NCBI GenBank assembly: GCA_018456245.1
Contig: JAGYHQ010000005.1
Span: forward strand, 1-61,684
Source of the DNA: Tenacibaculum sp.
GTDB taxonomy: Bacteria > Bacteroidota > Bacteroidia > Flavobacteriales > Flavobacteriaceae
Length of the DNA stretch: 61,684 bases
Direction: 5' to 3'
Numbering within the stretch: the stretch's first letter is position 1; the number at the start of each line of letters is the position of its first letter. Under the pieces are notes generated by a model. The model was not told where the DNA came from, ran no database searches, and saw only the letters and a program-made list of their open reading frames with translations. Below are positions 1 to 61,684 of the stretch, piece after piece. The translations under genes were made by a program, and so were the position numbers.

Positions 1-43
1 TGCTGTGCTGTGCTGTGCTGTGCTGTGCTGTGCTGTGCTGTGC
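1..43. repeat. Pentanucleotide tandem repeat (TGCTG)n at window edge
   Basis: The window opens with eight perfect head-to-tail copies of TGCTG plus a partial ninth, then drops abruptly into ordinary AT-rich sequence. The left end is cut by the window, so the true copy number is unknown. It lies about 75 bases beyond the 3' end of the minus-strand CtlX-like gene, so it is intergenic on this side. A unit of 5, not a multiple of 3, is the kind that changes frame or spacing by slippage. No gene is visible whose expression it would switch. Confidence 0.9.
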
Positions 44-116
44 ATTTCATTGTAACAATTAACTGCTGTAAAAATACAAAAAAGTAAAGATAAATACAAA
101 ATTATTAACCTCTTTT

Positions 117-1082
117 TTATATTACATTACTCGTGGTGCATTTATTTAACAGACATAAAAAAATTTCCGCAATCATACACCTAGCACTTCCTCCTCCATA
201 AGTTTCAATAACTGTTAATGAACTATGTAAAATTTCACAGTGTTTTGTTATTTTATCTATTTGAATATCTGTTAATGAATTATAAGCAGAAGAACTCATT
301 ACGAGATACCTTTTTAAATCAGCACCAACAACTTGTAACATATTTCCTGCAAATTTAGTTACTTGCTCTTCAGTAATATCTATAATTTCCTTTCCACTTT
401 CTTTTAAATGATTTACAACCTGTTTTCGTTCTTTTTTATCATCAATAGATGACAAACAAATAACGGCAAATGTTTCAGCAACACACATCATAACGTTAGT
501 ATGATAAATTGCTTTTCTCTCACCATTAACAGTTTGATTTGCGTTAAAAACTACAGGAGTAAATTCAAAATCTTCACAAAACTCAATAAATAAACCTTCA
601 TCTGCACGAGGTGATAATGCACAGTAAGCCTTACGGTTTTCTCTATCTAAAATCATACTTCCTGTTCCTTCTAAAAACACACCCTCTTCCTCTGCACTTG
701 TATAATCTACAACATTTTTTATTTCAAAACCTTTTTCTTCTAAAATATGTAATACATCTTCTCTACGCTCTAACCTCCTATTTTCAGCAAACATTGGGTA
801 TATAGCAACATCTCCATTTTCATGACAAGAAATCCAATTATTAGGAAACAAAGCATCTGGTGTATTAGGCTCTTCAGTATCTTGTACAACAATAACGTTA
901 ATTCCTTTTTCTTTTAATTTCTCAACAAAAACATCAAATTCCTGTTGTGCCTGTGCATTAATTGTTGCTGGTAAAATTCCATTTAATTCTTGTTGTTGAT
1001 AATAATTATTAACAGCCGTTTGTTCATTCATTCTAAAACTAGCAGGACGAACCATTAAAATTGTATTTGTAACCTGTTTCAT
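117..1082 (-). CDS. ctlX: CtlX-like citrulline/arginine-type hydrolase (amidinotransferase superfamily)
   Basis: This 321-residue protein belongs to the guanidino-group-modifying (arginine deiminase/DDAH/amidinotransferase) fold. Visible motifs are FPNNW at residues 79-83, LEGTGSM at 137-143, a histidine in YHTN at 193-196 and the nucleophile Cys302 in GGGSARC near the C-terminus. The arrangement matches the group annotated as citrulline utilisation hydrolase CtlX, which releases ammonia from citrulline-like substrates; substrate choice is inferred from family resemblance. The ATG at 1082 begins directly with the conserved N-terminal strand. The last dozen residues, after the EIFL strand, are cysteine-rich and look unlike the usual short family tail; they follow a run of seven T in the coding strand, so a small frameshifted tail is possible. 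It is followed by the TGCTG repeat and preceded by a cysteine desulfurase on the same strand, 38 bases away. Confidence 0.8.
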   Translation of the reverse strand: MKQVTNTILMVRPASFRMNEQTAVNNYYQQQELNGILPATINAQAQQEFDVFVEKLKEKGINVIVVQDTEEPNTPDALFPNNWISCHENGDVAIYPMFAENRRLERREDVLHILEEKGFEIKNVVDYTSAEEEGVFLEGTGSMILDRENRKAYCALSPRADEGLFIEFCEDFEFTPVVFNANQTVNGERKAIYHTNVMMCVAETFAVICLSSIDDKKERKQVVNHLKESGKEIIDITEEQVTKFAGNMLQVVGADLKRYLVMSSSAYNSLTDIQIDKITKHCEILHSSLTVIETYGGGSARCMIAEIFLCLLNKCTTSNVI

Positions 1083-1120
1083 TAATAAAAATTTATTTTT
1101 TTTCGCGAATGTAATTATAT

Positions 1121-2257
1121 TTAATTAAGATTTTGCTTTAAATAACAAAGTGCGAAATCTATTTCTTCCTTTGTTGTTAATTTACTAAATGAAAACCTTA
1201 CAGAAGTTTTTTCAGTTTCTTGTTTAGGTAAAAATAAATTTAAAACGTGCGACCCTTTATTTCCTCCACTTTGGCAAGCACTTCCACCAGAAACAGCAAT
1301 ACCAGCCAAGTCTAAATTAAAAAGAAACATAGGCTCTTTTATAGGTAATCTTACACTTAAAATGGTGTTTGAACTTCTTTCTAAATCAGAAGAAAGTCCG
1401 TTAAACTGAATATTATCATTTAATTTTAATAATTCATTTATAAAATATTTTTTTAACTCTTTTAAATGTAATGTATCTTGGTTTAAATTTTTATACGAAA
1501 GTTCCAAAGCCTTTTCCATACCTAAAATAGCGTGTACATTTTCCGTTCCTGAACGCACTCCTTTTTCTTGCCCTCCCCCGTATAATAGTGGCTGAATTTT
1601 ATGTCCGTTTTTAACATAAACAAATCCTACACCTTTAGCTCCGTGAAATTTATGCGCACTTGAAACAATAAAATCAATAGGATTTTTTTGTAAATCTATT
1701 TTATAACGCCCAATGGTTTGAACGGTATCAGAATGAAATAAAGCCTCATGCTTTTTACAAATATTACAAACTTCATTAATAGGTAAAATATTCCCTATTT
1801 CATTATTTACCATCATTAAACTAACCAAAGTTTTTTCTGATGATTTTTCTAAAATTTCCTCTAAATGCTGTAAATCAACCGAACCAAATTCATCAATATT
1901 TACATATTCTACTTTAATATTATATGTTTTTTGAAGATATTCAACTGTGTGTAAAACAGCGTGGTGTTCTATTTTTGATGTAATTATTTTTTTAACACCT
2001 AAATTTACCACTGCATTATTTAGCACTAAGTTATCTCCTTCCGTACCTCCTGAGGTAAAAACAATCTCTTTCGCCGATACATTAAAATGTTTAGCTATAT
2101 TTTTACGAGCAGTTTCAATAACCGATTTCGCTTTCCTCCCAAACTGATGTGTTGATGACGGATTACCAAAATTACATTGCATTGATTGTTGCATAACATC
2201 AATAACCTCAGGTAACATTGGCGTTGTAGATGCATTATCTAAATAAACTGATTTCAT
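1121..2257 (-). CDS. Cysteine desulfurase, NifS/IscS-like, class V aminotransferase fold
   Basis: A 378-residue PLP enzyme that would take sulfur from L-cysteine for Fe-S clusters or thiolated cofactors. It starts with the family hallmark YLDNASTTP. The PLP contact EHHA is at 97-100, the Schiff-base lysine is Lys203 in SSAHKFHGAKG, and the catalytic cysteine is Cys328 in SGGSACQSG with a long flexible loop after it, typical of the IscS/NifS group rather than SufS. It is complete. No isc or suf scaffold genes are adjacent, so it may be the NifS-like paralogue common in flavobacteria rather than the main Fe-S enzyme. The stop lies 38 bases before the ctlX-like start, and the Smr gene is 10 bases upstream, suggesting one transcription unit with genes 2268-4466. 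Confidence 0.9.
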   Translation of the reverse strand: MKSVYLDNASTTPMLPEVIDVMQQSMQCNFGNPSSTHQFGRKAKSVIETARKNIAKHFNVSAKEIVFTSGGTEGDNLVLNNAVVNLGVKKIITSKIEHHAVLHTVEYLQKTYNIKVEYVNIDEFGSVDLQHLEEILEKSSEKTLVSLMMVNNEIGNILPINEVCNICKKHEALFHSDTVQTIGRYKIDLQKNPIDFIVSSAHKFHGAKGVGFVYVKNGHKIQPLLYGGGQEKGVRSGTENVHAILGMEKALELSYKNLNQDTLHLKELKKYFINELLKLNDNIQFNGLSSDLERSSNTILSVRLPIKEPMFLFNLDLAGIAVSGGSACQSGGNKGSHVLNLFLPKQETEKTSVRFSFSKLTTKEEIDFALCYLKQNLN

Positions 2258-2267
2258 AATTATTATT

Positions 2268-2810
2268 TTATGGATTTTGATAAATATAAACCTCCGTAGC
2301 TCCTAATCCGTATTTTTGATACGAAGCATCATAATATTCTACAGGATATTTATTTAACAAGAATTGTAATTCTTGTTTTAAAACTCCCTCACCCACACCG
2401 TGTACAAATACTATTTTTGATATTTTTTTACGTATACAATACTCTAGTTTATAACGAGCAGTATCAATTTGAACGGGTAAAATATCATAATTATCCATCC
2501 CTTTGGTTGATTTTACTAACTTTTCAATATGCAAATCTACCTCAAAAATAACCTCATTTTTTACTTTTTTAAATTTAGATTTCTTTTTATTTTGAAGAGC
2601 AACTTTATCTTTTAAAAAAGCATTATTAATATCTGAAAATTTTGATAATTCATACTGTTCTACTTCAATTTTAACCAATTCAGATGAATAAAAATTATAC
2701 AACATCCCCTCACTATCTTTAACTGTAACAATGTTATTATTTATTTTGGTTATAAAACCTTTAATAACATCATCTAAAACAGCTACTTTATCTCCTACAC
2801 TTAAAGACAT
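2268..2810 (-). CDS. DUF2027/Smr-domain protein
   Basis: A 180-residue protein with two parts. Residues 1-50 form a small beta-rich domain resembling the DUF2027 N-terminus (GDKVAVLDD, then a short basic/acidic beta pattern). Residues about 88-178 form an Smr domain, with the DLHIE strand at 92-96 and the signature HGVGEGVL at 137-144. Smr domains, as in MutS2, bind or nick DNA or RNA; here there is no MutS part, so this is a stand-alone Smr protein common in Bacteroidota. A lysine-rich linker (around 68-84) separates the domains. The stop is 10 bases from the cysteine desulfurase start and its own start is 3 bases after the PPK2 stop, so the genes are tightly packed. The cellular role is not known. 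Confidence 0.85.
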   Translation of the reverse strand: MSLSVGDKVAVLDDVIKGFITKINNNIVTVKDSEGMLYNFYSSELVKIEVEQYELSKFSDINNAFLKDKVALQNKKKSKFKKVKNEVIFEVDLHIEKLVKSTKGMDNYDILPVQIDTARYKLEYCIRKKISKIVFVHGVGEGVLKQELQFLLNKYPVEYYDASYQKYGLGATEVYIYQNP

Positions 2811-2813
2811 AAC

Positions 2814-3602
2814 CTATATTTTAAGTTTTTTATCGTAAGGAATTTTACTTAAAACATATTTTATAGCATTAATTCTTGCGTCAGTTTTTCTATTGGCTTT
2901 AATTACTTTCCACGGAGCAAATTCAGTATCTGTTTTATCAAACATTGCTTGTTTGTATTTCGTATAATCATCCCACAATTCTTGTGCTTTTTCATCAACA
3001 GGAGTTATTTTCCATTGTTTTAATGGGTTTGATTTAATTTCTTCAAAACGACGTGCTTGCTCTTGCTTACCGATAGACATATATATTTTAACCAACCTAA
3101 TTCCTGAATCTACAATCATTTTTTCAAAATCATTCACATGATTCATAAAAACATCATATTGCTCTTTTGTACAAAAACCATTTACAGGCTCAACAACAGC
3201 ACGATTGTACCAACTTCTATTAAACAGCACCAATTCTCCTGCCTTCGGGAATTGCTCTACATACCTTTGAAAATACCACTGTGTTAGCTGGTCTTTATTC
3301 GGTTTTGGCAATGCTACAATTCTTGTAAACCTTGGGTTAATTCTCTCTGTAATTCTTCTTATTGCTCCTCCTTTACCAGCAGCATCTCTTCCTTCAAAAA
3401 TTACAATAATACGTTCCCCTTTTTCAATGGCCCACGTTTGCATTCGTATTAATTCTACTTGTAATTTTTTAAGTTTTTTTTGATGATTAACATACCTAAC
3501 AGCCTTTTCAGGGTTATATGGCTCTTTAGACAAAAGAGCTATTAAACCCTTTTTAGAATTTAATTTATCAACATCTGATTGAGTTAACTTTTTGTTTTTC
3601 AT
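2814..3602 (-). CDS. ppk2: Polyphosphate kinase 2 family protein (second copy of a tandem pair)
   Basis: This 262-residue protein is a single-domain PPK2 kinase, which moves phosphate between inorganic polyphosphate and nucleotides. The Walker A GRDAAGKGG is at 71-79, the lid-forming segment with QWYFQRY at 108-114, and the Walker B-like RSWYNRAVVEP from 129. The residue before RSWYNR is Asn128, whereas the neighbouring paralogue has Asp; family members vary here, but the Asp is reported as catalytically important in studied enzymes. Its ATG directly abuts the TAG of the upstream PPK2 gene with no intervening base, which implies translational coupling. The pair probably arose by duplication but has diverged widely, so division of labour (for example NDP versus NMP phosphorylation) is plausible but unproven. 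Confidence 0.88.
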   Translation of the reverse strand: MKNKKLTQSDVDKLNSKKGLIALLSKEPYNPEKAVRYVNHQKKLKKLQVELIRMQTWAIEKGERIIVIFEGRDAAGKGGAIRRITERINPRFTRIVALPKPNKDQLTQWYFQRYVEQFPKAGELVLFNRSWYNRAVVEPVNGFCTKEQYDVFMNHVNDFEKMIVDSGIRLVKIYMSIGKQEQARRFEEIKSNPLKQWKITPVDEKAQELWDDYTKYKQAMFDKTDTEFAPWKVIKANRKTDARINAIKYVLSKIPYDKKLKI

Positions 3603-4466
3603 CTAATTATCTATTACTTTGTTTATTGACCTGTAATAACGCATAACAACGTTAGGATCAGGTATTAAAATCGTTTTAGCTTCGTCCTTACCTTCATATT
3701 TAAATTGAGATAAAACGTGCCTCATTGCTTCAACTCTTGCTACTTTTTTACTGTTTGTTTTTATAATCGTCCAAGGACAATAAGATGTATGCGTTTTACT
3801 AAACATCTCCTCTTTATAATGAGTGTATTTCTCCCATAGTTCTTGTCCTTTTTTATCCACAGGGCTAAATTTCCAACGTTTTAACGGTTCTCCTTCTCTT
3901 CCCTCAAAACGTCTTAATTGCTCCTCTTTTGATATTGATAACCAAAATTTAATAATAATTACACCATCTTCATATAACATATGTTCAAATTCAGGCACTT
4001 GTAACAAAAATTCTTCATACTCTTTTTCGGTACAAAACCCCATAACAGGCTCAACAACAGCACGGTTATACCAGCTTCTATCAAAAAAAACAATTTCCCC
4101 TGGGTTTGGCAATTCTTTTATATAACGCTGAAAATACCATTGTCCTTTTTCTACTTCAGTAGGTTTATTTAATGCTACCAAACGTGAAGAACGTGGGTTT
4201 AAATGCTCCATAAACCTACGTATATTTCCTCCTTTTCCTGCTGCATCTCTCCCTTCAAAAATTACGGCGACACGTTTTTTATTCGTTGCTATCCAACGTT
4301 GTAGTTTTACCAACTCTATTTGAAGATTTCTTAACTCTTCTTCATAGGCTAATTCTCTTTCTATATGTTTAAAAAATACTTGTTTTTTATTTATTAAACT
4401 TATTAATTCTTCATTAGTTTTTATGCTTTCATAATCCTCAATAGTTAATTTTGATGATTTTTCCAT
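3603..4466 (-). CDS. ppk2: Polyphosphate kinase 2 family protein (first copy of a tandem pair)
   Basis: A 287-residue PPK2 kinase and the promoter-proximal member of the tandem pair. Walker A is EGRDAAGKGG at 71-80, the lid motif is QWYFQRY at 109-115 and the Walker B element is DRSWYNR at 129-135, with the acidic residue intact. The C-terminus carries about 20 residues (after Arg265) that the second copy lacks. The gene reads divergently from dnaN across a 177-base gap. Family knowledge: PPK2 enzymes regenerate NTPs or NDPs from polyphosphate or store phosphate. The SixA-like and Ppx/GppA genes at 8962-10375 could belong to the same polyphosphate physiology, but the link is by proximity only. 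Confidence 0.9.
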   Translation of the reverse strand: MEKSSKLTIEDYESIKTNEELISLINKKQVFFKHIERELAYEEELRNLQIELVKLQRWIATNKKRVAVIFEGRDAAGKGGNIRRFMEHLNPRSSRLVALNKPTEVEKGQWYFQRYIKELPNPGEIVFFDRSWYNRAVVEPVMGFCTEKEYEEFLLQVPEFEHMLYEDGVIIIKFWLSISKEEQLRRFEGREGEPLKRWKFSPVDKKGQELWEKYTHYKEEMFSKTHTSYCPWTIIKTNSKKVARVEAMRHVLSQFKYEGKDEAKTILIPDPNVVMRYYRSINKVIDN

Positions 4467-4609
4467 ATCGTATGTATTAAAACTTGACTAAAGTAAAAAA
4501 TATAATGATTATTTAAACAAATTTTACAATTAATTAACCTTTTTTACTTTTCATTAAAAGATAAACTGAAAGTTTTAATAAATAAATTTTAATTATAAAT
4601 AAAATAAAA

Positions 4610-4617
4610 TATCTTTG
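4610..4617 (+). promoter_or_regulatory. Flavobacterial -7 element upstream of dnaN
   Basis: TATCTTTG matches the Bacteroidota -7 consensus TAnnTTTG and lies 26 bases before the dnaN ATG. I see no clear TTG at the expected -33 spacing. Assignment is by motif and position only. Confidence 0.55.
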
Positions 4618-4643
4618 TAGGTCTAATTTTAGAAAGAAGAAAA

Positions 4644-5762
4644 ATGAAATTTATAGTATCTAGTTCACAATTATTAAAACAATTACAAGTTTTAGGAGGG
4701 GTAATAAACAGTAATAATACTTTACCTATTTTAGATAATTTTTTATTTGAATTATCTGAAAACACATTAAAAGCATCAGCTTCTGATTTAGAAACAACAA
4801 TGACTGCTACTATTGAAGTTGAAAGCAATGACACAGGTTCTATTGCAATAAATGCAAGATTATTATTAGATACTTTAAAAACATTTCCTGACCAACCTTT
4901 AACAATAAAGACTGAAGGAGAAAACACAATAGAAATTAGTTCAGAACAAGGTAAATATGATATGGCTTATTTTAGTGCTGAGGAATTTCCTAAAGCTGTA
5001 GAATTACCATCACCAAGTAGTACAGAAATACCTGCAAACGTATTAGGAACAGCAATTTCTAAAACAATATTTGCTTCAGGTAATGATGATTTAAGACCTG
5101 TTATGAGTGGAGTTTTCTTTCAATTTAACTCAAAAGAATTAACATTTGTTGCTACTGATGCACACAAATTAGTAAAATATACACGTACAGACATAACTGC
5201 TGATAAAAATGCAGAATTTATAATGCCTAAAAAACCTTTAAATTTATTAAAAGGCGTTTTAAGTAATACTGATAGCAATGTACTTATTGAGTACAATGAC
5301 TCTAACGCAAAATTCACTTTTGATTCTTTAGTTTTAGTTTGTAGATTAATTGACGGTAAATACCCTAACTACGAGGCTGTAATACCAAAAGAAAACCCTA
5401 ATAAATTAACTATTGATAGGGCTTCTTTCTTAAATTCAGTTCGTCGTGTTTCTATATTTTCAAGCAAAACAACTCATCAAATACGTTTAAAAATGGCAGG
5501 TACCGAGTTAAATATTTCTGCAGAAGACGTAGATTACTCAAACAAAGCTGATGAACGTTTAGTGTGTGATTATCAAGGAGATGATTTACAAATTGGTTTT
5601 AACTCTCGTTTTTTAAGTGAAATGTTAAATAATTTAAGCTCAAACGATGTTCAAATTGAAATGAGCTTACCAAACCGTGCAGGTATATTAACCCCTATTG
5701 ACGGAACCGATGAAGGTGAAGAAATTTTAATGTTGGTTATGCCTGTAATGTTGAATAATTAA
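4644..5762 (+). CDS. dnaN: DNA polymerase III beta subunit (sliding clamp)
   Basis: A full-length 372-residue beta clamp. It opens with MKFIVSSSQLLKQLQVLGGV, the first strand-helix of the clamp fold, shows the three-domain organisation (about 1-125, 126-245, 246-372), and ends in the family C-terminal VMPVML, which forms part of the protein-binding pocket for polymerase, DnaA-regulatory and repair partners. As a homodimeric ring it tethers DNA polymerase III to DNA. It stands alone with its own promoter and no dnaA or recF beside it, as is usual in Bacteroidota, so its presence does not mark the replication origin. ParA and ParB genes follow after a 152-base gap in which I see no strong hairpin. 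Confidence 0.97.
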   Translation: MKFIVSSSQLLKQLQVLGGVINSNNTLPILDNFLFELSENTLKASASDLETTMTATIEVESNDTGSIAINARLLLDTLKTFPDQPLTIKTEGENTIEISSEQGKYDMAYFSAEEFPKAVELPSPSSTEIPANVLGTAISKTIFASGNDDLRPVMSGVFFQFNSKELTFVATDAHKLVKYTRTDITADKNAEFIMPKKPLNLLKGVLSNTDSNVLIEYNDSNAKFTFDSLVLVCRLIDGKYPNYEAVIPKENPNKLTIDRASFLNSVRRVSIFSSKTTHQIRLKMAGTELNISAEDVDYSNKADERLVCDYQGDDLQIGFNSRFLSEMLNNLSSNDVQIEMSLPNRAGILTPIDGTDEGEEILMLVMPVMLNN

Positions 5763-5914
5763 GATAAAAACATCAGTTAAACAGCTAAACAAAGCTCTAT
5801 TTTTTAATTATTAATGAGGTTAACAAATGTGATTTTATCATATATTGTTAATATCTTTATGCAAATAAAATAATAAATTATTGTAAATTTACGGCTATAA
5901 AATACAAAACTATA

Positions 5915-6679
5915 ATGGGTAAAATAATAGCTATTGCAAATCAAAAAGGAGGAGTTGGTAAAACAACTACATCAGTAAATTTAGCTGCTGCTCTTGGGGT
6001 ATTAGAAAAAAAAGTATTATTAATTGATGCTGACCCACAAGCAAATGCTACGTCAGGGCTAGGAATTGATGTTGAAAGTGTTGAGCAAGGAACATATGAA
6101 GTGTTGGAACACTCTGTATCTCCAAAAGATGTAATTATTGAAACTAACTCACCTAATGTAAGCCTTATTCCTGCTCACATTGATTTAGTTGCCATTGAAA
6201 TTGAATTGGTTGACAAACCTGAAAGAGAATATATGCTAAAAAAAGCATTAAAAGATATTAAAGACGAATATGACTATATTCTTATTGATTGCGCTCCTTC
6301 ATTAGGTTTAATTACACTAAATTCATTAGTAGCATCAGATTCAGTTGTTGTACCTATTCAATGTGAATACTTTGCCTTAGAAGGATTAGGAAAATTATTA
6401 AACACCATTAAGAGTGTACAAAATATACACAACAAAAGTTTAAGTATAGAAGGCTTACTTTTAACTATGTATGATTCTCGTTTACGTTTATCTAACCAAG
6501 TAGTTGAAGATGTTCGTAAACATTTTAGCTCAATGGTATTTGACACAATTATACATAGAAATGTTCGTTTAAGTGAAGCACCAAGTTATGGAGAAACCAT
6601 AATTTCTTATGATGCAACAAGTAAAGGAGCTGAAAATTACATTCATTTAGCAAATGAAATTATAAAAAAACACAAATAA
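5915..6679 (+). CDS. parA: Chromosome-partitioning ATPase ParA (Soj family)
   Basis: A 254-residue deviant-Walker ATPase. KGGVGKTT at 11-18 contains the signature first lysine of the MinD/ParA group, LLIDADPQ follows near residue 35, and DYILIDCAPS near 119-128 is the Walker B region. Short ParA proteins without an N-terminal HTH, like this one, are the chromosomal Soj type; ATP-bound dimers coat the nucleoid and move ParB-parS complexes. The start is firm because the ATG precedes the first beta strand directly. parB follows after 17 bases and is certainly cotranscribed. Confidence 0.95.
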   Translation: MGKIIAIANQKGGVGKTTTSVNLAAALGVLEKKVLLIDADPQANATSGLGIDVESVEQGTYEVLEHSVSPKDVIIETNSPNVSLIPAHIDLVAIEIELVDKPEREYMLKKALKDIKDEYDYILIDCAPSLGLITLNSLVASDSVVVPIQCEYFALEGLGKLLNTIKSVQNIHNKSLSIEGLLLTMYDSRLRLSNQVVEDVRKHFSSMVFDTIIHRNVRLSEAPSYGETIISYDATSKGAENYIHLANEIIKKHK

Positions 6680-6696
6680 AGGTTTAGCAAAAGAAG

Positions 6697-7596
6697 ATGG
6701 CAAAAGCGAAGAAAACACAAAGAATGGGGCGTGGTTTAGGAGCAATTTTAAACAACATAAACGTTGATGATATTAAAACTGCTGATGATAAAGGTGCTGA
6801 TAAATTAGTTGGAAGCATTGTAGAAATTGATATAAATAAAATTGAAGTAAACCCGTTTCAGCCAAGAACACATTTTGATGAAAATGCCTTACAAGAATTA
6901 GCTAACTCTATTAAAGAATTAGGTATTATTCAACCAATTACGGTTAATAAACTTGATAGTGGTAATTTTCAATTAGTATCAGGGGAACGTCGTTTTCGTG
7001 CATCAAAATTAGTAGGTTTAAAAACCATTCCTGCCTATATTCGTATTTTAAATGACCAAGCAATGCTTGAAATGGCATTGGTTGAAAATATTCAACGTCA
7101 GGATTTAGATCCTATTGAAATCGCTTTGTCTTACCAACGTTTAATTGATGAAATTAACCTAACACAAGAGGAATTAAGTGTTCGTGTTGGTAAACAACGT
7201 TCAACAGTAACTAATTATTTACGATTATTAAAACTAAACCCTATCATTCAAACAGGAATGAGAGATAATTTTATTTCAATGGGGCACGGTAGAGCCTTAA
7301 TTAATGTTGAAAGCCCTACCGACCAAATAACTATTTACGAAAAAATATTAAGAGATAAATTATCCGTTAGGCAAACAGAAGTTTTAGTTAAAGAACTTAA
7401 AGATGGTAAGTTTGTTAAAAACCAAGCAAAAAATAAAAAAGAATTGCCATTATACGTAACAGAAAATTTGGACAAAATTAATAGTTTCTTTGGTAAAAAA
7501 ATAAACGTAAAAGTAAACGATAAAGGAAAAGGAAGTATTTCTATTCCTTTTGATTCTGCAGAAGATTTTAACCGAATAAAAGACCTTTTAAAGTAA
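6697..7596 (+). CDS. parB: Chromosome-partitioning protein ParB (Spo0J family)
   Basis: A 299-residue ParB. The order of parts is as expected: a short N-terminal GRGLGAIL (11-18) that contacts ParA, the CTPase/N-terminal domain with GERRFR at 96-101 and ENIQRQDL at 130-137, an HTH parS-binding domain around 156-210, and a C-terminal dimerisation segment ending with IKDLLK. Family knowledge: it binds parS, slides as a CTP clamp and loads SMC. I looked for a palindromic parS-like 16-mer in the window and did not find one. The stop codon directly abuts the TTG of the next gene. Confidence 0.95.
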   Translation: MAKAKKTQRMGRGLGAILNNINVDDIKTADDKGADKLVGSIVEIDINKIEVNPFQPRTHFDENALQELANSIKELGIIQPITVNKLDSGNFQLVSGERRFRASKLVGLKTIPAYIRILNDQAMLEMALVENIQRQDLDPIEIALSYQRLIDEINLTQEELSVRVGKQRSTVTNYLRLLKLNPIIQTGMRDNFISMGHGRALINVESPTDQITIYEKILRDKLSVRQTEVLVKELKDGKFVKNQAKNKKELPLYVTENLDKINSFFGKKINVKVNDKGKGSISIPFDSAEDFNRIKDLLK

Positions 7597-8175
7597 TTGA
7601 AAGATTCTAAAAAACACATATTATTTACTATATTATTAGTAGCTTTTAGCTTTACAGCCTTTTGCCAAAAGGATTCTGTTTCTGTTAATAAAACGCCTTT
7701 ACAAATAAAGTACAATCCTCTTTCCCCCTCAAAAGCAGCATTTTATTCTGCTATTTTCCCTGGGGCTGGGCAAATTTATAACAATAAATATTGGTGGCAA
7801 TTACCTGTAATATATGGCGGATTAGGAACAAGTATATATTTTTATATTGATAATAACAAAAATTACCATAAATACAGAAATGCTTACAGACTCAGAAAAG
7901 CTGGACTACCTGATGAATTTACCGATGCCCAAGGAAGGCAACTAATTTCAAACGCAGGATTAGAAAATGCCCAACGCCAATTACGAAGAAATAGAGATTT
8001 ATCTCTTTTATCGGCAGTATTAATTTATGCTTTACAAATTGTTGAAGCCAGTGTAACAGCACATCTTTTACAATTTGACACCAACGATAATTTATCATTA
8101 AAGCCAACATTAATTCCAAACGAGAATTTTAATGAACTTCCAAAAGTTGGTTTATCAGTTAAATACAATTTCTAA
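7597..8175 (+). CDS. DUF5683 domain membrane/periplasmic protein
   Basis: A 192-residue protein that follows parB in many flavobacteria. A hydrophobic segment at about residues 7-23 ending in FCQ could be a signal peptide or membrane anchor. The body has the DUF5683 pattern: P-x-KAAFYSAIFPGAGQIYN around 43-60, then WWQLPVIYGGLG and a second hydrophobic stretch near 132-155. The start is TTG at 7597, immediately after the parB TAA; no ATG fits the conserved N-terminus, so a TTG start with translational coupling is the best reading. In relatives dapB and lepB commonly come next; here a 107-base gap leads to pdxH instead. Function is unknown. Confidence 0.85.
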   Translation: MKDSKKHILFTILLVAFSFTAFCQKDSVSVNKTPLQIKYNPLSPSKAAFYSAIFPGAGQIYNNKYWWQLPVIYGGLGTSIYFYIDNNKNYHKYRNAYRLRKAGLPDEFTDAQGRQLISNAGLENAQRQLRRNRDLSLLSAVLIYALQIVEASVTAHLLQFDTNDNLSLKPTLIPNENFNELPKVGLSVKYNF

Positions 8176-8231
8176 ATAAAAATAACATTACTTAGTTACA
8201 ATAGAATAGGAAAAAAATTAATTAAATTTGT

Positions 8232-8271
8232 TTTTTATGTAACACTTTTTTAATCTATTTTTACATAAAAA
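8232..8271. other. 11-base inverted repeat upstream of pdxH
   Basis: TTTTTATGTAA at 8232-8242 is perfectly complementary to TTACATAAAAA at 8261-8271, separated by 18 bases. The right arm ends 12 bases before the pdxH ATG. It could be a weak terminator of the parAB-DUF5683 unit or an operator; it is AT-only apart from one pair, so chance is also possible. Confidence 0.4.
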
Positions 8272-8282
8272 TATATCTAAAT

Positions 8283-8930
8283 ATGTCACACGATTTAAGT
8301 GATTACAGAAAAACATATCAAAAAGAAGAATTATTAAAGGAAAATTGCCCTGAAAATCCTATAGAATTATTTAGAGATTGGTTTTTAACTGCAGATTCTT
8401 CAGAAACTGTTGATGAAGCCAATGCTATGACTATTTCTAGTATAGGACTAGACGGATTTCCTAAAAACAGAGTAGTTCTTTTAAAAAAATATACGTGGGA
8501 AGGATTTATTTTTTATACAAATTATAACTCAGAAAAAGGAAAAGCTATTGGGCAAAATAATAATGTTTGTTTATCTTTTTTTTGGGCAGGATTAGAACGA
8601 CAAATAATAATAAAAGGAAAAGCAGAGAAACTTCCTGAAAACCTATCAGACGGGTATTTTGAATCTCGCCCAAAAGGGAGTAAATTGGGTGCTTGGGCTT
8701 CTAATCAAAGTGAAATAGTTAAATCTAAAGAAATTTTAGACCTACAATTACAAAAATTTGAAGAACAATTTAAAGGTAAAGAAATTCCTCGCCCTAAACA
8801 TTGGGGAGGATATATAGTAAAACCAATCTCTATTGAATTTTGGCAAGGAAGACCAAATAGAATGCACGACAGAATTATTTACACCTTAAATGAAGATTTT
8901 TCTTGGAAAATTAACAGATTAGCTCCTTAA
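8283..8930 (+). CDS. pdxH: Pyridoxamine 5'-phosphate oxidase
   Basis: A complete 215-residue PdxH, the FMN enzyme that oxidises pyridoxine or pyridoxamine 5'-phosphate to pyridoxal 5'-phosphate. Recognisable pieces are the N-terminal YRKTYQKEELLKENCPENPI arm, NAMTISSIGLDGFPKNRVVLLK (FMN site) near 50-72, YTNYNSEKGKAIGQN, ESRPKGSKLGAWASNQS near 130-146 and the C-terminal HDRIIY followed by WKINRLAP, the standard family ending. It stands alone between parAB-DUF5683 and the SixA gene. PLP made here would serve enzymes such as the cysteine desulfurase in this window. Confidence 0.95.
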   Translation: MSHDLSDYRKTYQKEELLKENCPENPIELFRDWFLTADSSETVDEANAMTISSIGLDGFPKNRVVLLKKYTWEGFIFYTNYNSEKGKAIGQNNNVCLSFFWAGLERQIIIKGKAEKLPENLSDGYFESRPKGSKLGAWASNQSEIVKSKEILDLQLQKFEEQFKGKEIPRPKHWGGYIVKPISIEFWQGRPNRMHDRIIYTLNEDFSWKINRLAP

Positions 8931-8935
8931 TTTTA

Positions 8936-8943
8936 TATATTTG
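8936..8943 (+). promoter_or_regulatory. TAnnTTTG -7 element upstream of sixA-like gene
   Basis: TATATTTG lies 18 bases before the ATG at 8962 and just past the pdxH stop. A TTG exists upstream but at too long a spacing, so only the -7 half is convincing. Confidence 0.45.
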
Positions 8944-8961
8944 AAACTATATTAATTTTAA

Positions 8962-9450
8962 ATGAAAACAATATACATAGTTCGTCATGCTAAATCATCA
9001 TGGGAATACACCAGTATAAAAGACCATGATAGACCATTGAAAGAAAGAGGTATTAACGATGCTCATCTTCTTTCAAAATTTTTAGCTAAAAAAATTAGTC
9101 GCCCTGATGTTTTTATATCTAGCAGTGCTAATAGAGCTTTGCATACAAGTATTATTTTTTGTGAAAAATTTGGTTATCCGTTGGCTAACCTTCAAATAAA
9201 CAAACAGCTATATAGTTTTAGTGATGGTTATTTAGTAAAAACAGTAAAAGCATTAGATGATTATTTTGACAGTGCTATCATTTTCAGCCATGACCACGGA
9301 ATTAATACCTTTGTAAATAAATTTGGAGATAAACCTATTTCTCACGTTCCAACTTGTGGAATAATTGGTATTAAGTTTAAAGAAAAACATTGGAAAAATA
9401 TTAAAAAAGGGAATACAATATTATTTGATTACCCTAAAAATCATAAATAA
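8962..9450 (+). CDS. sixA: SixA-like phosphohistidine phosphatase (histidine phosphatase superfamily)
   Basis: A 162-residue single-domain histidine phosphatase. The catalytic RHAKSSW at 8-14 includes the phospho-accepting histidine (His9), the second arginine is in HDRPLKERG around 23-31, and the distal histidine is in FSHDHGI. Length and RHAKSSW, rather than RHGET, place it with SixA, which dephosphorylates phosphohistidine on signalling or phosphotransfer proteins. It is followed after 31 bases by a Ppx/GppA gene; in flavobacterial relatives these two often accompany ppk1, which is not present here. Its partner is unknown. Confidence 0.85.
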   Translation: MKTIYIVRHAKSSWEYTSIKDHDRPLKERGINDAHLLSKFLAKKISRPDVFISSSANRALHTSIIFCEKFGYPLANLQINKQLYSFSDGYLVKTVKALDDYFDSAIIFSHDHGINTFVNKFGDKPISHVPTCGIIGIKFKEKHWKNIKKGNTILFDYPKNHK

Positions 9451-9481
9451 TTTTTTATAAAAATTTAAAAGGTACGTTATA

Positions 9482-10375
9482 TTGGAAATAAGGAAATATG
9501 GAGCTATTGACATTGGTTCAAATGCAATTCGTTTGCTAATAGCCAACGTAATAGAGCAAGAAGGCAAAAAAACATTATTCAGAAAATCATCATTGGTAAG
9601 GGTTCCTATTCGTTTAGGAGCCGATGTTTTTACATCAGGAAATATTTCAGAAGAAAATATCACTAGAATGGTTGATGCTATGAAAGCATTTAAATTGCTA
9701 ATAAATGTACATAAAGTAGAAAAATATAAAGCTTGTGCAACTTCTGCTATGAGAGAAGCTTCTAATGGATTAAAAATAACTACCAAAATAAAAAAAGAAA
9801 CAGGTATTAATATTGATATAATAGATGGAGAAAAAGAGGCTACTATTATTTCTTCTACTGACCTTAAAAAACTAATTAAATCAAAAGAATCATATTTATA
9901 TGTAGATGTTGGTGGTGGTAGCACCGAGTTCACTATATTTTCTAAAGGAAACGTTATTAATACAAAATCTTTTAAAATAGGTACTGTTCGTTTACTAAAC
10001 AATAGTAAAAAAGAAAATAAAGTAATGTTTGAGCAAATGGAAGAATGGATTGAACGCAACACCAAAGGGTTAAAAAAACTTTCTTTAATAGGTTCTGGAG
10101 GAAATATTAATAAAGTTTTTAAAATGTCAGGACGAGAAATTGACAAACCTCTATCCTTCTCTTATATGAATTCTCAATATAAACACCTAAAAAAAATGAG
10201 TTATAAACAACGAATTTTAAAATTAGGATTAAACCCCGACCGTGCTGATGTAATTATTCCTGCAATGAAAATATACCTTTCTGCAATGAAATGGAGTGAA
10301 GCTAAAAATATTTTTGTCCCTAAAATAGGTTTATCAGACGGAATTATAAAAAGTTTATATAATAATTTAATTTAA
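9482..10375 (+). CDS. ppx: Exopolyphosphatase / pppGpp phosphatase (Ppx/GppA family)
   Basis: A 297-residue ASKHA-fold phosphatase. The phosphate-1 motif is AIDIGSNAIRLLI at 8-20, ATSAMREA is at 86-93, the catalytic glutamate region is DGEKEA at 115-120, and the phosphate-2 motif is YVDVGGGSTEF at 140-150. It is the short form without the C-terminal HD extension. Substrates in the family are polyphosphate or pppGpp; I cannot separate them from sequence. No in-frame ATG precedes the first conserved strand, so the start is TTG at 9482. Two PPK2 kinases 5 kb away make polyphosphate the more tempting substrate. Confidence 0.88.
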   Translation: MEIRKYGAIDIGSNAIRLLIANVIEQEGKKTLFRKSSLVRVPIRLGADVFTSGNISEENITRMVDAMKAFKLLINVHKVEKYKACATSAMREASNGLKITTKIKKETGINIDIIDGEKEATIISSTDLKKLIKSKESYLYVDVGGGSTEFTIFSKGNVINTKSFKIGTVRLLNNSKKENKVMFEQMEEWIERNTKGLKKLSLIGSGGNINKVFKMSGREIDKPLSFSYMNSQYKHLKKMSYKQRILKLGLNPDRADVIIPAMKIYLSAMKWSEAKNIFVPKIGLSDGIIKSLYNNLI

Positions 10376-10401
10376 ACATTCTTAATTCTTACAAAAAGTC
10401 G

Positions 10402-10450
10402 TATATTTGTAGACGAAAGAGTTCTTTTCTTACAAGAAATTAAGAAGAAC
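10402..10450 (+). promoter_or_regulatory. ompA promoter -7 element and 5' leader hairpin
   Basis: TATATTTG at 10402-10409 matches TAnnTTTG and implies a leader of about 65-70 bases. Within that leader GTTCTTTTCTTA (10421-10432) can pair with TAAGAAGAAC (10441-10450) with a two-base bulge and an 8-base loop. A hairpin near the 5' end of an abundant outer-membrane mRNA could stabilise it, as known for E. coli ompA; here that is inference. Confidence 0.5.
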
Positions 10451-10482
10451 TTTGGGTATTATTAAAATTAAATAAAATTATT

Positions 10483-12432
10483 ATGAAAAAATTGTTACTT
10501 TCCGGGGCTATGCTAGCTTTAGGATTTAATGTTATGGCTCAAGATTTGCCAACCAATGCCGAACCAGGTAAATGTTATGTGCGTTGTAAAACTCCAGATG
10601 TATGGAAAAATCAAGATGTTACTATAGAAGTTTCTCCTGCTTACAAAAGAATTGTTACTCACCCAGCACAGTATAAAACTGTTACAGAGAGAGTTTTAAT
10701 TGATGAAGGTGGACAAAAATTAGTGATTGTTCCTGCAAAATACGAAACTCAAACTTTTAATATCGTTACTCAAGAAGCTTCTCAGAGATTAGAAAAACGT
10801 TCTACTCCGTCATCTGTTGCTACAGAAACTATTGTTACTCAAGAAGCTTCTCAAAGATTAGAAGTGGTTCCTGCAAAATATGAAATGAGAGATGTAGTAG
10901 TTACTGTAAGTGAGCCTTATAAAAGGTTACAAGTAGTTCCTGCAAAATACGAAATGAGAGATGTAGTAGTTACTGTAAAAGAAGCTTCTCAAAGATTAGA
11001 GGTAGTTCCTGCAAAATACGAAATGAGAGATGTAGTAGTTACTGTAAAAGAAGCTTCTCAAAGATTAGAAGTGGTTCCAGCTACTTATGACTATGAAACT
11101 ATTTCATACAGAAAAAAAATAACAGGTTCTTCTTTAAAAGTTATACCTGCTTCGTTTAGAAATGAGAACGAAACTATTGAAGTTAGAGCTAAATCTGCTA
11201 AATGGCAAATGAGTGAAAAAGCTCCTGATTGTACTTCTGATGATCCTAACGATTGTCGTTACTGGTGTTACAAAGAAGTGCCTGCTCAATTTACTTCAAT
11301 AACTAAAACTGTATTAGATAAAGATGCTACTGTTGTTTCAACACAAGGTAAATGTAGTGAAGGATCTAACGACCCAAGTTGTTTTGGAACATATAGAAAA
11401 AGAGTTATGAAAACTCCTCCAACTACTAGAGTTATAGAAATTCCTGCAGTAACTAAAGTAGTTAAGAAAAGAGTTATGGTTGCTCCTCCAACTACCAAAG
11501 CTGTAAATATCCCTGCAGTAACTAAAGTAGTTAAGAAGAGAGTTATGGTTACTCCTCCAACTACTAGAGTTGTAACAATTCCTGAAGTTACTACAACTGT
11601 TAAGAGAACTGTTGTTGATACTCCAGCTACGACCAGAGTTATAGAAATCCCAGCAGTAACTAAGGTTATTAAGAAAAATGTTATGGTTACTCCTCCAACT
11701 ACTAGAGTTGTTGAAGTACCTGCTGTGACTAAAGTTATTAAAAAGAGAGTTATGGTTACTCCTCCAACTACTAGAGTTGTAACAATTCCTGAGGTAAAAA
11801 CTACAATTAAGAGAACTATTCCTGGTTCTGACAAAACAGAAGTAGTTTCTATTCCTGAAGTTACAACAACAATGAAAAAAGTAGTAATGGCTACACCTCC
11901 TACAACTAAAATTGTAAAAACAGATGCTAGTTACTCAACTATAAAGAAAACTGTATTAGATAGAGATGCTTATTCTGATGTGACTGATGTACCAGCTAAA
12001 TACAAAACTATTACAAAAGAAATATTAGTAAGCAAAGGAGGATTAACTTCTTGGAAACCTGTAGATTGTAAACAATTAGAAGCTACTCCATTACCAATAA
12101 ACTGGAATTTAGGTAGTTCTACATTAACAGCTGGAGCTAAAAGAATTATTGACGCTCGTTTATTACCTATCTTAAGAGAAGGAGTTGCTGTTGCAATAGA
12201 ATCTCATACAGATTCAAGAGGTTCTAAAACTGCTAACCAATCTTTATCTGAAAGAAGAGCAAGATCAGTTGTTAATTATTTAGTTTCTAGAGGAATTAAT
12301 CCAAGCTTATTAACAGCAAAAGGTTATGGTGAAAACAGATTAACGAACAGATGTGCTGACGGTGTAACTTGTACTGAAAGAGAACACGCAGCAAACAGAA
12401 GAACTACATTTAGAGTTATAAGCCAAAAATAA
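10483..12432 (+). CDS. OmpA-family outer-membrane protein with 23-residue tandem repeats
   Basis: A 649-residue exported protein. Residues 1-20 form a clean signal peptide ending MAQ. A short cysteine-containing segment follows. From residue 60 to about 525 the chain is built from one repeated unit of 23 residues, each opening with [IV]PA or a variant; starts fall at 60, 83, 106, 129, 152, 175, 198, 221, 266, then 320, 343, 366, 389, 412, 435, 457, 480 and 503. A cysteine-rich interruption lies at 245-310. The C-terminal 535-649 is an OmpA peptidoglycan-binding domain, with HTDSRG at 575-580 (Asp577) and LSERRA at 588-593. It probably links the outer membrane or surface to peptidoglycan through an elongated beta stalk. 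It has its own promoter and a strong terminator, so it is likely well expressed. The repeat function is unknown. Confidence 0.9.
   Translation: MKKLLLSGAMLALGFNVMAQDLPTNAEPGKCYVRCKTPDVWKNQDVTIEVSPAYKRIVTHPAQYKTVTERVLIDEGGQKLVIVPAKYETQTFNIVTQEASQRLEKRSTPSSVATETIVTQEASQRLEVVPAKYEMRDVVVTVSEPYKRLQVVPAKYEMRDVVVTVKEASQRLEVVPAKYEMRDVVVTVKEASQRLEVVPATYDYETISYRKKITGSSLKVIPASFRNENETIEVRAKSAKWQMSEKAPDCTSDDPNDCRYWCYKEVPAQFTSITKTVLDKDATVVSTQGKCSEGSNDPSCFGTYRKRVMKTPPTTRVIEIPAVTKVVKKRVMVAPPTTKAVNIPAVTKVVKKRVMVTPPTTRVVTIPEVTTTVKRTVVDTPATTRVIEIPAVTKVIKKNVMVTPPTTRVVEVPAVTKVIKKRVMVTPPTTRVVTIPEVKTTIKRTIPGSDKTEVVSIPEVTTTMKKVVMATPPTTKIVKTDASYSTIKKTVLDRDAYSDVTDVPAKYKTITKEILVSKGGLTSWKPVDCKQLEATPLPINWNLGSSTLTAGAKRIIDARLLPILREGVAVAIESHTDSRGSKTANQSLSERRARSVVNYLVSRGINPSLLTAKGYGENRLTNRCADGVTCTEREHAANRRTTFRVISQK
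10660..12057 (+). repeat. 69-base tandem coding repeats in the OmpA-family gene
   Basis: The DNA encoding residues 60-525 repeats with a 69-base period. The units at 10867-11080 are almost identical at nucleotide level, as are several of those at 11440-11800, while outer units are diverged. The near-identity in the middle suggests recent expansion or homogenisation; one unit (435-456) is one codon short. Such arrays can change length by recombination. Confidence 0.85.
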
Positions 12433-12450
12433 TTTTAAATAGAATCTTTA

Positions 12451-12492
12451 AAAATAACAAAGCCGAGCTTATAGCTCGGCTTTGTTATTTTT
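12451..12492. terminator. Strong bidirectional Rho-independent terminator
   Basis: AAAATAACAAAGCCGAGCT pairs with AGCTCGGCTTTGTTATTTT around the loop TAT at 12470-12472; the GC-rich core is AGCCGAGCT. It follows the ompA stop by 18 bases and also closes the minus-strand unit whose broken last gene ends at 12508. Confidence 0.92.
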
Positions 12493-12507
12493 AATATCAT
12501 ATTTATG

Positions 12508-12844
12508 TTATACATCAACGTAAATAAAAACTTCCTTGGATAATCGCCAATCGTAACTATTACTATTTTTTGTTAAATCCTAATTCATTACTCCACAAAG
12601 CCGATTTTGGTTGTTCATAATTCAATAATGGCTCAATATTTTTAACAACTTCAATTTCCGGATGTATGCTTTAAAAATATTTTCATTAAATAAAACAATA
12701 TTATCCTATTAATTATTTTCAGAAAAATGATAAAAAAATCCGTTTAGAGTTTTTTATCATTTGTCCCAAAGCGTAAATGCCATTCCGTAATTTTACAGAG
12801 ATTATTCTATTTTGTTTCCAAACTAAACTTTTTGGTTTCTTCAT
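12508..12844 (-). pseudogene. Broken immunity-like gene (resembles Imm26), coupled to the HEAT-repeat gene
   Basis: The ATG at 12844 overlaps the TGA of the upstream gene as ATGA. The first 41 codons read MKKPKSLVWKQNRIISVKLR then NGIYALGQMIKN, ending at TGA 12719-12721. Beyond that, the same strand continues in shifted frames with protein-like pieces: NIVLFNENIFKAYI, then IEVVKNIEPLLNYEQPKSAL, then SNSYDWRLSKEVFIYVDV followed by TAA at 12508-12510. This looks like one protein of about 110 residues cut by frameshifts. The opening pattern (short Lys-rich start, a strand, then NGxYAxGQ) resembles immunity protein 26; that call is from memory of the family and needs a profile search. It occupies most of the otherwise gene-free stretch between the ompA terminator and 12841. 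Confidence 0.6.
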
Positions 12845-13287
12845 AATTCTCCCATTTTTATAGATGCTCGGCGTCTAACATATTCATTATCATCATTCAT
12901 AAATTTTTCTAATAGCAATTTTGCGACTTCTTTATTTTCTAATTTATCAAGTCGTGTTGCTATTTGCCATTTTGCATCTTTCTCACCAAATTCAAACGAT
13001 TTATTTGCCAATAATTCCAAAGAGTTAGGTTGTTTTTCTGAAATTTCATCAATAAATGTTTCACATTCGTTATCTCTAGCAACTAAATATAAAACCAATT
13101 TTACATCCTCTTCACTCCATTTTACATGGGTTATAGTTTCTATAAATTCAATAAATAAATCTCCAAGAATATCCCAGTCATCATATAAACACTCCCACTC
13201 GCCTAATCTTTCAGACTCTGGAATTTCACTATAATTTTTAGACCAAATTTTAAATTTTTCTATTTCTTTTTTCAGTTCTTGGTTCAT
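12841..13287 (-). CDS. Small acidic HEAT-repeat protein, possible immunity protein
   Basis: A 148-residue acidic protein. Its N-terminal half is helical and tryptophan-rich (WECLYDDWD near 27-35). Its C-terminal part, from about residue 80, has paired-helix HEAT/armadillo features, including KWQIATRLDKLENKEVAKLL and the ending NDDNEYVRRRASIKMGEL. Small HEAT-repeat proteins of this form occur in Bacteroidota next to polymorphic-toxin immunity genes; here the overlapping next gene looks like a decayed immunity gene, which supports that reading. No toxin gene is visible within the window. It lies 23 bases after the GDYXXLXY gene, at the tail of a five-gene minus-strand unit. Confidence 0.7.
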   Translation of the reverse strand: MNQELKKEIEKFKIWSKNYSEIPESERLGEWECLYDDWDILGDLFIEFIETITHVKWSEEDVKLVLYLVARDNECETFIDEISEKQPNSLELLANKSFEFGEKDAKWQIATRLDKLENKEVAKLLLEKFMNDDNEYVRRRASIKMGEL

Positions 13288-13310
13288 TCAAAAATTATTT
13301 AATTTAACTT

Positions 13311-13787
13311 TTACTCTAATTTTGGAATAAACTCTATATCTTTAATCCTTACAGCTCCTCCTTTCATAACGCAAACAATAGCGTATGCACTATCACTATT
13401 TTTTAAATCTTTTTCCATTTGTAAAGCTTTATCTTTTGGCATAAAATAGGCATCTATACCAAAATCATAACGAAATTTTTGCTTTCCTTTTAAATAGATT
13501 CCATTATCAGGTTTCTCTTTTACAACTTCCTTTAATTTATATATATTATTGCTATCTTTTTCTAAAATGGCATAAACCGTTTTTCCGTACCAACTATCAT
13601 TTTTAGGCTTTCCAAAATTATAATCCAACTTAACATAATTTCCTCTTAATAAATCACGAGGATCGTAAAGGCTAACTTTAAGTTTTATTTCCTCGCCAAA
13701 AAACAACGGAGCAAGCCCATAAACAATCATTCCTAAAAGGAAAATAACTTGTGTTATTATTGCACCTAATATTAATTTATTTCTCAT
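13311..13787 (-). CDS. GDYXXLXY-family membrane-anchored protein
   Basis: A 158-residue protein with an N-terminal membrane segment (ILGAIITQVIFLLGMIVYG) and the family motif in the form GNYVKLDY about 45 residues later, preceded by DPRDLLR. The frame can open at 13811, but that would bury 24 extra bases in the upstream gene; the ATG at 13787 (MRNKLILGAI) fits the family N-terminus and gives an 11-base overlap with the DUF2157 gene. GDYXXLXY proteins are typically encoded immediately after DUF2157 proteins, as here, so the two likely work together at the membrane. Function is unknown. Confidence 0.85.
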   Translation of the reverse strand: MRNKLILGAIITQVIFLLGMIVYGLAPLFFGEEIKLKVSLYDPRDLLRGNYVKLDYNFGKPKNDSWYGKTVYAILEKDSNNIYKLKEVVKEKPDNGIYLKGKQKFRYDFGIDAYFMPKDKALQMEKDLKNSDSAYAIVCVMKGGAVRIKDIEFIPKLE

Positions 13788-14991
13788 TTTTACGTCTCTT
13801 AAAGTTAACAATTAATATAATTACCCCAAAAACTAAGAATAACAAACTCGCGCCGATATAATCGCCAATAAGGTCAATATATCTAATCAATGCCACTATA
13901 AATATGATTGTTAGCCCTAATAACAATTTGTCTTTGTTTATTAATAACACTCCAAAAAGCACACTTAATACTGAAAAAACTATACTTGAATACGTCCAAA
14001 CAGGAGTAATAAAAGGCAGGAGTAATAAAACTACTGATGCAATAGCATAATATTTATTCTTCATTTTCCAAGAGAAAAATAAAGACATTAAACAGAATGC
14101 TACACTATAATAAAAAATAGTTGATGAGAAAACATCTAATTTTTCAGAATCTCCAAACCAAAAGACATTAGAAAACAAACAAACTATAAAAACACTTACT
14201 ATAGTAATATATGCTAATTTTGAAAATATATTTGCGGTGCTAATTTTTCCTTTTTCTATAAGTGTGCCTTCCAAAGAAAGTATTAAAAGGGAGTAAGAAA
14301 GTATATTTGAAATATAAACAGATAAATCAGCATTATTAATATTTGTATTAACATGCTTTGATAATATATATGCATATACCAATATCGGCATAATAAAACT
14401 CAACAATCGTGATTCCTGTTTATATAGAGATATTACTCCTATGATCAAAAATATAAGATAAATATCAGTATTACCCCCCATATCAAAAGCAGTAAAATAC
14501 CAAATAGTTGCTATAATTAAGGATTGCCCAATAAGTAAACTTTTCCTTGTACATAAAGACATCAACATTGCTCCAATAGTCCAAAATAACAATCCAGCTG
14601 ATATATTTTCACCAAGATGATAAGTTTGAGATATTAAGGCAATTGCACCACCAAAACACAAATTACCCAGAAAGAAAAAGGCAGTACCTCGATTTTCTTT
14701 ACCTTTTTTTACCCAATAATATCCTGCGTAATTAACACCTACAACAACAGCTAAAACAGTAAATAATCTTATAAATTTAGGTATGCTATCCCAATTTGCG
14801 CCTATTAAAACAATAAATGAAAGACCCAAAAAGAGAAAGGCTATAATCTGTAAAATAGAACTTTTTTTATCTTCTTTGTTTAAGTCAATATTATAAAGAG
14901 AAGCAATTTTTGTAGCCGTATCTCTATTAATAATATTTTTATCTTGCCATTTTAGTATCTCTTTTTTTAAGAAGTTATTAAATATATTCAT
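13777..14991 (-). CDS. DUF2157 domain integral membrane protein
   Basis: A 404-residue polytopic membrane protein. The cytosolic N-terminus (about 1-45, containing FLKKEILKWQDKNIIN and a DTATKIASLY helix) is the DUF2157 hallmark, followed by roughly ten or more hydrophobic segments to the C-terminus, which ends in a basic tail (NFKRRKNEK). It starts 4 bases after the YfhO-like stop and overlaps the GDYXXLXY gene, so the three are almost surely cotranscribed. No catalytic motif is recognisable. The pairing with GDYXXLXY is seen across bacteria and suggests a two-component membrane complex. Confidence 0.85.
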   Translation of the reverse strand: MNIFNNFLKKEILKWQDKNIINRDTATKIASLYNIDLNKEDKKSSILQIIAFLFLGLSFIVLIGANWDSIPKFIRLFTVLAVVVGVNYAGYYWVKKGKENRGTAFFFLGNLCFGGAIALISQTYHLGENISAGLLFWTIGAMLMSLCTRKSLLIGQSLIIATIWYFTAFDMGGNTDIYLIFLIIGVISLYKQESRLLSFIMPILVYAYILSKHVNTNINNADLSVYISNILSYSLLILSLEGTLIEKGKISTANIFSKLAYITIVSVFIVCLFSNVFWFGDSEKLDVFSSTIFYYSVAFCLMSLFFSWKMKNKYYAIASVVLLLLPFITPVWTYSSIVFSVLSVLFGVLLINKDKLLLGLTIIFIVALIRYIDLIGDYIGASLLFLVFGVIILIVNFKRRKNEK

Positions 14992-14995
14992 ATTA

Positions 14996-17434
14996 TTAAA
15001 TTTTTTTCTTCTTTTTATTTACAAAAAACCATATTAGACAGATAAGTACTAACAACACATAAGCTCCAAGTGAAATATTACTTCCTAATTCAATCACGGT
15101 AGGCTCAAATTTAAACTCAATTTTATGTTTTCCTGTGGGAATTTCCATTCCTCGTAATACATAATCCGTTTGATAATATGATGTTTGTTCTCCATCAATA
15201 TAGGCTTTCCAACCGTGTTGATAATAGATTTCAGAAAAAACTGCAAACTCTTTTCCTTTGGTATTCGTTTCATAAACCAAATGATTTAGCTTGTATTTAG
15301 TAAGTTTAATTGTTGCTAAACTATCTGGTTCAACATCAAAATAAAAACGTTTTGCAAACCTTGGTCTTTTTACTATTGCTGTTTCTTTGGTGTTAATTTC
15401 ACTTAATTTTTTCATTTCATCATCTGATGAACTTGCCACCACAACCTCATCAACAAACCACGCATTTCCGTTAGCCTCCGTATTTAATTGCACTTGATTT
15501 GCACCAACAATGACATATTTTACATTAAGCATATTCAAAATTTGCGAATTTTGATTTTCTCCACCAAACTGATAATCAAACAATTCTTGATAGCGTTTCA
15601 TTTTTGCCGCGTGATAACCACCAATAGAATTATGAAAATAGGCTGTTCGTGCCTCATTCATAAAATTAGTTGTAAAATTCGCTACTCGAAAATGCGATTT
15701 ATCTTCCATAATATCTTTATCTATCTGCGTTGCTACAAACGGAACTTGCACTTTTCGTGGCGAAGTAAAATCATCTTTATTCACATATCGCATATCCACA
15801 GAAACCAAATCAAACAGAATTAAAGCACCTAAAACTAACAATAAAGAAACTTTTTTAAGTTTATTTTTTAGGAAGAAAAATAACACTCCTACCGAAAGCA
15901 CTACGAAAATAACTGAACGCAAACTATCCCAAAATAACATTGATTTTCTATCGGAAATCAAGGCATCAACCAAGGCTGGAAGTTGTTGATATTGTGCATC
16001 TCTAATTCCCTCAAAAGTTGAAGACATATAAGCCATTCCAAAGCCTAAAACAACCAATCCTACAAAAGAAATAACCGCATTTTTTAAGGCTTTTTGCTTG
16101 TTTTCGTTTAAAATTTCGGTAGAAAAGAACTCTTTTAAACCTAAAATTCCGAGTAACGGAACGCACAATTCGGCAATCACTTGAATTGATGATACGGCAC
16201 GAAATTTATTGTACAAAGGCACATAATCAATAAAAAAGTCGGTTAAAAAGCCGAAGTTTTTACCCCAACTCAACAAAATTGAGAAAATTGTCGCTGAAAC
16301 AAGCCACCATTTTAATTTTCCTCGCACTAAAAATATTCCTAAAAAGAATAAGAAAAATACAACTGCTCCGATGTAGGCAGGTGCCTCCACAATCGGTTGT
16401 GTTCCCCAATAGGTTAAGACTTGCAAGGCGTATTCTTTGGCTGTTCGTGGGTCGGTATTTTGTGCTAAAACTTTATAAAAATTAGAATTTTCATCTAATT
16501 TTTCAACTGTTCCTCCTCCCATAAAACGAGGGATTAACAAATTAAAGGTTTCTAATTTTCCATAACTATATTCGGTAATGTAATCTTTGTCTAATCCCTT
16601 AGTTACTTGCTTTGGCGAGCCATCAGGATTAAATGTTAATTCTGATTTTCCTCTGTTACTATAATTTGCATATTCGGCAGTTGCCATTAATCGTGTGGCA
16701 TTCATTCCTATTCCGATGAAAATTGCCAATAACAATACGCTAACTTGCTTAAATAATGGCTTTAATTCTTTATTTTTTATAGCATAAATAAGTTCTACAA
16801 TCCCTAAAATTAACAAAATAAACCCAAGATAATAAGTCATTTGCAAGTGGTTAGCGTAAATTTCCAACGCCATTGCAAGTGCTGTAATGACAAATCCTAC
16901 TAAATATTTTTTTCGGAATACATATAAAAATCCTGCTATAACCACTGGCATATAAGCGATTGCGTGTGCTTTGGCATTGTGTCCTGCTCCAAAAATAATG
17001 ATTAAATAAGTAGAAAAACCAAAGGATAACGCACCCAAAATTGCTAATTTCCAATCGGTTTTTAAAGCCATTAAAAGCAAGAAAAATCCTATAAAATATA
17101 AAAATAAATAATCGGCTGGACGTGGTAAAAATCGCAAGGCATTATCTACATATCGCATAAAATCGTTTGGATAATAAGCACTTACTTGATAGGCTGGCAT
17201 TCCACTAAACGCATTACCGAGCCAATAAGGCTCTTCGCCATTGTGCGTATTTCGGTAATCAACAATTTCTTTTGCCATTCCCGAAAATTGTGTGATGTCA
17301 CTTTGTTTTATTTGTTTTCCGCTTAAAACAGGATAAAAATATAAAAGTGAGACAATGGTAAACAAAATTATCCCAAAAATATAGGGAAACAATGAATGAA
17401 ATATATTTTTTTGATTAATCATTTTCATATTCAA
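14996..17434 (-). CDS. YfhO-family large membrane protein (GT-C-like fold)
   Basis: An 812-residue protein with about a dozen transmembrane segments in two blocks and a large extracytoplasmic C-terminal region (about 560-780) before a final membrane helix and a lysine-rich tail. The YfhO/bacterial membrane protein family is related to GT-C glycosyltransferases; Gram-positive YfhO glycosylates lipoteichoic acid. Features that fit are the early PVLSGKQIKQSDITQFSGMA loop containing the acidic residue typical of GT-C enzymes, and the LYNKFRAVS segment near the middle. Its acceptor in a flavobacterium is unknown; a lipid-linked sugar donor is likely. It heads the unit with DUF2157 and GDYXXLXY. 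Confidence 0.8.
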   Translation of the reverse strand: MNMKMINQKNIFHSLFPYIFGIILFTIVSLLYFYPVLSGKQIKQSDITQFSGMAKEIVDYRNTHNGEEPYWLGNAFSGMPAYQVSAYYPNDFMRYVDNALRFLPRPADYLFLYFIGFFLLLMALKTDWKLAILGALSFGFSTYLIIIFGAGHNAKAHAIAYMPVVIAGFLYVFRKKYLVGFVITALAMALEIYANHLQMTYYLGFILLILGIVELIYAIKNKELKPLFKQVSVLLLAIFIGIGMNATRLMATAEYANYSNRGKSELTFNPDGSPKQVTKGLDKDYITEYSYGKLETFNLLIPRFMGGGTVEKLDENSNFYKVLAQNTDPRTAKEYALQVLTYWGTQPIVEAPAYIGAVVFFLFFLGIFLVRGKLKWWLVSATIFSILLSWGKNFGFLTDFFIDYVPLYNKFRAVSSIQVIAELCVPLLGILGLKEFFSTEILNENKQKALKNAVISFVGLVVLGFGMAYMSSTFEGIRDAQYQQLPALVDALISDRKSMLFWDSLRSVIFVVLSVGVLFFFLKNKLKKVSLLLVLGALILFDLVSVDMRYVNKDDFTSPRKVQVPFVATQIDKDIMEDKSHFRVANFTTNFMNEARTAYFHNSIGGYHAAKMKRYQELFDYQFGGENQNSQILNMLNVKYVIVGANQVQLNTEANGNAWFVDEVVVASSSDDEMKKLSEINTKETAIVKRPRFAKRFYFDVEPDSLATIKLTKYKLNHLVYETNTKGKEFAVFSEIYYQHGWKAYIDGEQTSYYQTDYVLRGMEIPTGKHKIEFKFEPTVIELGSNISLGAYVLLVLICLIWFFVNKKKKKI

Positions 17435-17571
17435 ATAATTTTCATCAAAGATAATTGATTTTTTAGAATCTTATAGGTGTTTAAGAAAGCCTATTTTACC
17501 ATAAATATGTTTTTAGGCATATACTACAATAAGAATTAATATATAAAATTCTTAAAGATATTATCTTTCTT

Positions 17572-19245
17572 TTATAAAAAGAAAAGCAAAATAAGTTGAG
17601 GAATAATAACTCTAAGGAGCATAGTCAACGGAAATACAGTGGTGTATTTTACCGCTGGTGTTGGATTGTCACTCGTTTCTTTTGAAAAAGCCAAAGCAGT
17701 AGCCGAAGTAACCGAACCTGATAACAATCCGACCAAAGTAAAGTAATTTAATTTAAAGTACCATCGTCCAATGATACCCACAATAAGAAGAGGGAGTATT
17801 GTTATAATTGCACCGTAAAGTATCCAAACATAACCTCCATCTAACAGTATGCTAACAAAGTTTTTACCTGCTGAAAGCCCTACACAAACAAGAAACATTG
17901 CAATACCTATTTCACGAAACATTAATGTAGTACTGGCAGGATTATAAATAATGATTTTATACCTTGCACCAAAATTACTTATAAAAATTGATGAAATTAA
18001 AACACCTCCAGAAATACCTAATTTCATTGCCTGTGGCACACCTGGTATGGTAAAGGAAATACTACCTAAAATCACTCCCAAAGCAACACATAAAAAAATA
18101 TTAAATAAATTAGGAGTATCAAGTGTTTTAAGTGAATTTCCAAGTACTTCTTTTACTCTCATCAAGGCTTTTTCCTCTCCAACAACGGTTACTCTATCTC
18201 CAATTTGTATTTTTAAATTAGGAGTTGCAATAATATTTAATCCCGCACGATTAATACGACTAATATTTACTCTATAAAGATTTCTCAAATTAAGTTGTCT
18301 AATGGTTTTTCCATTAATATTTGGTTGTGAAACGATAAGACGGCGTGATACAATTTGCGAATTGAGTTTTGCCCAATCCTTGTGGGTCATTTCTATTCTA
18401 TTTCCAATTAAAGTAGTAATAACACCTATATTTTCTTCATTAGAAACTATTAAAATTTTATCATTTTCATTTAAGATTGTCTCAGATTTAACCATCTCTA
18501 TTTGCCCCGTATTAAAATACTGTATACGAGAAATAACAAAACTACCTTTAATAATGCTCTGTATATCTACAATATTTTTTCCAAATATTTGAGGATTTAC
18601 AACTTCCAATGAATATACCTTGGCCTCTATACGATTTGAATTTTGAGCCTTAAGTAACTCTTCTTCTTCTTGCTTATAATTAATTTTGAAAATCCAACGA
18701 ATTAATCCAAAAACTATAATAATTCCGGTAATAGCCATTGGATAAGCTACAGCATATCCCATTGCAATAGAAGAATTACTATGTCCTATAATAGATTTAT
18801 AGGTTTCTTGTGCTGCTCCTAATCCTGGGGTATTGGTTACTGCTCCAGACATTATTCCTACCATAACTTCAATAGGTGTGCCACTAATAATATGAATAAG
18901 ATAGGTAATAATAACACCTAAAAAAACGACAGATACTGCAAGAATATTGAGTGTAATTCCTCCTTCCTTAAAGGAAGCAAAAAAACTAGGCCCTACTTGC
19001 ATTCCTATTGCATAGATAAACATTACCATCGAGGCTTGTTTAATGAATTGCAGTGTCGGCATATCAATCTCAAGCCCCAAATGCCCAAAGAAAATACCTG
19101 CAAATAAAACCCAAGCTACCCCTAGTGAAACACCAAATATTTTAATTCTCCCCAAAACAATTCCAACACAAAGAATAAGAGATAAAATAAGAATTGTATG
19201 TGCTACACTACCTGTAGAACTGAATAGCTCGTATAAAGAACCCAT
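17572..19245 (-). CDS. AspT/YidE/YbjL-type putative transporter with two RCK_C domains
   Basis: A 557-residue inner-membrane protein. An N-terminal set of about five to six hydrophobic segments (to residue 185) includes AVTNTPGLGAAQE, the conserved re-entrant-like motif of this family. Two TrkA-C/RCK_C domains follow at about 205-280 and 295-366. A second membrane block closes the protein and holds the mirrored motif SGSVTSATALAF. This AspT fold covers aspartate-alanine exchange and uncharacterised YidE/YbjL proteins; substrate cannot be assigned. It has its own TAnnTTTG element and stands alone. Confidence 0.88.
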   Translation of the reverse strand: MGSLYELFSSTGSVAHTILILSLILCVGIVLGRIKIFGVSLGVAWVLFAGIFFGHLGLEIDMPTLQFIKQASMVMFIYAIGMQVGPSFFASFKEGGITLNILAVSVVFLGVIITYLIHIISGTPIEVMVGIMSGAVTNTPGLGAAQETYKSIIGHSNSSIAMGYAVAYPMAITGIIIVFGLIRWIFKINYKQEEEELLKAQNSNRIEAKVYSLEVVNPQIFGKNIVDIQSIIKGSFVISRIQYFNTGQIEMVKSETILNENDKILIVSNEENIGVITTLIGNRIEMTHKDWAKLNSQIVSRRLIVSQPNINGKTIRQLNLRNLYRVNISRINRAGLNIIATPNLKIQIGDRVTVVGEEKALMRVKEVLGNSLKTLDTPNLFNIFLCVALGVILGSISFTIPGVPQAMKLGISGGVLISSIFISNFGARYKIIIYNPASTTLMFREIGIAMFLVCVGLSAGKNFVSILLDGGYVWILYGAIITILPLLIVGIIGRWYFKLNYFTLVGLLSGSVTSATALAFSKETSDNPTPAVKYTTVFPLTMLLRVIIPQLILLFFL

Positions 19246-19284
19246 AATTTTTTGTCTAAAAATAAATGACTATTTTTTGGGTCA

Positions 19285-19292
19285 CAAATGTA
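19285..19292 (-). promoter_or_regulatory. TAnnTTTG -7 element upstream of the AspT-like gene
   Basis: On the minus strand TACATTTG lies 40 bases before the ATG at 19245. No TTG is visible at the right -33 spacing. Confidence 0.45.
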
Positions 19293-19400
19293 TAAAATAA
19301 TTACTGTTTAAAATGAAAATAACTAAAAAACATAGCCTTAAAATAACAATATTATAACCGATAGCACACCACAAAACATGTTGTTATAAAAAATATTTTA

Positions 19401-19652
19401 TCACTCAACCTCTTCAAAATCAACATATTCACCCACATCATTATTTGATTTATTAATGTTATTTGGCTTTTTATCAATAACCACTTCCCCTTCTTTTACC
19501 TCTGGTTGTTGATTATTTTGATATTGCTGTTGTGCTTTTTGTTGCATTTTATCAACTGCTTTCTTAATTAAATAAGGAGCAAATATTCGTATTAATACTT
19601 TTACTACATAGTAAATTAAAACTATATACAATAATGTTTTTAAAAAAACCAT
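19401..19652 (-). CDS. DUF4834 family small membrane protein
   Basis: An 83-residue protein with one N-terminal membrane segment (LKTLLYIVLIYYVVKVLIRIF), a Lys/Gln-rich amphipathic stretch and a conserved acidic tail ending VDFEEVE. This matches DUF4834, a Bacteroidota-only family of unknown function. The ATG at 19652 gives the hydrophobic segment right at the N-terminus. The tail resembles the extreme C-terminus of DnaK in this window (VDFEEVK), which is curious but may be coincidence. It is transcribed alone, divergent from the outer-membrane protein gene at 19790. Confidence 0.8.
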   Translation of the reverse strand: MVFLKTLLYIVLIYYVVKVLIRIFAPYLIKKAVDKMQQKAQQQYQNNQQPEVKEGEVVIDKKPNNINKSNNDVGEYVDFEEVE

Positions 19653-19789
19653 AAATTACGCTTGTTTTATTAATTATACTGTAAAAAACAATTCAAAAGT
19701 AACAATTTGAAATAAATTGATACGTTAATAGTTTAATAAATATAAATTATTATTTTTACTTTTTTATAAAAAGCTATAATCACTTTACA

Positions 19790-20926
19790 ATGTTTAAGAA
19801 GTTTGTTATTTTATTTTTAATCTGTTTTCCCTTTTTAATGAAAGCCCAGTATACTGAAATTATAAATTCTAATCGCCCCGGGTTCTCTGAAAGTCCGTTT
19901 AGTGTTGGTACAGGAATTTATCAATTTGAAACTAGCTTATTTCTAAGAAAAGACAAAAGTGTTCCTATTTTTAGCAACCCTCAATCTTTAGGTATAAATT
20001 TTCATTTTAGAACAAGCTTTTTATTTGAAAGATTAGAACTTAATGTTACAACATCATTACAAAATGATAGAATTTCATTTAAAAATGTATTTGAATCTTA
20101 TAAAACAGAAACAGGTTTAGGAACACTTACTTTGGCTGCTAAATATTTAGTTTACAAACCTAAATATACTGATAAAACCAAAGAAATTAGAAGTTGGAAA
20201 AAACGTTTTTCTTTTGATTATAGACGACTAATCCCTAACATAGCAGTTTATGCTGGATATAATTTAGGAAACACTTTAAACAATCCTCATAAACACGGTG
20301 GAAACACTAAAAAATTAGGAATTCTTTTACAAAATAATTTTTCAAATCAATTTAATGTAATTACCAATTTTTATTACAATTATATGGGTAGCAAAACCCC
20401 TGAATATTCTTACGTAATAACGGGTACATATAGTTTTAATGAAAAATGGTCAGTCTTTATAGAACATCAAGCTATGTTCAGTAAAATTGAAAAACATAAT
20501 AACATAGGTGCTGGAGTTACCTACTTGTTTAATGATAATTTACAATTTAATACAAATTTTCGTGAAAATTTCAGAAATGAAACAACAGGGTATTATGCAG
20601 GTATTGGAGTTTCATACCGTATAGACAAACATATTGATGACTACGTAGAAACCAAAGATTTTAATGAATTTGGTGAAAGAATTATAAAAAAAGAAACTCA
20701 CAATAAAGGTTTCTGGGATAAGTTATTTGATAGTGATAAAAAAGAGAAAACTAAAAAACTATCAAAAAAAGAAAAACGTAAAAAAGAAAAAATTGAGTTA
20801 AAGAAAAAGAAGGAAGCAGAAAAAAGATTAGAAAAAGATTTAGAAAGACAACAAAAAGAATTAGACGAGTTAGACGAAGAATTGAGAAGATTAGACGAAG
20901 CCTTAAAAAAAGAAAATAAAGATTAA
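19790..20926 (+). CDS. Outer-membrane transporter-like beta-barrel protein with charged C-terminal coil
   Basis: A 378-residue exported protein. The signal peptide covers residues 1-19 (ending MKAQ). The following SNRPGFSESPFSVGTGIYQF pattern is the start typical of the Bacteroidota transporter/phenol-degradation MetA-like barrel group, and alternating amphipathic strands run to about residue 285. The last 70 residues are an extremely charged Lys/Glu coiled coil (from about 310), unusual for a barrel and presumably periplasmic. It begins a run with the acetyltransferase-like gene (22-base gap) and rsmE. No ligand can be assigned. Confidence 0.7.
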   Translation: MFKKFVILFLICFPFLMKAQYTEIINSNRPGFSESPFSVGTGIYQFETSLFLRKDKSVPIFSNPQSLGINFHFRTSFLFERLELNVTTSLQNDRISFKNVFESYKTETGLGTLTLAAKYLVYKPKYTDKTKEIRSWKKRFSFDYRRLIPNIAVYAGYNLGNTLNNPHKHGGNTKKLGILLQNNFSNQFNVITNFYYNYMGSKTPEYSYVITGTYSFNEKWSVFIEHQAMFSKIEKHNNIGAGVTYLFNDNLQFNTNFRENFRNETTGYYAGIGVSYRIDKHIDDYVETKDFNEFGERIIKKETHNKGFWDKLFDSDKKEKTKKLSKKEKRKKEKIELKKKKEAEKRLEKDLERQQKELDELDEELRRLDEALKKENKD

Positions 20927-20947
20927 TATTTATCAGAAATAAACATT

Positions 20948-22066
20948 ATGATTAAATTAGAAGAAGTAAAAAATGAAAAAGAATTAAAAGAGTTTGTTAA
21001 ATTTCCTTTTTCACTTTATAAAAATAACAAATGTTGGGTTCCACCTTTAATAAAAGATGAAATTAAAAGTTTTAAAAAAGATAAAAATCCTGTATTTAAA
21101 AATGTAGATGCACGTATTTTTGTTGCTAAAAGAAACAATGAAATTGTTGGTAGAATTGTAGCAATTATAAATCATAACGAAGTTGAAAAACAAGGAATTG
21201 AAAAAATGCGTTTCGGCTGGTTTGATGTTATTGATGATATAAAAGTTTCTGAAGCTCTAATAAATAAAGTAAAAGAAATAGGAAAAGAAAATAATCTTGA
21301 ATTTATTGAAGGACCTGTAGGTTTTAACAACCTTGATAAAACAGGAGTTTTAGTTGAAGGTTTTGACCACATAGGAACAATGATTACTTGGTATAATCAC
21401 CCTTATTATAAAGACCATTTAGAACAACTAGGTTTTGTAAAAGAAAAAGAATATATTGAAAATAAGTTCAATTTTAAAGATGTTGAAATTGATTATTACA
21501 AGGAAGTTTCAAGAAAAATAAAAGAAGAACTTGAATTAACGCCTAAGAACTTTACATCATCAAAAGAAATTATGCCTTATGTTGATGAAATGTTTGAGGT
21601 TTTTAGTGAAACTTACTCAAAACTATCAACTTTTGTACCTATTTCTGATAAGCAAATTCAACATTTTAAAAAGAAATATATTAAACTTTTAAATCCTGAA
21701 TTTATAAAATTTATTTTTGATAAAAATGGCAGAATAATATCATTTGCAATTGTAATGCCTTCTTTTTCAAAAGCATTACAAAAAGCTAATGGAAAATTAT
21801 TTCCTTTTGGATTTATTCATCTTTTAAGAGCAAAAAAAGTATCTAAAGACGTAATTTTTTATTTAATAGGAATAAAAACTGAATATCAAAGCAAAGGTCT
21901 TACTTCAATTATTTTTGAAGAGTATTATAATACTTTCTTAGAAAAAGGAGTTGAAACTTGTATAAATACCCCTATGCTTGCCGATAATAAAAAAATACAA
22001 AATATTTGGAAGCCTTTTAAACCAGTAATTCACAAACGTAGAAGAACTTATAGATTAGACCTTTAA
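20948..22066 (+). CDS. GNAT-like acetyltransferase family protein
   Basis: A 372-residue soluble protein. The N-terminal part begins with a helix followed by CWVPPLIKDEIKSF and the acetyltransferase-like strand ARIFVAKRNNEIVGRIVAI (about 58-76). The C-terminal part repeats a GNAT-type core (IISFAIVMPSF, then GIKTEYQSKGLTSIIFEEYY near 316-335, resembling the acetyl-CoA loop). Proteins of this form are annotated as N-acetyltransferases in flavobacteria, but I know of no characterised member. It starts 21 bases after the barrel gene and ends 3 bases before rsmE, so the three are probably cotranscribed. Confidence 0.72.
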   Translation: MIKLEEVKNEKELKEFVKFPFSLYKNNKCWVPPLIKDEIKSFKKDKNPVFKNVDARIFVAKRNNEIVGRIVAIINHNEVEKQGIEKMRFGWFDVIDDIKVSEALINKVKEIGKENNLEFIEGPVGFNNLDKTGVLVEGFDHIGTMITWYNHPYYKDHLEQLGFVKEKEYIENKFNFKDVEIDYYKEVSRKIKEELELTPKNFTSSKEIMPYVDEMFEVFSETYSKLSTFVPISDKQIQHFKKKYIKLLNPEFIKFIFDKNGRIISFAIVMPSFSKALQKANGKLFPFGFIHLLRAKKVSKDVIFYLIGIKTEYQSKGLTSIIFEEYYNTFLEKGVETCINTPMLADNKKIQNIWKPFKPVIHKRRRTYRLDL

Positions 22067-22069
22067 GAT

Positions 22070-22777
22070 ATGCAACTTTTTTACAATGAAAATATAAATA
22101 CTTCAACTAAAGAGGTAGTTTTTAACAAAGACGAAAGTCGTCATATAGTTCGGGTTCTACGAAAAAAAGAAGGAGATGTTCTACATATAACCAATGGGAA
22201 AGGTTTTTTATTTTTTACCAAAATAACATTTGCTAATGATAAAAAATGTATTTCTACTGTTATAAACTATGAAGAAAAAAGTAAAGAATGGAATTACAAC
22301 CTTCATATTGCAATTGCCCCAACAAAAAATATTACTCGTTTAGAATGGTTTTTAGAAAAAGCAACAGAAATAGGAATTGATGAAATTACACTAATTATCT
22401 GCCAAAATTCAGAAAGAAAAGTTGTAAAAACTGAAAGACTTGAGAAAATAATTCTGTCAGCAATGAAACAGTCTTTAAAATTCACAAAACCAAAATTAAA
22501 CGAGCCTGTTAATTTTTCAGATTTTTTAAATAAAACTTCTAATGAAAATATTTTTATTGCACATTGTGAAAAGGCTGAGAAAAAATCTTTAAAATCAATT
22601 AATTTAAATGATAGTTATACAATCTTAATTGGTCCTGAAGGAGATTTTTCAAAAGATGAAATTAATTTAGCAAACTCCAAAAATATAGTTCCTATTACCC
22701 TTGGTAAAAGCAGGTTACGTACTGAAACTGCTGGTTTAGTAGCTGTACAAAATGTTTATTTTCTAAATAGTGATTAG
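22070..22777 (+). CDS. rsmE: 16S rRNA (uracil(1498)-N(3))-methyltransferase
   Basis: A 235-residue SPOUT methyltransferase of full length. The N-terminal PUA-like domain has HIVRVLRKKEGD at 25-36. The SPOUT trefoil knot is marked by ILIGPEGDFSKDE at 185-197 and LGKSRLRTETAG at 211-222, where S-adenosylmethionine binds. It methylates U1498 of 16S rRNA in the decoding region. ATG at 22070 follows the previous stop by 3 bases. After the gene I see only a weak 5-bp hairpin (22825-22838) before the convergent hypothetical gene. Confidence 0.95.
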   Translation: MQLFYNENINTSTKEVVFNKDESRHIVRVLRKKEGDVLHITNGKGFLFFTKITFANDKKCISTVINYEEKSKEWNYNLHIAIAPTKNITRLEWFLEKATEIGIDEITLIICQNSERKVVKTERLEKIILSAMKQSLKFTKPKLNEPVNFSDFLNKTSNENIFIAHCEKAEKKSLKSINLNDSYTILIGPEGDFSKDEINLANSKNIVPITLGKSRLRTETAGLVAVQNVYFLNSD

Positions 22778-22851
22778 TATTATTAAGTACCTTAATTACA
22801 GTTTAATAGTTGGTCAATAAAAAAGTAGTTTTTACTACAAATAATTTGGTA

Positions 22852-23520
22852 TTACTTCAAAATAATGTCATTTTCTCTTAAATATAGATTGTTATTTATA
22901 TCCTTTAAAACTTTTTCTGTTATCCAAAAATTAGGTTTTATTTCTATTCCATTCCTTATAGCTTTTACCCTTCTACTTATTTTTTTAATCTTTTTAACTA
23001 TTTCAGAATAAAGTTCGTAAGTTTTAAATTCATCTAACTTAATAATTTTATTATCGTCTAAACAAATAATTTCTTTTGGGTAAGAAATTTGAAGTCCTAA
23101 ATCTGATTTTCCTGTATTATCACAATACGCAGTAGTTAATTTATCTTTTGGGTAAGCCATAAAACTAAAAGTACCAATATTAACCATAAATTCTGATATT
23201 AAAACCCTTTTAAATTTCTTAATCTTATTGCCTTCTTCTATTTCAAAAGGTTCAAGTTCTATTAAATTAAGGTTATTAGTCAACCGAGTAACAATAATTA
23301 TTTTCTTATCATTACCTAAATCTTTACCTGATATTACTTTTTCATAAAACTCCCCATATTCTTTAAATATTGATGTATTATCAATATCTGTCAATTTATA
23401 ATCTATACTAACCCTAGTACTTGGTATTATAAAATAATTTAACTCCTTAAAGATATTTTCAAGCTCCGTTGGGTGGACTATAAAATTAAATTTCGTCCAT
23501 TTTTTAGCATAATATTTCAT
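22852..23520 (-). CDS. Hypothetical protein, 222 residues
   Basis: I do not recognise this protein. It has no signal peptide or membrane segment, is rich in Lys, Ile and Asn, and appears as a mixed alpha/beta soluble protein. Fairly distinctive pieces are YYAKKWTKFNFIVHPTELEN at the start, a hydrophobic EFMVNIGTFSFMAYP in the middle, and a basic helix KIKKISRRVKAIRNGIEI near 188-205. The frame is long, uninterrupted, and does not lie opposite another gene, so it is probably real. It is convergent with rsmE and divergent from lepB, alone on its strand, the position of an inserted accessory gene. Confidence 0.6.
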   Translation of the reverse strand: MKYYAKKWTKFNFIVHPTELENIFKELNYFIIPSTRVSIDYKLTDIDNTSIFKEYGEFYEKVISGKDLGNDKKIIIVTRLTNNLNLIELEPFEIEEGNKIKKFKRVLISEFMVNIGTFSFMAYPKDKLTTAYCDNTGKSDLGLQISYPKEIICLDDNKIIKLDEFKTYELYSEIVKKIKKISRRVKAIRNGIEIKPNFWITEKVLKDINNNLYLRENDIILK

Positions 23521-23579
23521 AATTCAAATTTAACAGTTTTACTGTATTCATCAAATGCTAAAACTATAAATTATTTTCA

Positions 23580-23587
23580 TACTTTTG
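23580..23587 (+). promoter_or_regulatory. TAnnTTTG -7 element upstream of lepB
   Basis: TACTTTTG is 24 bases before the lepB ATG at 23612. The -33 half is not evident. Confidence 0.45.
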
Positions 23588-23611
23588 TACATTTAAAATA
23601 ATACGCAAAAT

Positions 23612-25177
23612 ATGAGTTTAGTAGGTTGGTTAATTCTATTTTTAATAATAAATGTAATCCATTTTTTAGGAACGTGGAATTTATATAAAAGAGCTGGTAG
23701 AAAATCTTGGGAAGCATTAGTTCCTATTTATAACGCCGTTGTATTAATGGGCATTATAAACCGACCTAAATGGTGGGTAATTTTATTATTTATTCCCGTT
23801 GTAAACTTGTTAATGTTCCCTGTTATTTGGGTGGAAACGTGTAGAAGTTTTAGATATAATGAAACAAGCCACACTTTTTTAGCAATTTTTACTTTAGGTT
23901 TTTACATATACTATATCAACTACGCTACAAAAGCACCTTATGTAGTGAATAGAGATACAAAAGCACCAACTCAATTAGGAGATTTTGTTAGTTCGGTTGT
24001 TTTTGCTGTAATTGCTGCTACATTAGTACATACTTACGTAATTCAACCATATACAATACCTACTTCTTCATTAGAAAAAACTTTATTGGTAGGAGACTTT
24101 TTATTTGTTAGTAAATTCCATTACGGAGCAAGAACTCCAATAACACCAATTTCTGCACCTATGGTACATGATACTCTTCCTGTTTTAGGTATAAAATCTT
24201 ATGTATCTGACAGTAAGGAAGAAACGTATAAAAGCTCTTGGAGAAATAAATTATCACTTCCGTATTTTAGATTGCCTGCAATTCAAAAAATAAAACGTAA
24301 TGAAATTGTTGTTTTTAGTTGGCCTGCTGACAGTTTAAGTTTAATGTGGGGAGACAATTCAGGTAAATTTACTTATAAACCCATTGACAAAAAAACCAAT
24401 TATGTTAAGCGTGCTGTTGCCATTGCTGGTGATAGTTTAGAAATAAAAGATGGTTATATTTATATAAACGGAAAAAGATCTAAATTACCTGAAAGTGCAA
24501 AGCCTCAATGGATGCATTTTGTAGATACTAACGGAAGACAATTACAGCAATCTGATCTTGAAAGATATAATATTCGTGAAGGGCAAATTTTAAATGACGG
24601 AAGATATTATTTAAACCTAACCGATGAAGAGGCTCTTGCTATGTCTAAAAACCCTATTGTTAAAAGTGTGAAAAAACACTTAACTAAAGCAGGAAGATAT
24701 GACAGTAGTGTTTTCCCTAACAATCCACAATATCGTTGGAATATGGATAATTTCGGACCTATTTATATTCCTAAAAAAGGAGCTACGGTTGAACTTAACT
24801 CTAAAACTATTCCATTTTACGAACAAATCATTAGAATATACGAAAATAACAACCTAACCATTTTAAATGATGATATTTATATCAACGGGAAAAAGGCTGA
24901 TAAATATACCTTTAAACAAGATTATTATTGGATGATGGGAGATAATCGCCAACGTTCATTAGATGCTCGTTCTTGGGGATATGTTCCTTTTGACCACGTG
25001 GTTGGTAAACCTATTATGATTTGGTTTAGCTGGGATGCCCAAAAAAACAAACCTCGTTGGGATAGAATGTTTACAACCGTTTCCAACTCAGGCAAACCTA
25101 AATCTTATTTCTGGATTGCAATGGTTGTAATTGCAGGTATTTTATATAGTATTTTTAAACCTAAAAAGAAAAAATAA
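23612..25177 (+). CDS. lepB: Signal peptidase I with N-terminal multi-pass domain
   Basis: A 521-residue Bacteroidota-type LepB. Residues 1-105 are a DUF5684-like region with about three hydrophobic segments. The peptidase anchor helix is at about 126-142. The catalytic serine is in PTSSLEKTL (Ser153) and the general-base lysine in YVKRAVAIAGD (Lys266). The C-terminal box MMGDNRQRSLDARSWGYVP follows near 440-458. A final hydrophobic segment and KPKKKK tail close the chain. The large insertion between boxes is normal for this phylum. It cleaves signal peptides from Sec substrates, such as the OmpA proteins here. The wbqC-like gene follows after 5 bases. Confidence 0.95.
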   Translation: MSLVGWLILFLIINVIHFLGTWNLYKRAGRKSWEALVPIYNAVVLMGIINRPKWWVILLFIPVVNLLMFPVIWVETCRSFRYNETSHTFLAIFTLGFYIYYINYATKAPYVVNRDTKAPTQLGDFVSSVVFAVIAATLVHTYVIQPYTIPTSSLEKTLLVGDFLFVSKFHYGARTPITPISAPMVHDTLPVLGIKSYVSDSKEETYKSSWRNKLSLPYFRLPAIQKIKRNEIVVFSWPADSLSLMWGDNSGKFTYKPIDKKTNYVKRAVAIAGDSLEIKDGYIYINGKRSKLPESAKPQWMHFVDTNGRQLQQSDLERYNIREGQILNDGRYYLNLTDEEALAMSKNPIVKSVKKHLTKAGRYDSSVFPNNPQYRWNMDNFGPIYIPKKGATVELNSKTIPFYEQIIRIYENNNLTILNDDIYINGKKADKYTFKQDYYWMMGDNRQRSLDARSWGYVPFDHVVGKPIMIWFSWDAQKNKPRWDRMFTTVSNSGKPKSYFWIAMVVIAGILYSIFKPKKKK

Positions 25178-25182
25178 CAACT

Positions 25183-25803
25183 TTGGCTTTATTCATTCCA
25201 ACATACTTCTCTCCTATTTCACAGTATTCTGCAATTGTGAATGCAAATGAAATTATCTTTGAAACTCAAGATAATTTTCAAAAACAAACGTATAGAAATA
25301 GGTGTTATATATATGGTGCAAATGGCAAACAATCATTAAACATACCTATTAAACACAAAGGCTCATCTTCCGGAAGAAAAAAGACAAAAGATGTTTTAAT
25401 AGAAAATGACTTTCCTTGGCAAAAACAACATTTTAAGTCATTACAAACAGCCTACCAATCATCTCCTTTTTTTGAGTTTTTTGAAGATGATTTATTGGTT
25501 ATTTTCAATAAAAAATATAAATTTTTGCACGATTTGAATATTGATACATTTTTATTTGTTGCCGATATTTTAGACTTACCTACAAATTTTAAACAAACTT
25601 CATCATACGAAATAGAAACAAAAAATGATTTTAGAAATTTAAGTATTGCTAAAAAAGGTTACACGCCTGAAATGGCTACTTATACCCAAATGTTTGATGA
25701 TAAATATGGCTTTTTACCAAATTTATCTATTTTAGACTTATTATTTATGGAAGGTACTAATTCTCTCACTTTTTTAGAAGAAATAAAAATAAATTTACCA
25801 TAA
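25183..25803 (+). CDS. WbqC-like family protein
   Basis: A 206-residue soluble protein of the WbqC/DUF family. The signature opening ALFIPTYFSPISQYSAI and the later LPNLSILDLLFMEG near the C-terminus are characteristic. WbqC proteins were named from O-antigen clusters but occur alone; no activity is established. The start is TTG at 25183, 5 bases after the lepB stop; there is no usable ATG before the conserved first strand. The lepB-wbqC order is the usual one in flavobacteria. The Crp-like gene follows after 3 bases. Confidence 0.85.
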   Translation: MALFIPTYFSPISQYSAIVNANEIIFETQDNFQKQTYRNRCYIYGANGKQSLNIPIKHKGSSSGRKKTKDVLIENDFPWQKQHFKSLQTAYQSSPFFEFFEDDLLVIFNKKYKFLHDLNIDTFLFVADILDLPTNFKQTSSYEIETKNDFRNLSIAKKGYTPEMATYTQMFDDKYGFLPNLSILDLLFMEGTNSLTFLEEIKINLP

Positions 25804-25806
25804 TAT

Positions 25807-26388
25807 ATGAAAGAACACGCAGTAAAATATATTAAAGGACTTACTCCATCTATATCAAATAAAAATATTCAGTTAATATTAGAAGATGTAGAGTACAAAA
25901 AGTTTAAAAAAGGTGAAGTATTATCTAAAAAAGGAGAAATTCCTAAACATTTTTATATTATAAAATCTGGTGTGGCAAGAAGTTTTCATATTGATAAAAA
26001 TGGTAAAGAGGTTATAAATTCTTTATTTATATCTCCTGACATTTGTGGCTCTATAGTATCATTACTTCAACAAATTCCTGCTAATGCAACGTGTGATTGC
26101 ATTACAAATTGCGAAGTTTTAATATTTGATTATACCAAATTTAAAAGTAAACTTTATAATAATTTTGAGTTAAACAAAATAAATATAGCTGTTCTTGAAA
26201 GGGTTTCTATTCGTTTTGCAGAAAGAATTAACAATTTAACATTATTAAACGCTACCGACCGTTACTTAAAATTAAAAAAAGAAATTCCTAATATTGAAGA
26301 TTTAGTAAAACAATATCATATAGCATCATTTTTAAATATAACACCGGTACAGTTAAGTAGAATTAGAAAGAAACTTAATTCAAAATAA
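25807..26388 (+). CDS. Crp/Fnr family transcriptional regulator
   Basis: A 193-residue regulator. A cyclic-nucleotide-binding-like beta roll occupies residues 25-115 (KFKKGEVLSKKGEIPKHFYII, then GVARSF) and the dimerisation helix runs to about 150. The C-terminal HTH is compact (NITPVQLSRIRKKLN at the end) and lacks a long wing, as in many flavobacterial Crp-like proteins. The effector pocket lacks an obvious cAMP-binding RxS signature, so the ligand is unknown. Targets are unknown. It is convergent with the flippase gene, with one base between their stops. Confidence 0.85.
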   Translation: MKEHAVKYIKGLTPSISNKNIQLILEDVEYKKFKKGEVLSKKGEIPKHFYIIKSGVARSFHIDKNGKEVINSLFISPDICGSIVSLLQQIPANATCDCITNCEVLIFDYTKFKSKLYNNFELNKINIAVLERVSIRFAERINNLTLLNATDRYLKLKKEIPNIEDLVKQYHIASFLNITPVQLSRIRKKLNSK

Positions 26389-26389
26389 T

Positions 26390-27874
26390 TTATCTCTTTA
26401 AAATCCTTTTAACAAGTCCGTTAAACTGCTCTGAAATATTTAACTTTATCATTAAAAACAAGTACAACCCAAGTATTAATACACCTTTTAGAACTATATT
26501 TATAACTATTGATATTTTATCAGAAAGTAATGTAGGCGTGTTAAAATTCCAAAAATAAAATGCAAAAAACATTAATAAAATGATTAACAACAATTTAAAC
26601 GTTTGTTTTGTATAAGGAAACATCTTAAATTTTTGTTTTACAAACCACACTTTAAAAATATTAAAAAATACCATAATTAATAAGGTAGAAAGTGCCAAAC
26701 CCTCCGTTCCGATATTCAAATCAAAATAGAAGAATTTATTAAAAAAGTAAACTCCAAATGCAGACCCTAAGCCAATAGGTAAAGCAATTTTATAAAATTT
26801 TGAATTCTGAATAATTGAAATATTATTCCCCAAGGTCATCGTGTATAATTTTGCCGATGAAATTAGTAAAACTACTAATTCGCCACCAGCGTAACCCTTT
26901 GGCATTAATCTAAATAACTCGCTGACACCACAATTTACCAATAAGAAAAACAATCCACCGATTAAAAATAAATTAATAGAACTTTTTTGATATAAATTTT
27001 GTACTTCTGCTGTGTTATTTTCGTTCAATGATTTTGATGTTAAAGGTTGTAAAATTTGGCTCATTGCCCGTGCAGGAGCCTCAATAAATGATCCAATAAA
27101 TACAGCAACTGAATAATAAGCAGCGGTTGAAATTGCATCTTTACTCGGTATCATCATTTTGTCAATATCTATCAAAATTGCACCTGCACTTCCTGCCAAA
27201 ATAATGTAACCTGAATATCTTAATAATTCCTTATAGTTATACGGAATTTTTAAATTCAACTTAGGGAAATATAAACGAAAAGCATACATCATCATTACTA
27301 AAGTCCTTAAAACGTAGGCTATGGTAACAGCATAGATAAATTCTGATTTGGTAATCCACTCAAAACACACAGCAATTAAACAAATCATTATCACTGCTCT
27401 ATTCCAAAATTCTTTTAAAATATTTCCAAAAACCGTTTGTAAATGCACTTTTGCCCACGAGTAAAAAATCTCAAAATAAGAACAAGAAATTGCAATAATA
27501 TAAATGGTTATCGTATAGTTTTCTAATTTTTGATTTTCAGGTGTAAGTATTGATAAAATAAATTGATGAACATAATCCCACAAAAACGCCATAGGTAAAG
27601 CAATAAATAATGGAAAAATCAATGCCCACGTCATAAATTTATCTTTCTCTATTTTTTCGGTATAAGAAGAGAAGAATTTAACAATCGTATATTGCACTCC
27701 AAACGCCATAAGAGGCATAATTACATTAGAATACGAAAATAAAAGTGTGATAATTCCATGATATTCACCTTTTAAATATAACGGATAAAAAAACACATTA
27801 TTAAGTGCACCTATCACAAATGAAAGATAGATGATAATTGTATTTTTGAATGATTGTTTAAATATTATGCCCAC
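26390..27874 (-). CDS. Polysaccharide flippase (Wzx/MATE-like)
   Basis: A 494-residue integral membrane protein with about 12-14 hydrophobic segments over its whole length and the pattern of the polysaccharide biosynthesis flippase superfamily (start IIFKQSFKNTIIIYLSFVIG, then YPLYL). It would move lipid-linked oligosaccharides across the inner membrane. It lies 5 bases after the SMI1/KNR4-like gene and in the same direction as two glycosyltransferases, which supports a role in a surface glycan. It ends with a basic tail. Confidence 0.85.
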   Translation of the reverse strand: MGIIFKQSFKNTIIIYLSFVIGALNNVFFYPLYLKGEYHGIITLLFSYSNVIMPLMAFGVQYTIVKFFSSYTEKIEKDKFMTWALIFPLFIALPMAFLWDYVHQFILSILTPENQKLENYTITIYIIAISCSYFEIFYSWAKVHLQTVFGNILKEFWNRAVIMICLIAVCFEWITKSEFIYAVTIAYVLRTLVMMMYAFRLYFPKLNLKIPYNYKELLRYSGYIILAGSAGAILIDIDKMMIPSKDAISTAAYYSVAVFIGSFIEAPARAMSQILQPLTSKSLNENNTAEVQNLYQKSSINLFLIGGLFFLLVNCGVSELFRLMPKGYAGGELVVLLISSAKLYTMTLGNNISIIQNSKFYKIALPIGLGSAFGVYFFNKFFYFDLNIGTEGLALSTLLIMVFFNIFKVWFVKQKFKMFPYTKQTFKLLLIILLMFFAFYFWNFNTPTLLSDKISIVINIVLKGVLILGLYLFLMIKLNISEQFNGLVKRILKR

Positions 27875-27879
27875 TTACA

Positions 27880-28302
27880 CTATCGTTTTACAATATTTTC
27901 TAATTTAATATTTTTTATCTTTTCCGTATCTCCTCCATCAGGATGAAAAATATATAAAGTATTATTATCTTGTTTATCTATAAATAATACATCTGTATTA
28001 CGGCAACCAATAGCCAAACATTTAGAAAGTTCTTCATACTCTTTCTTTTCTTCCTCATCAAAGAAATCTTCATTAACTTCCAATATAGTTTTTATATACC
28101 CTTTTAATTCTTGTACTTGTAAAACTTTTTCTCCATCAATTATCAATTCTTTACAAAGGTCTTCCAAAGTATATAAATTAAACTCATCTTCATCCTCAAA
28201 TATTGTTAATTCTGAATCAAAATTATCACTAACCAAATAATCTAAATATATTTTTGGAATTTCAATATTATTATTTTTAAGTTTTTTTTCTATTCCTTTC
28301 AT
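27880..28302 (-). CDS. SMI1/KNR4-like acidic protein inside the polysaccharide unit
   Basis: A 140-residue strongly acidic protein without membrane segments. The C-terminal half has the SMI1/KNR4 pattern: a conserved small segment, then DVLFIDKQDNNTLYIFHPDG followed by GDTEKI. The family includes many immunity proteins to bacterial toxins and some general scaffolds. The ATG overlaps the TGA of the upstream glycosyltransferase (ATGA at 28299-28302), and the flippase starts 5 bases after it, so it is embedded in a glycan operon. Either a stray immunity gene landed here or it has a regulatory role in glycan assembly. The family call is from pattern and rated moderate. Confidence 0.65.
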   Translation of the reverse strand: MKGIEKKLKNNNIEIPKIYLDYLVSDNFDSELTIFEDEDEFNLYTLEDLCKELIIDGEKVLQVQELKGYIKTILEVNEDFFDEEEKKEYEELSKCLAIGCRNTDVLFIDKQDNNTLYIFHPDGGDTEKIKNIKLENIVKR

Positions 28303-29543
28303 AACTTATTAATAATTTTTGATAGTTTTTCAGTTAGCTTTTTTCTGTGATATTGCTCAATATTTTGAGGTGTTACTTTTAATTTACCTTGCAAATATTC
28401 ATTATAAAAGTCTAAAATTACAGATTTTAATTTAGTTTTATCTTCAAAATCTATAAGTATTCCTGTTTTTGTTTCTGACAAAATTTCTGCCAAGTCGCCT
28501 TTTTCATCACCAATGGCTAGAATAGGCCTATTTGATGTGATATATTCAAATACTTTCCCTGTTAAAATTCCTTTTGAATTTTTAGTTTTCGGGATTAACA
28601 ACAACAAAATTTGTGCTTGTTTTTGTAATTCTATCGCTTTTTTGTGCGATACATAACCGTTTAATTTTAGGTTATTTTCTAATTTATTTTTTGAAATTTC
28701 TGAAATGGTTTCTTCGCTTACATTTCCTGTTAAACTGATTTCTAAATCCTTTTTAAATTGCTTATTTTCTGTTGAAATTTCTTGTAAAACTTCCCATAAT
28801 ATTTTCGGATTGCTTTGCCTTGGTAACAAACCAATATGCGAAATGGAAAATTTATTATCTAACTGATTACTAATATTTAAAACTTCATTATCATAACCAT
28901 TTGAAATAATTTCTACCCTATTTGCTTTTTGTTTTAGCTCTTCCTTAATAGTTTTGCTAACAGTTAAAACAACATCAGCATTTTGTAATACATTTTCTTC
29001 TAATTTTTGGTTTTTTCGTTTGGCGTAATTTGATAAATTAAAATCTTTAGCATAGTATAAAGTCGTCCAAGGGTCACGGAAATCGGCAATCCATTTTACT
29101 TTTGTTTTTTGCTTTAATTTTTCAGCAATTAAATGCATACTATGTGGCGGTCCTGAAGAAATTATTACATCAATATTATGGTTTTTTATATATTTTTCTA
29201 AAAATTTCACTGATGGTTTTACCCAAAATATTTTGGCATCAGGGATAAAAAAATTCCCACGAATCCACGATAAAAATCCACCTTTATTAATGTTTGCAAC
29301 ACCCGATTTTTGTTTTTTCTTCGGAAGTAAATCTTGCGGATTAAAAATAGGTTGTTTAATAACTTCAACATTTGGAACTTCTTCAGCTAATTTTTCATCA
29401 ATCGTAGGGTAATTTGCGTTTTCAGGAGCATAAATAATCGGTGTAATGCCAAAATCTGTTAAATATTTAGCAAACTTGAGCCAACGCTGAACTCCCGAAC
29501 CACCCGCAGGACACCAATAATATGTGATAATTAATACTTTCAT
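28299..29543 (-). CDS. Glycosyltransferase, GT-B fold (family 4-like)
   Basis: A 414-residue GT-B enzyme. The N-terminal domain begins MKVLIITYYWCPAGGSGVQR with the GG loop that binds the acceptor side. The C-terminal donor domain has SHIGLLPRQSNP near 230, KLNGYVSHKKAIELQKQAQ, and GKVFEYITSNRPILAIG, where the family's second glutamate lies. A TTG at 29555 could open the frame 4 codons earlier, but the ATG at 29543 fits the fold. A CCACT-CA-AGTGG hairpin at 29548-29559 sits directly before the start. It is first in the unit with the SMI1-like gene and flippase. Confidence 0.85.
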   Translation of the reverse strand: MKVLIITYYWCPAGGSGVQRWLKFAKYLTDFGITPIIYAPENANYPTIDEKLAEEVPNVEVIKQPIFNPQDLLPKKKQKSGVANINKGGFLSWIRGNFFIPDAKIFWVKPSVKFLEKYIKNHNIDVIISSGPPHSMHLIAEKLKQKTKVKWIADFRDPWTTLYYAKDFNLSNYAKRKNQKLEENVLQNADVVLTVSKTIKEELKQKANRVEIISNGYDNEVLNISNQLDNKFSISHIGLLPRQSNPKILWEVLQEISTENKQFKKDLEISLTGNVSEETISEISKNKLENNLKLNGYVSHKKAIELQKQAQILLLLIPKTKNSKGILTGKVFEYITSNRPILAIGDEKGDLAEILSETKTGILIDFEDKTKLKSVILDFYNEYLQGKLKVTPQNIEQYHRKKLTEKLSKIINKL

Positions 29544-29574
29544 AAGCCCACTCAAGTGGATTTCACTTTTTTAA

Positions 29575-29650
29575 TTTAACCACTGATTACACCAATTTCC
29601 ACTAATTTATAAAATCAATAATTAACGAAATTAGCGTTAATTTGTGAAAT
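29575..29650. repeat. Candidate interspersed intergenic repeat with short inverted repeat
   Basis: The 114-base gap between the two glycosyltransferase genes contains AACCACTGATTACACCAATT, followed by loosely repeated ATTAGxG/AAATT words. This style of sequence recurs between genes in many Bacteroidota. Within it AATTAACG (29620-29627) and CGTTAATT (29635-29642) form an inverted repeat around a 7-base loop. It could also act as a weak terminator for the upstream minus-strand gene. I see no second copy in this window. Confidence 0.4.
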
Positions 29651-29669
29651 TTGTAGTTTAAAAATTGTT

Positions 29670-30722
29670 TTACATTAATTCTCTCAAAAACAACTCTTCT
29701 CGTTTCTCAATGTCAAAATTAGTCAAAATATATTTTCGCGAGTCATTTGACAAAATTTCTTTTTCCGTTTCTGATAAGTTTAAAACTTTTTTAACAACAT
29801 TTTTTACATTTTTAATCGTTCTATGATTAACAATAAAAGCACTTTTTCCTGCAACATTTGGCAACGCTCCTGAATTTGCCACAATAGGAATACAACCACA
29901 AAGCATGGCCTCAGACAAAGCACAACCAAACCCCTCATTTACCGACAATTGCATATAAAATTGATGTTGGCAATACAACTCTCGCAAAACTTCTTTTTGT
30001 ACGAATGAATAAAAGCGAACATTTTCGGTTTTATTAAATTGTTGTTGTAATTCTTCCGACATTCCTACAATCGTAAATCGCTGATTTGGATAGTTTTTTG
30101 CGATATCTAAAATCAAATCTATACCTTTAAAAATAGCAGTTGATTTGTTATTTGTGGAAACCACTGTTATAAAACCTTGCCTTTTTGAAATTATATTATT
30201 AAAATTCCAAAATTCCGTATCAAATCCATTAGGAATTACTGAAAAAGGTGTTTTTGTATTTGGAAAAAACGCTCTTACACCTTGATTTTTAATCGTTACA
30301 TTTTCATTAAACAAATGCTTTTGATAAATTAACGAACTATCAACAGGTAGTAATTTCACAGCCCATTTTTGCGAATATTTTATAAATAATTTCAATAGAG
30401 GTTTTCGCAAACTCCCATAGTTATATTCAGGAAATGAAACGCAGTCTGTTCCATTTAAAATTAATAAAGTTTTTACTCCAAAAACTTTACCAAAAATAAC
30501 AGGAATTAATGAAAAATATCCAGCAAAACTGATAATAATTGCCTTGCTATTCAGAATATTTTTAAACAAAAATAGTTTTTGTAAAAACCAATTTAAAGGC
30601 AGTTTTCTCGGATTATTCCAATCTAAATCTTGTGTTTTAACATTATAATATTTAGATAAAAAGGCAATATCAGTATTAATAAACGATGATTTTTGTGGAT
30701 ATATATAAATTAGTTTTTTCAA
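29670..30722 (-). CDS. Glycosyltransferase, family 4-like (GT-B)
   Basis: A GT-B glycosyltransferase of about 350 residues. The donor-binding half carries STNNKSTAIFKGIDLILDIA, then ENVRFYSFVQKEVLRELYCQ, and the E-x7-E region as EGFGCALSEAMLCGCIPIV. The N-terminal strand reads KKLIYIYPQKSSFINTD. The frame can be opened upstream by a GTG at 30767, but the usual beginning of the fold coincides with a TTG at 30722, which I prefer; other genes here also use TTG. It lies upstream of the second glycosyltransferase across a 126-base gap holding a repeat-like element. Sugar specificity is unknown. Confidence 0.8.
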   Translation of the reverse strand: MKKLIYIYPQKSSFINTDIAFLSKYYNVKTQDLDWNNPRKLPLNWFLQKLFLFKNILNSKAIIISFAGYFSLIPVIFGKVFGVKTLLILNGTDCVSFPEYNYGSLRKPLLKLFIKYSQKWAVKLLPVDSSLIYQKHLFNENVTIKNQGVRAFFPNTKTPFSVIPNGFDTEFWNFNNIISKRQGFITVVSTNNKSTAIFKGIDLILDIAKNYPNQRFTIVGMSEELQQQFNKTENVRFYSFVQKEVLRELYCQHQFYMQLSVNEGFGCALSEAMLCGCIPIVANSGALPNVAGKSAFIVNHRTIKNVKNVVKKVLNLSETEKEILSNDSRKYILTNFDIEKREELFLRELM

Positions 30723-30852
30723 AATTTTTGCTCTTACTATTAAATTTAAATTATTAATTCTCTCCACATTAATACCAACACTAAAATACGATTTACAAAA
30801 TAACTTTAAAGTAGTTTTTTGTTAAAGTTATATTACAAAGTATTTTTCAATT

Positions 30853-30888
30853 AAAAAATCACAGCAAATATTTAATTTACTGTGATTT
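30853..30888 (-). terminator. Probable terminator after dnaK
   Basis: AAATCACAG at 30856-30864 pairs with CTGTGATTT at 30880-30888 around a 15-base loop. Read on the minus strand the stem is followed by TTTTTT, about 35 bases past the dnaK stop. The loop is long, so strength is uncertain. Confidence 0.55.
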
Positions 30889-30921
30889 AATATAATTTTA
30901 ATAATTATTTACTAATCAAAA

Positions 30922-32829
30922 TTACTTCACTTCTTCAAAATCTACATCTTCAACAGAATCATCTGCTTTATTTTGACCTTGTCCAGCATTTTGATTTGGT
31001 TGTCCTTGTGCGCCTGCACCAGCCTCTTGTTGCGCTTTATACATTTCTTCTGATGCTACTTTCCAAGCCTCGTTGATTTTCTCCATTGCAGAATCAATTT
31101 GAGCAATATCCTTGCTTTCATGAGCTTTTTTAAGTTCAACTAAAGCATCTTCAATTGGTTGTTTTTTATCTGCTGACAGCTTATCTCCGAACTCTTTTAA
31201 TTGTTTTTCAGTTTGGAAAATCATAGAATCTGCTCCGTTGATTTTTTCAGCTGTTTCTTTTGCTTTCTTATCTGCCTCTGCATTTGCTTCTGCATCAGCT
31301 TTCATTTTTGCTATTTCTTCTTCCGATAATCCTGAAGACGCCTCAATTCTAATATTTTGAGATTTTCCTGTTGCTTTATCAGCAGCCGATACGTTGATAA
31401 TTCCGTTGGCATCAATATCAAAAGTTACTTCAATTTGAGGAACTCCTCTTGGTGCTGGTGGAATATCTGTTAATTGGAAACGACCAATCGTTTTATTATC
31501 AGTTGCCATTGCTCTTTCCCCTTGCAATACATGAATATCTACCGATGGTTGATTATCTACTGCCGTAGAGAAAACCTGCGATTTTTTAGTAGGAATAGTT
31601 GTATTTGCTTCAATTAATTTAGTAAATACATTACCCATTGTTTCAATCCCTAATGATAACGGGGTAACATCTAATAAAAGTACATCTTTTACATCACCTG
31701 TTAATACCCCTCCTTGAATTGCTGCTCCTAAAGATACAACCTCATCTGGGTTTACTCCTTTACTTGGTGCTTTTCCGAAGAATTTCTCAACAGCCTCTTG
31801 TACTGCAGGAATACGAGTTGAACCACCTACTAAAATAATTTCATCAATATCAGAGATTGATAAATCAGCATTCTTTAATGCCGTTTTACAAGGCTCAATA
31901 GTTCTTTTAATTAAATCATCAATTAATTTATCAAAATTAGCTCTACTTAAAGTTCTTACCAAGTGTTTTGGACCACTTGCAGTAGCTGTAATATATGGTA
32001 AATTAATTTCTGTTGATGTTGTAGATGATAATTCAATTTTAGCTTTTTCAGCAGCCTCTTTTAAACGTTGTAAAGCCATTGGGTCATCACGTAAATCCAT
32101 GTTTTCCTCTGCTTTAAACTCATCTGCCAACCAATTGATTATTTTTTCATCAACATCATCACCTCCTAAGTGTGTATCTCCATCAGTAGCTAATACTTCA
32201 AATACTCCGTCTCCTAATTCTAAAATAGAAACATCGTGTGTACCTCCACCAAAGTCAAAAACAACAATTTTCTTGTCTTCGTTCGATTTATCTAATCCGT
32301 AGGCTAATGCAGCTGCAGTTGGCTCGTTTATAATACGCTCTACTTTTAATCCTGCAATTTCTCCTGCCTCTTTTGTTGCTTGACGTTGTGCGTCATTAAA
32401 ATAAGCAGGAACTGTAATAACTGCTTGTGAAACTGTTTGCCCTAAATAATCTTCGGCAGTTTTCTTCATTTTTTGCAATACCATTGCTGATATTTCTTGT
32501 GGCGTATATAAACGGTCATCAATTTTTACACGTGGTGTATCGTTATCTCCTTTTACTACTTCGTAAGGTACTCTACCTGTTTCTTGTTTTACTTCAGAAA
32601 ATTTATTCCCCATAAAACGCTTAATAGAGTAAACTGTTTTTGTTGGGTTTGTTACCGCCTGACGCTTTGCAGGATCTCCTACTTTACGCTCTCCCCCCTC
32701 AACAAATGCAACGATTGATGGAGTTGTTCTTTTTCCTTCTGCATTAGGAATTACAACAGGCTCATTTCCTTCCATTACTGAAACACAAGAGTTTGTTGTA
32801 CCTAAATCTATACCTATAATTTTACTCAT
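30922..32829 (-). CDS. dnaK: Molecular chaperone DnaK (Hsp70)
   Basis: A full-length 635-residue Hsp70. The ATPase domain opens with [20 protein letters not shown], contains the phosphate-2 segment [15 protein letters not shown] near 195 (most Hsp70s have T in place of H in GGGT-x-D), and the adenosine motif [10 protein letters not shown] near 330. The linker [16 protein letters not shown] follows, then the substrate-binding domain and a helical lid with a Gly/Gln-rich tail ending VDFEEVK. It refolds proteins with DnaJ and GrpE, which are not encoded here. It is monocistronic between the NUDIX gene and the glycosyltransferase cluster. I see no CIRCE element upstream. Confidence 0.98.
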
Positions 32830-32974
32830 AATTTTATTTTTTTATTAGTTCTTAATTCAATTTTACGATTTGAGCAGTTCAAATGCCGTGCCAATAGAAT
32901 TTTTATATTTTTTTGTCAGAAAATATGTATTTAGAACTATTTTTAATGACACAATGTCATTTTTTATTATAAAA

Positions 32975-33571
32975 TTACTTCTTATAGGCTTGATAAACTA
33001 ATTTAATGTTTCCGTAACTATTTGAAAGTACTTTTTCAATTTCTTCCTCTTTTTTAAATACTGCTTTGGTAATCCCTTCTTCTAATTGTGGAGCTAATTC
33101 TCCTGAATAATTAGAATTCATTAAAAACCAATGTGTTTCTTTTAAACACAATTTTTTATTTTGATAATAAATATGATAGGTAGGAATTAAATATTTTTTG
33201 AGTGTAAGATTAGAAATACCACACTCCTCTTCTACTTCCCTAATAGCTGTTACTTCTTTAGTTTCATCTTTTTCCATGTGCCCCTTGGGTAAATCCCACT
33301 TATTCCCTCTAAAAATAAATAATATTTCTTCTTTAGAATTAACTACCAAACCACCTGCTGCTAAAACTACCTTAAAATTATTACAAAACTTTTTCCATGC
33401 GTGTTCAATACAATTTGAATAGATATAAACTCCTTGTAAATCTGTTGTTTTCAATCTGTGCAAAAGTTCATCTATTAAAACCTCTTCACTTAAATAAATA
33501 GGGTATATTTCTTTCTTTGGTAAAGAAGAAGTTAAAATAATAGGCTTATCATTTACAAAAACTTTATACAT
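32975..33571 (-). CDS. NUDIX hydrolase
   Basis: A 198-residue protein with a complete Nudix box GX5EX7REVEEECGI at residues 97-119 (GHMEKDE, then REVEEECGI), which binds the divalent metal for cleavage of nucleoside-diphosphate-linked substrates. About 65 N-terminal residues of a different, mixed fold precede the Nudix domain (starting at AAGGLVVN, residue 71). Substrate is unknown. In relatives pyrE lies beside this gene; it is absent here and the SRPBCC gene is divergent instead. Confidence 0.88.
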   Translation of the reverse strand: MYKVFVNDKPIILTSSLPKKEIYPIYLSEEVLIDELLHRLKTTDLQGVYIYSNCIEHAWKKFCNNFKVVLAAGGLVVNSKEEILFIFRGNKWDLPKGHMEKDETKEVTAIREVEEECGISNLTLKKYLIPTYHIYYQNKKLCLKETHWFLMNSNYSGELAPQLEEGITKAVFKKEEEIEKVLSNSYGNIKLVYQAYKK

Positions 33572-33589
33572 TTGCTAAACATATTTAAG

Positions 33590-33597
33590 CAAATATA
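33590..33597 (-). promoter_or_regulatory. TAnnTTTG -7 element upstream of the NUDIX gene
   Basis: TATATTTG on the minus strand lies 18 bases before the ATG at 33571. No matching -33 TTG is seen. Confidence 0.4.
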
Positions 33598-33671
33598 CAA
33601 TAAAAAAAGAATACTAAAACAGACAATAGTTCTACTATATTACCCATAATAACCTAAAAAAAACAATACAA

Positions 33672-34061
33672 ATGTACATTGATGGATATACAATAACAGT
33701 AAAAAAATCAGCAGAAGAATTATTCAATTTTTTAAGCTCATTAAATAATTATAAAGCACTAATGCCTGAAAACACAGAGAAATTTGTTGCTACAAATGAT
33801 TCTTTTACTTTTAGATTAAAAGGAATGCCTGAGATTAAACTAATATCAAAAGAAAAAACCGAACATTCTAACATAACATTAGGTTCTGCAAGTGATAAAT
33901 TTCCTTTCACTTTATCTACCAGTATTAAAGAAATTTCAAACGATGAATGTAAAGTTCAATTTAAATTTGACGGACAGTTTAGCTCAATGATTGAGATGAT
34001 GGTTAAATCCCCTTTAACCAAGTTTATAAATACTTTAACTGATAATCTTGCTAAATTATAG
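33672..34061 (+). CDS. SRPBCC-like small protein
   Basis: A 129-residue soluble protein. An N-terminal strand (YIDGYTITVKKSAEELFNFL) is followed by NNYKALMPENTEKF, repeated beta strands and a long C-terminal helix (MVKSPLTKFINTLTDNLAKL). This is the START/SRPBCC helix-grip shape that binds hydrophobic ligands. In flavobacteria this family is usually found between pyrE and birA; it keeps the birA neighbour, separated by a pentapeptide gene. Ligand and role are unknown. Confidence 0.75.
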   Translation: MYIDGYTITVKKSAEELFNFLSSLNNYKALMPENTEKFVATNDSFTFRLKGMPEIKLISKEKTEHSNITLGSASDKFPFTLSTSIKEISNDECKVQFKFDGQFSSMIEMMVKSPLTKFINTLTDNLAKL

Positions 34062-34090
34062 TGAGATTATTGGGTTAAGTATATTTTTTT

Positions 34091-34441
34091 TTAGTCTTCT
34101 TGCGTTAATGTAATACCAAAACAATAATTTTCCTCAAAAACTAAATTATTTGTGTTTGCTCCTTTAAATATTGCTGATTCAACTGAACAATTTTTTATTT
34201 GAACATTAGTTAAATCGGCATTACTAAAATCAATTTCTTTAATATTACAATTAATAAATTGTGTATTATTTAATTTAGATTCTTGAAAGTTTACAAAAAG
34301 AATACAATTTTCAAAACAAATATTTGACAAATTAACCTCTTTTAGAGGTGTGTTTTCTTCAATACACCACCCTTTAAAATATCTTTTACCTTTCGAATAC
34401 TGAAAAAGTAATTCTTTTATTGTTTTATCTTCTACTTCCAT
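34091..34441 (-). CDS. Pentapeptide-repeat-like protein
   Basis: A 116-residue protein. After a 30-residue N-terminal part, residues about 35-105 show five-residue spacing of the A/N-(D/N)-L/F-x-x type (CFENC, NFQES, QFINC, DFSNADLTNV, IFKGANTNNL), the signature of a right-handed quadrilateral beta helix. Only about 12-14 repeats are present, so it is short for the DNA-mimic Qnr group. It starts 8 bases after the birA stop and is presumably cotranscribed with it. Function is unknown. Confidence 0.75.
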   Translation of the reverse strand: MEVEDKTIKELLFQYSKGKRYFKGWCIEENTPLKEVNLSNICFENCILFVNFQESKLNNTQFINCNIKEIDFSNADLTNVQIKNCSVESAIFKGANTNNLVFEENYCFGITLTQED

Positions 34442-34449
34442 TTTTGTTG

Positions 34450-35184
34450 TTAATACACAAAAGAAACTTCTTTTATTCCAAATTCTTGTATGGTTTCATC
34501 TTCCAACTCCATTTGTAATTTACCATTATTTGAAACTCCTACAATTTTACCCATAAACAAGTTATTATTCTTATCTTTAAACATACTAGGAACACGTCTT
34601 TTATAAAGAACATCTAAATATTTCGTTTCTAATATTTGGTATTGTTTTTCATTTAATAACTGAATATTTTTCTTAATATTTTTTAAAATATGGTTAAGTA
34701 AATTACCTAAATCTGTTTCTTTATGTAAAATATTTTTAATTGAAGATGCATATTTTAAACTAGAAGGGAAAATCTCTTGATTAACATTTACCCCTATTCC
34801 TATAACAGATTGTGAAATTGCATTTCCCCTAAAAATATTTTCAATTAAAATACCACAAATTTTATGTTTACCTGACAGAATATCATTAGGCCATTTTATT
34901 GACAATTTAGGCACATTAAATTCCTTTAAAGTTTCAAAAACACTAACACAAACAGCAAAGTTTAAATATTTTTTGTTTTCTACACTAAGCTCATCAAAAA
35001 CAAGTAAAACACTAAATGTAAGATTTTTACCAGCATCTACAATCCATTTAGATTGCATTTGCCCCCTACCCTTAGTCTGTTCTTTTGCAACAACTACGGT
35101 ATAATTTTCAACCGTAGTGTTTACTGCCATATCTTTTAAAAAAGAATTGGTTGAATCAACCGTATCAAGTTTAATTATTTTCAC
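34450..35184 (-). CDS. birA: Biotin-[acetyl-CoA-carboxylase] ligase
   Basis: A 244-residue monofunctional biotin protein ligase that attaches biotin to the carboxyl-carrier protein. The biotinyl-AMP loop GRGQMQSKW is at 39-47, KWPNDI at 97-102, and HKICGILIEN at 107-116, followed by a C-terminal SH3-like cap (from about 200). There is no N-terminal HTH, so it does not act as a repressor. It reads divergently from rsfS across 91 bases, the usual arrangement in flavobacteria. Confidence 0.93.
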   Translation of the reverse strand: MKIIKLDTVDSTNSFLKDMAVNTTVENYTVVVAKEQTKGRGQMQSKWIVDAGKNLTFSVLLVFDELSVENKKYLNFAVCVSVFETLKEFNVPKLSIKWPNDILSGKHKICGILIENIFRGNAISQSVIGIGVNVNQEIFPSSLKYASSIKNILHKETDLGNLLNHILKNIKKNIQLLNEKQYQILETKYLDVLYKRRVPSMFKDKNNNLFMGKIVGVSNNGKLQMELEDETIQEFGIKEVSFVY

Positions 35185-35241
35185 TTAAAAGTAATTTGGT
35201 AACAAAAATCAATATTACATAAAATAGTCGTAAAAAAGTAA

Positions 35242-35249
35242 TAACTTTG
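35242..35249 (+). promoter_or_regulatory. TAnnTTTG -7 element upstream of rsfS
   Basis: TAACTTTG lies 26 bases before the rsfS ATG at 35276, in the gap divergent from birA. It would drive rsfS-ftsH-LUD-cdsA. Confidence 0.5.
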
Positions 35250-35275
35250 CTCCAAAATAACTATTATTATATTTA

Positions 35276-35644
35276 ATGGCAAAAAAAGAAATTAATACAG
35301 ACGAACTAATCGCTGTAATTATCAAAGGGATTGATGATGTAAAAGGAGAAGATATCCAATTATTAGATTTAAGACATATTGAAAATACTGTATGTGATTA
35401 TTTTATAATCTGTTCAGGTAACTCTAACACACAGGTAAGTGCAATATCTGCCAATGTACAAAAAGTGGTAAGTAAAACCCTAAGAGACAAACCTTGGCAT
35501 ATTGAAGGAGAAGTAAATTCGGAATGGATTTTGATGGATTATGTTAACGTAGCAGTACATATATTCCAAAAGCATATTAGAGAATTTTATGACATAGAAA
35601 GCCTTTGGGGAGATGCTAAGGTTACAAAAATTAACCCTCAATAA
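35276..35644 (+). CDS. rsfS: Ribosome silencing factor RsfS
   Basis: A 122-residue RsfS/Iojap protein, near the usual length. Family marks are the IKGIDDVKGEDIQLLDLRHI region, DYFIICSGNSNTQVSAIS near 42-59, and WILMDYVNVAVHIFQ near 86-100. It binds ribosomal protein L14 and blocks 50S-30S joining when nutrients are scarce. ftsH begins 26 bases later on the same strand. Confidence 0.93.
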   Translation: MAKKEINTDELIAVIIKGIDDVKGEDIQLLDLRHIENTVCDYFIICSGNSNTQVSAISANVQKVVSKTLRDKPWHIEGEVNSEWILMDYVNVAVHIFQKHIREFYDIESLWGDAKVTKINPQ

Positions 35645-35670
35645 TTTATTATTAAAAAATATTAGTTTTT

Positions 35671-37608
35671 ATGAGTGATAAGAAAAAAAAGAAATCTAAA
35701 TTTTCATTTAATTCATATTGGATTTACGCACCTATACTTTTGTTCTTTATAGGAACACAATTATTTAACCTTTCAGGGCTAACATCTCAAAGAATTACTA
35801 AAAATGAATTTTTAGAAATTTTAGAAGATAATGATATTAAAAAAATAGTTATAGAGAATAACAATCTAGCCTTAATTTACTTAAAAAATGAGGCTCTTAA
35901 AAAAAATAAATACAAAGAAATTACAAACTCTACCCTCCATAAAGCAGGTGTTCACGCATATGAATATAATTTTGGAGACTTACAAAATTTTGAAAACGAA
36001 ACTGACTCAATAAAAAAAGAAAAACATCTTGATTTTGATAGAGTAAACGTAGAGAGAACAAGTCTTGTAGATACTATCATAAACTTCTTACCTTTTATTT
36101 TATTAATTGGAGTTTGGATATTTTTTATGCGCCGCATGTCAGGTGCTGGCGGAGTTGGTGGCGGTAGTGGTCAAATATTTAGTATTGGTAAATCAAAAGC
36201 TAAATTATTTGATCAAGACACAAAAGTAAAAACCACATTTAAAGATGTCGCTGGTTTAGAAGGAGCAAAAGAAGAAGTACAAGAAATTGTAGATTTTCTT
36301 AAAAACCCAGCAAAATACACAAAATTAGGAGGAAAAATACCTAAAGGAGCCTTATTAGTAGGACCTCCGGGTACAGGAAAAACATTGTTAGCAAAAGCTG
36401 TTGCTGGTGAGGCAAATGTTCCTTTTTTCTCTTTATCGGGTTCTGATTTTGTTGAAATGTTTGTTGGTGTAGGAGCATCTCGTGTGAGAGATTTATTTAA
36501 ACAAGCTCAACAAAAATCTCCATCAATTATTTTTATTGATGAAATTGATGCCATTGGTAGGGCTCGTGGAAAAAACGGTATGACAGGCGGTAATGATGAA
36601 CGTGAAAACACATTAAACCAATTATTAACTGAAATGGACGGTTTTGGTACCGATACAAACGTAATTGTATTGGCTGCAACTAACCGTGCAGAAATTTTAG
36701 ACAAAGCCTTAATGCGTGCAGGACGTTTTGATCGTCAAATTTATGTTGATTTGCCAGGGCTAAACGAACGTAAAGAAATTTTTGAAGTACACATTAAACC
36801 TTTAAAATTATCAAATAATGTAAGTTTAGAGTTTTTAGCTCAACAAACACCTGGGTTTTCAGGAGCTGATATTGCTAACCTTTGTAATGAAGCTGCTTTA
36901 ATAGCTGCAAGAAAAAACAAAGAACTTATTGAACATCAAGATTTCTTAGATGCCGTTGATAGAATTGTAGGTGGATTAGAAAAAAAGAACAGTGTAATTA
37001 CACCAAAAGAGAAGAGAGTTATTGCATTTCACGAAGCCGGTCATGCAACTGTTAGTTGGATGTTAGAGCACGCTGCACCTCTTGTTAAAGTTACTATTGT
37101 TCCAAGAGGACAATCATTAGGTGCTGCTTGGTATTTACCTGAGGAAAGAAAAATTGTTCAAACAGAACAAATGCTTGATGAAATGTGTGCCACAATGGGT
37201 GGTAGAGCCGCTGAAAAGTTAATTTTTAATAAAATTTCAACAGGTGCGTTAAATGATTTAGAAAAAGTAACAAAACAAGCTCGTGCTATGGTTACTGTTT
37301 ATGGGCTTAACGAAGAAGTTGGTAATATTACTTTTTATGATTCATCAGGAAATGACTCTTTTGTAAAACCTTATAGTGAAGAAACTGCAAAAACAATTGA
37401 TGAAGAAATTTCTAAAATTATTGAAGGACAATATAAAAGAGCAATTAATATTTTAGAGAAAAATAAAGATAAATTAACTACTTTAGCGGAAAGATTATTA
37501 GAAACTGAAGTTATTTTTAAAGAAGATTTAGAAAAAATATTCGGTAAAAGACCTTTTGAACAAGAAGAAGAAAAGGAAATTACAACAGAAGAAAAAGAAG
37601 AAGAATAA
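35671..37608 (+). CDS. ftsH: ATP-dependent zinc metalloprotease FtsH
   Basis: A 645-residue membrane AAA+ protease. A transmembrane helix spans about 17-34, a periplasmic domain follows, and the second helix is at about 136-153, with MRRMSGAGG after it. The AAA module has Walker A GPPGTGKT at 231-238, Walker B IIFIDEID at 286-293 and the second region of homology with [20 protein letters not shown]. The zinc site is HEAGH at 454-458. The tail is highly acidic ([11 protein letters not shown]). It degrades membrane and regulatory proteins. The LUD gene follows after 21 bases. Confidence 0.97.
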
Positions 37609-37629
37609 TTTTTTTCATATAATAATAAT

Positions 37630-38223
37630 ATGAGTTTTTTTAAAAAAATATTCAAATCACAAAAGGAATCATTATCAACGGATAAAGAGATTGAACAAAA
37701 ACAATCAAACTTATCTATTGATGATGCTTTTGTACATAATTTTATAAGTAAAGGCGGTAAATTTTTATATTGTACTAAAATTGATGAAGTTATAGAAAAC
37801 ATCAATAATATTTTATTAGAAAACAATTGGAAAAAATTGTATTGTAACGACATAGATTTACTTAAATTAATTGCTAATTTAGATATAACTATTGAACATA
37901 ATTTTAACGGAGCAATACCTTTCTTTACAACCTGCGAACATCTAATTGCTAATGAAGGTAGTTTATTATTTTCATCAAACCAATTAGGATATAATAGGTT
38001 AAATGAGTTTTCTAAACACTTTATTGTTTATGCTACCACAAGTCAATTAGTTAAAAACACGGGAGAAGGTTTAACGGGTATTAAAACCAACTTTCAAGGA
38101 AATATTCCTACCAATATAAGCTCGGTAAAAAATTATTCTATTAAAGAATCAAGTGACGATTTTTTGGATTATGGTATATCTAATTCAAAAAATTTGTATT
38201 TATTACTATTTGAAGATTTATAA
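37630..38223 (+). CDS. LUD-domain protein (LutC/YkgG family)
   Basis: A 197-residue protein with the LUD fold of LutC. Residues 1-30 are a charged leader (SFFKKIFKSQKESLSTDKE). Conserved pieces are AIPFFTTCEHLIANEGSLLF near 97-116 and NTGEGLTGIKTNF near 143-155, with a C-terminal LYLLLFEDL. LutC takes part in lactate oxidation with LutAB; those genes are not here, and a stand-alone copy between ftsH and cdsA is standard in flavobacteria, where its role is unknown. Confidence 0.85.
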   Translation: MSFFKKIFKSQKESLSTDKEIEQKQSNLSIDDAFVHNFISKGGKFLYCTKIDEVIENINNILLENNWKKLYCNDIDLLKLIANLDITIEHNFNGAIPFFTTCEHLIANEGSLLFSSNQLGYNRLNEFSKHFIVYATTSQLVKNTGEGLTGIKTNFQGNIPTNISSVKNYSIKESSDDFLDYGISNSKNLYLLLFEDL

Positions 38224-38224
38224 T

Positions 38225-39022
38225 ATGCAAAACCTTATTCAAAGAAGTATTTCTGCAGTTGTATTTGTAGCTTTATTTCTTTTTACCATAATTTTTTCAT
38301 CAAAAACCTATTTGGGTCTTATACTGGTATTTGCTTTAATTTGTTTATGGGAATTTTCTAAAATTATCAATTTAAAAAATATAATACCTTATATTTTACT
38401 ACCAATTCCTACTTTATATTTTAGTTATATAGCTTTAAACAGCACTATTTTATTTTTTTTAGTTATAACATTAATATCTTCTGTAGTACTTTTGTATTAT
38501 CTATTCACTTTAAAAGTATTTCCTATAAAAAAACATATACATAAATTAATATTATGTGTACAATATATAATTCTTCCTTTTACTTTTTTAGCTTTACTTC
38601 CTTTTGTTAACGGAATTTACACCCCTAAACTTATTATAAGTGTTATTGTATTAATTTGGACAAATGACAGTTTTGCGTATTTAGTAGGTAGAAAAATAGG
38701 AAAAAACAAACTTTTTAAAAGTGTTTCACCTAAAAAAACCATTGAAGGCTTTATTGGAGGGTTAGTTTTTTCTGTACTAGTTAGTATTATTATAGGAAGT
38801 TTTGTAAATATTTTTTCGTTATTAAACTGGGTTATTATTGCAATTATTGTTTCTTCATTTGGTACTTTGGGAGATTTAATTGAAAGTAAGTTTAAACGAC
38901 AAGCAAACATAAAAGATAGTGGTAAAATTATGCCGGGGCACGGTGGATTATTAGACCGATTAGATAGTTTATATTTCTTAGCTCCTTTCCTATATTTTTA
39001 TATTCATTTTTTAATTAATTAA
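38225..39022 (+). CDS. cdsA: Phosphatidate cytidylyltransferase
   Basis: A 265-residue integral membrane enzyme making CDP-diacylglycerol from phosphatidate and CTP. Hydrophobic segments cover the chain. The CDP-diglyceride synthase signature is complete near the end: SKFKRQANIKDSGKIMPGHG then GLLDRLDS. The frame is open upstream to 38153 inside the LUD gene, but the ATG at 38225 (MQNLIQRSIS) begins the family N-terminus and is one base past the LUD stop. The product would feed phosphatidylserine synthase, and the psd gene at 46221 acts later in the same pathway. Confidence 0.95.
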   Translation: MQNLIQRSISAVVFVALFLFTIIFSSKTYLGLILVFALICLWEFSKIINLKNIIPYILLPIPTLYFSYIALNSTILFFLVITLISSVVLLYYLFTLKVFPIKKHIHKLILCVQYIILPFTFLALLPFVNGIYTPKLIISVIVLIWTNDSFAYLVGRKIGKNKLFKSVSPKKTIEGFIGGLVFSVLVSIIIGSFVNIFSLLNWVIIAIIVSSFGTLGDLIESKFKRQANIKDSGKIMPGHGGLLDRLDSLYFLAPFLYFYIHFLIN

Positions 39023-39047
39023 AAAAATAATTAATCTTAATTTAATA

Positions 39048-39078
39048 TTGCAATACGCATAGTTTTACAATATATTTG
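39048..39078 (+). promoter_or_regulatory. Complete flavobacterial promoter of the thrS-infC-rpmI-rplT operon
   Basis: TTG at 39048-39050 and TATATTTG at 39071-39078 are separated by 20 bases, matching the TTG-N(17-23)-TAnnTTTG pattern. The leader of about 45 bases contains a short TTCCC/GGGAA hairpin (39092-39109). This is one of only two complete matches I found. Confidence 0.7.
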
Positions 39079-39127
39079 TGTCTTGTAAAAATTCCCACTT
39101 GTAAGGGAACACTAAAACTATAAGACT

Positions 39128-41080
39128 ATGATAAAGATTACATTACCAGACGGAAGCGTTAGAGAATTTGAAAAGAATACTACTGTAATAGAAGTAGCAA
39201 GAAACATTAGTGAAGGTTTTGCCAGAAACGTAATTTCTGCAAAATTTAACAATAAAACTGTAGAAACATCTACAAAATTAACTTCTGACGGGGCTTTAAC
39301 CTTATTTACGTTTGATAATAATGAAGGAAAAGAGGCTTTTTGGCATTCATCAGCACACGTATTAGCTCAGGCTATTTTAGATTTTTATCCTCAAGCAAAA
39401 TTAACTATAGGACCTGCTATTGAAAACGGTTTTTATTATGATGTTGATTTTGGTAATGAAATAATTTCAGAAAAAGATTTTGCCAAAATTGAAAAGAAAT
39501 TTTTAGAAAGAGCTCGTGAAAAAGCTGAATTTAAAATGCGTTCTGTTTCAAAAGAAGAAGCATTAGCATACTATAAGGAAAGAAATAATGAATATAAAGT
39601 TGAGTTAATTGAAAACTTAACTGACGGAGATATTACATTTTGTGACCATAGTGATTTTACTGATTTATGCCGTGGAGGTCATATACCAAATACAGGAATT
39701 ATTAAGGCAGTTAAAATAATGAGTGTTGCTGGTGCATACTGGCGAGGAGATGAAAAAAACAAACAGTTAACACGTGTTTATGGTATTTCATTTCCAAAAC
39801 AAAAATTATTAACTGAATATTTAGAACTTTTAGAAGAAGCTAAAAAACGTGATCATAGAAAATTAGGAAAAGAATTAGAATTATTTACTTTTTCGCAAAA
39901 AGTTGGTCAAGGATTACCTTTGTGGTTACCAAAAGGTGCTGCTCTTCGTAGTCGTTTAGAAAACTTCTTAAAAGATGCACAAAAAAAGGCAGGATATGAA
40001 ATGGTGATGACACCTCATATTGGGCAAAAAGAGCTGTATGTTACCTCTGGGCATTACGCTAAATATGGAGAGGACAGTTTCCAACCAATAACTACTCCTA
40101 AAGAAGATGAAGAGTTTTTATTAAAACCTATGAACTGCCCACATCACTGTGAAGTTTTCAACTTTAAACCTTATTCTTATAAGGATTTACCAAAACGTTT
40201 TGCTGAATTTGGTACCGTATATCGTTACGAGCAAAGTGGTGAATTACACGGTTTAACAAGAGTTCGTGGTTTCACACAAGATGATGCACATATTTTTTGT
40301 ACTCCTGATCAATTAGACAGTGAATTTAAAAATGTAATTGATTTAGTATTATACGTTTTCGGTTCATTAGGATTTGAAGATTTTACAGCACAAGTTTCTG
40401 TTAGAGATTTAAGTAATCCTGAAAAATATATCGGTTCAGTTGAAAATTGGGAAAAAGCAGAACAAGCTATTATAAATGCAGCAAAAGATAAAGGGTTAGA
40501 TTATGTAATAGAATCTGGCGAGGCTGCTTTTTACGGTCCTAAGTTAGATTTTATGGTAAAAGATGCCTTAGGAAGAAGTTGGCAATTAGGAACTATTCAG
40601 GTTGATTATAACTTACCTGAACGTTTTGATTTACAATATAAAGGTAATGACAATGAATTACATAGGCCGGTAATGATACACAGAGCTCCATTCGGTTCTA
40701 TGGAACGTTTTATTGCCGTTTTATTAGAGCATACAGGAGGTAATTTCCCCCTTTGGCTTACTCCTGAACAGGTTATTATACTGCCAATCAGTGAGAAATA
40801 TGAAAAATACACGAAAAAAGTTTTAAATCTGCTGGAAAATTCCGAAATTCGCACCCTCGTTGACAACCGTAACGAAAAAACCGGTAGAAAAATACGTGAT
40901 GCCGAGATGAACAAAATTCCGTTTATGCTCATTGTAGGGGAAAATGAGGAAGAAAATGGCACGGTATCTGTAAGAAAACACGGTGAAGGTGATTTAGGAA
41001 CATTCACAATAGATGAATTTATCTCTGTAATTAAAGAGGAAGTTCAAAAAACATTAGTTCCTTTTTTACCAAATAAGTAA
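39128..41080 (+). CDS. thrS: Threonyl-tRNA synthetase
   Basis: A 650-residue class II synthetase with all domains. The TGS domain covers 1-60 ([18 protein letters not shown]). The editing domain has [11 protein letters not shown] near 75-85 and [12 protein letters not shown]. The catalytic core has zinc-binding [11 protein letters not shown], motif 2 [20 protein letters not shown], and motif 3 [20 protein letters not shown]. The anticodon-binding domain follows from about 545 ([10 protein letters not shown]). It charges tRNA-Thr, whose gene lies 1.5 kb downstream. It leads the translation operon. Confidence 0.98.
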
Positions 41081-41105
41081 GATAGTAATTTTAAATTTAT
41101 AAGTT

Positions 41106-41666
41106 ATAGCAATTAGAAGAAAAGGCGGCCGTAGACCGCTAAGGGTAATTAAAGAAGACCAACACAGAATTAATGAGAAAATTCGTGGTGTTGAAGAAGT
41201 TCGTTTAGTAGGTGATAACGTTGAAGTTGGCGTTTATCCTTTAATTAAAGCTAAACTGTTAGCTATTGAACAGGGGTTGGATTTAGTTGAAATTTCGCCA
41301 AATGCGGAGCCACCTGTTTGTAAAATAATTGAATATAAAAAATTCATGTATGAGCAGAAAAAACGTGAGAAAGCCTTAAAATCAAAAGCAACTAAAGTTA
41401 CTGTTAAGGAAATACGTTTTGGACCTCAAACCGACGAACATGATTATGAATTTAAGAAAAAGCACGCCATTAAGTTTTTACAAGATGGTGCTAAATTAAA
41501 GGCATATGTATTCTTTAAAGGACGTTCAATAATATTTAAAGAACAAGGGCAAATTTTATTATTAAGATTAGCTCAGGAACTTGAAGAATACGGAAAGGTT
41601 GAACAAATGCCAAAATTAGAAGGTAAACGTATGATTATGTTTATTTCTCCTAAAAAAACGAAATAA
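41106..41666 (+). CDS. infC: Translation initiation factor IF-3, apparent ATA start
   Basis: A 186-residue IF-3. The protein-coding pattern continues upstream of the first ATG-like start: reading back in frame gives [20 protein letters not shown], the normal IF-3 N-domain. The frame is closed by TAA at 41100-41102, leaving only GTT, then ATA at 41106 and ATT at 41112 as possible starts. ATA-GCA-ATT-AGA aligns with an M-A-I-R beginning, so ATA is preferred, with ATT (as in E. coli infC) the alternative. Rare start codons in infC allow autoregulation, since IF-3 rejects initiation at them. The C-domain is complete ([16 protein letters not shown]). rpmI follows. Confidence 0.9.
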
Positions 41667-41723
41667 AATTAAATAGTTTATTAAACTATAAAGATAGTAA
41701 AGCAAGATAAAAACTATATAGAG

Positions 41724-41921
41724 ATGCCTAAAATGAAAACCAAATCTAGTGCCAAAAAACGTTTTAAGTTAACAGGTACTGGTAAAATTAAAAGAAAGCA
41801 CGCGTTTAAAAGTCACATCTTAACAAAGAAGTCTAAAAAACGTAAATTAGCTTTAACTCATTCAACTTTAGTACATAAGTCGGATGAAGCAAACATTAAG
41901 CAACAATTATTATTAGGATAA
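41724..41921 (+). CDS. rpmI: 50S ribosomal protein L35
   Basis: A 65-residue, very basic protein of standard length. [20 protein letters not shown] is the L35 opening and [20 protein letters not shown] core follows. It sits between infC and rplT as in most bacteria. A 105-base spacer to rplT has no convincing hairpin or pseudoknot visible by eye. Confidence 0.97.
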
Positions 41922-42026
41922 TTAGTTAGCTAAGGGAATTTAATTATTAACCATGGAGTTAGGCTTTTATTAAGTGTTTAGTTATTTATTAATTAAACCG
42001 CCTACTACAAAAAAACAATTTGAATT

Positions 42027-42371
42027 ATGCCAAGATCAGTAAATTCAGTAGCTTCAAGAAATAGAAGAAAAAAAATATTGAAGCAAGCAAAAGGTTACTT
42101 TGGACGTAGAAAAAACGTTTACACAGTAGCAAAAAACGCGGTTGAAAAAGCTATGCTATATGCATACAGAGACCGTAAAAACAATAAGAGAAACTTCCGT
42201 AGTTTATGGATTCAACGTATTAACGCTGGAGTTCGTTTATACGGAATGTCTTACTCACAGTTTATGGGTAAAGTAAAAGCTAACAATATAGAATTAAACC
42301 GTAAGGTTTTAGCTGATTTAGCAATGAACAACCCAAAAGCTTTTAAGGCTATTGTAGATAAAATAAAATAA
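42027..42371 (+). CDS. rplT: 50S ribosomal protein L20
   Basis: A 114-residue L20 of normal length. The basic N-terminal extension ([20 protein letters not shown], then [10 protein letters not shown]) threads into 23S rRNA, and the globular C-domain has [16 protein letters not shown]20 represses its own operon in other bacteria; a similar loop is possible but no binding site is evident. A clear terminator follows at 42397. Confidence 0.97.
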
Positions 42372-42396
42372 TTTTAAAAATAAATCTTGCTATACT

Positions 42397-42428
42397 AAAA
42401 ACCCAAACTTTACTGTTTGGGTTTTTTT
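42397..42428 (+). terminator. Terminator of the thrS-infC-rpmI-rplT operon
   Basis: AAAAACCCAAAC (42397-42408) pairs with GTTTGGGTTTTT around the loop TTTACT, and seven T follow the stem. It lies 25 bases past the rplT stop. Confidence 0.9.
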
Positions 42429-42503
42429 AATTTTATATAAATATTTGTTTATAAACACGTTATAAAAGCAGAATAAAATTTATTAAAAAAATATTTTTTT
42501 TAT

Positions 42504-42533
42504 TTGGTAATTTTAAAAAAGCTATTATATTTG
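42504..42533 (+). promoter_or_regulatory. Complete flavobacterial promoter of tRNA-Thr
   Basis: TTG at 42504-42506 and TATATTTG at 42526-42533 are 19 bases apart, an ideal match to the Bacteroidota consensus. The mature tRNA starts 21 bases later. Confidence 0.75.
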
Positions 42534-42554
42534 CACCACTTTTGAAGGCAAAAA

Positions 42555-42628
42555 GCCGATGTAGCTCAGCTGGCTAGAGCAGCTGATTTGTAATCAGCAG
42601 GTCGTGGGTTCGAGTCCCTCCATCGGCT
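42555..42628 (+). tRNA. tRNA-Thr (anticodon TGT)
   Basis: A 74-base cloverleaf. The acceptor stem GCCGATG pairs with CATCGGC (42621-42627), with T as discriminator and no encoded CCA. The D-arm contains AGCTCAGCTGGCTAGAGC. The anticodon stem GCTGA/TCAGC frames the loop TTTGTAA, giving anticodon TGT, which reads ACA and other threonine codons by wobble. The T-arm has GTGGGTTCGAGTCCCTC. It has its own promoter and terminator and lies 1.5 kb from thrS. Confidence 0.97.
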
Positions 42629-42635
42629 CTTATTT

Positions 42636-42669
42636 AAAGTGTAAACTTAAAAAAGTTTACACTTTTTTT
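42636..42669 (+). terminator. Terminator after tRNA-Thr
   Basis: A perfect 13-base stem, AAAGTGTAAACTT (42636-42648) with AAGTTTACACTTT (42653-42665), around an AAAA loop and ending in a T run. It starts 8 bases after the tRNA. Confidence 0.92.
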
Positions 42670-42684
42670 ATACTTTAAAATCAC

Positions 42685-42692
42685 TAACTTTG
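42685..42692 (+). promoter_or_regulatory. TAnnTTTG -7 element upstream of udk
   Basis: TAACTTTG lies 26 bases before the udk ATG at 42719, between the tRNA terminator and the gene. It would drive udk, the divIC-like gene, both mutase-like genes and perhaps psd. Confidence 0.5.
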
Positions 42693-42718
42693 CATACATC
42701 CTTTTAATAAAAAAAATT

Positions 42719-43333
42719 ATGGAAAAAGTCTTCGTTATAGGTATTGCTGGAGGTACAGGTAGTGGAAAAACAACTGTAGTAGAAAAAATTTTAGATGAAT
42801 TACCAACTGATGAAGTTTGTGTAATATCTCAAGATTCATATTACAAGGCTACCGATAATTTATCATATGAAGAAAGAATACTTATAAATTTTGACCATCC
42901 AAAAGCTATTGATTTTGACCTTTTAACATCACACATTAAAAGTTTAAAAGAAGGAAATATTATTGAACAACCTGTTTACTCTTTCAGAACTCACAACAGA
43001 ACTAAAGACACCATTAAAACACATCCTGCAAAAGTTATTATTATTGAAGGAATTTTAATTTTCACTAATGAAGAATTACGTAATTTATGTGATATTAAAA
43101 TATTTGTTCATGCAGATGCTGATGAAAGATTAATTAGAAGAATAAAAAGAGATATTGCGGAACGAGGAAGAAATGTTGATGAAGTTTTATCTCGTTATAA
43201 AACTACATTAAAACCAATGCATCAAATGTTTATAGAACCTACGAAAGTATTAGCTGATATAATTATACCTAATGACCGTTATAATGATGTTGCCATTAAT
43301 GTTGTTAGAACTGTTATTAATGAACGATTATAA
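42719..43333 (+). CDS. udk: Uridine kinase
   Basis: A 204-residue P-loop kinase that phosphorylates uridine and cytidine in pyrimidine salvage. The P-loop GGTGSGKTTV is at 11-20, followed by VISQDSYYK near 35-43, FDHPKAIDFDLL near 58-69, and the lid RRIKRDIAERGRN near 130-144. It complements the cytidine deaminase at 56249 in salvage. The divIC-like gene starts 3 bases after its stop. Confidence 0.95.
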   Translation: MEKVFVIGIAGGTGSGKTTVVEKILDELPTDEVCVISQDSYYKATDNLSYEERILINFDHPKAIDFDLLTSHIKSLKEGNIIEQPVYSFRTHNRTKDTIKTHPAKVIIIEGILIFTNEELRNLCDIKIFVHADADERLIRRIKRDIAERGRNVDEVLSRYKTTLKPMHQMFIEPTKVLADIIIPNDRYNDVAINVVRTVINERL

Positions 43334-43336
43334 ATT

Positions 43337-43651
43337 ATGAGCTTAAAAGAAATGAAAAAAAACAGATTTTTTAAAATCATAACTAATGTATACGTTATAA
43401 TTTTAACGGTGTTTACCATTTGGATGTTGTTTTTTGATGAAAATTCATATTTAAACCATAGAAAATTTAATAAAGAAATTAATGAATTAGAAACTTGGAT
43501 TAAGTATCATAAACAAAAAATAAAAGAAGATAAAGAAACTATAAAAAACCTACAAGACTCTTTAGAATTAGAACGATACGCCCGTGAAAAGTATTTAATG
43601 AAAAAAGAAAATGAAGATATTTATCTTATAGAGTTTAATAAACAAAAATAA
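43337..43651 (+). CDS. FtsB/DivIC-like septum formation initiator
   Basis: A 104-residue bitopic protein. A short basic cytosolic N-terminus, one membrane helix (about 13-30, IITNVYVIILTVFTIWMLFF), and a periplasmic coiled coil (about 42-82) are followed by a short region with YAREKYLMKKENEDIYLIEF, the FtsB/DivIC hallmark. It should form the FtsQLB-like complex that regulates septal peptidoglycan synthesis. Its stop shares one base with the start of the next gene (TAATG), giving translational coupling to the mutase small-subunit gene, an order that is usual in flavobacteria. Confidence 0.88.
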   Translation: MSLKEMKKNRFFKIITNVYVIILTVFTIWMLFFDENSYLNHRKFNKEINELETWIKYHKQKIKEDKETIKNLQDSLELERYAREKYLMKKENEDIYLIEFNKQK

Positions 43652-44988
43652 TGAGTAGTTATTTATTTGAAGGTACATCTCCTAAAAAATGGAAACAAAA
43701 AATACAAGTAGATTTAAAAGGAGCTGATTATAATACATTACTGTGGCATACAAATGAAAAAATCATTGTAAAACCTTTTTACACAAAAGAAGACAGAACT
43801 CATCAACAAATAAATATCCCTCAAAATGATTTTTGTGTTTGTCAATCATTTTTTATTGATAATGAAGAAATTACCAATTCATTAGCCAATAATGCATTAA
43901 AACACGGAGCAACCTCAATCTATTTTCATACTAAAAATACTTTTAATTATAAAAAAGTATTGAAAAATATTGATATCAATTCCACAAAAATATATTTTAA
44001 TTTTTCTTTCCTAAACCCTGATTTTATAGCTGAATTATCAAATTTTTGTAATTCAAAAAATATTTATTTTAATATTGATATTATTGGCAATTTAGCAAAA
44101 ACAGGTAATTGGTTTGTTAACTTAAAAGATGACCATAAAAATTTAGAAAAAATTATTTCTACCACGAATAATTGTATTGGTGTTAATTTATCAATATATC
44201 AAAATTCAGGAGCTAATATTGTTCAACAATTAGCCTATACCCTAGCCCATGCTAACGAATATCTTAATTATTTTGGCAAAGAGGCAAGCAATGAAATACA
44301 TTTTTATTTTTCAGCAGGAAACAATTATTTTTTTGAAATAGCCAAATTAAGAGCTTTTAGAATTTTATGGAGCTCTCTTTTAAAAATATACGAGGCTAAA
44401 AACACACCTGCACATATTTTCGCAGAGCCAACTTTACGTAATAAAACCCTATATAACAACAATATAAATAAATTACGAACAACAACTGAATGTATGAGTT
44501 GTATTTTAGGAGGGGCAGATACTATATCAAATAACGCTTATAATAAAATTTTTCGTAAATCAAATGAATTTAGTGAACGAATAAGTAGAAATCAATTATT
44601 AATTTTAAAAGATGAATGTGAGATATCATCTAATAAAAATATTGTAGACGGCTCTTATTATATTGAAGAAATTACACAACAATTAGCTGAAAAAGCATTA
44701 GAAATATTTAAACTAATTGAAAAAGGAGGAGGTCTTTTAAAACAATTAAAAGAGGGAGTAATTCAACGAAAAATTCAAGAATCGGCAGATAAAGAACAAC
44801 ATCAATTTAATTCTGAAGAATTGGTTTTAATTGGAACAAACAAACATCAAAATAAATTTGAAAAAATAAAAGACGATTTAGAATTATATCCGTTTGTAAA
44901 AATTCGTGCTAAAAAAACATTAATTCAACCAATTATACAAAGAAGATTATCAGAAAAATTAGAACAAGAACGATTAAAAAATGAGTAG
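43651..44988 (+). CDS. mutA: Methylmalonyl-CoA mutase small (beta) subunit-like protein
   Basis: A 445-residue protein covering the TIM-barrel part of the mutase, without a cobalamin-binding domain, as is normal for the small subunit. It starts with FEGTSPKKWKQKIQVDLKGA, contains NNAYNKIFRKSNEFSERISR near 290-310, and ends with the family tail ELYPFVKIRAKKTLIQPIIQ plus RRLSEKLEQERLK. In characterised enzymes this subunit is non-catalytic and pairs with a large subunit that holds coenzyme B12. Here the partner gene, overlapping by 8 bases, is reduced and also lacks the B12 domain, so catalysis by the pair is doubtful. Confidence 0.85.
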   Translation: MSSYLFEGTSPKKWKQKIQVDLKGADYNTLLWHTNEKIIVKPFYTKEDRTHQQINIPQNDFCVCQSFFIDNEEITNSLANNALKHGATSIYFHTKNTFNYKKVLKNIDINSTKIYFNFSFLNPDFIAELSNFCNSKNIYFNIDIIGNLAKTGNWFVNLKDDHKNLEKIISTTNNCIGVNLSIYQNSGANIVQQLAYTLAHANEYLNYFGKEASNEIHFYFSAGNNYFFEIAKLRAFRILWSSLLKIYEAKNTPAHIFAEPTLRNKTLYNNNINKLRTTTECMSCILGGADTISNNAYNKIFRKSNEFSERISRNQLLILKDECEISSNKNIVDGSYYIEEITQQLAEKALEIFKLIEKGGGLLKQLKEGVIQRKIQESADKEQHQFNSEELVLIGTNKHQNKFEKIKDDLELYPFVKIRAKKTLIQPIIQRRLSEKLEQERLKNE

Positions 44989-46204
44989 AAAAGATATATC
45001 AAATATAGTTCTTGATAAGAGTAAGAATACGGAAGTAAAAACTCTTAAACACGAAGATTTTATTGCTGGAATTGCACCTTATTTAAGAGGTATTTATTCT
45101 ACAATGTATGTTCTTAATCCGTGGGATATTAATCAGTATTTAAATTTTTCTGAAATAACTAAAAAGAACGTCATTAATAATGTTGATGATATGAAAGATT
45201 GTTTGAGTAAAATTTCTATAAAAGAAAACCCTATTTCTTTTAATATGGATGAAAATATTTTACCATTTTTAGCTTTTTATATAATTGCTAGTGAAGAACA
45301 GGGCATTAAACAACAAGAATTAAAAGGTATTATTCAAAATAATATTTTCACTTTTCCTCTCTCCTATTCAATTAAAATAATTAAAGATATTATTGAATAT
45401 ACGAATAAAAATATACCTGACTTTAATCCTATTTCTATCGCTGGTTATAAAATCCAAGAAGATAAAACTACTGAAGAAATTGAATTAGCACATTCTTTAG
45501 CATATGCTATAAATTACATTAAAAAAGGACTAAAAATAGGTTTAAATATAGACGAACTTGTCTCAAATATTTCACTAACTTTATCTGTTGGAATAAATCA
45601 TTTTAGAGAAATAGCAAAATTAAGAGCTTGCAGAATGTTATGGGCACACTTAATTAAAGAATTTAATCCTAAGGAAAAATCATTAGCTTTAAAAATACAT
45701 TGTAAAACCAATGATTACAGTTTAACCAAACAAGATATACCTAACAATATAACTCGTACAGTAACTAAAACTATGGCTGGTATTTTAGGAGGTGTTCAAA
45801 GTTCACAAACAAACTCTTTTAACAAAAAAATACAATTATATTTACAACAAGAAACCAATATTACAAAAACGATAGATCCTTGGGCAGGTAGTTACCATCT
45901 AGAACAATTAACTGAAGATATTTACAATAAAACATTAAAAATAATTAATGAAACTGAAAATTTAGATGGAATAACAAAAGTTCCTGAAAAAGAAATTAAA
46001 AAAATATCAAATAATACTTTAAATTGTAATAAAACAGATAAAAATAGATTTAAAAGAGATGAAAACAATGTTAAAAAATCATTAGAAAATTTAACAGAAA
46101 GTATTGAGTCAGGAAAAGGAAATTTATTACATTTAGCGGTTATATCTGCAAAAAATAGGGCTACCTTAAATGAAATCTTAAGTGCTTTAAAAAGTGTAGA
46201 TTAG
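44981..46204 (+). CDS. Reduced methylmalonyl-CoA mutase large-subunit-like protein lacking the B12 domain
   Basis: A 407-residue open frame derived from the mutase large subunit, usually about 700 residues. Clear family segments remain: GIAPYLRGIYSTMYVLNPWD at 30-49, LAFYIIASEEQG at 97-108, FNPISIAGY at 148-156, FREIAKLRACRMLWA at 208-222, DPWAGSYHLEQL at 299-310, and GKGNLLHLAVISAKNRAT near the end. Missing are the stretch between NQYLNFS and DDMK (about 50 residues in the family), the EFMVRNTYIYPPE region holding an active-site arginine, a segment after SSQTN, and the whole cobalamin domain. The active-site His of SGYHMQE is Lys157 here, and SLHTN is SSQTN. There is no internal stop and no domain remnant before psd. 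It is likely a non-catalytic protein under selection, or a gene early in decay. Confidence 0.85.
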   Translation: MSRKDISNIVLDKSKNTEVKTLKHEDFIAGIAPYLRGIYSTMYVLNPWDINQYLNFSEITKKNVINNVDDMKDCLSKISIKENPISFNMDENILPFLAFYIIASEEQGIKQQELKGIIQNNIFTFPLSYSIKIIKDIIEYTNKNIPDFNPISIAGYKIQEDKTTEEIELAHSLAYAINYIKKGLKIGLNIDELVSNISLTLSVGINHFREIAKLRACRMLWAHLIKEFNPKEKSLALKIHCKTNDYSLTKQDIPNNITRTVTKTMAGILGGVQSSQTNSFNKKIQLYLQQETNITKTIDPWAGSYHLEQLTEDIYNKTLKIINETENLDGITKVPEKEIKKISNNTLNCNKTDKNRFKRDENNVKKSLENLTESIESGKGNLLHLAVISAKNRATLNEILSALKSVD

Positions 46205-46220
46205 AAGAAGACAGAATAAA

Positions 46221-47099
46221 ATGCAAATAAAATTTATAGATAGAAAAACGGGAGAAATAAAAATAGAAACTCCACCTGCTGAAAGAACTTTAAAGTTTTT
46301 ATATGATAATCCTTTCGGTAGAAAAGCTATTTTACCTATTATAAAACGTAAATTTATTTCTAGAAAGTATGGTGCAAAAATGAACAAACCATCTTCTACT
46401 AAAAAAATTCAGAAATTTGTAAATCAGTTTAATATTGATATGAGCGAATTTGAAAAATCAATTCCTGAATTTACTTCATTTAATGATTTTTTCTACAGAA
46501 AATTAAAACCTAATGCTCGTAAAATTGAAGACGGATTTGTATCACCTAGCGATGGGAGATTATTGGCTTTTGAAGATATTTCTGACATAGATAGTTTTTT
46601 CATAAAGGGAAGAAAATTTACTTTAACAGAATTTTTAGAAGACGAACAATTAGCCGAGAAATATAAAAATTCATCATTATTAATACTACGTTTGGCTCCT
46701 AATGATTATCATAGATTTCATTTCCCTTATAATGGCACCCCTTCGGAAACAAGAAAAATAAGAGGAAGATATTTTTCAGTATCACCATATGCTTTAGCCA
46801 GCAATTTTGCTAGAGTTTTTTGTGAAAACAAACGAGAATTTTGCACCCTTTCTACTAAACAAAAAGGAGATATTATTATAGCCCCTGTAGGCGCAACAAT
46901 GGTTGGTAGTATTTTTAAAACCTATGAAGCAAATAAACCAATAAAAAAAGGAGATGAAATGGGATATTTTGCCTTTGGAGGTTCAACAATTGTAATGTTG
47001 ATTGATAAAGATAAAATTACTATTGATGAAGATATTTTAAAAAACACCAGTAACAAAATAGAAACATTTGTAAGAATGGGAGAAAGTATAGGTAAATAG
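46221..47099 (+). CDS. psd: Phosphatidylserine decarboxylase
   Basis: A 292-residue decarboxylase of the Psd type that yields phosphatidylethanolamine. The self-cleavage motif is GGST at 253-256, where the serine becomes the pyruvoyl group; SPSDGR around 108-113 and DYHRFHFPYNG at 162-172 provide the Asp and His of the processing machinery. The region around 222-232 (APVGATMVGSI) is typical. It is the longer soluble-like form without strong membrane helices. It starts 16 bases after the mutase-like gene and acts downstream of cdsA in phospholipid synthesis. Confidence 0.95.
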   Translation: MQIKFIDRKTGEIKIETPPAERTLKFLYDNPFGRKAILPIIKRKFISRKYGAKMNKPSSTKKIQKFVNQFNIDMSEFEKSIPEFTSFNDFFYRKLKPNARKIEDGFVSPSDGRLLAFEDISDIDSFFIKGRKFTLTEFLEDEQLAEKYKNSSLLILRLAPNDYHRFHFPYNGTPSETRKIRGRYFSVSPYALASNFARVFCENKREFCTLSTKQKGDIIIAPVGATMVGSIFKTYEANKPIKKGDEMGYFAFGGSTIVMLIDKDKITIDEDILKNTSNKIETFVRMGESIGK

Positions 47100-47163
47100 A
47101 TTTACCACAAAAATACATCTAAAATTTCATTAAAAGTAATTTATTAAAATTGAAAGAAAATTG

Positions 47164-47171
47164 TACCTTTG
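47164..47171 (+). promoter_or_regulatory. TAnnTTTG -7 element that decides the start of the next gene
   Basis: TACCTTTG overlaps the upstream-most ATG (47169) of the following frame, so that ATG cannot be the translation start if this promoter is used. The ATG at 47217 is then the first one downstream. Confidence 0.5.
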
Positions 47172-47216
47172 CACCCCACTATTTACAATAATTTTAATAT
47201 AGAAAAAGATATAATC

Positions 47217-47732
47217 ATGTTCAATAAAAATATAAAATTAGTTTTAGCAGGTTTAATTACTGCTTGGGCTGTTTATCAATTTACTTTAGGAAATATTGGA
47301 AACGGAATTGCTTTAATTCTACTAGCAATAATAATTATTGTTTTCTATTATAAAAATGAATTTATTTTATTAGCCTTTTTACGAGTACGTAAGCAAGATT
47401 TTGAGGGAGCTAAAAAATGGTTATCATACATAAAAAAACCTGAAAGTGCTTTGTTAAAAAAACAACAAGGCTATTATAACTATCTGCACGGAATTATGTT
47501 ATCACAAACTAACATTACACAAGCAGAAAAACATTTACGTAAAGCCGTAACTCTTGGTTTAAATATGGATCATGATATGGCTATGACAAAATTACAATTA
47601 GCAGGAATTGCAATGGCTAAACGCCGTAAACGTGAAGCAACTATTTTATTAAAAGAAGCTCAAAAATTAGACAAACATGATATGCTTAAAGAGCATATTC
47701 AAATGATAAAACAACAAATGAAAAAAATATAA
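47217..47732 (+). CDS. Small membrane protein with TPR-like C-terminus
   Basis: A 171-residue protein. Two adjacent membrane segments (LVLAGLITAWAVYQF and GNGIALILLAIIIIVFYY) are followed by a soluble helical part: QDFEGAKKWLSYI, KKQQGYYNYLHGIMLSQTNI, and AEKHLRKAVTLGL then AGIAMAKRRKREATILLKEA, which have the spacing of degenerate tetratricopeptide repeats. The frame is open from 47169, but a promoter element lies there and MFNKNIKLVL at 47217 gives a normal membrane-protein start. It is conserved in flavobacteria as far as I recall, without known function. Confidence 0.78.
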   Translation: MFNKNIKLVLAGLITAWAVYQFTLGNIGNGIALILLAIIIIVFYYKNEFILLAFLRVRKQDFEGAKKWLSYIKKPESALLKKQQGYYNYLHGIMLSQTNITQAEKHLRKAVTLGLNMDHDMAMTKLQLAGIAMAKRRKREATILLKEAQKLDKHDMLKEHIQMIKQQMKKI

Positions 47733-47786
47733 TAAACTCTTTTATTATAATAAATAAAAACTAAAAAACTAAATAACTAACCTAAT

Positions 47787-49670
47787 ATGTTCAGAGAATT
47801 ACTCTTAAAATACTTAAGAAAACACGCGTCTCATTGGCTTATTTTGGTTATTGATGTTATTTTAGTTTGTTTATCATTTATACTAGCCTATACTATTAGG
47901 TTTAATACAAGTTTAGATTTTGATATAAATAAATTATTATATCAGTTACCATTTATCTCTATAATATTTTTTATTTCTTTTTGGTTAATAGGAACTAACA
48001 AAGGAATAATTAGGCATACAGATACTAGAGATGTATTCAACATTTTTTTAGGTGTAACATTACCTACCTTAATTATTACATTTTTTATTGGAATTAATAA
48101 TTTCTTTCAACTAATTCCATCATTTACAATACCTAAAACTATATTACTAACTCATTATTTTATAACTATATTTTCTTTAGTAATTAGTAGACTTATCTTT
48201 AAAACATTATATAGAACAGTATCTTCTGAATTATCTAACACCATTAATACAATAATATACGGAGCAGGAGATTCAGGGCTAATAACTTACAAGGCTTTAA
48301 ATAATGATACCAGATACAATATAATCGGATTTATAGATGACAATAAAAATAAAATTGGAAAGAAAATAAATCAAATAAATATTTATTCTAAAAAGGATAT
48401 TACTAAAAGTTTTATTGAAGAGAAAGAAATAACCGAAATAGTTATATCTATACAAAACATAGAACCTGAAAAACTACTTTTATTAACCGATACATTATTA
48501 GAACTTGGCATAAAAGTAAAAATAGTTCCACCTTTATCTTCTTGGATTAACGGAGGGCTTGATTCAAAGCAAATTAAAGAAGTAAAAATTGAAGACTTAT
48601 TAGATAGAACAACTATTTCATTAGACAATAAAATCATTAAAAAAGATATTAACGAAAAAACTATTATCGTTACAGGTGCTGCAGGGTCTATTGGGTCGGA
48701 AATTTCAAGACAAATAAGCAATTATAATTACAAGCAACTAATCTTGATTGACCAAGCTGAATCCCCATTATATGAACTTCAACAAGAATTAATAAGAAAA
48801 GGTATTAAAAACTTTACAGTCATTGTTTCTGATGTTAAAGATATTGTTAAAATGGAACAAATATTCAGTAAATACAAACCGAACAAAATATATCACGTTG
48901 CTGCATATAAACATGTCCCTTTAATGGAGGAAAACCCTTATGAAGCCATTCAAACTAATATAAAGGGAACAAAAAATATTGCTGATTTATCTATTAAATA
49001 TAAAGCAGAACGTTTTGTTATGGTATCTACCGATAAAGCTGTAAACCCTACTAACGTTATGGGAGCAACTAAACGTATTGCTGAAATGTACGTTAGTTGT
49101 TTAAGCAAACGAAGTACCTTTACAAAATTCACTACCACTAGGTTTGGAAACGTATTAGGCTCTAATGGTTCTGTTATTCCTTTATTTAAAAAACAAATTG
49201 AAAATGGAGGTCCTTTAACCGTTACTCACAAAGATATCACTCGTTTTTTTATGACAATCCCTGAGGCTTGCCAACTTGTATTAGAGGCTGGTACTATGGG
49301 CGATGGTGGGGAAATTTATATATTTGACATGGGAAAATCAGTAAAAATATTTGATATTGCCAAAAGAATGATTCATTTATCTGGTTTAAAATACCCTGAT
49401 GATATTGATATTGAAATTACAGGTTTACGCCCTGGTGAAAAATTATATGAAGAATTATTGGCTGACGGAGAAAACACCACCCCTACTTATAATGAAAAAA
49501 TTATGATTGCGAAAACGCAAGAGATTGATGAAAAAGAGGTTAAATTAAAAATAGAAAATCTTTGCAAAGAAAACGAAAGTCATAATTACGAATATTCAGT
49601 AAAACTTATGAAAGGAATTGTTCCTGAGTATATATCTAACAATTCAACTTATGAAAGTTTAGATAAATAG
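47787..49670 (+). CDS. CapD/WbpM-type nucleotide-sugar 4,6-dehydratase (polysaccharide biosynthesis protein)
   Basis: A 627-residue protein. Four or five membrane helices (about 17-145) come first, then a nucleotide-binding domain with IIYGAGDSG at 156-164 and a C-terminal short-chain dehydrogenase domain with VTGAAGSIGSE at 295-305. The active-site segment STDKAVNPTNVMGATKR at 414-430 has Met in place of Tyr in the YxxxK motif, a hallmark of the WbpM/CapD inverting or retaining dehydratases acting on UDP-GlcNAc. It would make a precursor for surface glycan. No glycosyltransferases are adjacent; those lie at 28-30 kb. In relatives this gene stands near exopolysaccharide export genes. Confidence 0.9.
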   Translation: MFRELLLKYLRKHASHWLILVIDVILVCLSFILAYTIRFNTSLDFDINKLLYQLPFISIIFFISFWLIGTNKGIIRHTDTRDVFNIFLGVTLPTLIITFFIGINNFFQLIPSFTIPKTILLTHYFITIFSLVISRLIFKTLYRTVSSELSNTINTIIYGAGDSGLITYKALNNDTRYNIIGFIDDNKNKIGKKINQINIYSKKDITKSFIEEKEITEIVISIQNIEPEKLLLLTDTLLELGIKVKIVPPLSSWINGGLDSKQIKEVKIEDLLDRTTISLDNKIIKKDINEKTIIVTGAAGSIGSEISRQISNYNYKQLILIDQAESPLYELQQELIRKGIKNFTVIVSDVKDIVKMEQIFSKYKPNKIYHVAAYKHVPLMEENPYEAIQTNIKGTKNIADLSIKYKAERFVMVSTDKAVNPTNVMGATKRIAEMYVSCLSKRSTFTKFTTTRFGNVLGSNGSVIPLFKKQIENGGPLTVTHKDITRFFMTIPEACQLVLEAGTMGDGGEIYIFDMGKSVKIFDIAKRMIHLSGLKYPDDIDIEITGLRPGEKLYEELLADGENTTPTYNEKIMIAKTQEIDEKEVKLKIENLCKENESHNYEYSVKLMKGIVPEYISNNSTYESLDK

Positions 49671-49717
49671 AATTTTCTCTAAACTTAAAAACATTAAATA
49701 AAAAACAGCTTAAATAA

Positions 49718-49942
49718 TTAAGCTGTTAGAGGTTTACCTTTAAGACGTTTTTCTATACGTTGTTTTATAACTGTTAAACGTTTCATTAAATCCATTAAAT
49801 TAGCATCTTTTGTTTCTTTATATACATCATTAATTTCTAATATTAACGCCTTAACTTCTCTTGATGCTAAAATTCTATCACTTGTTGTTACAAATCTGAA
49901 TTTTCTATTTTCAAATTCTTCTGCTCTTTCTATTAATGTCAT
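49718..49942 (-). CDS. Conserved small protein, 74 residues
   Basis: A 74-residue, charged, predominantly helical soluble protein, opening MTLIERAEEFENRKFRFVTT, with DRILASREVKALILEIND and a basic C-terminal helix KRLTVIKQRIEKRLKGKP. I recognise no domain. The absence of any overlapping gene, its balanced composition and its position behind a likely divergent promoter region support a real gene; similar proteins seem to occur in other flavobacteria, but I cannot verify that here. It is convergent with the CapD-type gene. Confidence 0.65.
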   Translation of the reverse strand: MTLIERAEEFENRKFRFVTTSDRILASREVKALILEINDVYKETKDANLMDLMKRLTVIKQRIEKRLKGKPLTA

Positions 49943-50303
49943 TACCTTACTCTTTTAAAATTATTTACCCCTCCCTAAACATTTATATTTTTTAACTCAG
50001 CAAAAAATACATCAAAAACCTGTCCAAAAATAGTAATTTTATTAATATTTTTCAATATATACAACTATCTATCATATAAAATATAGTTATTTTTAATAAA
50101 TATTTAAGAAAAACACTACAATTAACAAGCTATTTTATTTGTTTTTATATTTCAATAAATTAAAACTGATTTTAAAGTGTTAATAACTTTAAAAAATAAC
50201 AATAAAATTTTATACGAATTTATGACAAAAAAAAACATATTTTTGCATACATAAATATGATATAAAGTACTTAAAAAGTGCTATTAATTAAATAGATATA
50301 GAA
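49943..50303. other. Divergent intergenic region (361 bases) between the 74-residue and DUF3127 genes
   Basis: This gap is extremely AT-rich and carries no open frame of note on either strand. The one clear signal is TATTTTTG at 50238-50245, a TAnnTTTG -7 element about 60 bases before the DUF3127 ATG on the plus strand. An inverted pattern CTATCTATCATATAAAATATAG near 50066-50088 is too weak to call. Presumably it holds both promoters of the divergent genes. Confidence 0.5.
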
Positions 50304-50675
50304 ATGGAAGTAATAGGAAAAATTAAATTAATTAACGAAACACAAACTTTTGGTAATAACGGATTTAGAAAACGTGAGTTAGTAGTTACTACTGATGAAC
50401 AATACCCACAAATGTTATTAATTGAATTTATACAAGACAAATGTGATTTGCTTAACAATTTTCAAGTAGGTCAAGACGTTAAAGTTTCAATAAATTTACG
50501 TGGTCGTGAGTGGATAAACCCTGAAGGACAAGCTAAATACTTTAACTCTATACAAGGTTGGAGAATTGAGAATTTGAGCCAAGCAACACCTACTCAAAGT
50601 ACACCTCCACCTACTCAAACATTTGAAACTACAGAAGATTTATCAGCAAATGAACCTGATGACTTACCATTTTAA
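50304..50675 (+). CDS. DUF3127 protein with SSB-like acidic C-terminal tip
   Basis: A 123-residue protein. Residues 1-95 match DUF3127: MEVIGKIKLINETQTFGNNG, RKRELVVTTDEQYPQ, then GQDVKVSINLRGREWINPEG and FNSIQGWRIENL, a beta-rich arrangement resembling an OB fold. A low-complexity Thr/Pro/Gln linker follows (about 96-112) and the chain ends EPDDLPF. That layout, an OB-like fold, a disordered linker and an acidic D-D-x-P-F tip, is that of single-stranded-DNA-binding proteins, whose tip recruits repair and replication proteins. The family is formally of unknown function. It has its own promoter and terminator. Confidence 0.88.
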   Translation: MEVIGKIKLINETQTFGNNGFRKRELVVTTDEQYPQMLLIEFIQDKCDLLNNFQVGQDVKVSINLRGREWINPEGQAKYFNSIQGWRIENLSQATPTQSTPPPTQTFETTEDLSANEPDDLPF

Positions 50676-50691
50676 AAATAGTACATCTTAT

Positions 50692-50727
50692 AAAAAGACG
50701 TTTGAATAATTATTTAAGCGTCTTTTT
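50692..50727 (+). terminator. Terminator after the DUF3127 gene
   Basis: AAAAAGACG (50692-50700) and CGTCTTTTT (50719-50727) form a stem around an AT-rich 18-base loop that can extend pairing. It lies 17 bases past the stop. Confidence 0.85.
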
Positions 50728-50762
50728 ACGTTTAAAATATTTACTCTACTTAATAAAAAAAT

Positions 50763-51608
50763 ATGATATTAATTGCAGACGGAGGCTCTACTAAAACTGA
50801 CTGGATTGGCCTAAAAGACAATGAGATTGTTTTAAAAACACAAACCGTGGGATTAAATCCTTCAGTTTTATCTAATGAAGAATTAGTAAATATAATTATT
50901 AATACTGAAGAGTTTGACAGTATAAAAGAACACGTTAGTGAAATTTTCTTCTATGGGGCAGGCTGTGGAACTCCTAAATCTGTAACGAAAATACAAAATA
51001 TACTTCAAGATTTTTTTGTAAATGCCAATATTAAAATTGCTGAAGACTCTCTTGCTGCTGTATATGCAACAACAGGAGACAACCCTGCCATTGTGTGTAT
51101 TCTTGGTACAGGCTCTAACAGTTGTTATTTTAATGGAGAAAGTATAGAAGAAATAAGTCCGTCATTAGGATACACAATAATGGATGAAGCTAGCGGTAAT
51201 TATTTTGGTAAAATTTTACTTCGTGATTTTTACTACAAAAAAATGCCAAAATACATATCTGAAAATTTTGAAGTAGATTTTAATTTAAACCCTGATTTTG
51301 TAAAAGAAAACCTTTATTTAAAACCGAAACCTAACATGTATTTAGCTTCTTTTGCTAAATTTATGTTAGAATTTAAAGATGAAGAATACATTAAAAAAAT
51401 AATAAAAGAAGGATTTGATAAATTCTTTGAATACAGAATATTACCATATAATAAACCAACCGAAACACCTATTTACTTTGTTGGTTCAATAGCATTTTAT
51501 TTTAAAGATATATTAGAAAGCGTGGCAAAAAAATACAACTTAACCATTACCAATGTAATTAAACGCCCAATAAATAAATTAATAGATTATCATATATCTA
51601 TTAAATAA
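50763..51608 (+). CDS. BadF/BadG-family ATPase, N-acetylglucosamine kinase-like
   Basis: A 281-residue ASKHA-fold kinase. The phosphate-1 loop is IADGGSTKTDW at 4-14, a catalytic Asp lies in the AEDSLAAVYA region near 93-102, and the phosphate-2 loop is CILGTGSNSCYF at 112-123. This is the short BadF/BadG/BcrA type seen in bacterial N-acetylglucosamine kinases and in murein-sugar recycling. Adjacent murF is consistent with cell-wall sugar metabolism, though that is proximity only. It converges with murF, and the two genes overlap by 8 bases at their ends. Confidence 0.85.
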   Translation: MILIADGGSTKTDWIGLKDNEIVLKTQTVGLNPSVLSNEELVNIIINTEEFDSIKEHVSEIFFYGAGCGTPKSVTKIQNILQDFFVNANIKIAEDSLAAVYATTGDNPAIVCILGTGSNSCYFNGESIEEISPSLGYTIMDEASGNYFGKILLRDFYYKKMPKYISENFEVDFNLNPDFVKENLYLKPKPNMYLASFAKFMLEFKDEEYIKKIIKEGFDKFFEYRILPYNKPTETPIYFVGSIAFYFKDILESVAKKYNLTITNVIKRPINKLIDYHISIK

Positions 51609-52854
51609 AATCCACTATTTTTTCCAAAGCCATTCCTCGTGACCCCTTAATTAAAATGGTATTATTTTTTATCGGATTACTATTTATATATTCCTTAAAA
51701 TCATCTAATGTTCTAAATTTATAGAATTCTGTAGTAGTTTGATAAAAATTTTCACCTATAAAAAACACATTTTTAAATGTAAGTTTTTCAGCTAAATCTA
51801 CTATATATTGATGTTCTTTTAGGCTTTCTTTACCTAATTCAAACATATCTCCTAAAATAAGAGTTTTAAATTCTTTTGATAAAGTATTAAAATTCTCTAC
51901 AGCCAATTTCATACTTGTAGGGTTGGCATTATAGGCATCTAAAACAACTTCATTAAACGTAGTTTTTACAATTTGAGAACGATTATTTTTAGGGATATAT
52001 TCCTCAATTGCTTCTTTAATATCTTTTTCTGTAACTCCAAAATATTTTCCAATAGTAATTGCAACTACAATATTATTAAAATTATATTTTCCTATTAAAT
52101 TACTTTGTATATCATCATTACAATACGATAATTTAACAAATGGATTTGCTTCTAAAAAAGTGATATTCTCATCAAATAAAACTCTTTTTACATTTTTTGT
52201 TTTTTCTAATTGAATTTCATCAAGAGGATTTACAAAAATTAATTTATCATTTTTAATCAAAAAATCATACAATTCAGATTTTGCTTTTATAACTCCTTCA
52301 ATAGAGCCAAACCCTTCTAAATGTGCTTTTCCAAAATTTGTAACATAGCCATAATCTGGCAGTGCAATATTTGATAAAAATTCAATCTCCTTAGGGTTGT
52401 TTGCTCCCATTTCTACAATACCTATTTCAGTATCTTTTGTTATTGAAAGTAATGTTAGCGGAACACCAATATGATTATTTAAATTACCTATTGTAAAAGT
52501 TGTTTTAAACTTTTTAGAAAGAACACAGTTTATTAGTTCTTTAGTTGTTGTTTTACCATTACTACCCGTTAAAGCTATAATGGGGATGTTCATTTTTTTT
52601 CTATGATAAACAGCTAATTTTTGAAGAGTTTTTAATACGTCGTCAACCAGTATAATTTTATCATTAACAACATATTCCTCCTCATCAACAATACTATATA
52701 TAGCACCTTTTTTAATTGCTTCTTCAGCAAATTTATTCCCATTAAAATTAGCCCCTTTAAGAGCAAAAAATATAGTATTTTTTCTTATGTTTCTAGTATC
52801 AGTATCAATTAAAAAAAACTTACTGTATAATTTATAAATCTCAGATATATTCAT
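51601..52854 (-). CDS. murF: UDP-N-acetylmuramoyl-tripeptide--D-alanyl-D-alanine ligase
   Basis: A 417-residue Mur ligase that completes the UDP-MurNAc-pentapeptide. An N-terminal UDP-binding domain (TRNIRKNTIFFALKGANFNG near 20-39) precedes the ATP loop ALTGSNGKTTTKEL at 94-107. The central domain has NNHIGVPLTLL and EMGANNPKEI, and the C-terminal domain holds DAYNANPTSM near 313-322. Its start lies 12 bases past a hairpin that follows gldJ; the gldJ-murF order is conserved in flavobacteria. No separate promoter is obvious, so read-through past the hairpin is possible. Confidence 0.96.
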   Translation of the reverse strand: MNISEIYKLYSKFFLIDTDTRNIRKNTIFFALKGANFNGNKFAEEAIKKGAIYSIVDEEEYVVNDKIILVDDVLKTLQKLAVYHRKKMNIPIIALTGSNGKTTTKELINCVLSKKFKTTFTIGNLNNHIGVPLTLLSITKDTEIGIVEMGANNPKEIEFLSNIALPDYGYVTNFGKAHLEGFGSIEGVIKAKSELYDFLIKNDKLIFVNPLDEIQLEKTKNVKRVLFDENITFLEANPFVKLSYCNDDIQSNLIGKYNFNNIVVAITIGKYFGVTEKDIKEAIEEYIPKNNRSQIVKTTFNEVVLDAYNANPTSMKLAVENFNTLSKEFKTLILGDMFELGKESLKEHQYIVDLAEKLTFKNVFFIGENFYQTTTEFYKFRTLDDFKEYINSNPIKNNTILIKGSRGMALEKIVDFI

Positions 52855-52865
52855 AACTCAAATAC

Positions 52866-52900
52866 AAAAAAGCCTCGACTATTAATAATCAAGGCTTTTT
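52866..52900. terminator. Hairpin between gldJ and murF
   Basis: AAAAAGCCT (52867-52875) pairs with AGGCTTTTT (52892-52900), extended by GA/TC inside. Read on the minus strand it follows gldJ by about 17 bases and ends in T6, like a terminator, yet murF starts just beyond it. It may attenuate rather than stop transcription. Confidence 0.75.
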
Positions 52901-52916
52901 AATTTTAATAACATTA

Positions 52917-54590
52917 CTATCTGTTTCCTCTTCTAAAATGTGGTCTAGGGGTTTTGTTTTTATTCATCATCATAGTTCCTACTTTATCTGTAGCACATCT
53001 AAAACCTATGTAATTAGTAGACAAAAACTCAGGATAATACCTTCTTTGAGCAGGATCTAACCAATATTCTCTATCAGCCCAAGAACCACCTTTATAAACT
53101 CTTGTTTTATTACTAATCAATGTGGTTCTTTTTTTGTTATCATATTCTAACTTTGCCACATTACCTATAGAATCTAATTCAAGCGTTGGTTTCATTGGAG
53201 AATTATACATTCCTATTTCCTCTATATACTGTTCTTTATCTAAATCATAATTTTTAGTAGAACTCTTCTCGCCATCAAGTATATCTGCATTATTAGCTTC
53301 CACATAGTTATTCTTATAAAAAACATCTTCTTTAGTAATTGGTACATATCTTACACTACCAGGTAAATCTTTAGGTACAATATCTCCATTTACTAATGTA
53401 TCATATTCTATATCACTATTACCAACTATCACCACCTTTCCATCATCATTTATAAGAGGTTTACTAAAAATATTACCTCTAAAATAATTAAAATCATTTG
53501 CCTCAGAATCAACAATAGGTCTGTAAACATCTGCAACCCATTCAGCTACATTACCAGCCATATCATATAACCCGAAAGCATTAGGAGGGTAACTTTTCAC
53601 TGCAATAGGAATATCAGAACCATCATCACTCCAACCAGGAATACCACTATAATTACCTTTACCTTGTTTAAAATTAGCTAATTGATCACCTCTTTTAGAT
53701 GCTCTTCTGTTTCGTGTATATTTTTCTTTCCAAGGATATTTTTTTCTTCCTCTAATGTTATTATATTCTCTATTTTCAAATGTTGCTTTAGCAGCATATT
53801 CCCATTCCACCTCTGTCGGCAATCTAAACTTCTGAGTTAAAATACCTTCAGAAGATGTAACTCGCCTATTATTTCTTTTTGAATGCTTACTCTTATATAT
53901 TGTTGAATCTCCATTAAATAGAGCATTTGGGTTTGCTAAATAAGTATCTGTATCAAAATTATTTTTACCTCTAAACTTTAACGAATCTTCTTTAAAGATA
54001 TTTTTTATAACTCCCTTATCTATTAATATTTTAAGATTAACAGCATTTGTTCTCCATTTACAATATTTATTAGCCTGTATCCAACTAACCCCAACCACAG
54101 GGTATTCAGCATATGCAGGATGACGTAAATAATTTTCGGAAAGTAAATTTGTATTCCCTAATCCTTTTCTCCAAACTAATGTATCAGGCAAAATAGATTT
54201 GTAAATATGTTTAAATTCTGGCTCACTTGGAGGAAAAACATCCTTCATATACTGCAAAAACAAACAATATTCAGCATTCGTAACTTCCGTTTCATCTAAA
54301 TAAAAAGAACGTACATGCACTCTTTGAGGAGTGGCATTCCAATCAAACATAACATCATCTTGAACAGCTCCCATTGTAAAAGTCCCCCCTTCAATATGTA
54401 CCATTCCTGGAGGAGGTGTTCCCTTATCTACATATTTACCTTTAATATAATTACCATAATTAGGATCATTAAAGTTCCATCCTGTTAATCTAGATTTATT
54501 AGAATTCTTTCTAGAAGAATTTATTCCACTACAGGAAATAATTAATACAGAACATATTAATAAACTAAAAAATTTCAATTTGTTTTTCAT
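52917..54590 (-). CDS. gldJ: Gliding motility / type IX secretion lipoprotein GldJ
   Basis: A 557-residue lipoprotein. The signal peptide ends in the lipobox LIISC with Cys20 as the lipidated residue. From about residue 60 the sulfatase-modifying-factor (FGE-like) fold begins with GTPPPGMVHIEGGTFTMGAV, continues through DETEVTNAEYCLFL, RLPTEVEWEYAAKA and GLYDMAGNVAEWVADVY, and ends with YIGFRCATDK. These and the large inserted loops match GldJ of Flavobacterium johnsoniae, which is needed for gliding and secretion and stabilises GldK. FGE-type catalytic cysteines are not evident, so it is structural. The C-terminal tail (TPRPHFRRGNR) is known in GldJ to matter for secretion. Its presence predicts a T9SS elsewhere in the genome. 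Confidence 0.95.
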   Translation of the reverse strand: MKNKLKFFSLLICSVLIISCSGINSSRKNSNKSRLTGWNFNDPNYGNYIKGKYVDKGTPPPGMVHIEGGTFTMGAVQDDVMFDWNATPQRVHVRSFYLDETEVTNAEYCLFLQYMKDVFPPSEPEFKHIYKSILPDTLVWRKGLGNTNLLSENYLRHPAYAEYPVVGVSWIQANKYCKWRTNAVNLKILIDKGVIKNIFKEDSLKFRGKNNFDTDTYLANPNALFNGDSTIYKSKHSKRNNRRVTSSEGILTQKFRLPTEVEWEYAAKATFENREYNNIRGRKKYPWKEKYTRNRRASKRGDQLANFKQGKGNYSGIPGWSDDGSDIPIAVKSYPPNAFGLYDMAGNVAEWVADVYRPIVDSEANDFNYFRGNIFSKPLINDDGKVVIVGNSDIEYDTLVNGDIVPKDLPGSVRYVPITKEDVFYKNNYVEANNADILDGEKSSTKNYDLDKEQYIEEIGMYNSPMKPTLELDSIGNVAKLEYDNKKRTTLISNKTRVYKGGSWADREYWLDPAQRRYYPEFLSTNYIGFRCATDKVGTMMMNKNKTPRPHFRRGNR

Positions 54591-54729
54591 TAATTCTTAT
54601 TTTTTTCAGTGTTGCAATTTACAATATTTCTAACACAAGTCAACATTATTAATTAAATATTGGCAAAATGTTTTACAAAAAATAATCAACTCCTAAAAAT
54701 AACGACTTATTTATATTTTTATTGCTTAA

Positions 54730-54737
54730 TAAATTTG
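54730..54737 (+). promoter_or_regulatory. TAnnTTTG -7 element upstream of the second OmpA gene
   Basis: TAAATTTG lies 45 bases before the ATG at 54783 and inside an alternative longer reading frame, which argues for the later start. Confidence 0.4.
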
Positions 54738-54782
54738 AAAATAAAATATAAAATACTTATTTTAGCGAAAAAACAATTTACA

Positions 54783-55679
54783 ATGAAAAGAATTATCTTA
54801 ATTGTATTGTTGATAATTACTCTTTTAGGTGGAGCTTTTTTACAAAATTTACTTTGTTGCAAACCTAAAATGGAAGTAACAAATCAATCTAATACAGTAA
54901 AAACTGGGAAACAAGAATTTACATTCTTAAATGGGTTGGTATTTAAAAGCCCTTCAATGAATCTTTCGTGTCAAGAAAACTTCAATTTTAAAGAAAACGA
55001 ATTAAATTTCTTAAAACCTTTAAACCCAAATGTAGGTAAAATTACGGATGATTTAAAAGTGAAGTTAGAAAAAAATCCTAACCAAAAAGTAGTTATAACA
55101 GGATATTGCACTTCTACGGAACCAAAATCTCCTTTATTTCCTAATTTAGGATTTGACAGAGCAAATGAGGTGAAAAAATACTTTATATCAAAAGGTATTT
55201 CTTCTAAAAGTTTAGATATAGACGGAATAATAGATGACAAAATGACTCTTCAAAATGGTATTTATTATGGTCCTATTACATGTGCTGTTTCGGAAACCAA
55301 GAGTGAATATGATTGGGATTTACTAAAGAAAGAAATAAATGCAGATCCTATTGTAGTTTATTTCAAAACTAACTCTGATAGAATTGATTTGAACGATATG
55401 GAAAGACTAAAAGTAGCTAAAATAAACAAATACATTAACAATGTAGATGGAGCTGAGTTACTAGTAGTAGGACATACTGACAATTCAGGAAGCAGAAAAC
55501 TTAATATGAATTTATCTAAAAGAAGAGCTACTTTTATATCAAATTTCTTCTCAAAAAACACAGGAATTCCAAGTAAAAGAATAACTGTAAAAGGGAAAGG
55601 TCCTGACAGTCCTATAGCTAGTAACAATACTACTGAAGGAAAAGCTAAAAATAGAAGAACAGTTGTAAAAATAAAATAA
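54783..55679 (+). CDS. OmpA-family protein with N-terminal anchor and two OmpA-like regions
   Basis: A 298-residue protein. A hydrophobic helix (IILIVLLIITLLGGAFLQNL) is followed by LLCCKPK; the two cysteines do not form a standard lipobox, so this is more likely a membrane anchor. Residues about 50-165 contain a degenerate OmpA-like region (FKENELNFLKPLNPN, VVITGYCTS, then LGFDRANEVKKYFISKGISS). Residues about 185-298 are a clear OmpA domain with VVYFKTNSDRIDLNDMERLK, LVVGHTDNSGSRKLNMNLSK and RRATFISNFF. The frame opens at a TTG at 54660, but the ATG at 54783 fits. The helix-hairpin-helix gene follows after 20 bases; the two are a probable pair. Confidence 0.85.
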   Translation: MKRIILIVLLIITLLGGAFLQNLLCCKPKMEVTNQSNTVKTGKQEFTFLNGLVFKSPSMNLSCQENFNFKENELNFLKPLNPNVGKITDDLKVKLEKNPNQKVVITGYCTSTEPKSPLFPNLGFDRANEVKKYFISKGISSKSLDIDGIIDDKMTLQNGIYYGPITCAVSETKSEYDWDLLKKEINADPIVVYFKTNSDRIDLNDMERLKVAKINKYINNVDGAELLVVGHTDNSGSRKLNMNLSKRRATFISNFFSKNTGIPSKRITVKGKGPDSPIASNNTTEGKAKNRRTVVKIK

Positions 55680-55699
55680 TCTTAAAAAAATAAAATAAT

Positions 55700-56134
55700 A
55701 TGTGTTTTTTAATACCAATACTTACAGGAATAATAGGAGCAATTTTAGGTTGCCTAATATGTAGAAATTCATGCAAAAAATCAAAGAATGTAAATGAATA
55801 TAACAAAGACGAAAAAATAAATAAAAAATCATTTGTTTTTAATGCATTAGCAGCAAAAAATGTATTTGAAAAAAATATAAAAGAAAATGATTTAAAAATT
55901 GTTGAAGGAATAGGTCCTAAAATAGAAGAATTATTTCATAATAACGGAATAAAAACATGGGAAGCTCTATCAAAAACTTCTGTTGAAGAATGTAATGAAA
56001 TACTTAATTCAGGAGGAGAAAGATTTAAAATGCACACCCCTTCAACTTGGCCAAAACAAGCAGAACTTGCTTTTAAAGGTAAATGGGAAGAATTAAAAAA
56101 ATGGCAAGGTGAGTTAGATGGGGGTAAGGAATAA
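55700..56134 (+). CDS. Membrane-anchored helix-hairpin-helix (DUF4332-like) protein
   Basis: A 144-residue protein. One N-terminal membrane helix (FLIPILTGIIGAILGCLI) with cysteines just after it precedes a lysine-rich linker. Residues about 65-135 form a compact domain: LKIVEGIGPKIEELFHNNGI is a helix-hairpin-helix-type segment, followed by KTWEALSKTSVEECNEIL, RFKMHTPSTWPKQAELA and a C-terminal KWEELKKWQGELDGGK. This domain, often mislabelled as a ribosomal L21-like protein, follows an OmpA gene in relatives too. HhH domains normally bind DNA, so a membrane-bound one beside an OmpA protein is odd. A terminator closes the pair. Confidence 0.8.
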   Translation: MCFLIPILTGIIGAILGCLICRNSCKKSKNVNEYNKDEKINKKSFVFNALAAKNVFEKNIKENDLKIVEGIGPKIEELFHNNGIKTWEALSKTSVEECNEILNSGGERFKMHTPSTWPKQAELAFKGKWEELKKWQGELDGGKE

Positions 56135-56157
56135 TAATGAATATATTGTTATAACCA

Positions 56158-56190
56158 AAAATACAGTTACTAAAGTAACTGTATTTTTTT
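56158..56190 (+). terminator. Terminator after the OmpA-HhH pair
   Basis: ATACAGTTAC (56161-56170) pairs with GTAACTGTAT (56175-56184) around TAAA, flanked by A and T runs. It lies about 25 bases past the stop. Confidence 0.9.
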
Positions 56191-56219
56191 ATTTTAAGTA
56201 AATAAAAAATATAAAATCA

Positions 56220-56227
56220 TATATTTG
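56220..56227 (+). promoter_or_regulatory. TAnnTTTG -7 element upstream of cdd
   Basis: TATATTTG is 21 bases before the cdd ATG at 56249 and directly downstream of the preceding terminator. Confidence 0.5.
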
Positions 56228-56248
56228 TAAATAAACAGAAAAAAATAA

Positions 56249-56731
56249 ATGGAAAAAATATCAATTAACACCCCTGCTTTTCTTTATAATGATATTTCTG
56301 AATTACCTAATGATGATATTAATTTAATGCAAGAAGCAGTCGAAGCTCGTAAAAAAGCCTATGCCCCATATTCAAAATTTAGTGTTGGTTGTGCAATACT
56401 GCTTGACAACGGCAAAATAATTACAGGAAATAACCAAGAAAATGCAGCTTACCCTTCTGGTATGTGTGCTGAACGTGTAGCAATATGGAAAGCAAGCTCA
56501 GAATACCCAAATATGGTAGTTAAAAAAATAGCTATTACAGCTTCTTCATCAGAAAGAAAAGTTAAGAATCCTGTAGGGCCTTGCGGTGCTTGTAGGCAAA
56601 CATTATATGAATATGAATTTAATCAAAAAGAGCCTATTGAAATAATATTTATGGGAGAAATAGGAAAAGTGGTTGTAACAGAATCCTTAATATCCCTACT
56701 CCCTTTTTCTTTTGATAGCTCTTATTTATAA
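56249..56731 (+). CDS. cdd: Cytidine deaminase
   Basis: A 160-residue zinc deaminase converting cytidine to uridine in salvage. The catalytic CAERVA at 73-78 gives the first Cys ligand and the proton-shuttling glutamate, and PCGACRQ at 111-117 gives the other two ligands. The opening segment APYSKFSVGCAIL at 39-51 is typical. It is the short homotetrameric form. In F. johnsoniae the gene sits near porV/porU and gldJ; here gldJ is 2 kb away but porU and porV are not between them. It pairs functionally with udk. Confidence 0.95.
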   Translation: MEKISINTPAFLYNDISELPNDDINLMQEAVEARKKAYAPYSKFSVGCAILLDNGKIITGNNQENAAYPSGMCAERVAIWKASSEYPNMVVKKIAITASSSERKVKNPVGPCGACRQTLYEYEFNQKEPIEIIFMGEIGKVVVTESLISLLPFSFDSSYL

Positions 56732-56856
56732 TTAAACTTAAACTATTGAAACTGATAATAAAAAAATAATTAACCATTATTAAAGTGTTCATTTTTATAG
56801 GTTTTTACTTTTAAAAATTGTTCCTTTGCTCCTTCAAAAATAAAAATATATAAGGT

Positions 56857-57921
56857 ATGACATCTTGCGTAATTACAGGAATTGGGTCGTGTATTCCAGA
56901 AATTAAAAAAGAAAATAAAGAATTTTTAAGCAGTCATTTTTTAAATCCTGACGGAAGTGAGTTTGATAATACAAATGAAGATATAGTAAAAAAGTTTAAA
57001 GAAATTACAAATATTTCTGAACGACGTTATGCTAAACCAAATCAAACATCATCATCATTAGGTACAATTGCCGCAGAAAAAGCAATAAAAAATTCAGGAA
57101 TAAATCCTGAGGAATTAGATTATATAATTTTTGCTCATAATTATGGTGATGTAAAAATTGATTCTTGTCAAAGTGATGTTATGCCTAACCTTGCATCTCG
57201 TGTAAAACATTCATTAGGAATAGAAAATCCTAACTGTGTTGCTTATGACATACTTTTTGGATGCCCTGGTTGGGTAGAAGCTGTAATACAAGCCAATGCT
57301 TTTATAAAAGCTGAAATAGCATCTAAAGTTTTAGTAATTGGTGGAGAAACATTATCAAGAGTGGTTGATGAGAACGACCGTGATTCTATGATTTTTGCTG
57401 ACGGTGCAGGAGCTTGTATTATTGAAAAGAAAGAGAATTCAAATGCAGGAATAATAAGCCACGCAACTCAAACTTTTTCTAAAGATGAAACTTATTTTTT
57501 ATACAACGGAAAATCATACAACACAAGTAAAAATGAAAATACCCGTTACATAAAAATGTTGGGTAGAAAAATATATGAATTCGCATTAATTAATGTGCCT
57601 TTAGCTATGAAAACAGCACTTGATAAAAGTGGTGTAGATATAAATGATGTAAAAAAAATATTTTTACATCAAGCTAATGAAAAAATGGACGAAGCCATAG
57701 TAAAACGCTTTTATCGTTTATACAAAAAACCTATTCCTGAACATATTATGCCTATGAGTATTCATAAATTGGGCAATAGCTCGGTAGCTACAATACCGAC
57801 TCTTCTTGATTTAGTTTTAAACGGAGAAATAGAAAACCAAGAATTAAATAAAGGAGACATTATAATTATGGCTTCAGTTGGAGCTGGTATGAGTATTAAT
57901 GCTATCGTATATAAATATTAA
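56857..57921 (+). CDS. 3-oxoacyl-ACP synthase III (KAS III) family protein
   Basis: A 354-residue thiolase-fold condensing enzyme. The active-site triad is complete: Cys136 in DILFGCPGWVEAV, His271 in IFLHQANEKM and Asn307 in HKLGNSSVAT. Length and the CPGW context fit a KAS III-like paralogue rather than classical FabH (which has ACxG at the nucleophile). It condenses an acyl-CoA or acyl-ACP starter with malonyl-ACP, or makes a specialised lipid; the second flavobacterial KAS III is often in this position before guaA. Substrate is unknown. Confidence 0.88.
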   Translation: MTSCVITGIGSCIPEIKKENKEFLSSHFLNPDGSEFDNTNEDIVKKFKEITNISERRYAKPNQTSSSLGTIAAEKAIKNSGINPEELDYIIFAHNYGDVKIDSCQSDVMPNLASRVKHSLGIENPNCVAYDILFGCPGWVEAVIQANAFIKAEIASKVLVIGGETLSRVVDENDRDSMIFADGAGACIIEKKENSNAGIISHATQTFSKDETYFLYNGKSYNTSKNENTRYIKMLGRKIYEFALINVPLAMKTALDKSGVDINDVKKIFLHQANEKMDEAIVKRFYRLYKKPIPEHIMPMSIHKLGNSSVATIPTLLDLVLNGEIENQELNKGDIIIMASVGAGMSINAIVYKY

Positions 57922-57951
57922 TTATTTGATTTATTTTAGATATCTTCACAA

Positions 57952-59484
57952 ATGAACAACAACTTACTTATTTTAGATTTCGGGTCACAATACACACAAT
58001 TAATTGCACGCCGAGTTAGAGAACTAAATATTTATTGTGAAATTCATCCTTACAATAAAATCCCTAAAAAATTAGATACTTTTAAGGCTGTAATATTATC
58101 AGGAAGCCCTTCTTCTGTCCGTTCAGATGAAGCTCCTCACCCAGATTTATCGGAAATACGTGGCAAAAAACCTTTGTTAGCTATTTGTTACGGAGCTCAA
58201 TATTTAGCTCAATTTTGTGGAGGATTAGTATCTCCCTCAAATACAAGAGAATATGGGCGTGCAAATTTATCTTTTATAAAAAGTGAAGATATTTTATTTA
58301 AAAATATTTCTGAAGGAAGCCAAGTATGGATGAGCCATTCTGATACCATTGAAAAATTACCTACTAACGGAGTATTATTAGCTAGCACAAATGACGTTAA
58401 AAATGCTTCTTATAGAATTGAAGGAGAAAGTACTTATGCATTACAATTTCATCCAGAAGTATATCATTCAACTGACGGAAAACAATTATTACAAAATTTC
58501 TTAGTTGATATTGCTGAAATAAAACAAAATTGGACACCTGATTCTTTTGTTGAAAAAACGGTTTCTTCTTTAAAAAAAGAATTAGGAAATGACAAAGTAA
58601 TTCTTGGGTTATCAGGTGGTGTAGATTCTACTGTTACCGCTGTATTATTAAACAAAGCTATTGGTAAAAACTTACATTGTATTTTTGTTAATAACGGATT
58701 ACTTCGTAAAAATGAATTTAAAGATGTTTTAAAACAATACGAAGGAATGGGCTTAAATGTTAAAGGAGTAGATGCTTCAGAACGTTTTTTATCAGCCCTT
58801 AAAGGAATTACTGAACCAGAAGAAAAACGTAAAATAATAGGACGTGTTTTTGTAGAGGTTTTTGATGATGAATCAAAAAAAATTGAAAATGCTAAATGGT
58901 TAGCTCAAGGAACTATTTATCCTGATGTTATAGAATCTGTTTCTGTTAATGGTGGTCCTTCTGTAACTATAAAAAGTCATCATAATGTGGGTGGGCTACC
59001 TAGTTATATGAAATTAAAAGTAGTAGAACCATTAAGAATGATTTTTAAAGATGAAGTACGCCGTATAGGAACATCAATGGGAATTGATAAAAATCTTTTA
59101 GGAAGACATCCTTTCCCTGGGCCAGGTTTAGGAATTAGAATATTAGGAGATATAACAGCAGATAAAGTTTGTATATTACAAGATGTAGATTATATTTTTA
59201 TAAACGGACTAAAAGAATTCGGTTTATACGATAAAGTATGGCAAGCAGGAGCCATTTTATTACCAATTAACTCGGTTGGTGTAATGGGAGACGAACGAAC
59301 ATATGAAAAAGTTGTAGCTTTACGTGCTGTTGAAAGTACTGATGGTATGACTGCTGATTGGGTAAATTTACCTTATGATTTTTTACAAAAAATATCAAAT
59401 AGAATAATTAATAACGTTAAAGGTGTAAATAGAGTTGTTTATGACATAAGCTCTAAACCACCTGCAACAATAGAATGGGAATAA
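57952..59484 (+). CDS. guaA: GMP synthase (glutamine-hydrolysing)
   Basis: A 510-residue two-domain enzyme of normal length. The glutaminase domain has nucleophile Cys79 in AICYGAQ and His167/Glu169 in QFHPEVYHS. The ATP-pyrophosphatase domain has LSGGVDSTV at 220-228, and the C-terminal dimerisation domain ends in [13 protein letters not shown], the standard GuaA ending. It converts XMP to GMP. No purine riboswitch is visible upstream. The LysM lipoprotein gene follows after 33 bases, an order common in flavobacteria. Confidence 0.98.
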
Positions 59485-59517
59485 CCTCGTTATAATACAA
59501 AAAAGATTGATAAAAAT

Positions 59518-61323
59518 ATGAGTAAGATTAAGTTTTTAATAGCAATCCTTATACTAACATTTACCATTTCTTGTGGTCAACAGAAACGTTATGTTTCTTA
59601 TAAAGTTAAAAAAGGAGAAACAATGCGAGACATTGCAAAACGTTTAAATATGAAAACAAGGGATTTATTACGTATAAATCCAAATGTTAAACGTAGACCT
59701 TCTGAAAATACCGTAATTTTTATACCTAATAATAAAAATTTTAAAACGGAAAATAGTTATAAAAAAGAAATAGAAGAAAATACAAAAAATTCTTCTTTAA
59801 ATACTACAGAAGTAACAAAAAAACTTTACGAATACAAAACACATATAGTACAACCAAAAGAAACGGTATATGGTTTAACCAGAAGATATAATATTACAAA
59901 GAAAGAACTTATAGAATTAAACCCTGAATATCCTGAATTAAAAAATAATAAATTAAGCATTGGTAATATTTTAAAAGTAGGGAAAATAAAAAGGGAAATA
60001 CCTATATCTTTAAAGGACGACTTAGATAATTATATCACACACAAAGTTAACCCTAAAGAAACTGTGTTTAGCTTAACCCGTTTTTATAACATTTCTAAAG
60101 ATGATTTAGTTTCTTTAAATCCACATCTTCCTGAACTAATATACAATAAATTAAATATTGGAGATATATTAAAAATAAGGCTTAAAGATGAAAAAATAGA
60201 TTTAAACAGTAATAACAATACTATATACGAAGATAATATTGATATTAACAAAACTATTGAATTAGCAATTATGCTACCTTTTAAAGCTAACGAATATAAT
60301 TCAGTAAATAGTTACAAAATTTTTAAAGGTAAAAATGGGATTTTACCTAACATGGTAACTGACTTTTATATGGGAGCTGAAATAGCTATTGATTCTTTAA
60401 TTAAGCAAGGTATTAACGTTAAAACTGATGTATTTGATACGGGTAATAGAGACAAAAACATATCAAAAATATTGTCTAACAATAACTTAAATACAAAAGA
60501 TGTAATCATAGGGCCTTTTTATTCTAAACAAGTAGAAATGCTTGCTAACAATGTTAAAACACCTGTTATTTTCCCTCATTTTTCCAACCATCAAGATAAA
60601 TTTTCATCATCTAAATTAATTAAAACTGTTCCTGATATAAAAACAAAAATTAATAAACTAATAGAGTTCCTAAAAAGTAACTATGAAAGAGAAACTATTT
60701 TTATTGTTGGTGATGGAAAATCAGCTTCTAACCTTCAAATTAATAAAATAGTTAAAGAATTAAAAACACACGATCCTCTTAGTAATATAAATGTTTTAAA
60801 ATCTGAAAATGGTTATATAAAAAGAGAAAACTTTACTGATAGAATGAAACCAGAATCTAATTGTTGGATTATCATAACTTCTGATGATGCAATTACTGTT
60901 TCTGATGTTTTAAATAGTATGATTGCCTTACCTAAAGGTATTAATATCCGTGTTTTTACTGCTGATAAAAACAAAGCATATGATAAAATTGATAATAATA
61001 AATTAGGGCAAATACAATTTACATATGTTACTAATACTTTTGTTGACAATTCTGATGAGTTAACCAAAATATTTAATAAAAAGTATAAAAAAAAAAACAA
61101 CTCTTTACCTTCAGAATATGCAATAAAAGGTTTTGATATTACTTATGATATTTTAATGAGATTAGCTTCAGGAAATAGTTTGTACAAAACATTTAAACAA
61201 GGAGCCTCTTTAAGAACTGCTAATAAATTTAATTATGAAAAAAAGACCTTTGGTTCAACAAATAATAAAGGGGTATTCATAGTTAAATACAACAAAGATT
61301 TGAGTTTAACTCGTTTAGAATAA
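59518..61323 (+). CDS. LysM lipoprotein with C-terminal periplasmic-binding-like domain
   Basis: A 601-residue exported protein. The signal peptide ends FTISC with Cys19 as lipidation site. Three LysM motifs follow: about 27-70 (YKVKKGETMRDIAKRLN), 107-154 (HIVQPKETVYGLTRRYN) and 173-221 (THKVNPKETVFSLTRFYN), which bind peptidoglycan. From about 245 the chain has the form of a type I periplasmic binding protein (ELAIMLPFKANEY, DFYMGAEIAIDSLIKQGI, DVIIGPFYSKQVEM, IFIVGDGKSASNL), resembling branched-chain amino-acid receptor folds without transporter genes. This suggests a peptidoglycan-tethered sensor or structural factor. It follows guaA and ends before a bidirectional terminator. Confidence 0.85.
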   Translation: MSKIKFLIAILILTFTISCGQQKRYVSYKVKKGETMRDIAKRLNMKTRDLLRINPNVKRRPSENTVIFIPNNKNFKTENSYKKEIEENTKNSSLNTTEVTKKLYEYKTHIVQPKETVYGLTRRYNITKKELIELNPEYPELKNNKLSIGNILKVGKIKREIPISLKDDLDNYITHKVNPKETVFSLTRFYNISKDDLVSLNPHLPELIYNKLNIGDILKIRLKDEKIDLNSNNNTIYEDNIDINKTIELAIMLPFKANEYNSVNSYKIFKGKNGILPNMVTDFYMGAEIAIDSLIKQGINVKTDVFDTGNRDKNISKILSNNNLNTKDVIIGPFYSKQVEMLANNVKTPVIFPHFSNHQDKFSSSKLIKTVPDIKTKINKLIEFLKSNYERETIFIVGDGKSASNLQINKIVKELKTHDPLSNINVLKSENGYIKRENFTDRMKPESNCWIIITSDDAITVSDVLNSMIALPKGINIRVFTADKNKAYDKIDNNKLGQIQFTYVTNTFVDNSDELTKIFNKKYKKKNNSLPSEYAIKGFDITYDILMRLASGNSLYKTFKQGASLRTANKFNYEKKTFGSTNNKGVFIVKYNKDLSLTRLE

Positions 61324-61343
61324 TTCTTTAAACAAAATTTGAT

Positions 61344-61383
61344 AAAAAGACCTCAAAGTTTTTAAAAACTTTGAGGTCTTTTT
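61344..61383. terminator. Perfect bidirectional terminator between the LysM gene and rfbB
   Basis: Two 20-base arms, each starting with five A and ending with five T (core GACCTCAAAG / CTTTGAGGTC), are perfectly complementary and directly adjacent. It serves both converging genes. Confidence 0.93.
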
Positions 61384-61395
61384 ATGTATTATACA

Positions 61396-61684
61396 TCATT
61401 CGTACATTTTATCATAATATTTTTGATAATCACCCGAAGTTACATTTTTAACCCAATCTTCATTTTCTAAATACCATTTTATTGTTTTTTCAATTCCTTC
61501 TTCAAATTGCAATGATGGCTCCCAACCTAATTCATTTTTAAGTTTTGTAGAATCTATGGCATAACGATAATCGTGTCCTGCTCGGTCGGTTACAAAAGTT
61601 ATTAATTTTTCTGATGTTCCCTCTGCTCGTCCAAGTAATTTATCAACTGTTTTAATTAACACTTTTATCAAATCAATATTTCGC
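61396..61684 (-). CDS. rfbB: dTDP-glucose 4,6-dehydratase, C-terminal part (cut by window edge)
   Basis: The 96 C-terminal codons of a gene that enters from beyond the right edge; reading continues in frame to 61683 with NIDLIKVLIKTVDKLLGR, so the apparent internal start near 61671 is not the true start. ITFVTDRAGHDYRYAIDSTK and LGWEPSLQFEEGIEKTIKWY match the end of RmlB/RfbB, an extended short-chain dehydrogenase making dTDP-4-keto-6-deoxyglucose for rhamnose and related sugars. The catalytic part is outside the window. It converges with the LysM gene. Confidence 0.9.
   Translation of the reverse strand, partial: RNIDLIKVLIKTVDKLLGRAEGTSEKLITFVTDRAGHDYRYAIDSTKLKNELGWEPSLQFEEGIEKTIKWYLENEDWVKNVTSGDYQKYYDKMYE

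Follow-up and report, generated by a model that had tools for sequence, protein, structure and literature searches.

A methylmalonyl-CoA mutase locus in Tenacibaculum that may have become a B12-free pseudoenzyme pair

In the Tenacibaculum sp. window (the whole stretch of DNA analysed, 61,684 nucleotides), the gene for the small subunit of methylmalonyl-CoA mutase, mutA, is followed by a mutB gene reduced to a remnant of 407 residues. We consider it probable that this former AdoB12-dependent mutase has turned into a B12-free pseudoenzyme pair, in which MutA would have a non-mutase role and MutB would have been trimmed to its partner; the binding and the function are what we infer. This reading explains the locus best because comparable pairs recur in the family, above all in Capnocytophaga.

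The window locus and its genome

The mutB remnant (44981..46204, + strand; defined by open frame and alignment) lacks the B12 domain, and its active site is destroyed. The first-pass annotation had described an open 407-codon derivative of MutB, and so it proved: the frame has zero stops and matches PF01642 at 6.7e-94 (315.7 bits, above the gathering score of 22.1). The N-terminal domain model TIGR00641 was also above its cut-off (315.5 vs 303.8 bits), and the NCBIfam equivalog NF006944 was below (361.2 bits vs 876). The mutA gene (43651..44988, +; 445 aa) is full-length for the genus and under purifying selection at a normal level. As annotated, the two genes overlap by 8 bases (44981..44988, +), an overlap shared with the intact loci of G017, G018 and G009. 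Upstream lie udk and divIC (42719..43651, +), and the udk-divIC-mutA order matches that of relatives. Downstream lies psd, coding for phosphatidylserine decarboxylase (46221..47099, +); the mutB-psd order was found in four of the five relatives compared, the exception being G009. The remnant stop codon and the 16 bases up to psd (46202..46220, +) hold no counterpart of the intact C-terminus. In T. skagerrakense, a 220-aa open reading frame lies between mutA and mutB (L095:5238-5900) and overlaps each of them by 8 bases.

Deletions were placed by alignment to the T. skagerrakense MutB (687 aa). The first removed 42 residues (intact 64-105; junction at 45169..45170, +); about 50 had been reported missing near the N-terminal barrel, so that the deletion was real and its size overestimated. 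The second removed nine residues (165-173, LKEFMVRNT; junction at 45346..45347, +), which accounts for the reported absence of the arginine-containing VRNTYIYPP region. Residue 283 and a 14-residue segment (337-350; junction at 45832..45833, +) are also missing. In the linker, residues 421-431 and 435-465 are absent (about 42 residues, with the exact placement varying between alignments). All internal deletions comprise whole codons. Finally, the remnant lacks intact residues 516-687 with the entire B12 domain, and a Pfam scan of the gene gave no PF02310, in agreement with the annotation. The frame had been said to end exactly at the barrel-linker boundary, which is true only approximately, as the post-barrel linker helices persist (aligned to 466-515).

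The substrate site has changed as well. SGYHMQE reads AGYKIQE, and the alignment bore out that Lys157 (AAA codon, 45449..45451, +) occupies the position of the catalytic His. RRPWTIRQY reads LNPWDINQY; Arg46, Thr49 and Arg51 are gone, and the Tyr of RQY, presumably the catalytic Tyr89 of P. freudenreichii, is retained. We take RRPWTIRQY, VRNTY and SGYHMQE to be the substrate and radical-chemistry residues of the mutase. Judged from its sequence, the window MutB remnant is dead as a mutase. Its identity to intact MutB is 51-54%, against a mean of 89% among the intact species themselves. Structure models of the MutB remnants predict that a TIM-barrel-like fold survives, with part of the N-terminal arm at low confidence in both models.

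The window genome (1.59 Mb, 56 contigs) is 96.5% complete, and up to 3.5% of it may be missing from our searches. Profile searches of this genome returned no second PF01642 gene and no match to PF02310, MeaB or the epimerase TIGR03081; a full MutB elsewhere in it was thereby ruled out. Among the 59 genomes searched, the window genome included, PF02310 was found in 56, MeaB in 54 (53 above cut-off, some solely via fused mutases) and the epimerase in 55 (49 above cut-off). Loss of B12 in the window genome, one of the possibilities raised by the annotation, is thus supported. We also observed that weak TIGR03081 matches in ~390-aa frames, common among relatives, are missing here too; the TIGR03081 blank in so small a genome hints at further pathway loss. 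Known mutase large subunits, such as those of P. freudenreichii (1REQ/5REQ) and human MMUT, combine PF01642 with PF02310. The remnant differs from them in its missing domain, in its deleted or replaced catalytic and substrate-site residues, and in a genome where searches found neither MeaB nor the epimerase nor a further mutase. The large subunit of 2-hydroxyisobutyryl-CoA mutase (4R3U, 584 residues) works with a separate B12 subunit, whereas our search of the window genome detected no B12-binding domain at all.

The window MutA, full length and 61-67% identical to ten relatives, is an ordinary Tenacibaculum MutA. It is 66% identical to that of T. skagerrakense, near the level among intact species (mean 71%, range 62-92, nine genomes). 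It differs from a mutase small subunit in its partner, and because that chain is dead it is unable to serve a mutase. The orthologue is short genus-wide, with open frames of 443-468 aa in the 34 genomes, of 35 in the genus, that gave a match; most matches run from residue 1-7 to residue 443-445, and in G029 and G034 there is a longer copy in addition. Because the orthologue is short throughout the genus, we regard a short MutA without the B12 domain as the ancestral state in Tenacibaculum. The annotation was correct that both chains lack this domain, but they were not reduced jointly. The window MutA scored below the NCBIfam equivalog TIGR00642 cut-off (178.4 bits vs 617.25), and the intact MutAs of the genus are equally short. 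In the MutA tree, its terminal branch is roughly threefold longer than that of T. adriaticum, the nearest relative (0.34 vs 0.11), although its omega is not raised.

Selection on the two chains

We fitted a home-made codon model jointly to mutA, mutB, psd and udk in 12 taxa, namely the window and 11 of the 80 named loci, using four of the five aligned genes, with branch lengths shared and one scale per gene; the mutB columns were those kept in the window. A 9-taxon, 5-gene set comprised nine of 11 taxa (G022 and G027 omitted) without the infC fragments, and one joint fit was made without divIC. All omega values are approximate, owing to the model and to the long window branch (~1.4 substitutions per site), part of which predates the loss; we found no sequence closely related to the window remnant.

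For mutA, omega in the joint model was 0.085 in the background, 0.102 in the window and 0.142 in T. piscium, which carries a reduced MutB of its own. The corresponding values were 0.045, 0.327 and 0.574 for mutB, 0.084, 0.093 and 0.069 for psd, and 0.033, 0.086 and 0.049 for udk, so that the rise for mutB is ~7-fold in the window and reaches 13-fold in T. piscium. The window mutA is not relaxed: its omega does not differ from background (2ΔlnL 1.1 with 12 taxa, 0.3 with nine), and equality with the window mutB was rejected (78.9 and 87.6). For the window mutB, both the background value (125.2 and 159.0) and omega = 1 (56.5 and 43.5) were rejected. In T. piscium, mutA is somewhat relaxed against background (7.4 and 15.7) and again unlike its mutB (72.3 and 75.9), for which omega = 1 was rejected with 12 taxa (8.8) but, at an omega of 0.83, not with nine (1.0).

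Fitted gene by gene in the same nine taxa, the window values were 0.148 vs 0.083 for mutA (2ΔlnL 2.6), 0.262 vs 0.053 for mutB (28.6; against 1, 33.7) and 0.168 vs 0.057 for psd (5.0); those of mutA and psd hint at a mild general relaxation in the window genome. Acceleration of the whole genome was considered as a cause and rejected, since thrS is 89% identical to that of T. skagerrakense and the joint fit places psd close to its background omega, which the single-gene fit of psd does not.

The open frames and the kind of residues exchanged point the same way. After simulated neutral change of 0.1 per site, the window frame (starting from T. skagerrakense) acquired a mean of 9.7 stops, with a probability of 0.0005 of none, and that of T. 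piscium (starting from T. finnmarkense) a mean of 6.0, with a probability of 0.0015; both real frames have none. Among the columns that do not vary between the other seven genomes analysed, 121 of 294 have changed in the window, with a mean BLOSUM score of -0.05 against a neutral one-step expectation of -0.40 ± 0.13 (P 0.0015). In T. piscium, 60 of 175 have changed, with a mean of 0.12 against -0.40 ± 0.18 (P 0.0045). Such conservative changes would not be expected from protection of the frame alone. MutA is maintained, and the window MutB remnant is partly maintained, relaxed yet far from neutral, which upholds the earlier preference for selection.

The most serious competitor to a retained pair is pseudogenisation in progress, in which the operon decays after B12 loss with MutB ahead of MutA and both bound to vanish. 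The raised mutB omega, the accumulating deletions and the mildly relaxed MutA of T. piscium speak for it. Nevertheless, the unrelaxed window MutA, so unlike its MutB, and the open frames and conservative changes of both Tenacibaculum remnants speak against it. The annotation had offered a decaying pair as one option; the MutB remnant is indeed relaxed, but the two chains are not decaying together. It had also named dN/dS near 1 or frequent stops in similarly reduced relatives as evidence against selection. No internal stops or frameshifts were found in the remnants of the window, T. piscium, Abyssalbus, a Polaribacter MAG or 14 Capnocytophaga genomes, and the window remnant itself is well below 1; as described above, T. 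piscium gave a divided answer on neutrality, which was rejected in Capnocytophaga (omega 0.11-0.26).

Reduced pairs and gene loss in other Flavobacteriaceae

T. piscium (G008) has an intact MutA of 448 aa and a MutB of 259 aa lacking 64-209 and 403-687, and its sister T. finnmarkense has an intact MutB. A search of the T. piscium genome gave no MeaB or epimerase above cut-off and no other PF01642 gene; its one B12-binding domain lies in a 901-aa frame of MetH size. In Abyssalbus ytuae (G189; one contig, 100% complete), udk and divIC are followed by a MutA of 444 aa and a MutB of 214 aa, which aligns to intact 1-56 and 214-393; here too there is one B12-binding domain, in an 893-aa frame. The MutB of the Polaribacter MAG (L154:5349-6917; 522 aa) has a whole barrel and no B12 domain, with WTIRQY changed to WVIIQN and SGYHMQE to SDDHLQE. 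It is 73% identical to that of P. filamentus at a MutA identity of 82%, whereas the 13 intact pairs with MutA at 80-85% have MutB at 91.7% or more. It looks like this conversion caught at an early stage. As this genome holds a second MutB with a B12 domain, redundancy rather than B12 loss may have freed the old gene.

In Capnocytophaga (the genus of G079, assigned via named homologues), a mini-MutB of 156-244 aa was found in 14 of 20 genomes, each time preceded by MutA, in many cases a shortened one (frames of 349-458 aa or longer); the remaining six gave no match to the fast-evolving mini-MutB query. PF02310 was above cut-off in none of the 20, two of which had weak matches. Omega was tested in six of the 14 genomes (G079, G364, G372; G360, G373, G290), with the shared pair counted once. 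One pair gave 0.106, with omega = 1 rejected by 23.0 and 17 synonymous-only vs five nonsynonymous codons of 162, and two trios gave 0.251 and 0.262, with omega = 1 rejected by 69.2 and 39.7. When four minis were scanned with PF01642, L217 passed (24.4 bits vs 22.1), L211 remained below (10.5 bits), and L204 and L216 gave nothing; the family profile reached the Abyssalbus remnant at 1.1e-4. Together with the position after MutA, these matches make a thin case that the mini-MutB is a MutB homologue. For the minis, the predicted structure is a TIM-like barrel in which the arm has low confidence (pLDDT 74.4). Altogether, 28 protein clusters resemble the Capnocytophaga remnant; 27 have no Pfam domain, and the nine with a source name are all "hypothetical protein" of Capnocytophaga. 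One mini-MutB cluster, P0256, has 1095 member sequences from ENA, with neither name nor Pfam domain. Alignment A5 covers 13 of the 14 minis, A6 the window remnant and 62 other proteins, and A7 23 of the 29 matches of the mini-MutB family search.

In the MutA tree, built with 27 of the 80 named loci (G165 and two f5 rows also stand in the tree, uncounted), the remnant label changes four times, and three of the changes are forced by starred branches. A single joint origin of the remnants was rejected on this ground, and because the nearest relatives of three of them keep an intact MutB. The Abyssalbus and Capnocytophaga remnants may share one origin; long branches meet there.

Columns invariant in four remnants and two intact MutBs are M1, A29, G30, P33, R36, G37, Y43, I211, A212, R215, R218, L288, K296, D299 and P300, with the Capnocytophaga row aligning uncertainly. 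Apart from M1 and L288, they fall in the N-terminal arm (AGxxPxxRG and Y43), the EIA..R..R helix and the K..DP segment. In mutase dimers, the N-terminal segments rest against the other subunit, and such packing of the arm would fit a partner role for MutB.

Two genomes of another family (f5) have a solitary MutA-like protein of 383 or 392 aa after udk-divIC (L199:5117-6268, L200:5059-6237), with no MutB adjoining and a full MutB elsewhere; MutA may act alone there. In G165 (L201:4705-6069), a short contig carries udk, divIC and a MutA of 454 aa, with an unrelated gene next; a fused mutase aside, the search of that genome gave no MutB.

An intact-MutB match at E <= 0.001 was found in 272 of 299 family genomes, counting weak and partial matches and the window genome. 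We searched 30 genomes with PF01642: 27 family members in which MutB matched weakly or not at all, the intact G209, T. piscium and the 67%-complete G012, with seven further no-match genomes outside the set. Nothing was found in 24 of the 30. Among the 27 members, 23 had nothing, G078 had only a fused mutase, G165 had a fused mutase as well as MutA, and the reduced pair was present in G079 and Abyssalbus. Since 23 of 27 lack any PF01642 gene, loss of both genes is the usual fate, and any second role of MutA is dispensable in many lineages. Pseudogenisation draws further support from these numbers, against which stands a Capnocytophaga remnant kept in at least 14 of 20 genomes and under purifying selection in the sets tested. 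On balance we regard pseudogenisation as unlikely.

Possible roles of the retained pair

The mechanism that we propose for a retained pseudoenzyme pair starts from what the analysis shows: our searches of the window genome detect neither a mutase pathway nor a B12-binding domain, the large subunit has shed its cofactor domain and substrate site, and by the statistical tests its frame and protein chemistry stayed under selection and the small subunit retained its normal constraint. For a putative MutA-MutB heterodimer, what we observed is the overlap of the two genes and their shared retention. In our proposal, MutA would have a role independent of catalysis, and the trimmed MutB would persist because its N-terminal arm and late-barrel elements give MutA a structural partner. 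Rather than act on a substrate, the pair would probably serve as a scaffold or regulator that binds another protein or a CoA ester. In this reading, comparable conversions took place separately in other Flavobacteriaceae and are widespread in Capnocytophaga.

More tentatively, and at somewhat less than even chances in our estimate, the second, catalysis-independent function of MutA predates the loss of B12. Once the mutase reaction was unneeded at the locus, through lost B12 metabolism or through a second mutase as in the Polaribacter MAG, MutB would have been whittled to a cofactor-free partner and the pair would have persisted as a new complex, as in Capnocytophaga.

Two further explanations appear improbable. 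The mutB frame could be open only so that ribosomes reach the downstream psd without impairing it, the protein itself being useless. Indeed, psd starts 16 bases past the window remnant stop and 21 bases past that of T. piscium, and the frame is preserved while residues change, but this leaves both the normal constraint on MutA and the conservative changes of the remnants unexplained, and no psd was found beside the remnants of Abyssalbus and Capnocytophaga G079. Marginally less credible still is that the MutA barrel has acquired some enzymatic activity without a cofactor, such as one acting on acyl-CoA thioesters. It would agree with the normal MutA constraint and with the predicted TIM-barrel-like fold of the MutB remnants, but the 27 columns that nine retained forms of MutA have in common contain many Gly, Pro, aromatic and Leu residues and no conserved new catalytic set that we could see. 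That an artefact of the 56-contig assembly or of sequencing removed the segments is hardly credible, given an open frame with several whole-codon deletions and numerous substitutions where the genus is otherwise invariant, and given similar reductions in relatives. The protein cluster (P0001) stands for two contigs, which argues weakly against assembly error, since the contigs may come from separate assemblies or be duplicate records of a single one.

Pseudoenzymes can be kept as partners of other proteins. The window pair resembles these in that catalytic residues are gone and fold and sequence are under selection, and differs in that a former cofactor enzyme has retained its two chains, with no other mutase in the genome. 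In the part of the literature that our search covered, we found no description of such pair retention for methylmalonyl-CoA mutase. B12 mutases are treated as single-purpose, and their genes are assumed to vanish with the loss of B12. An annotation as "methylmalonyl-CoA mutase" calls for caution before propionate or B12 metabolism is inferred. If the repeated conversion to a B12-free pair is true, it would explain a nameless protein family and show that the small subunit does something else, which removal of the gene could reveal.
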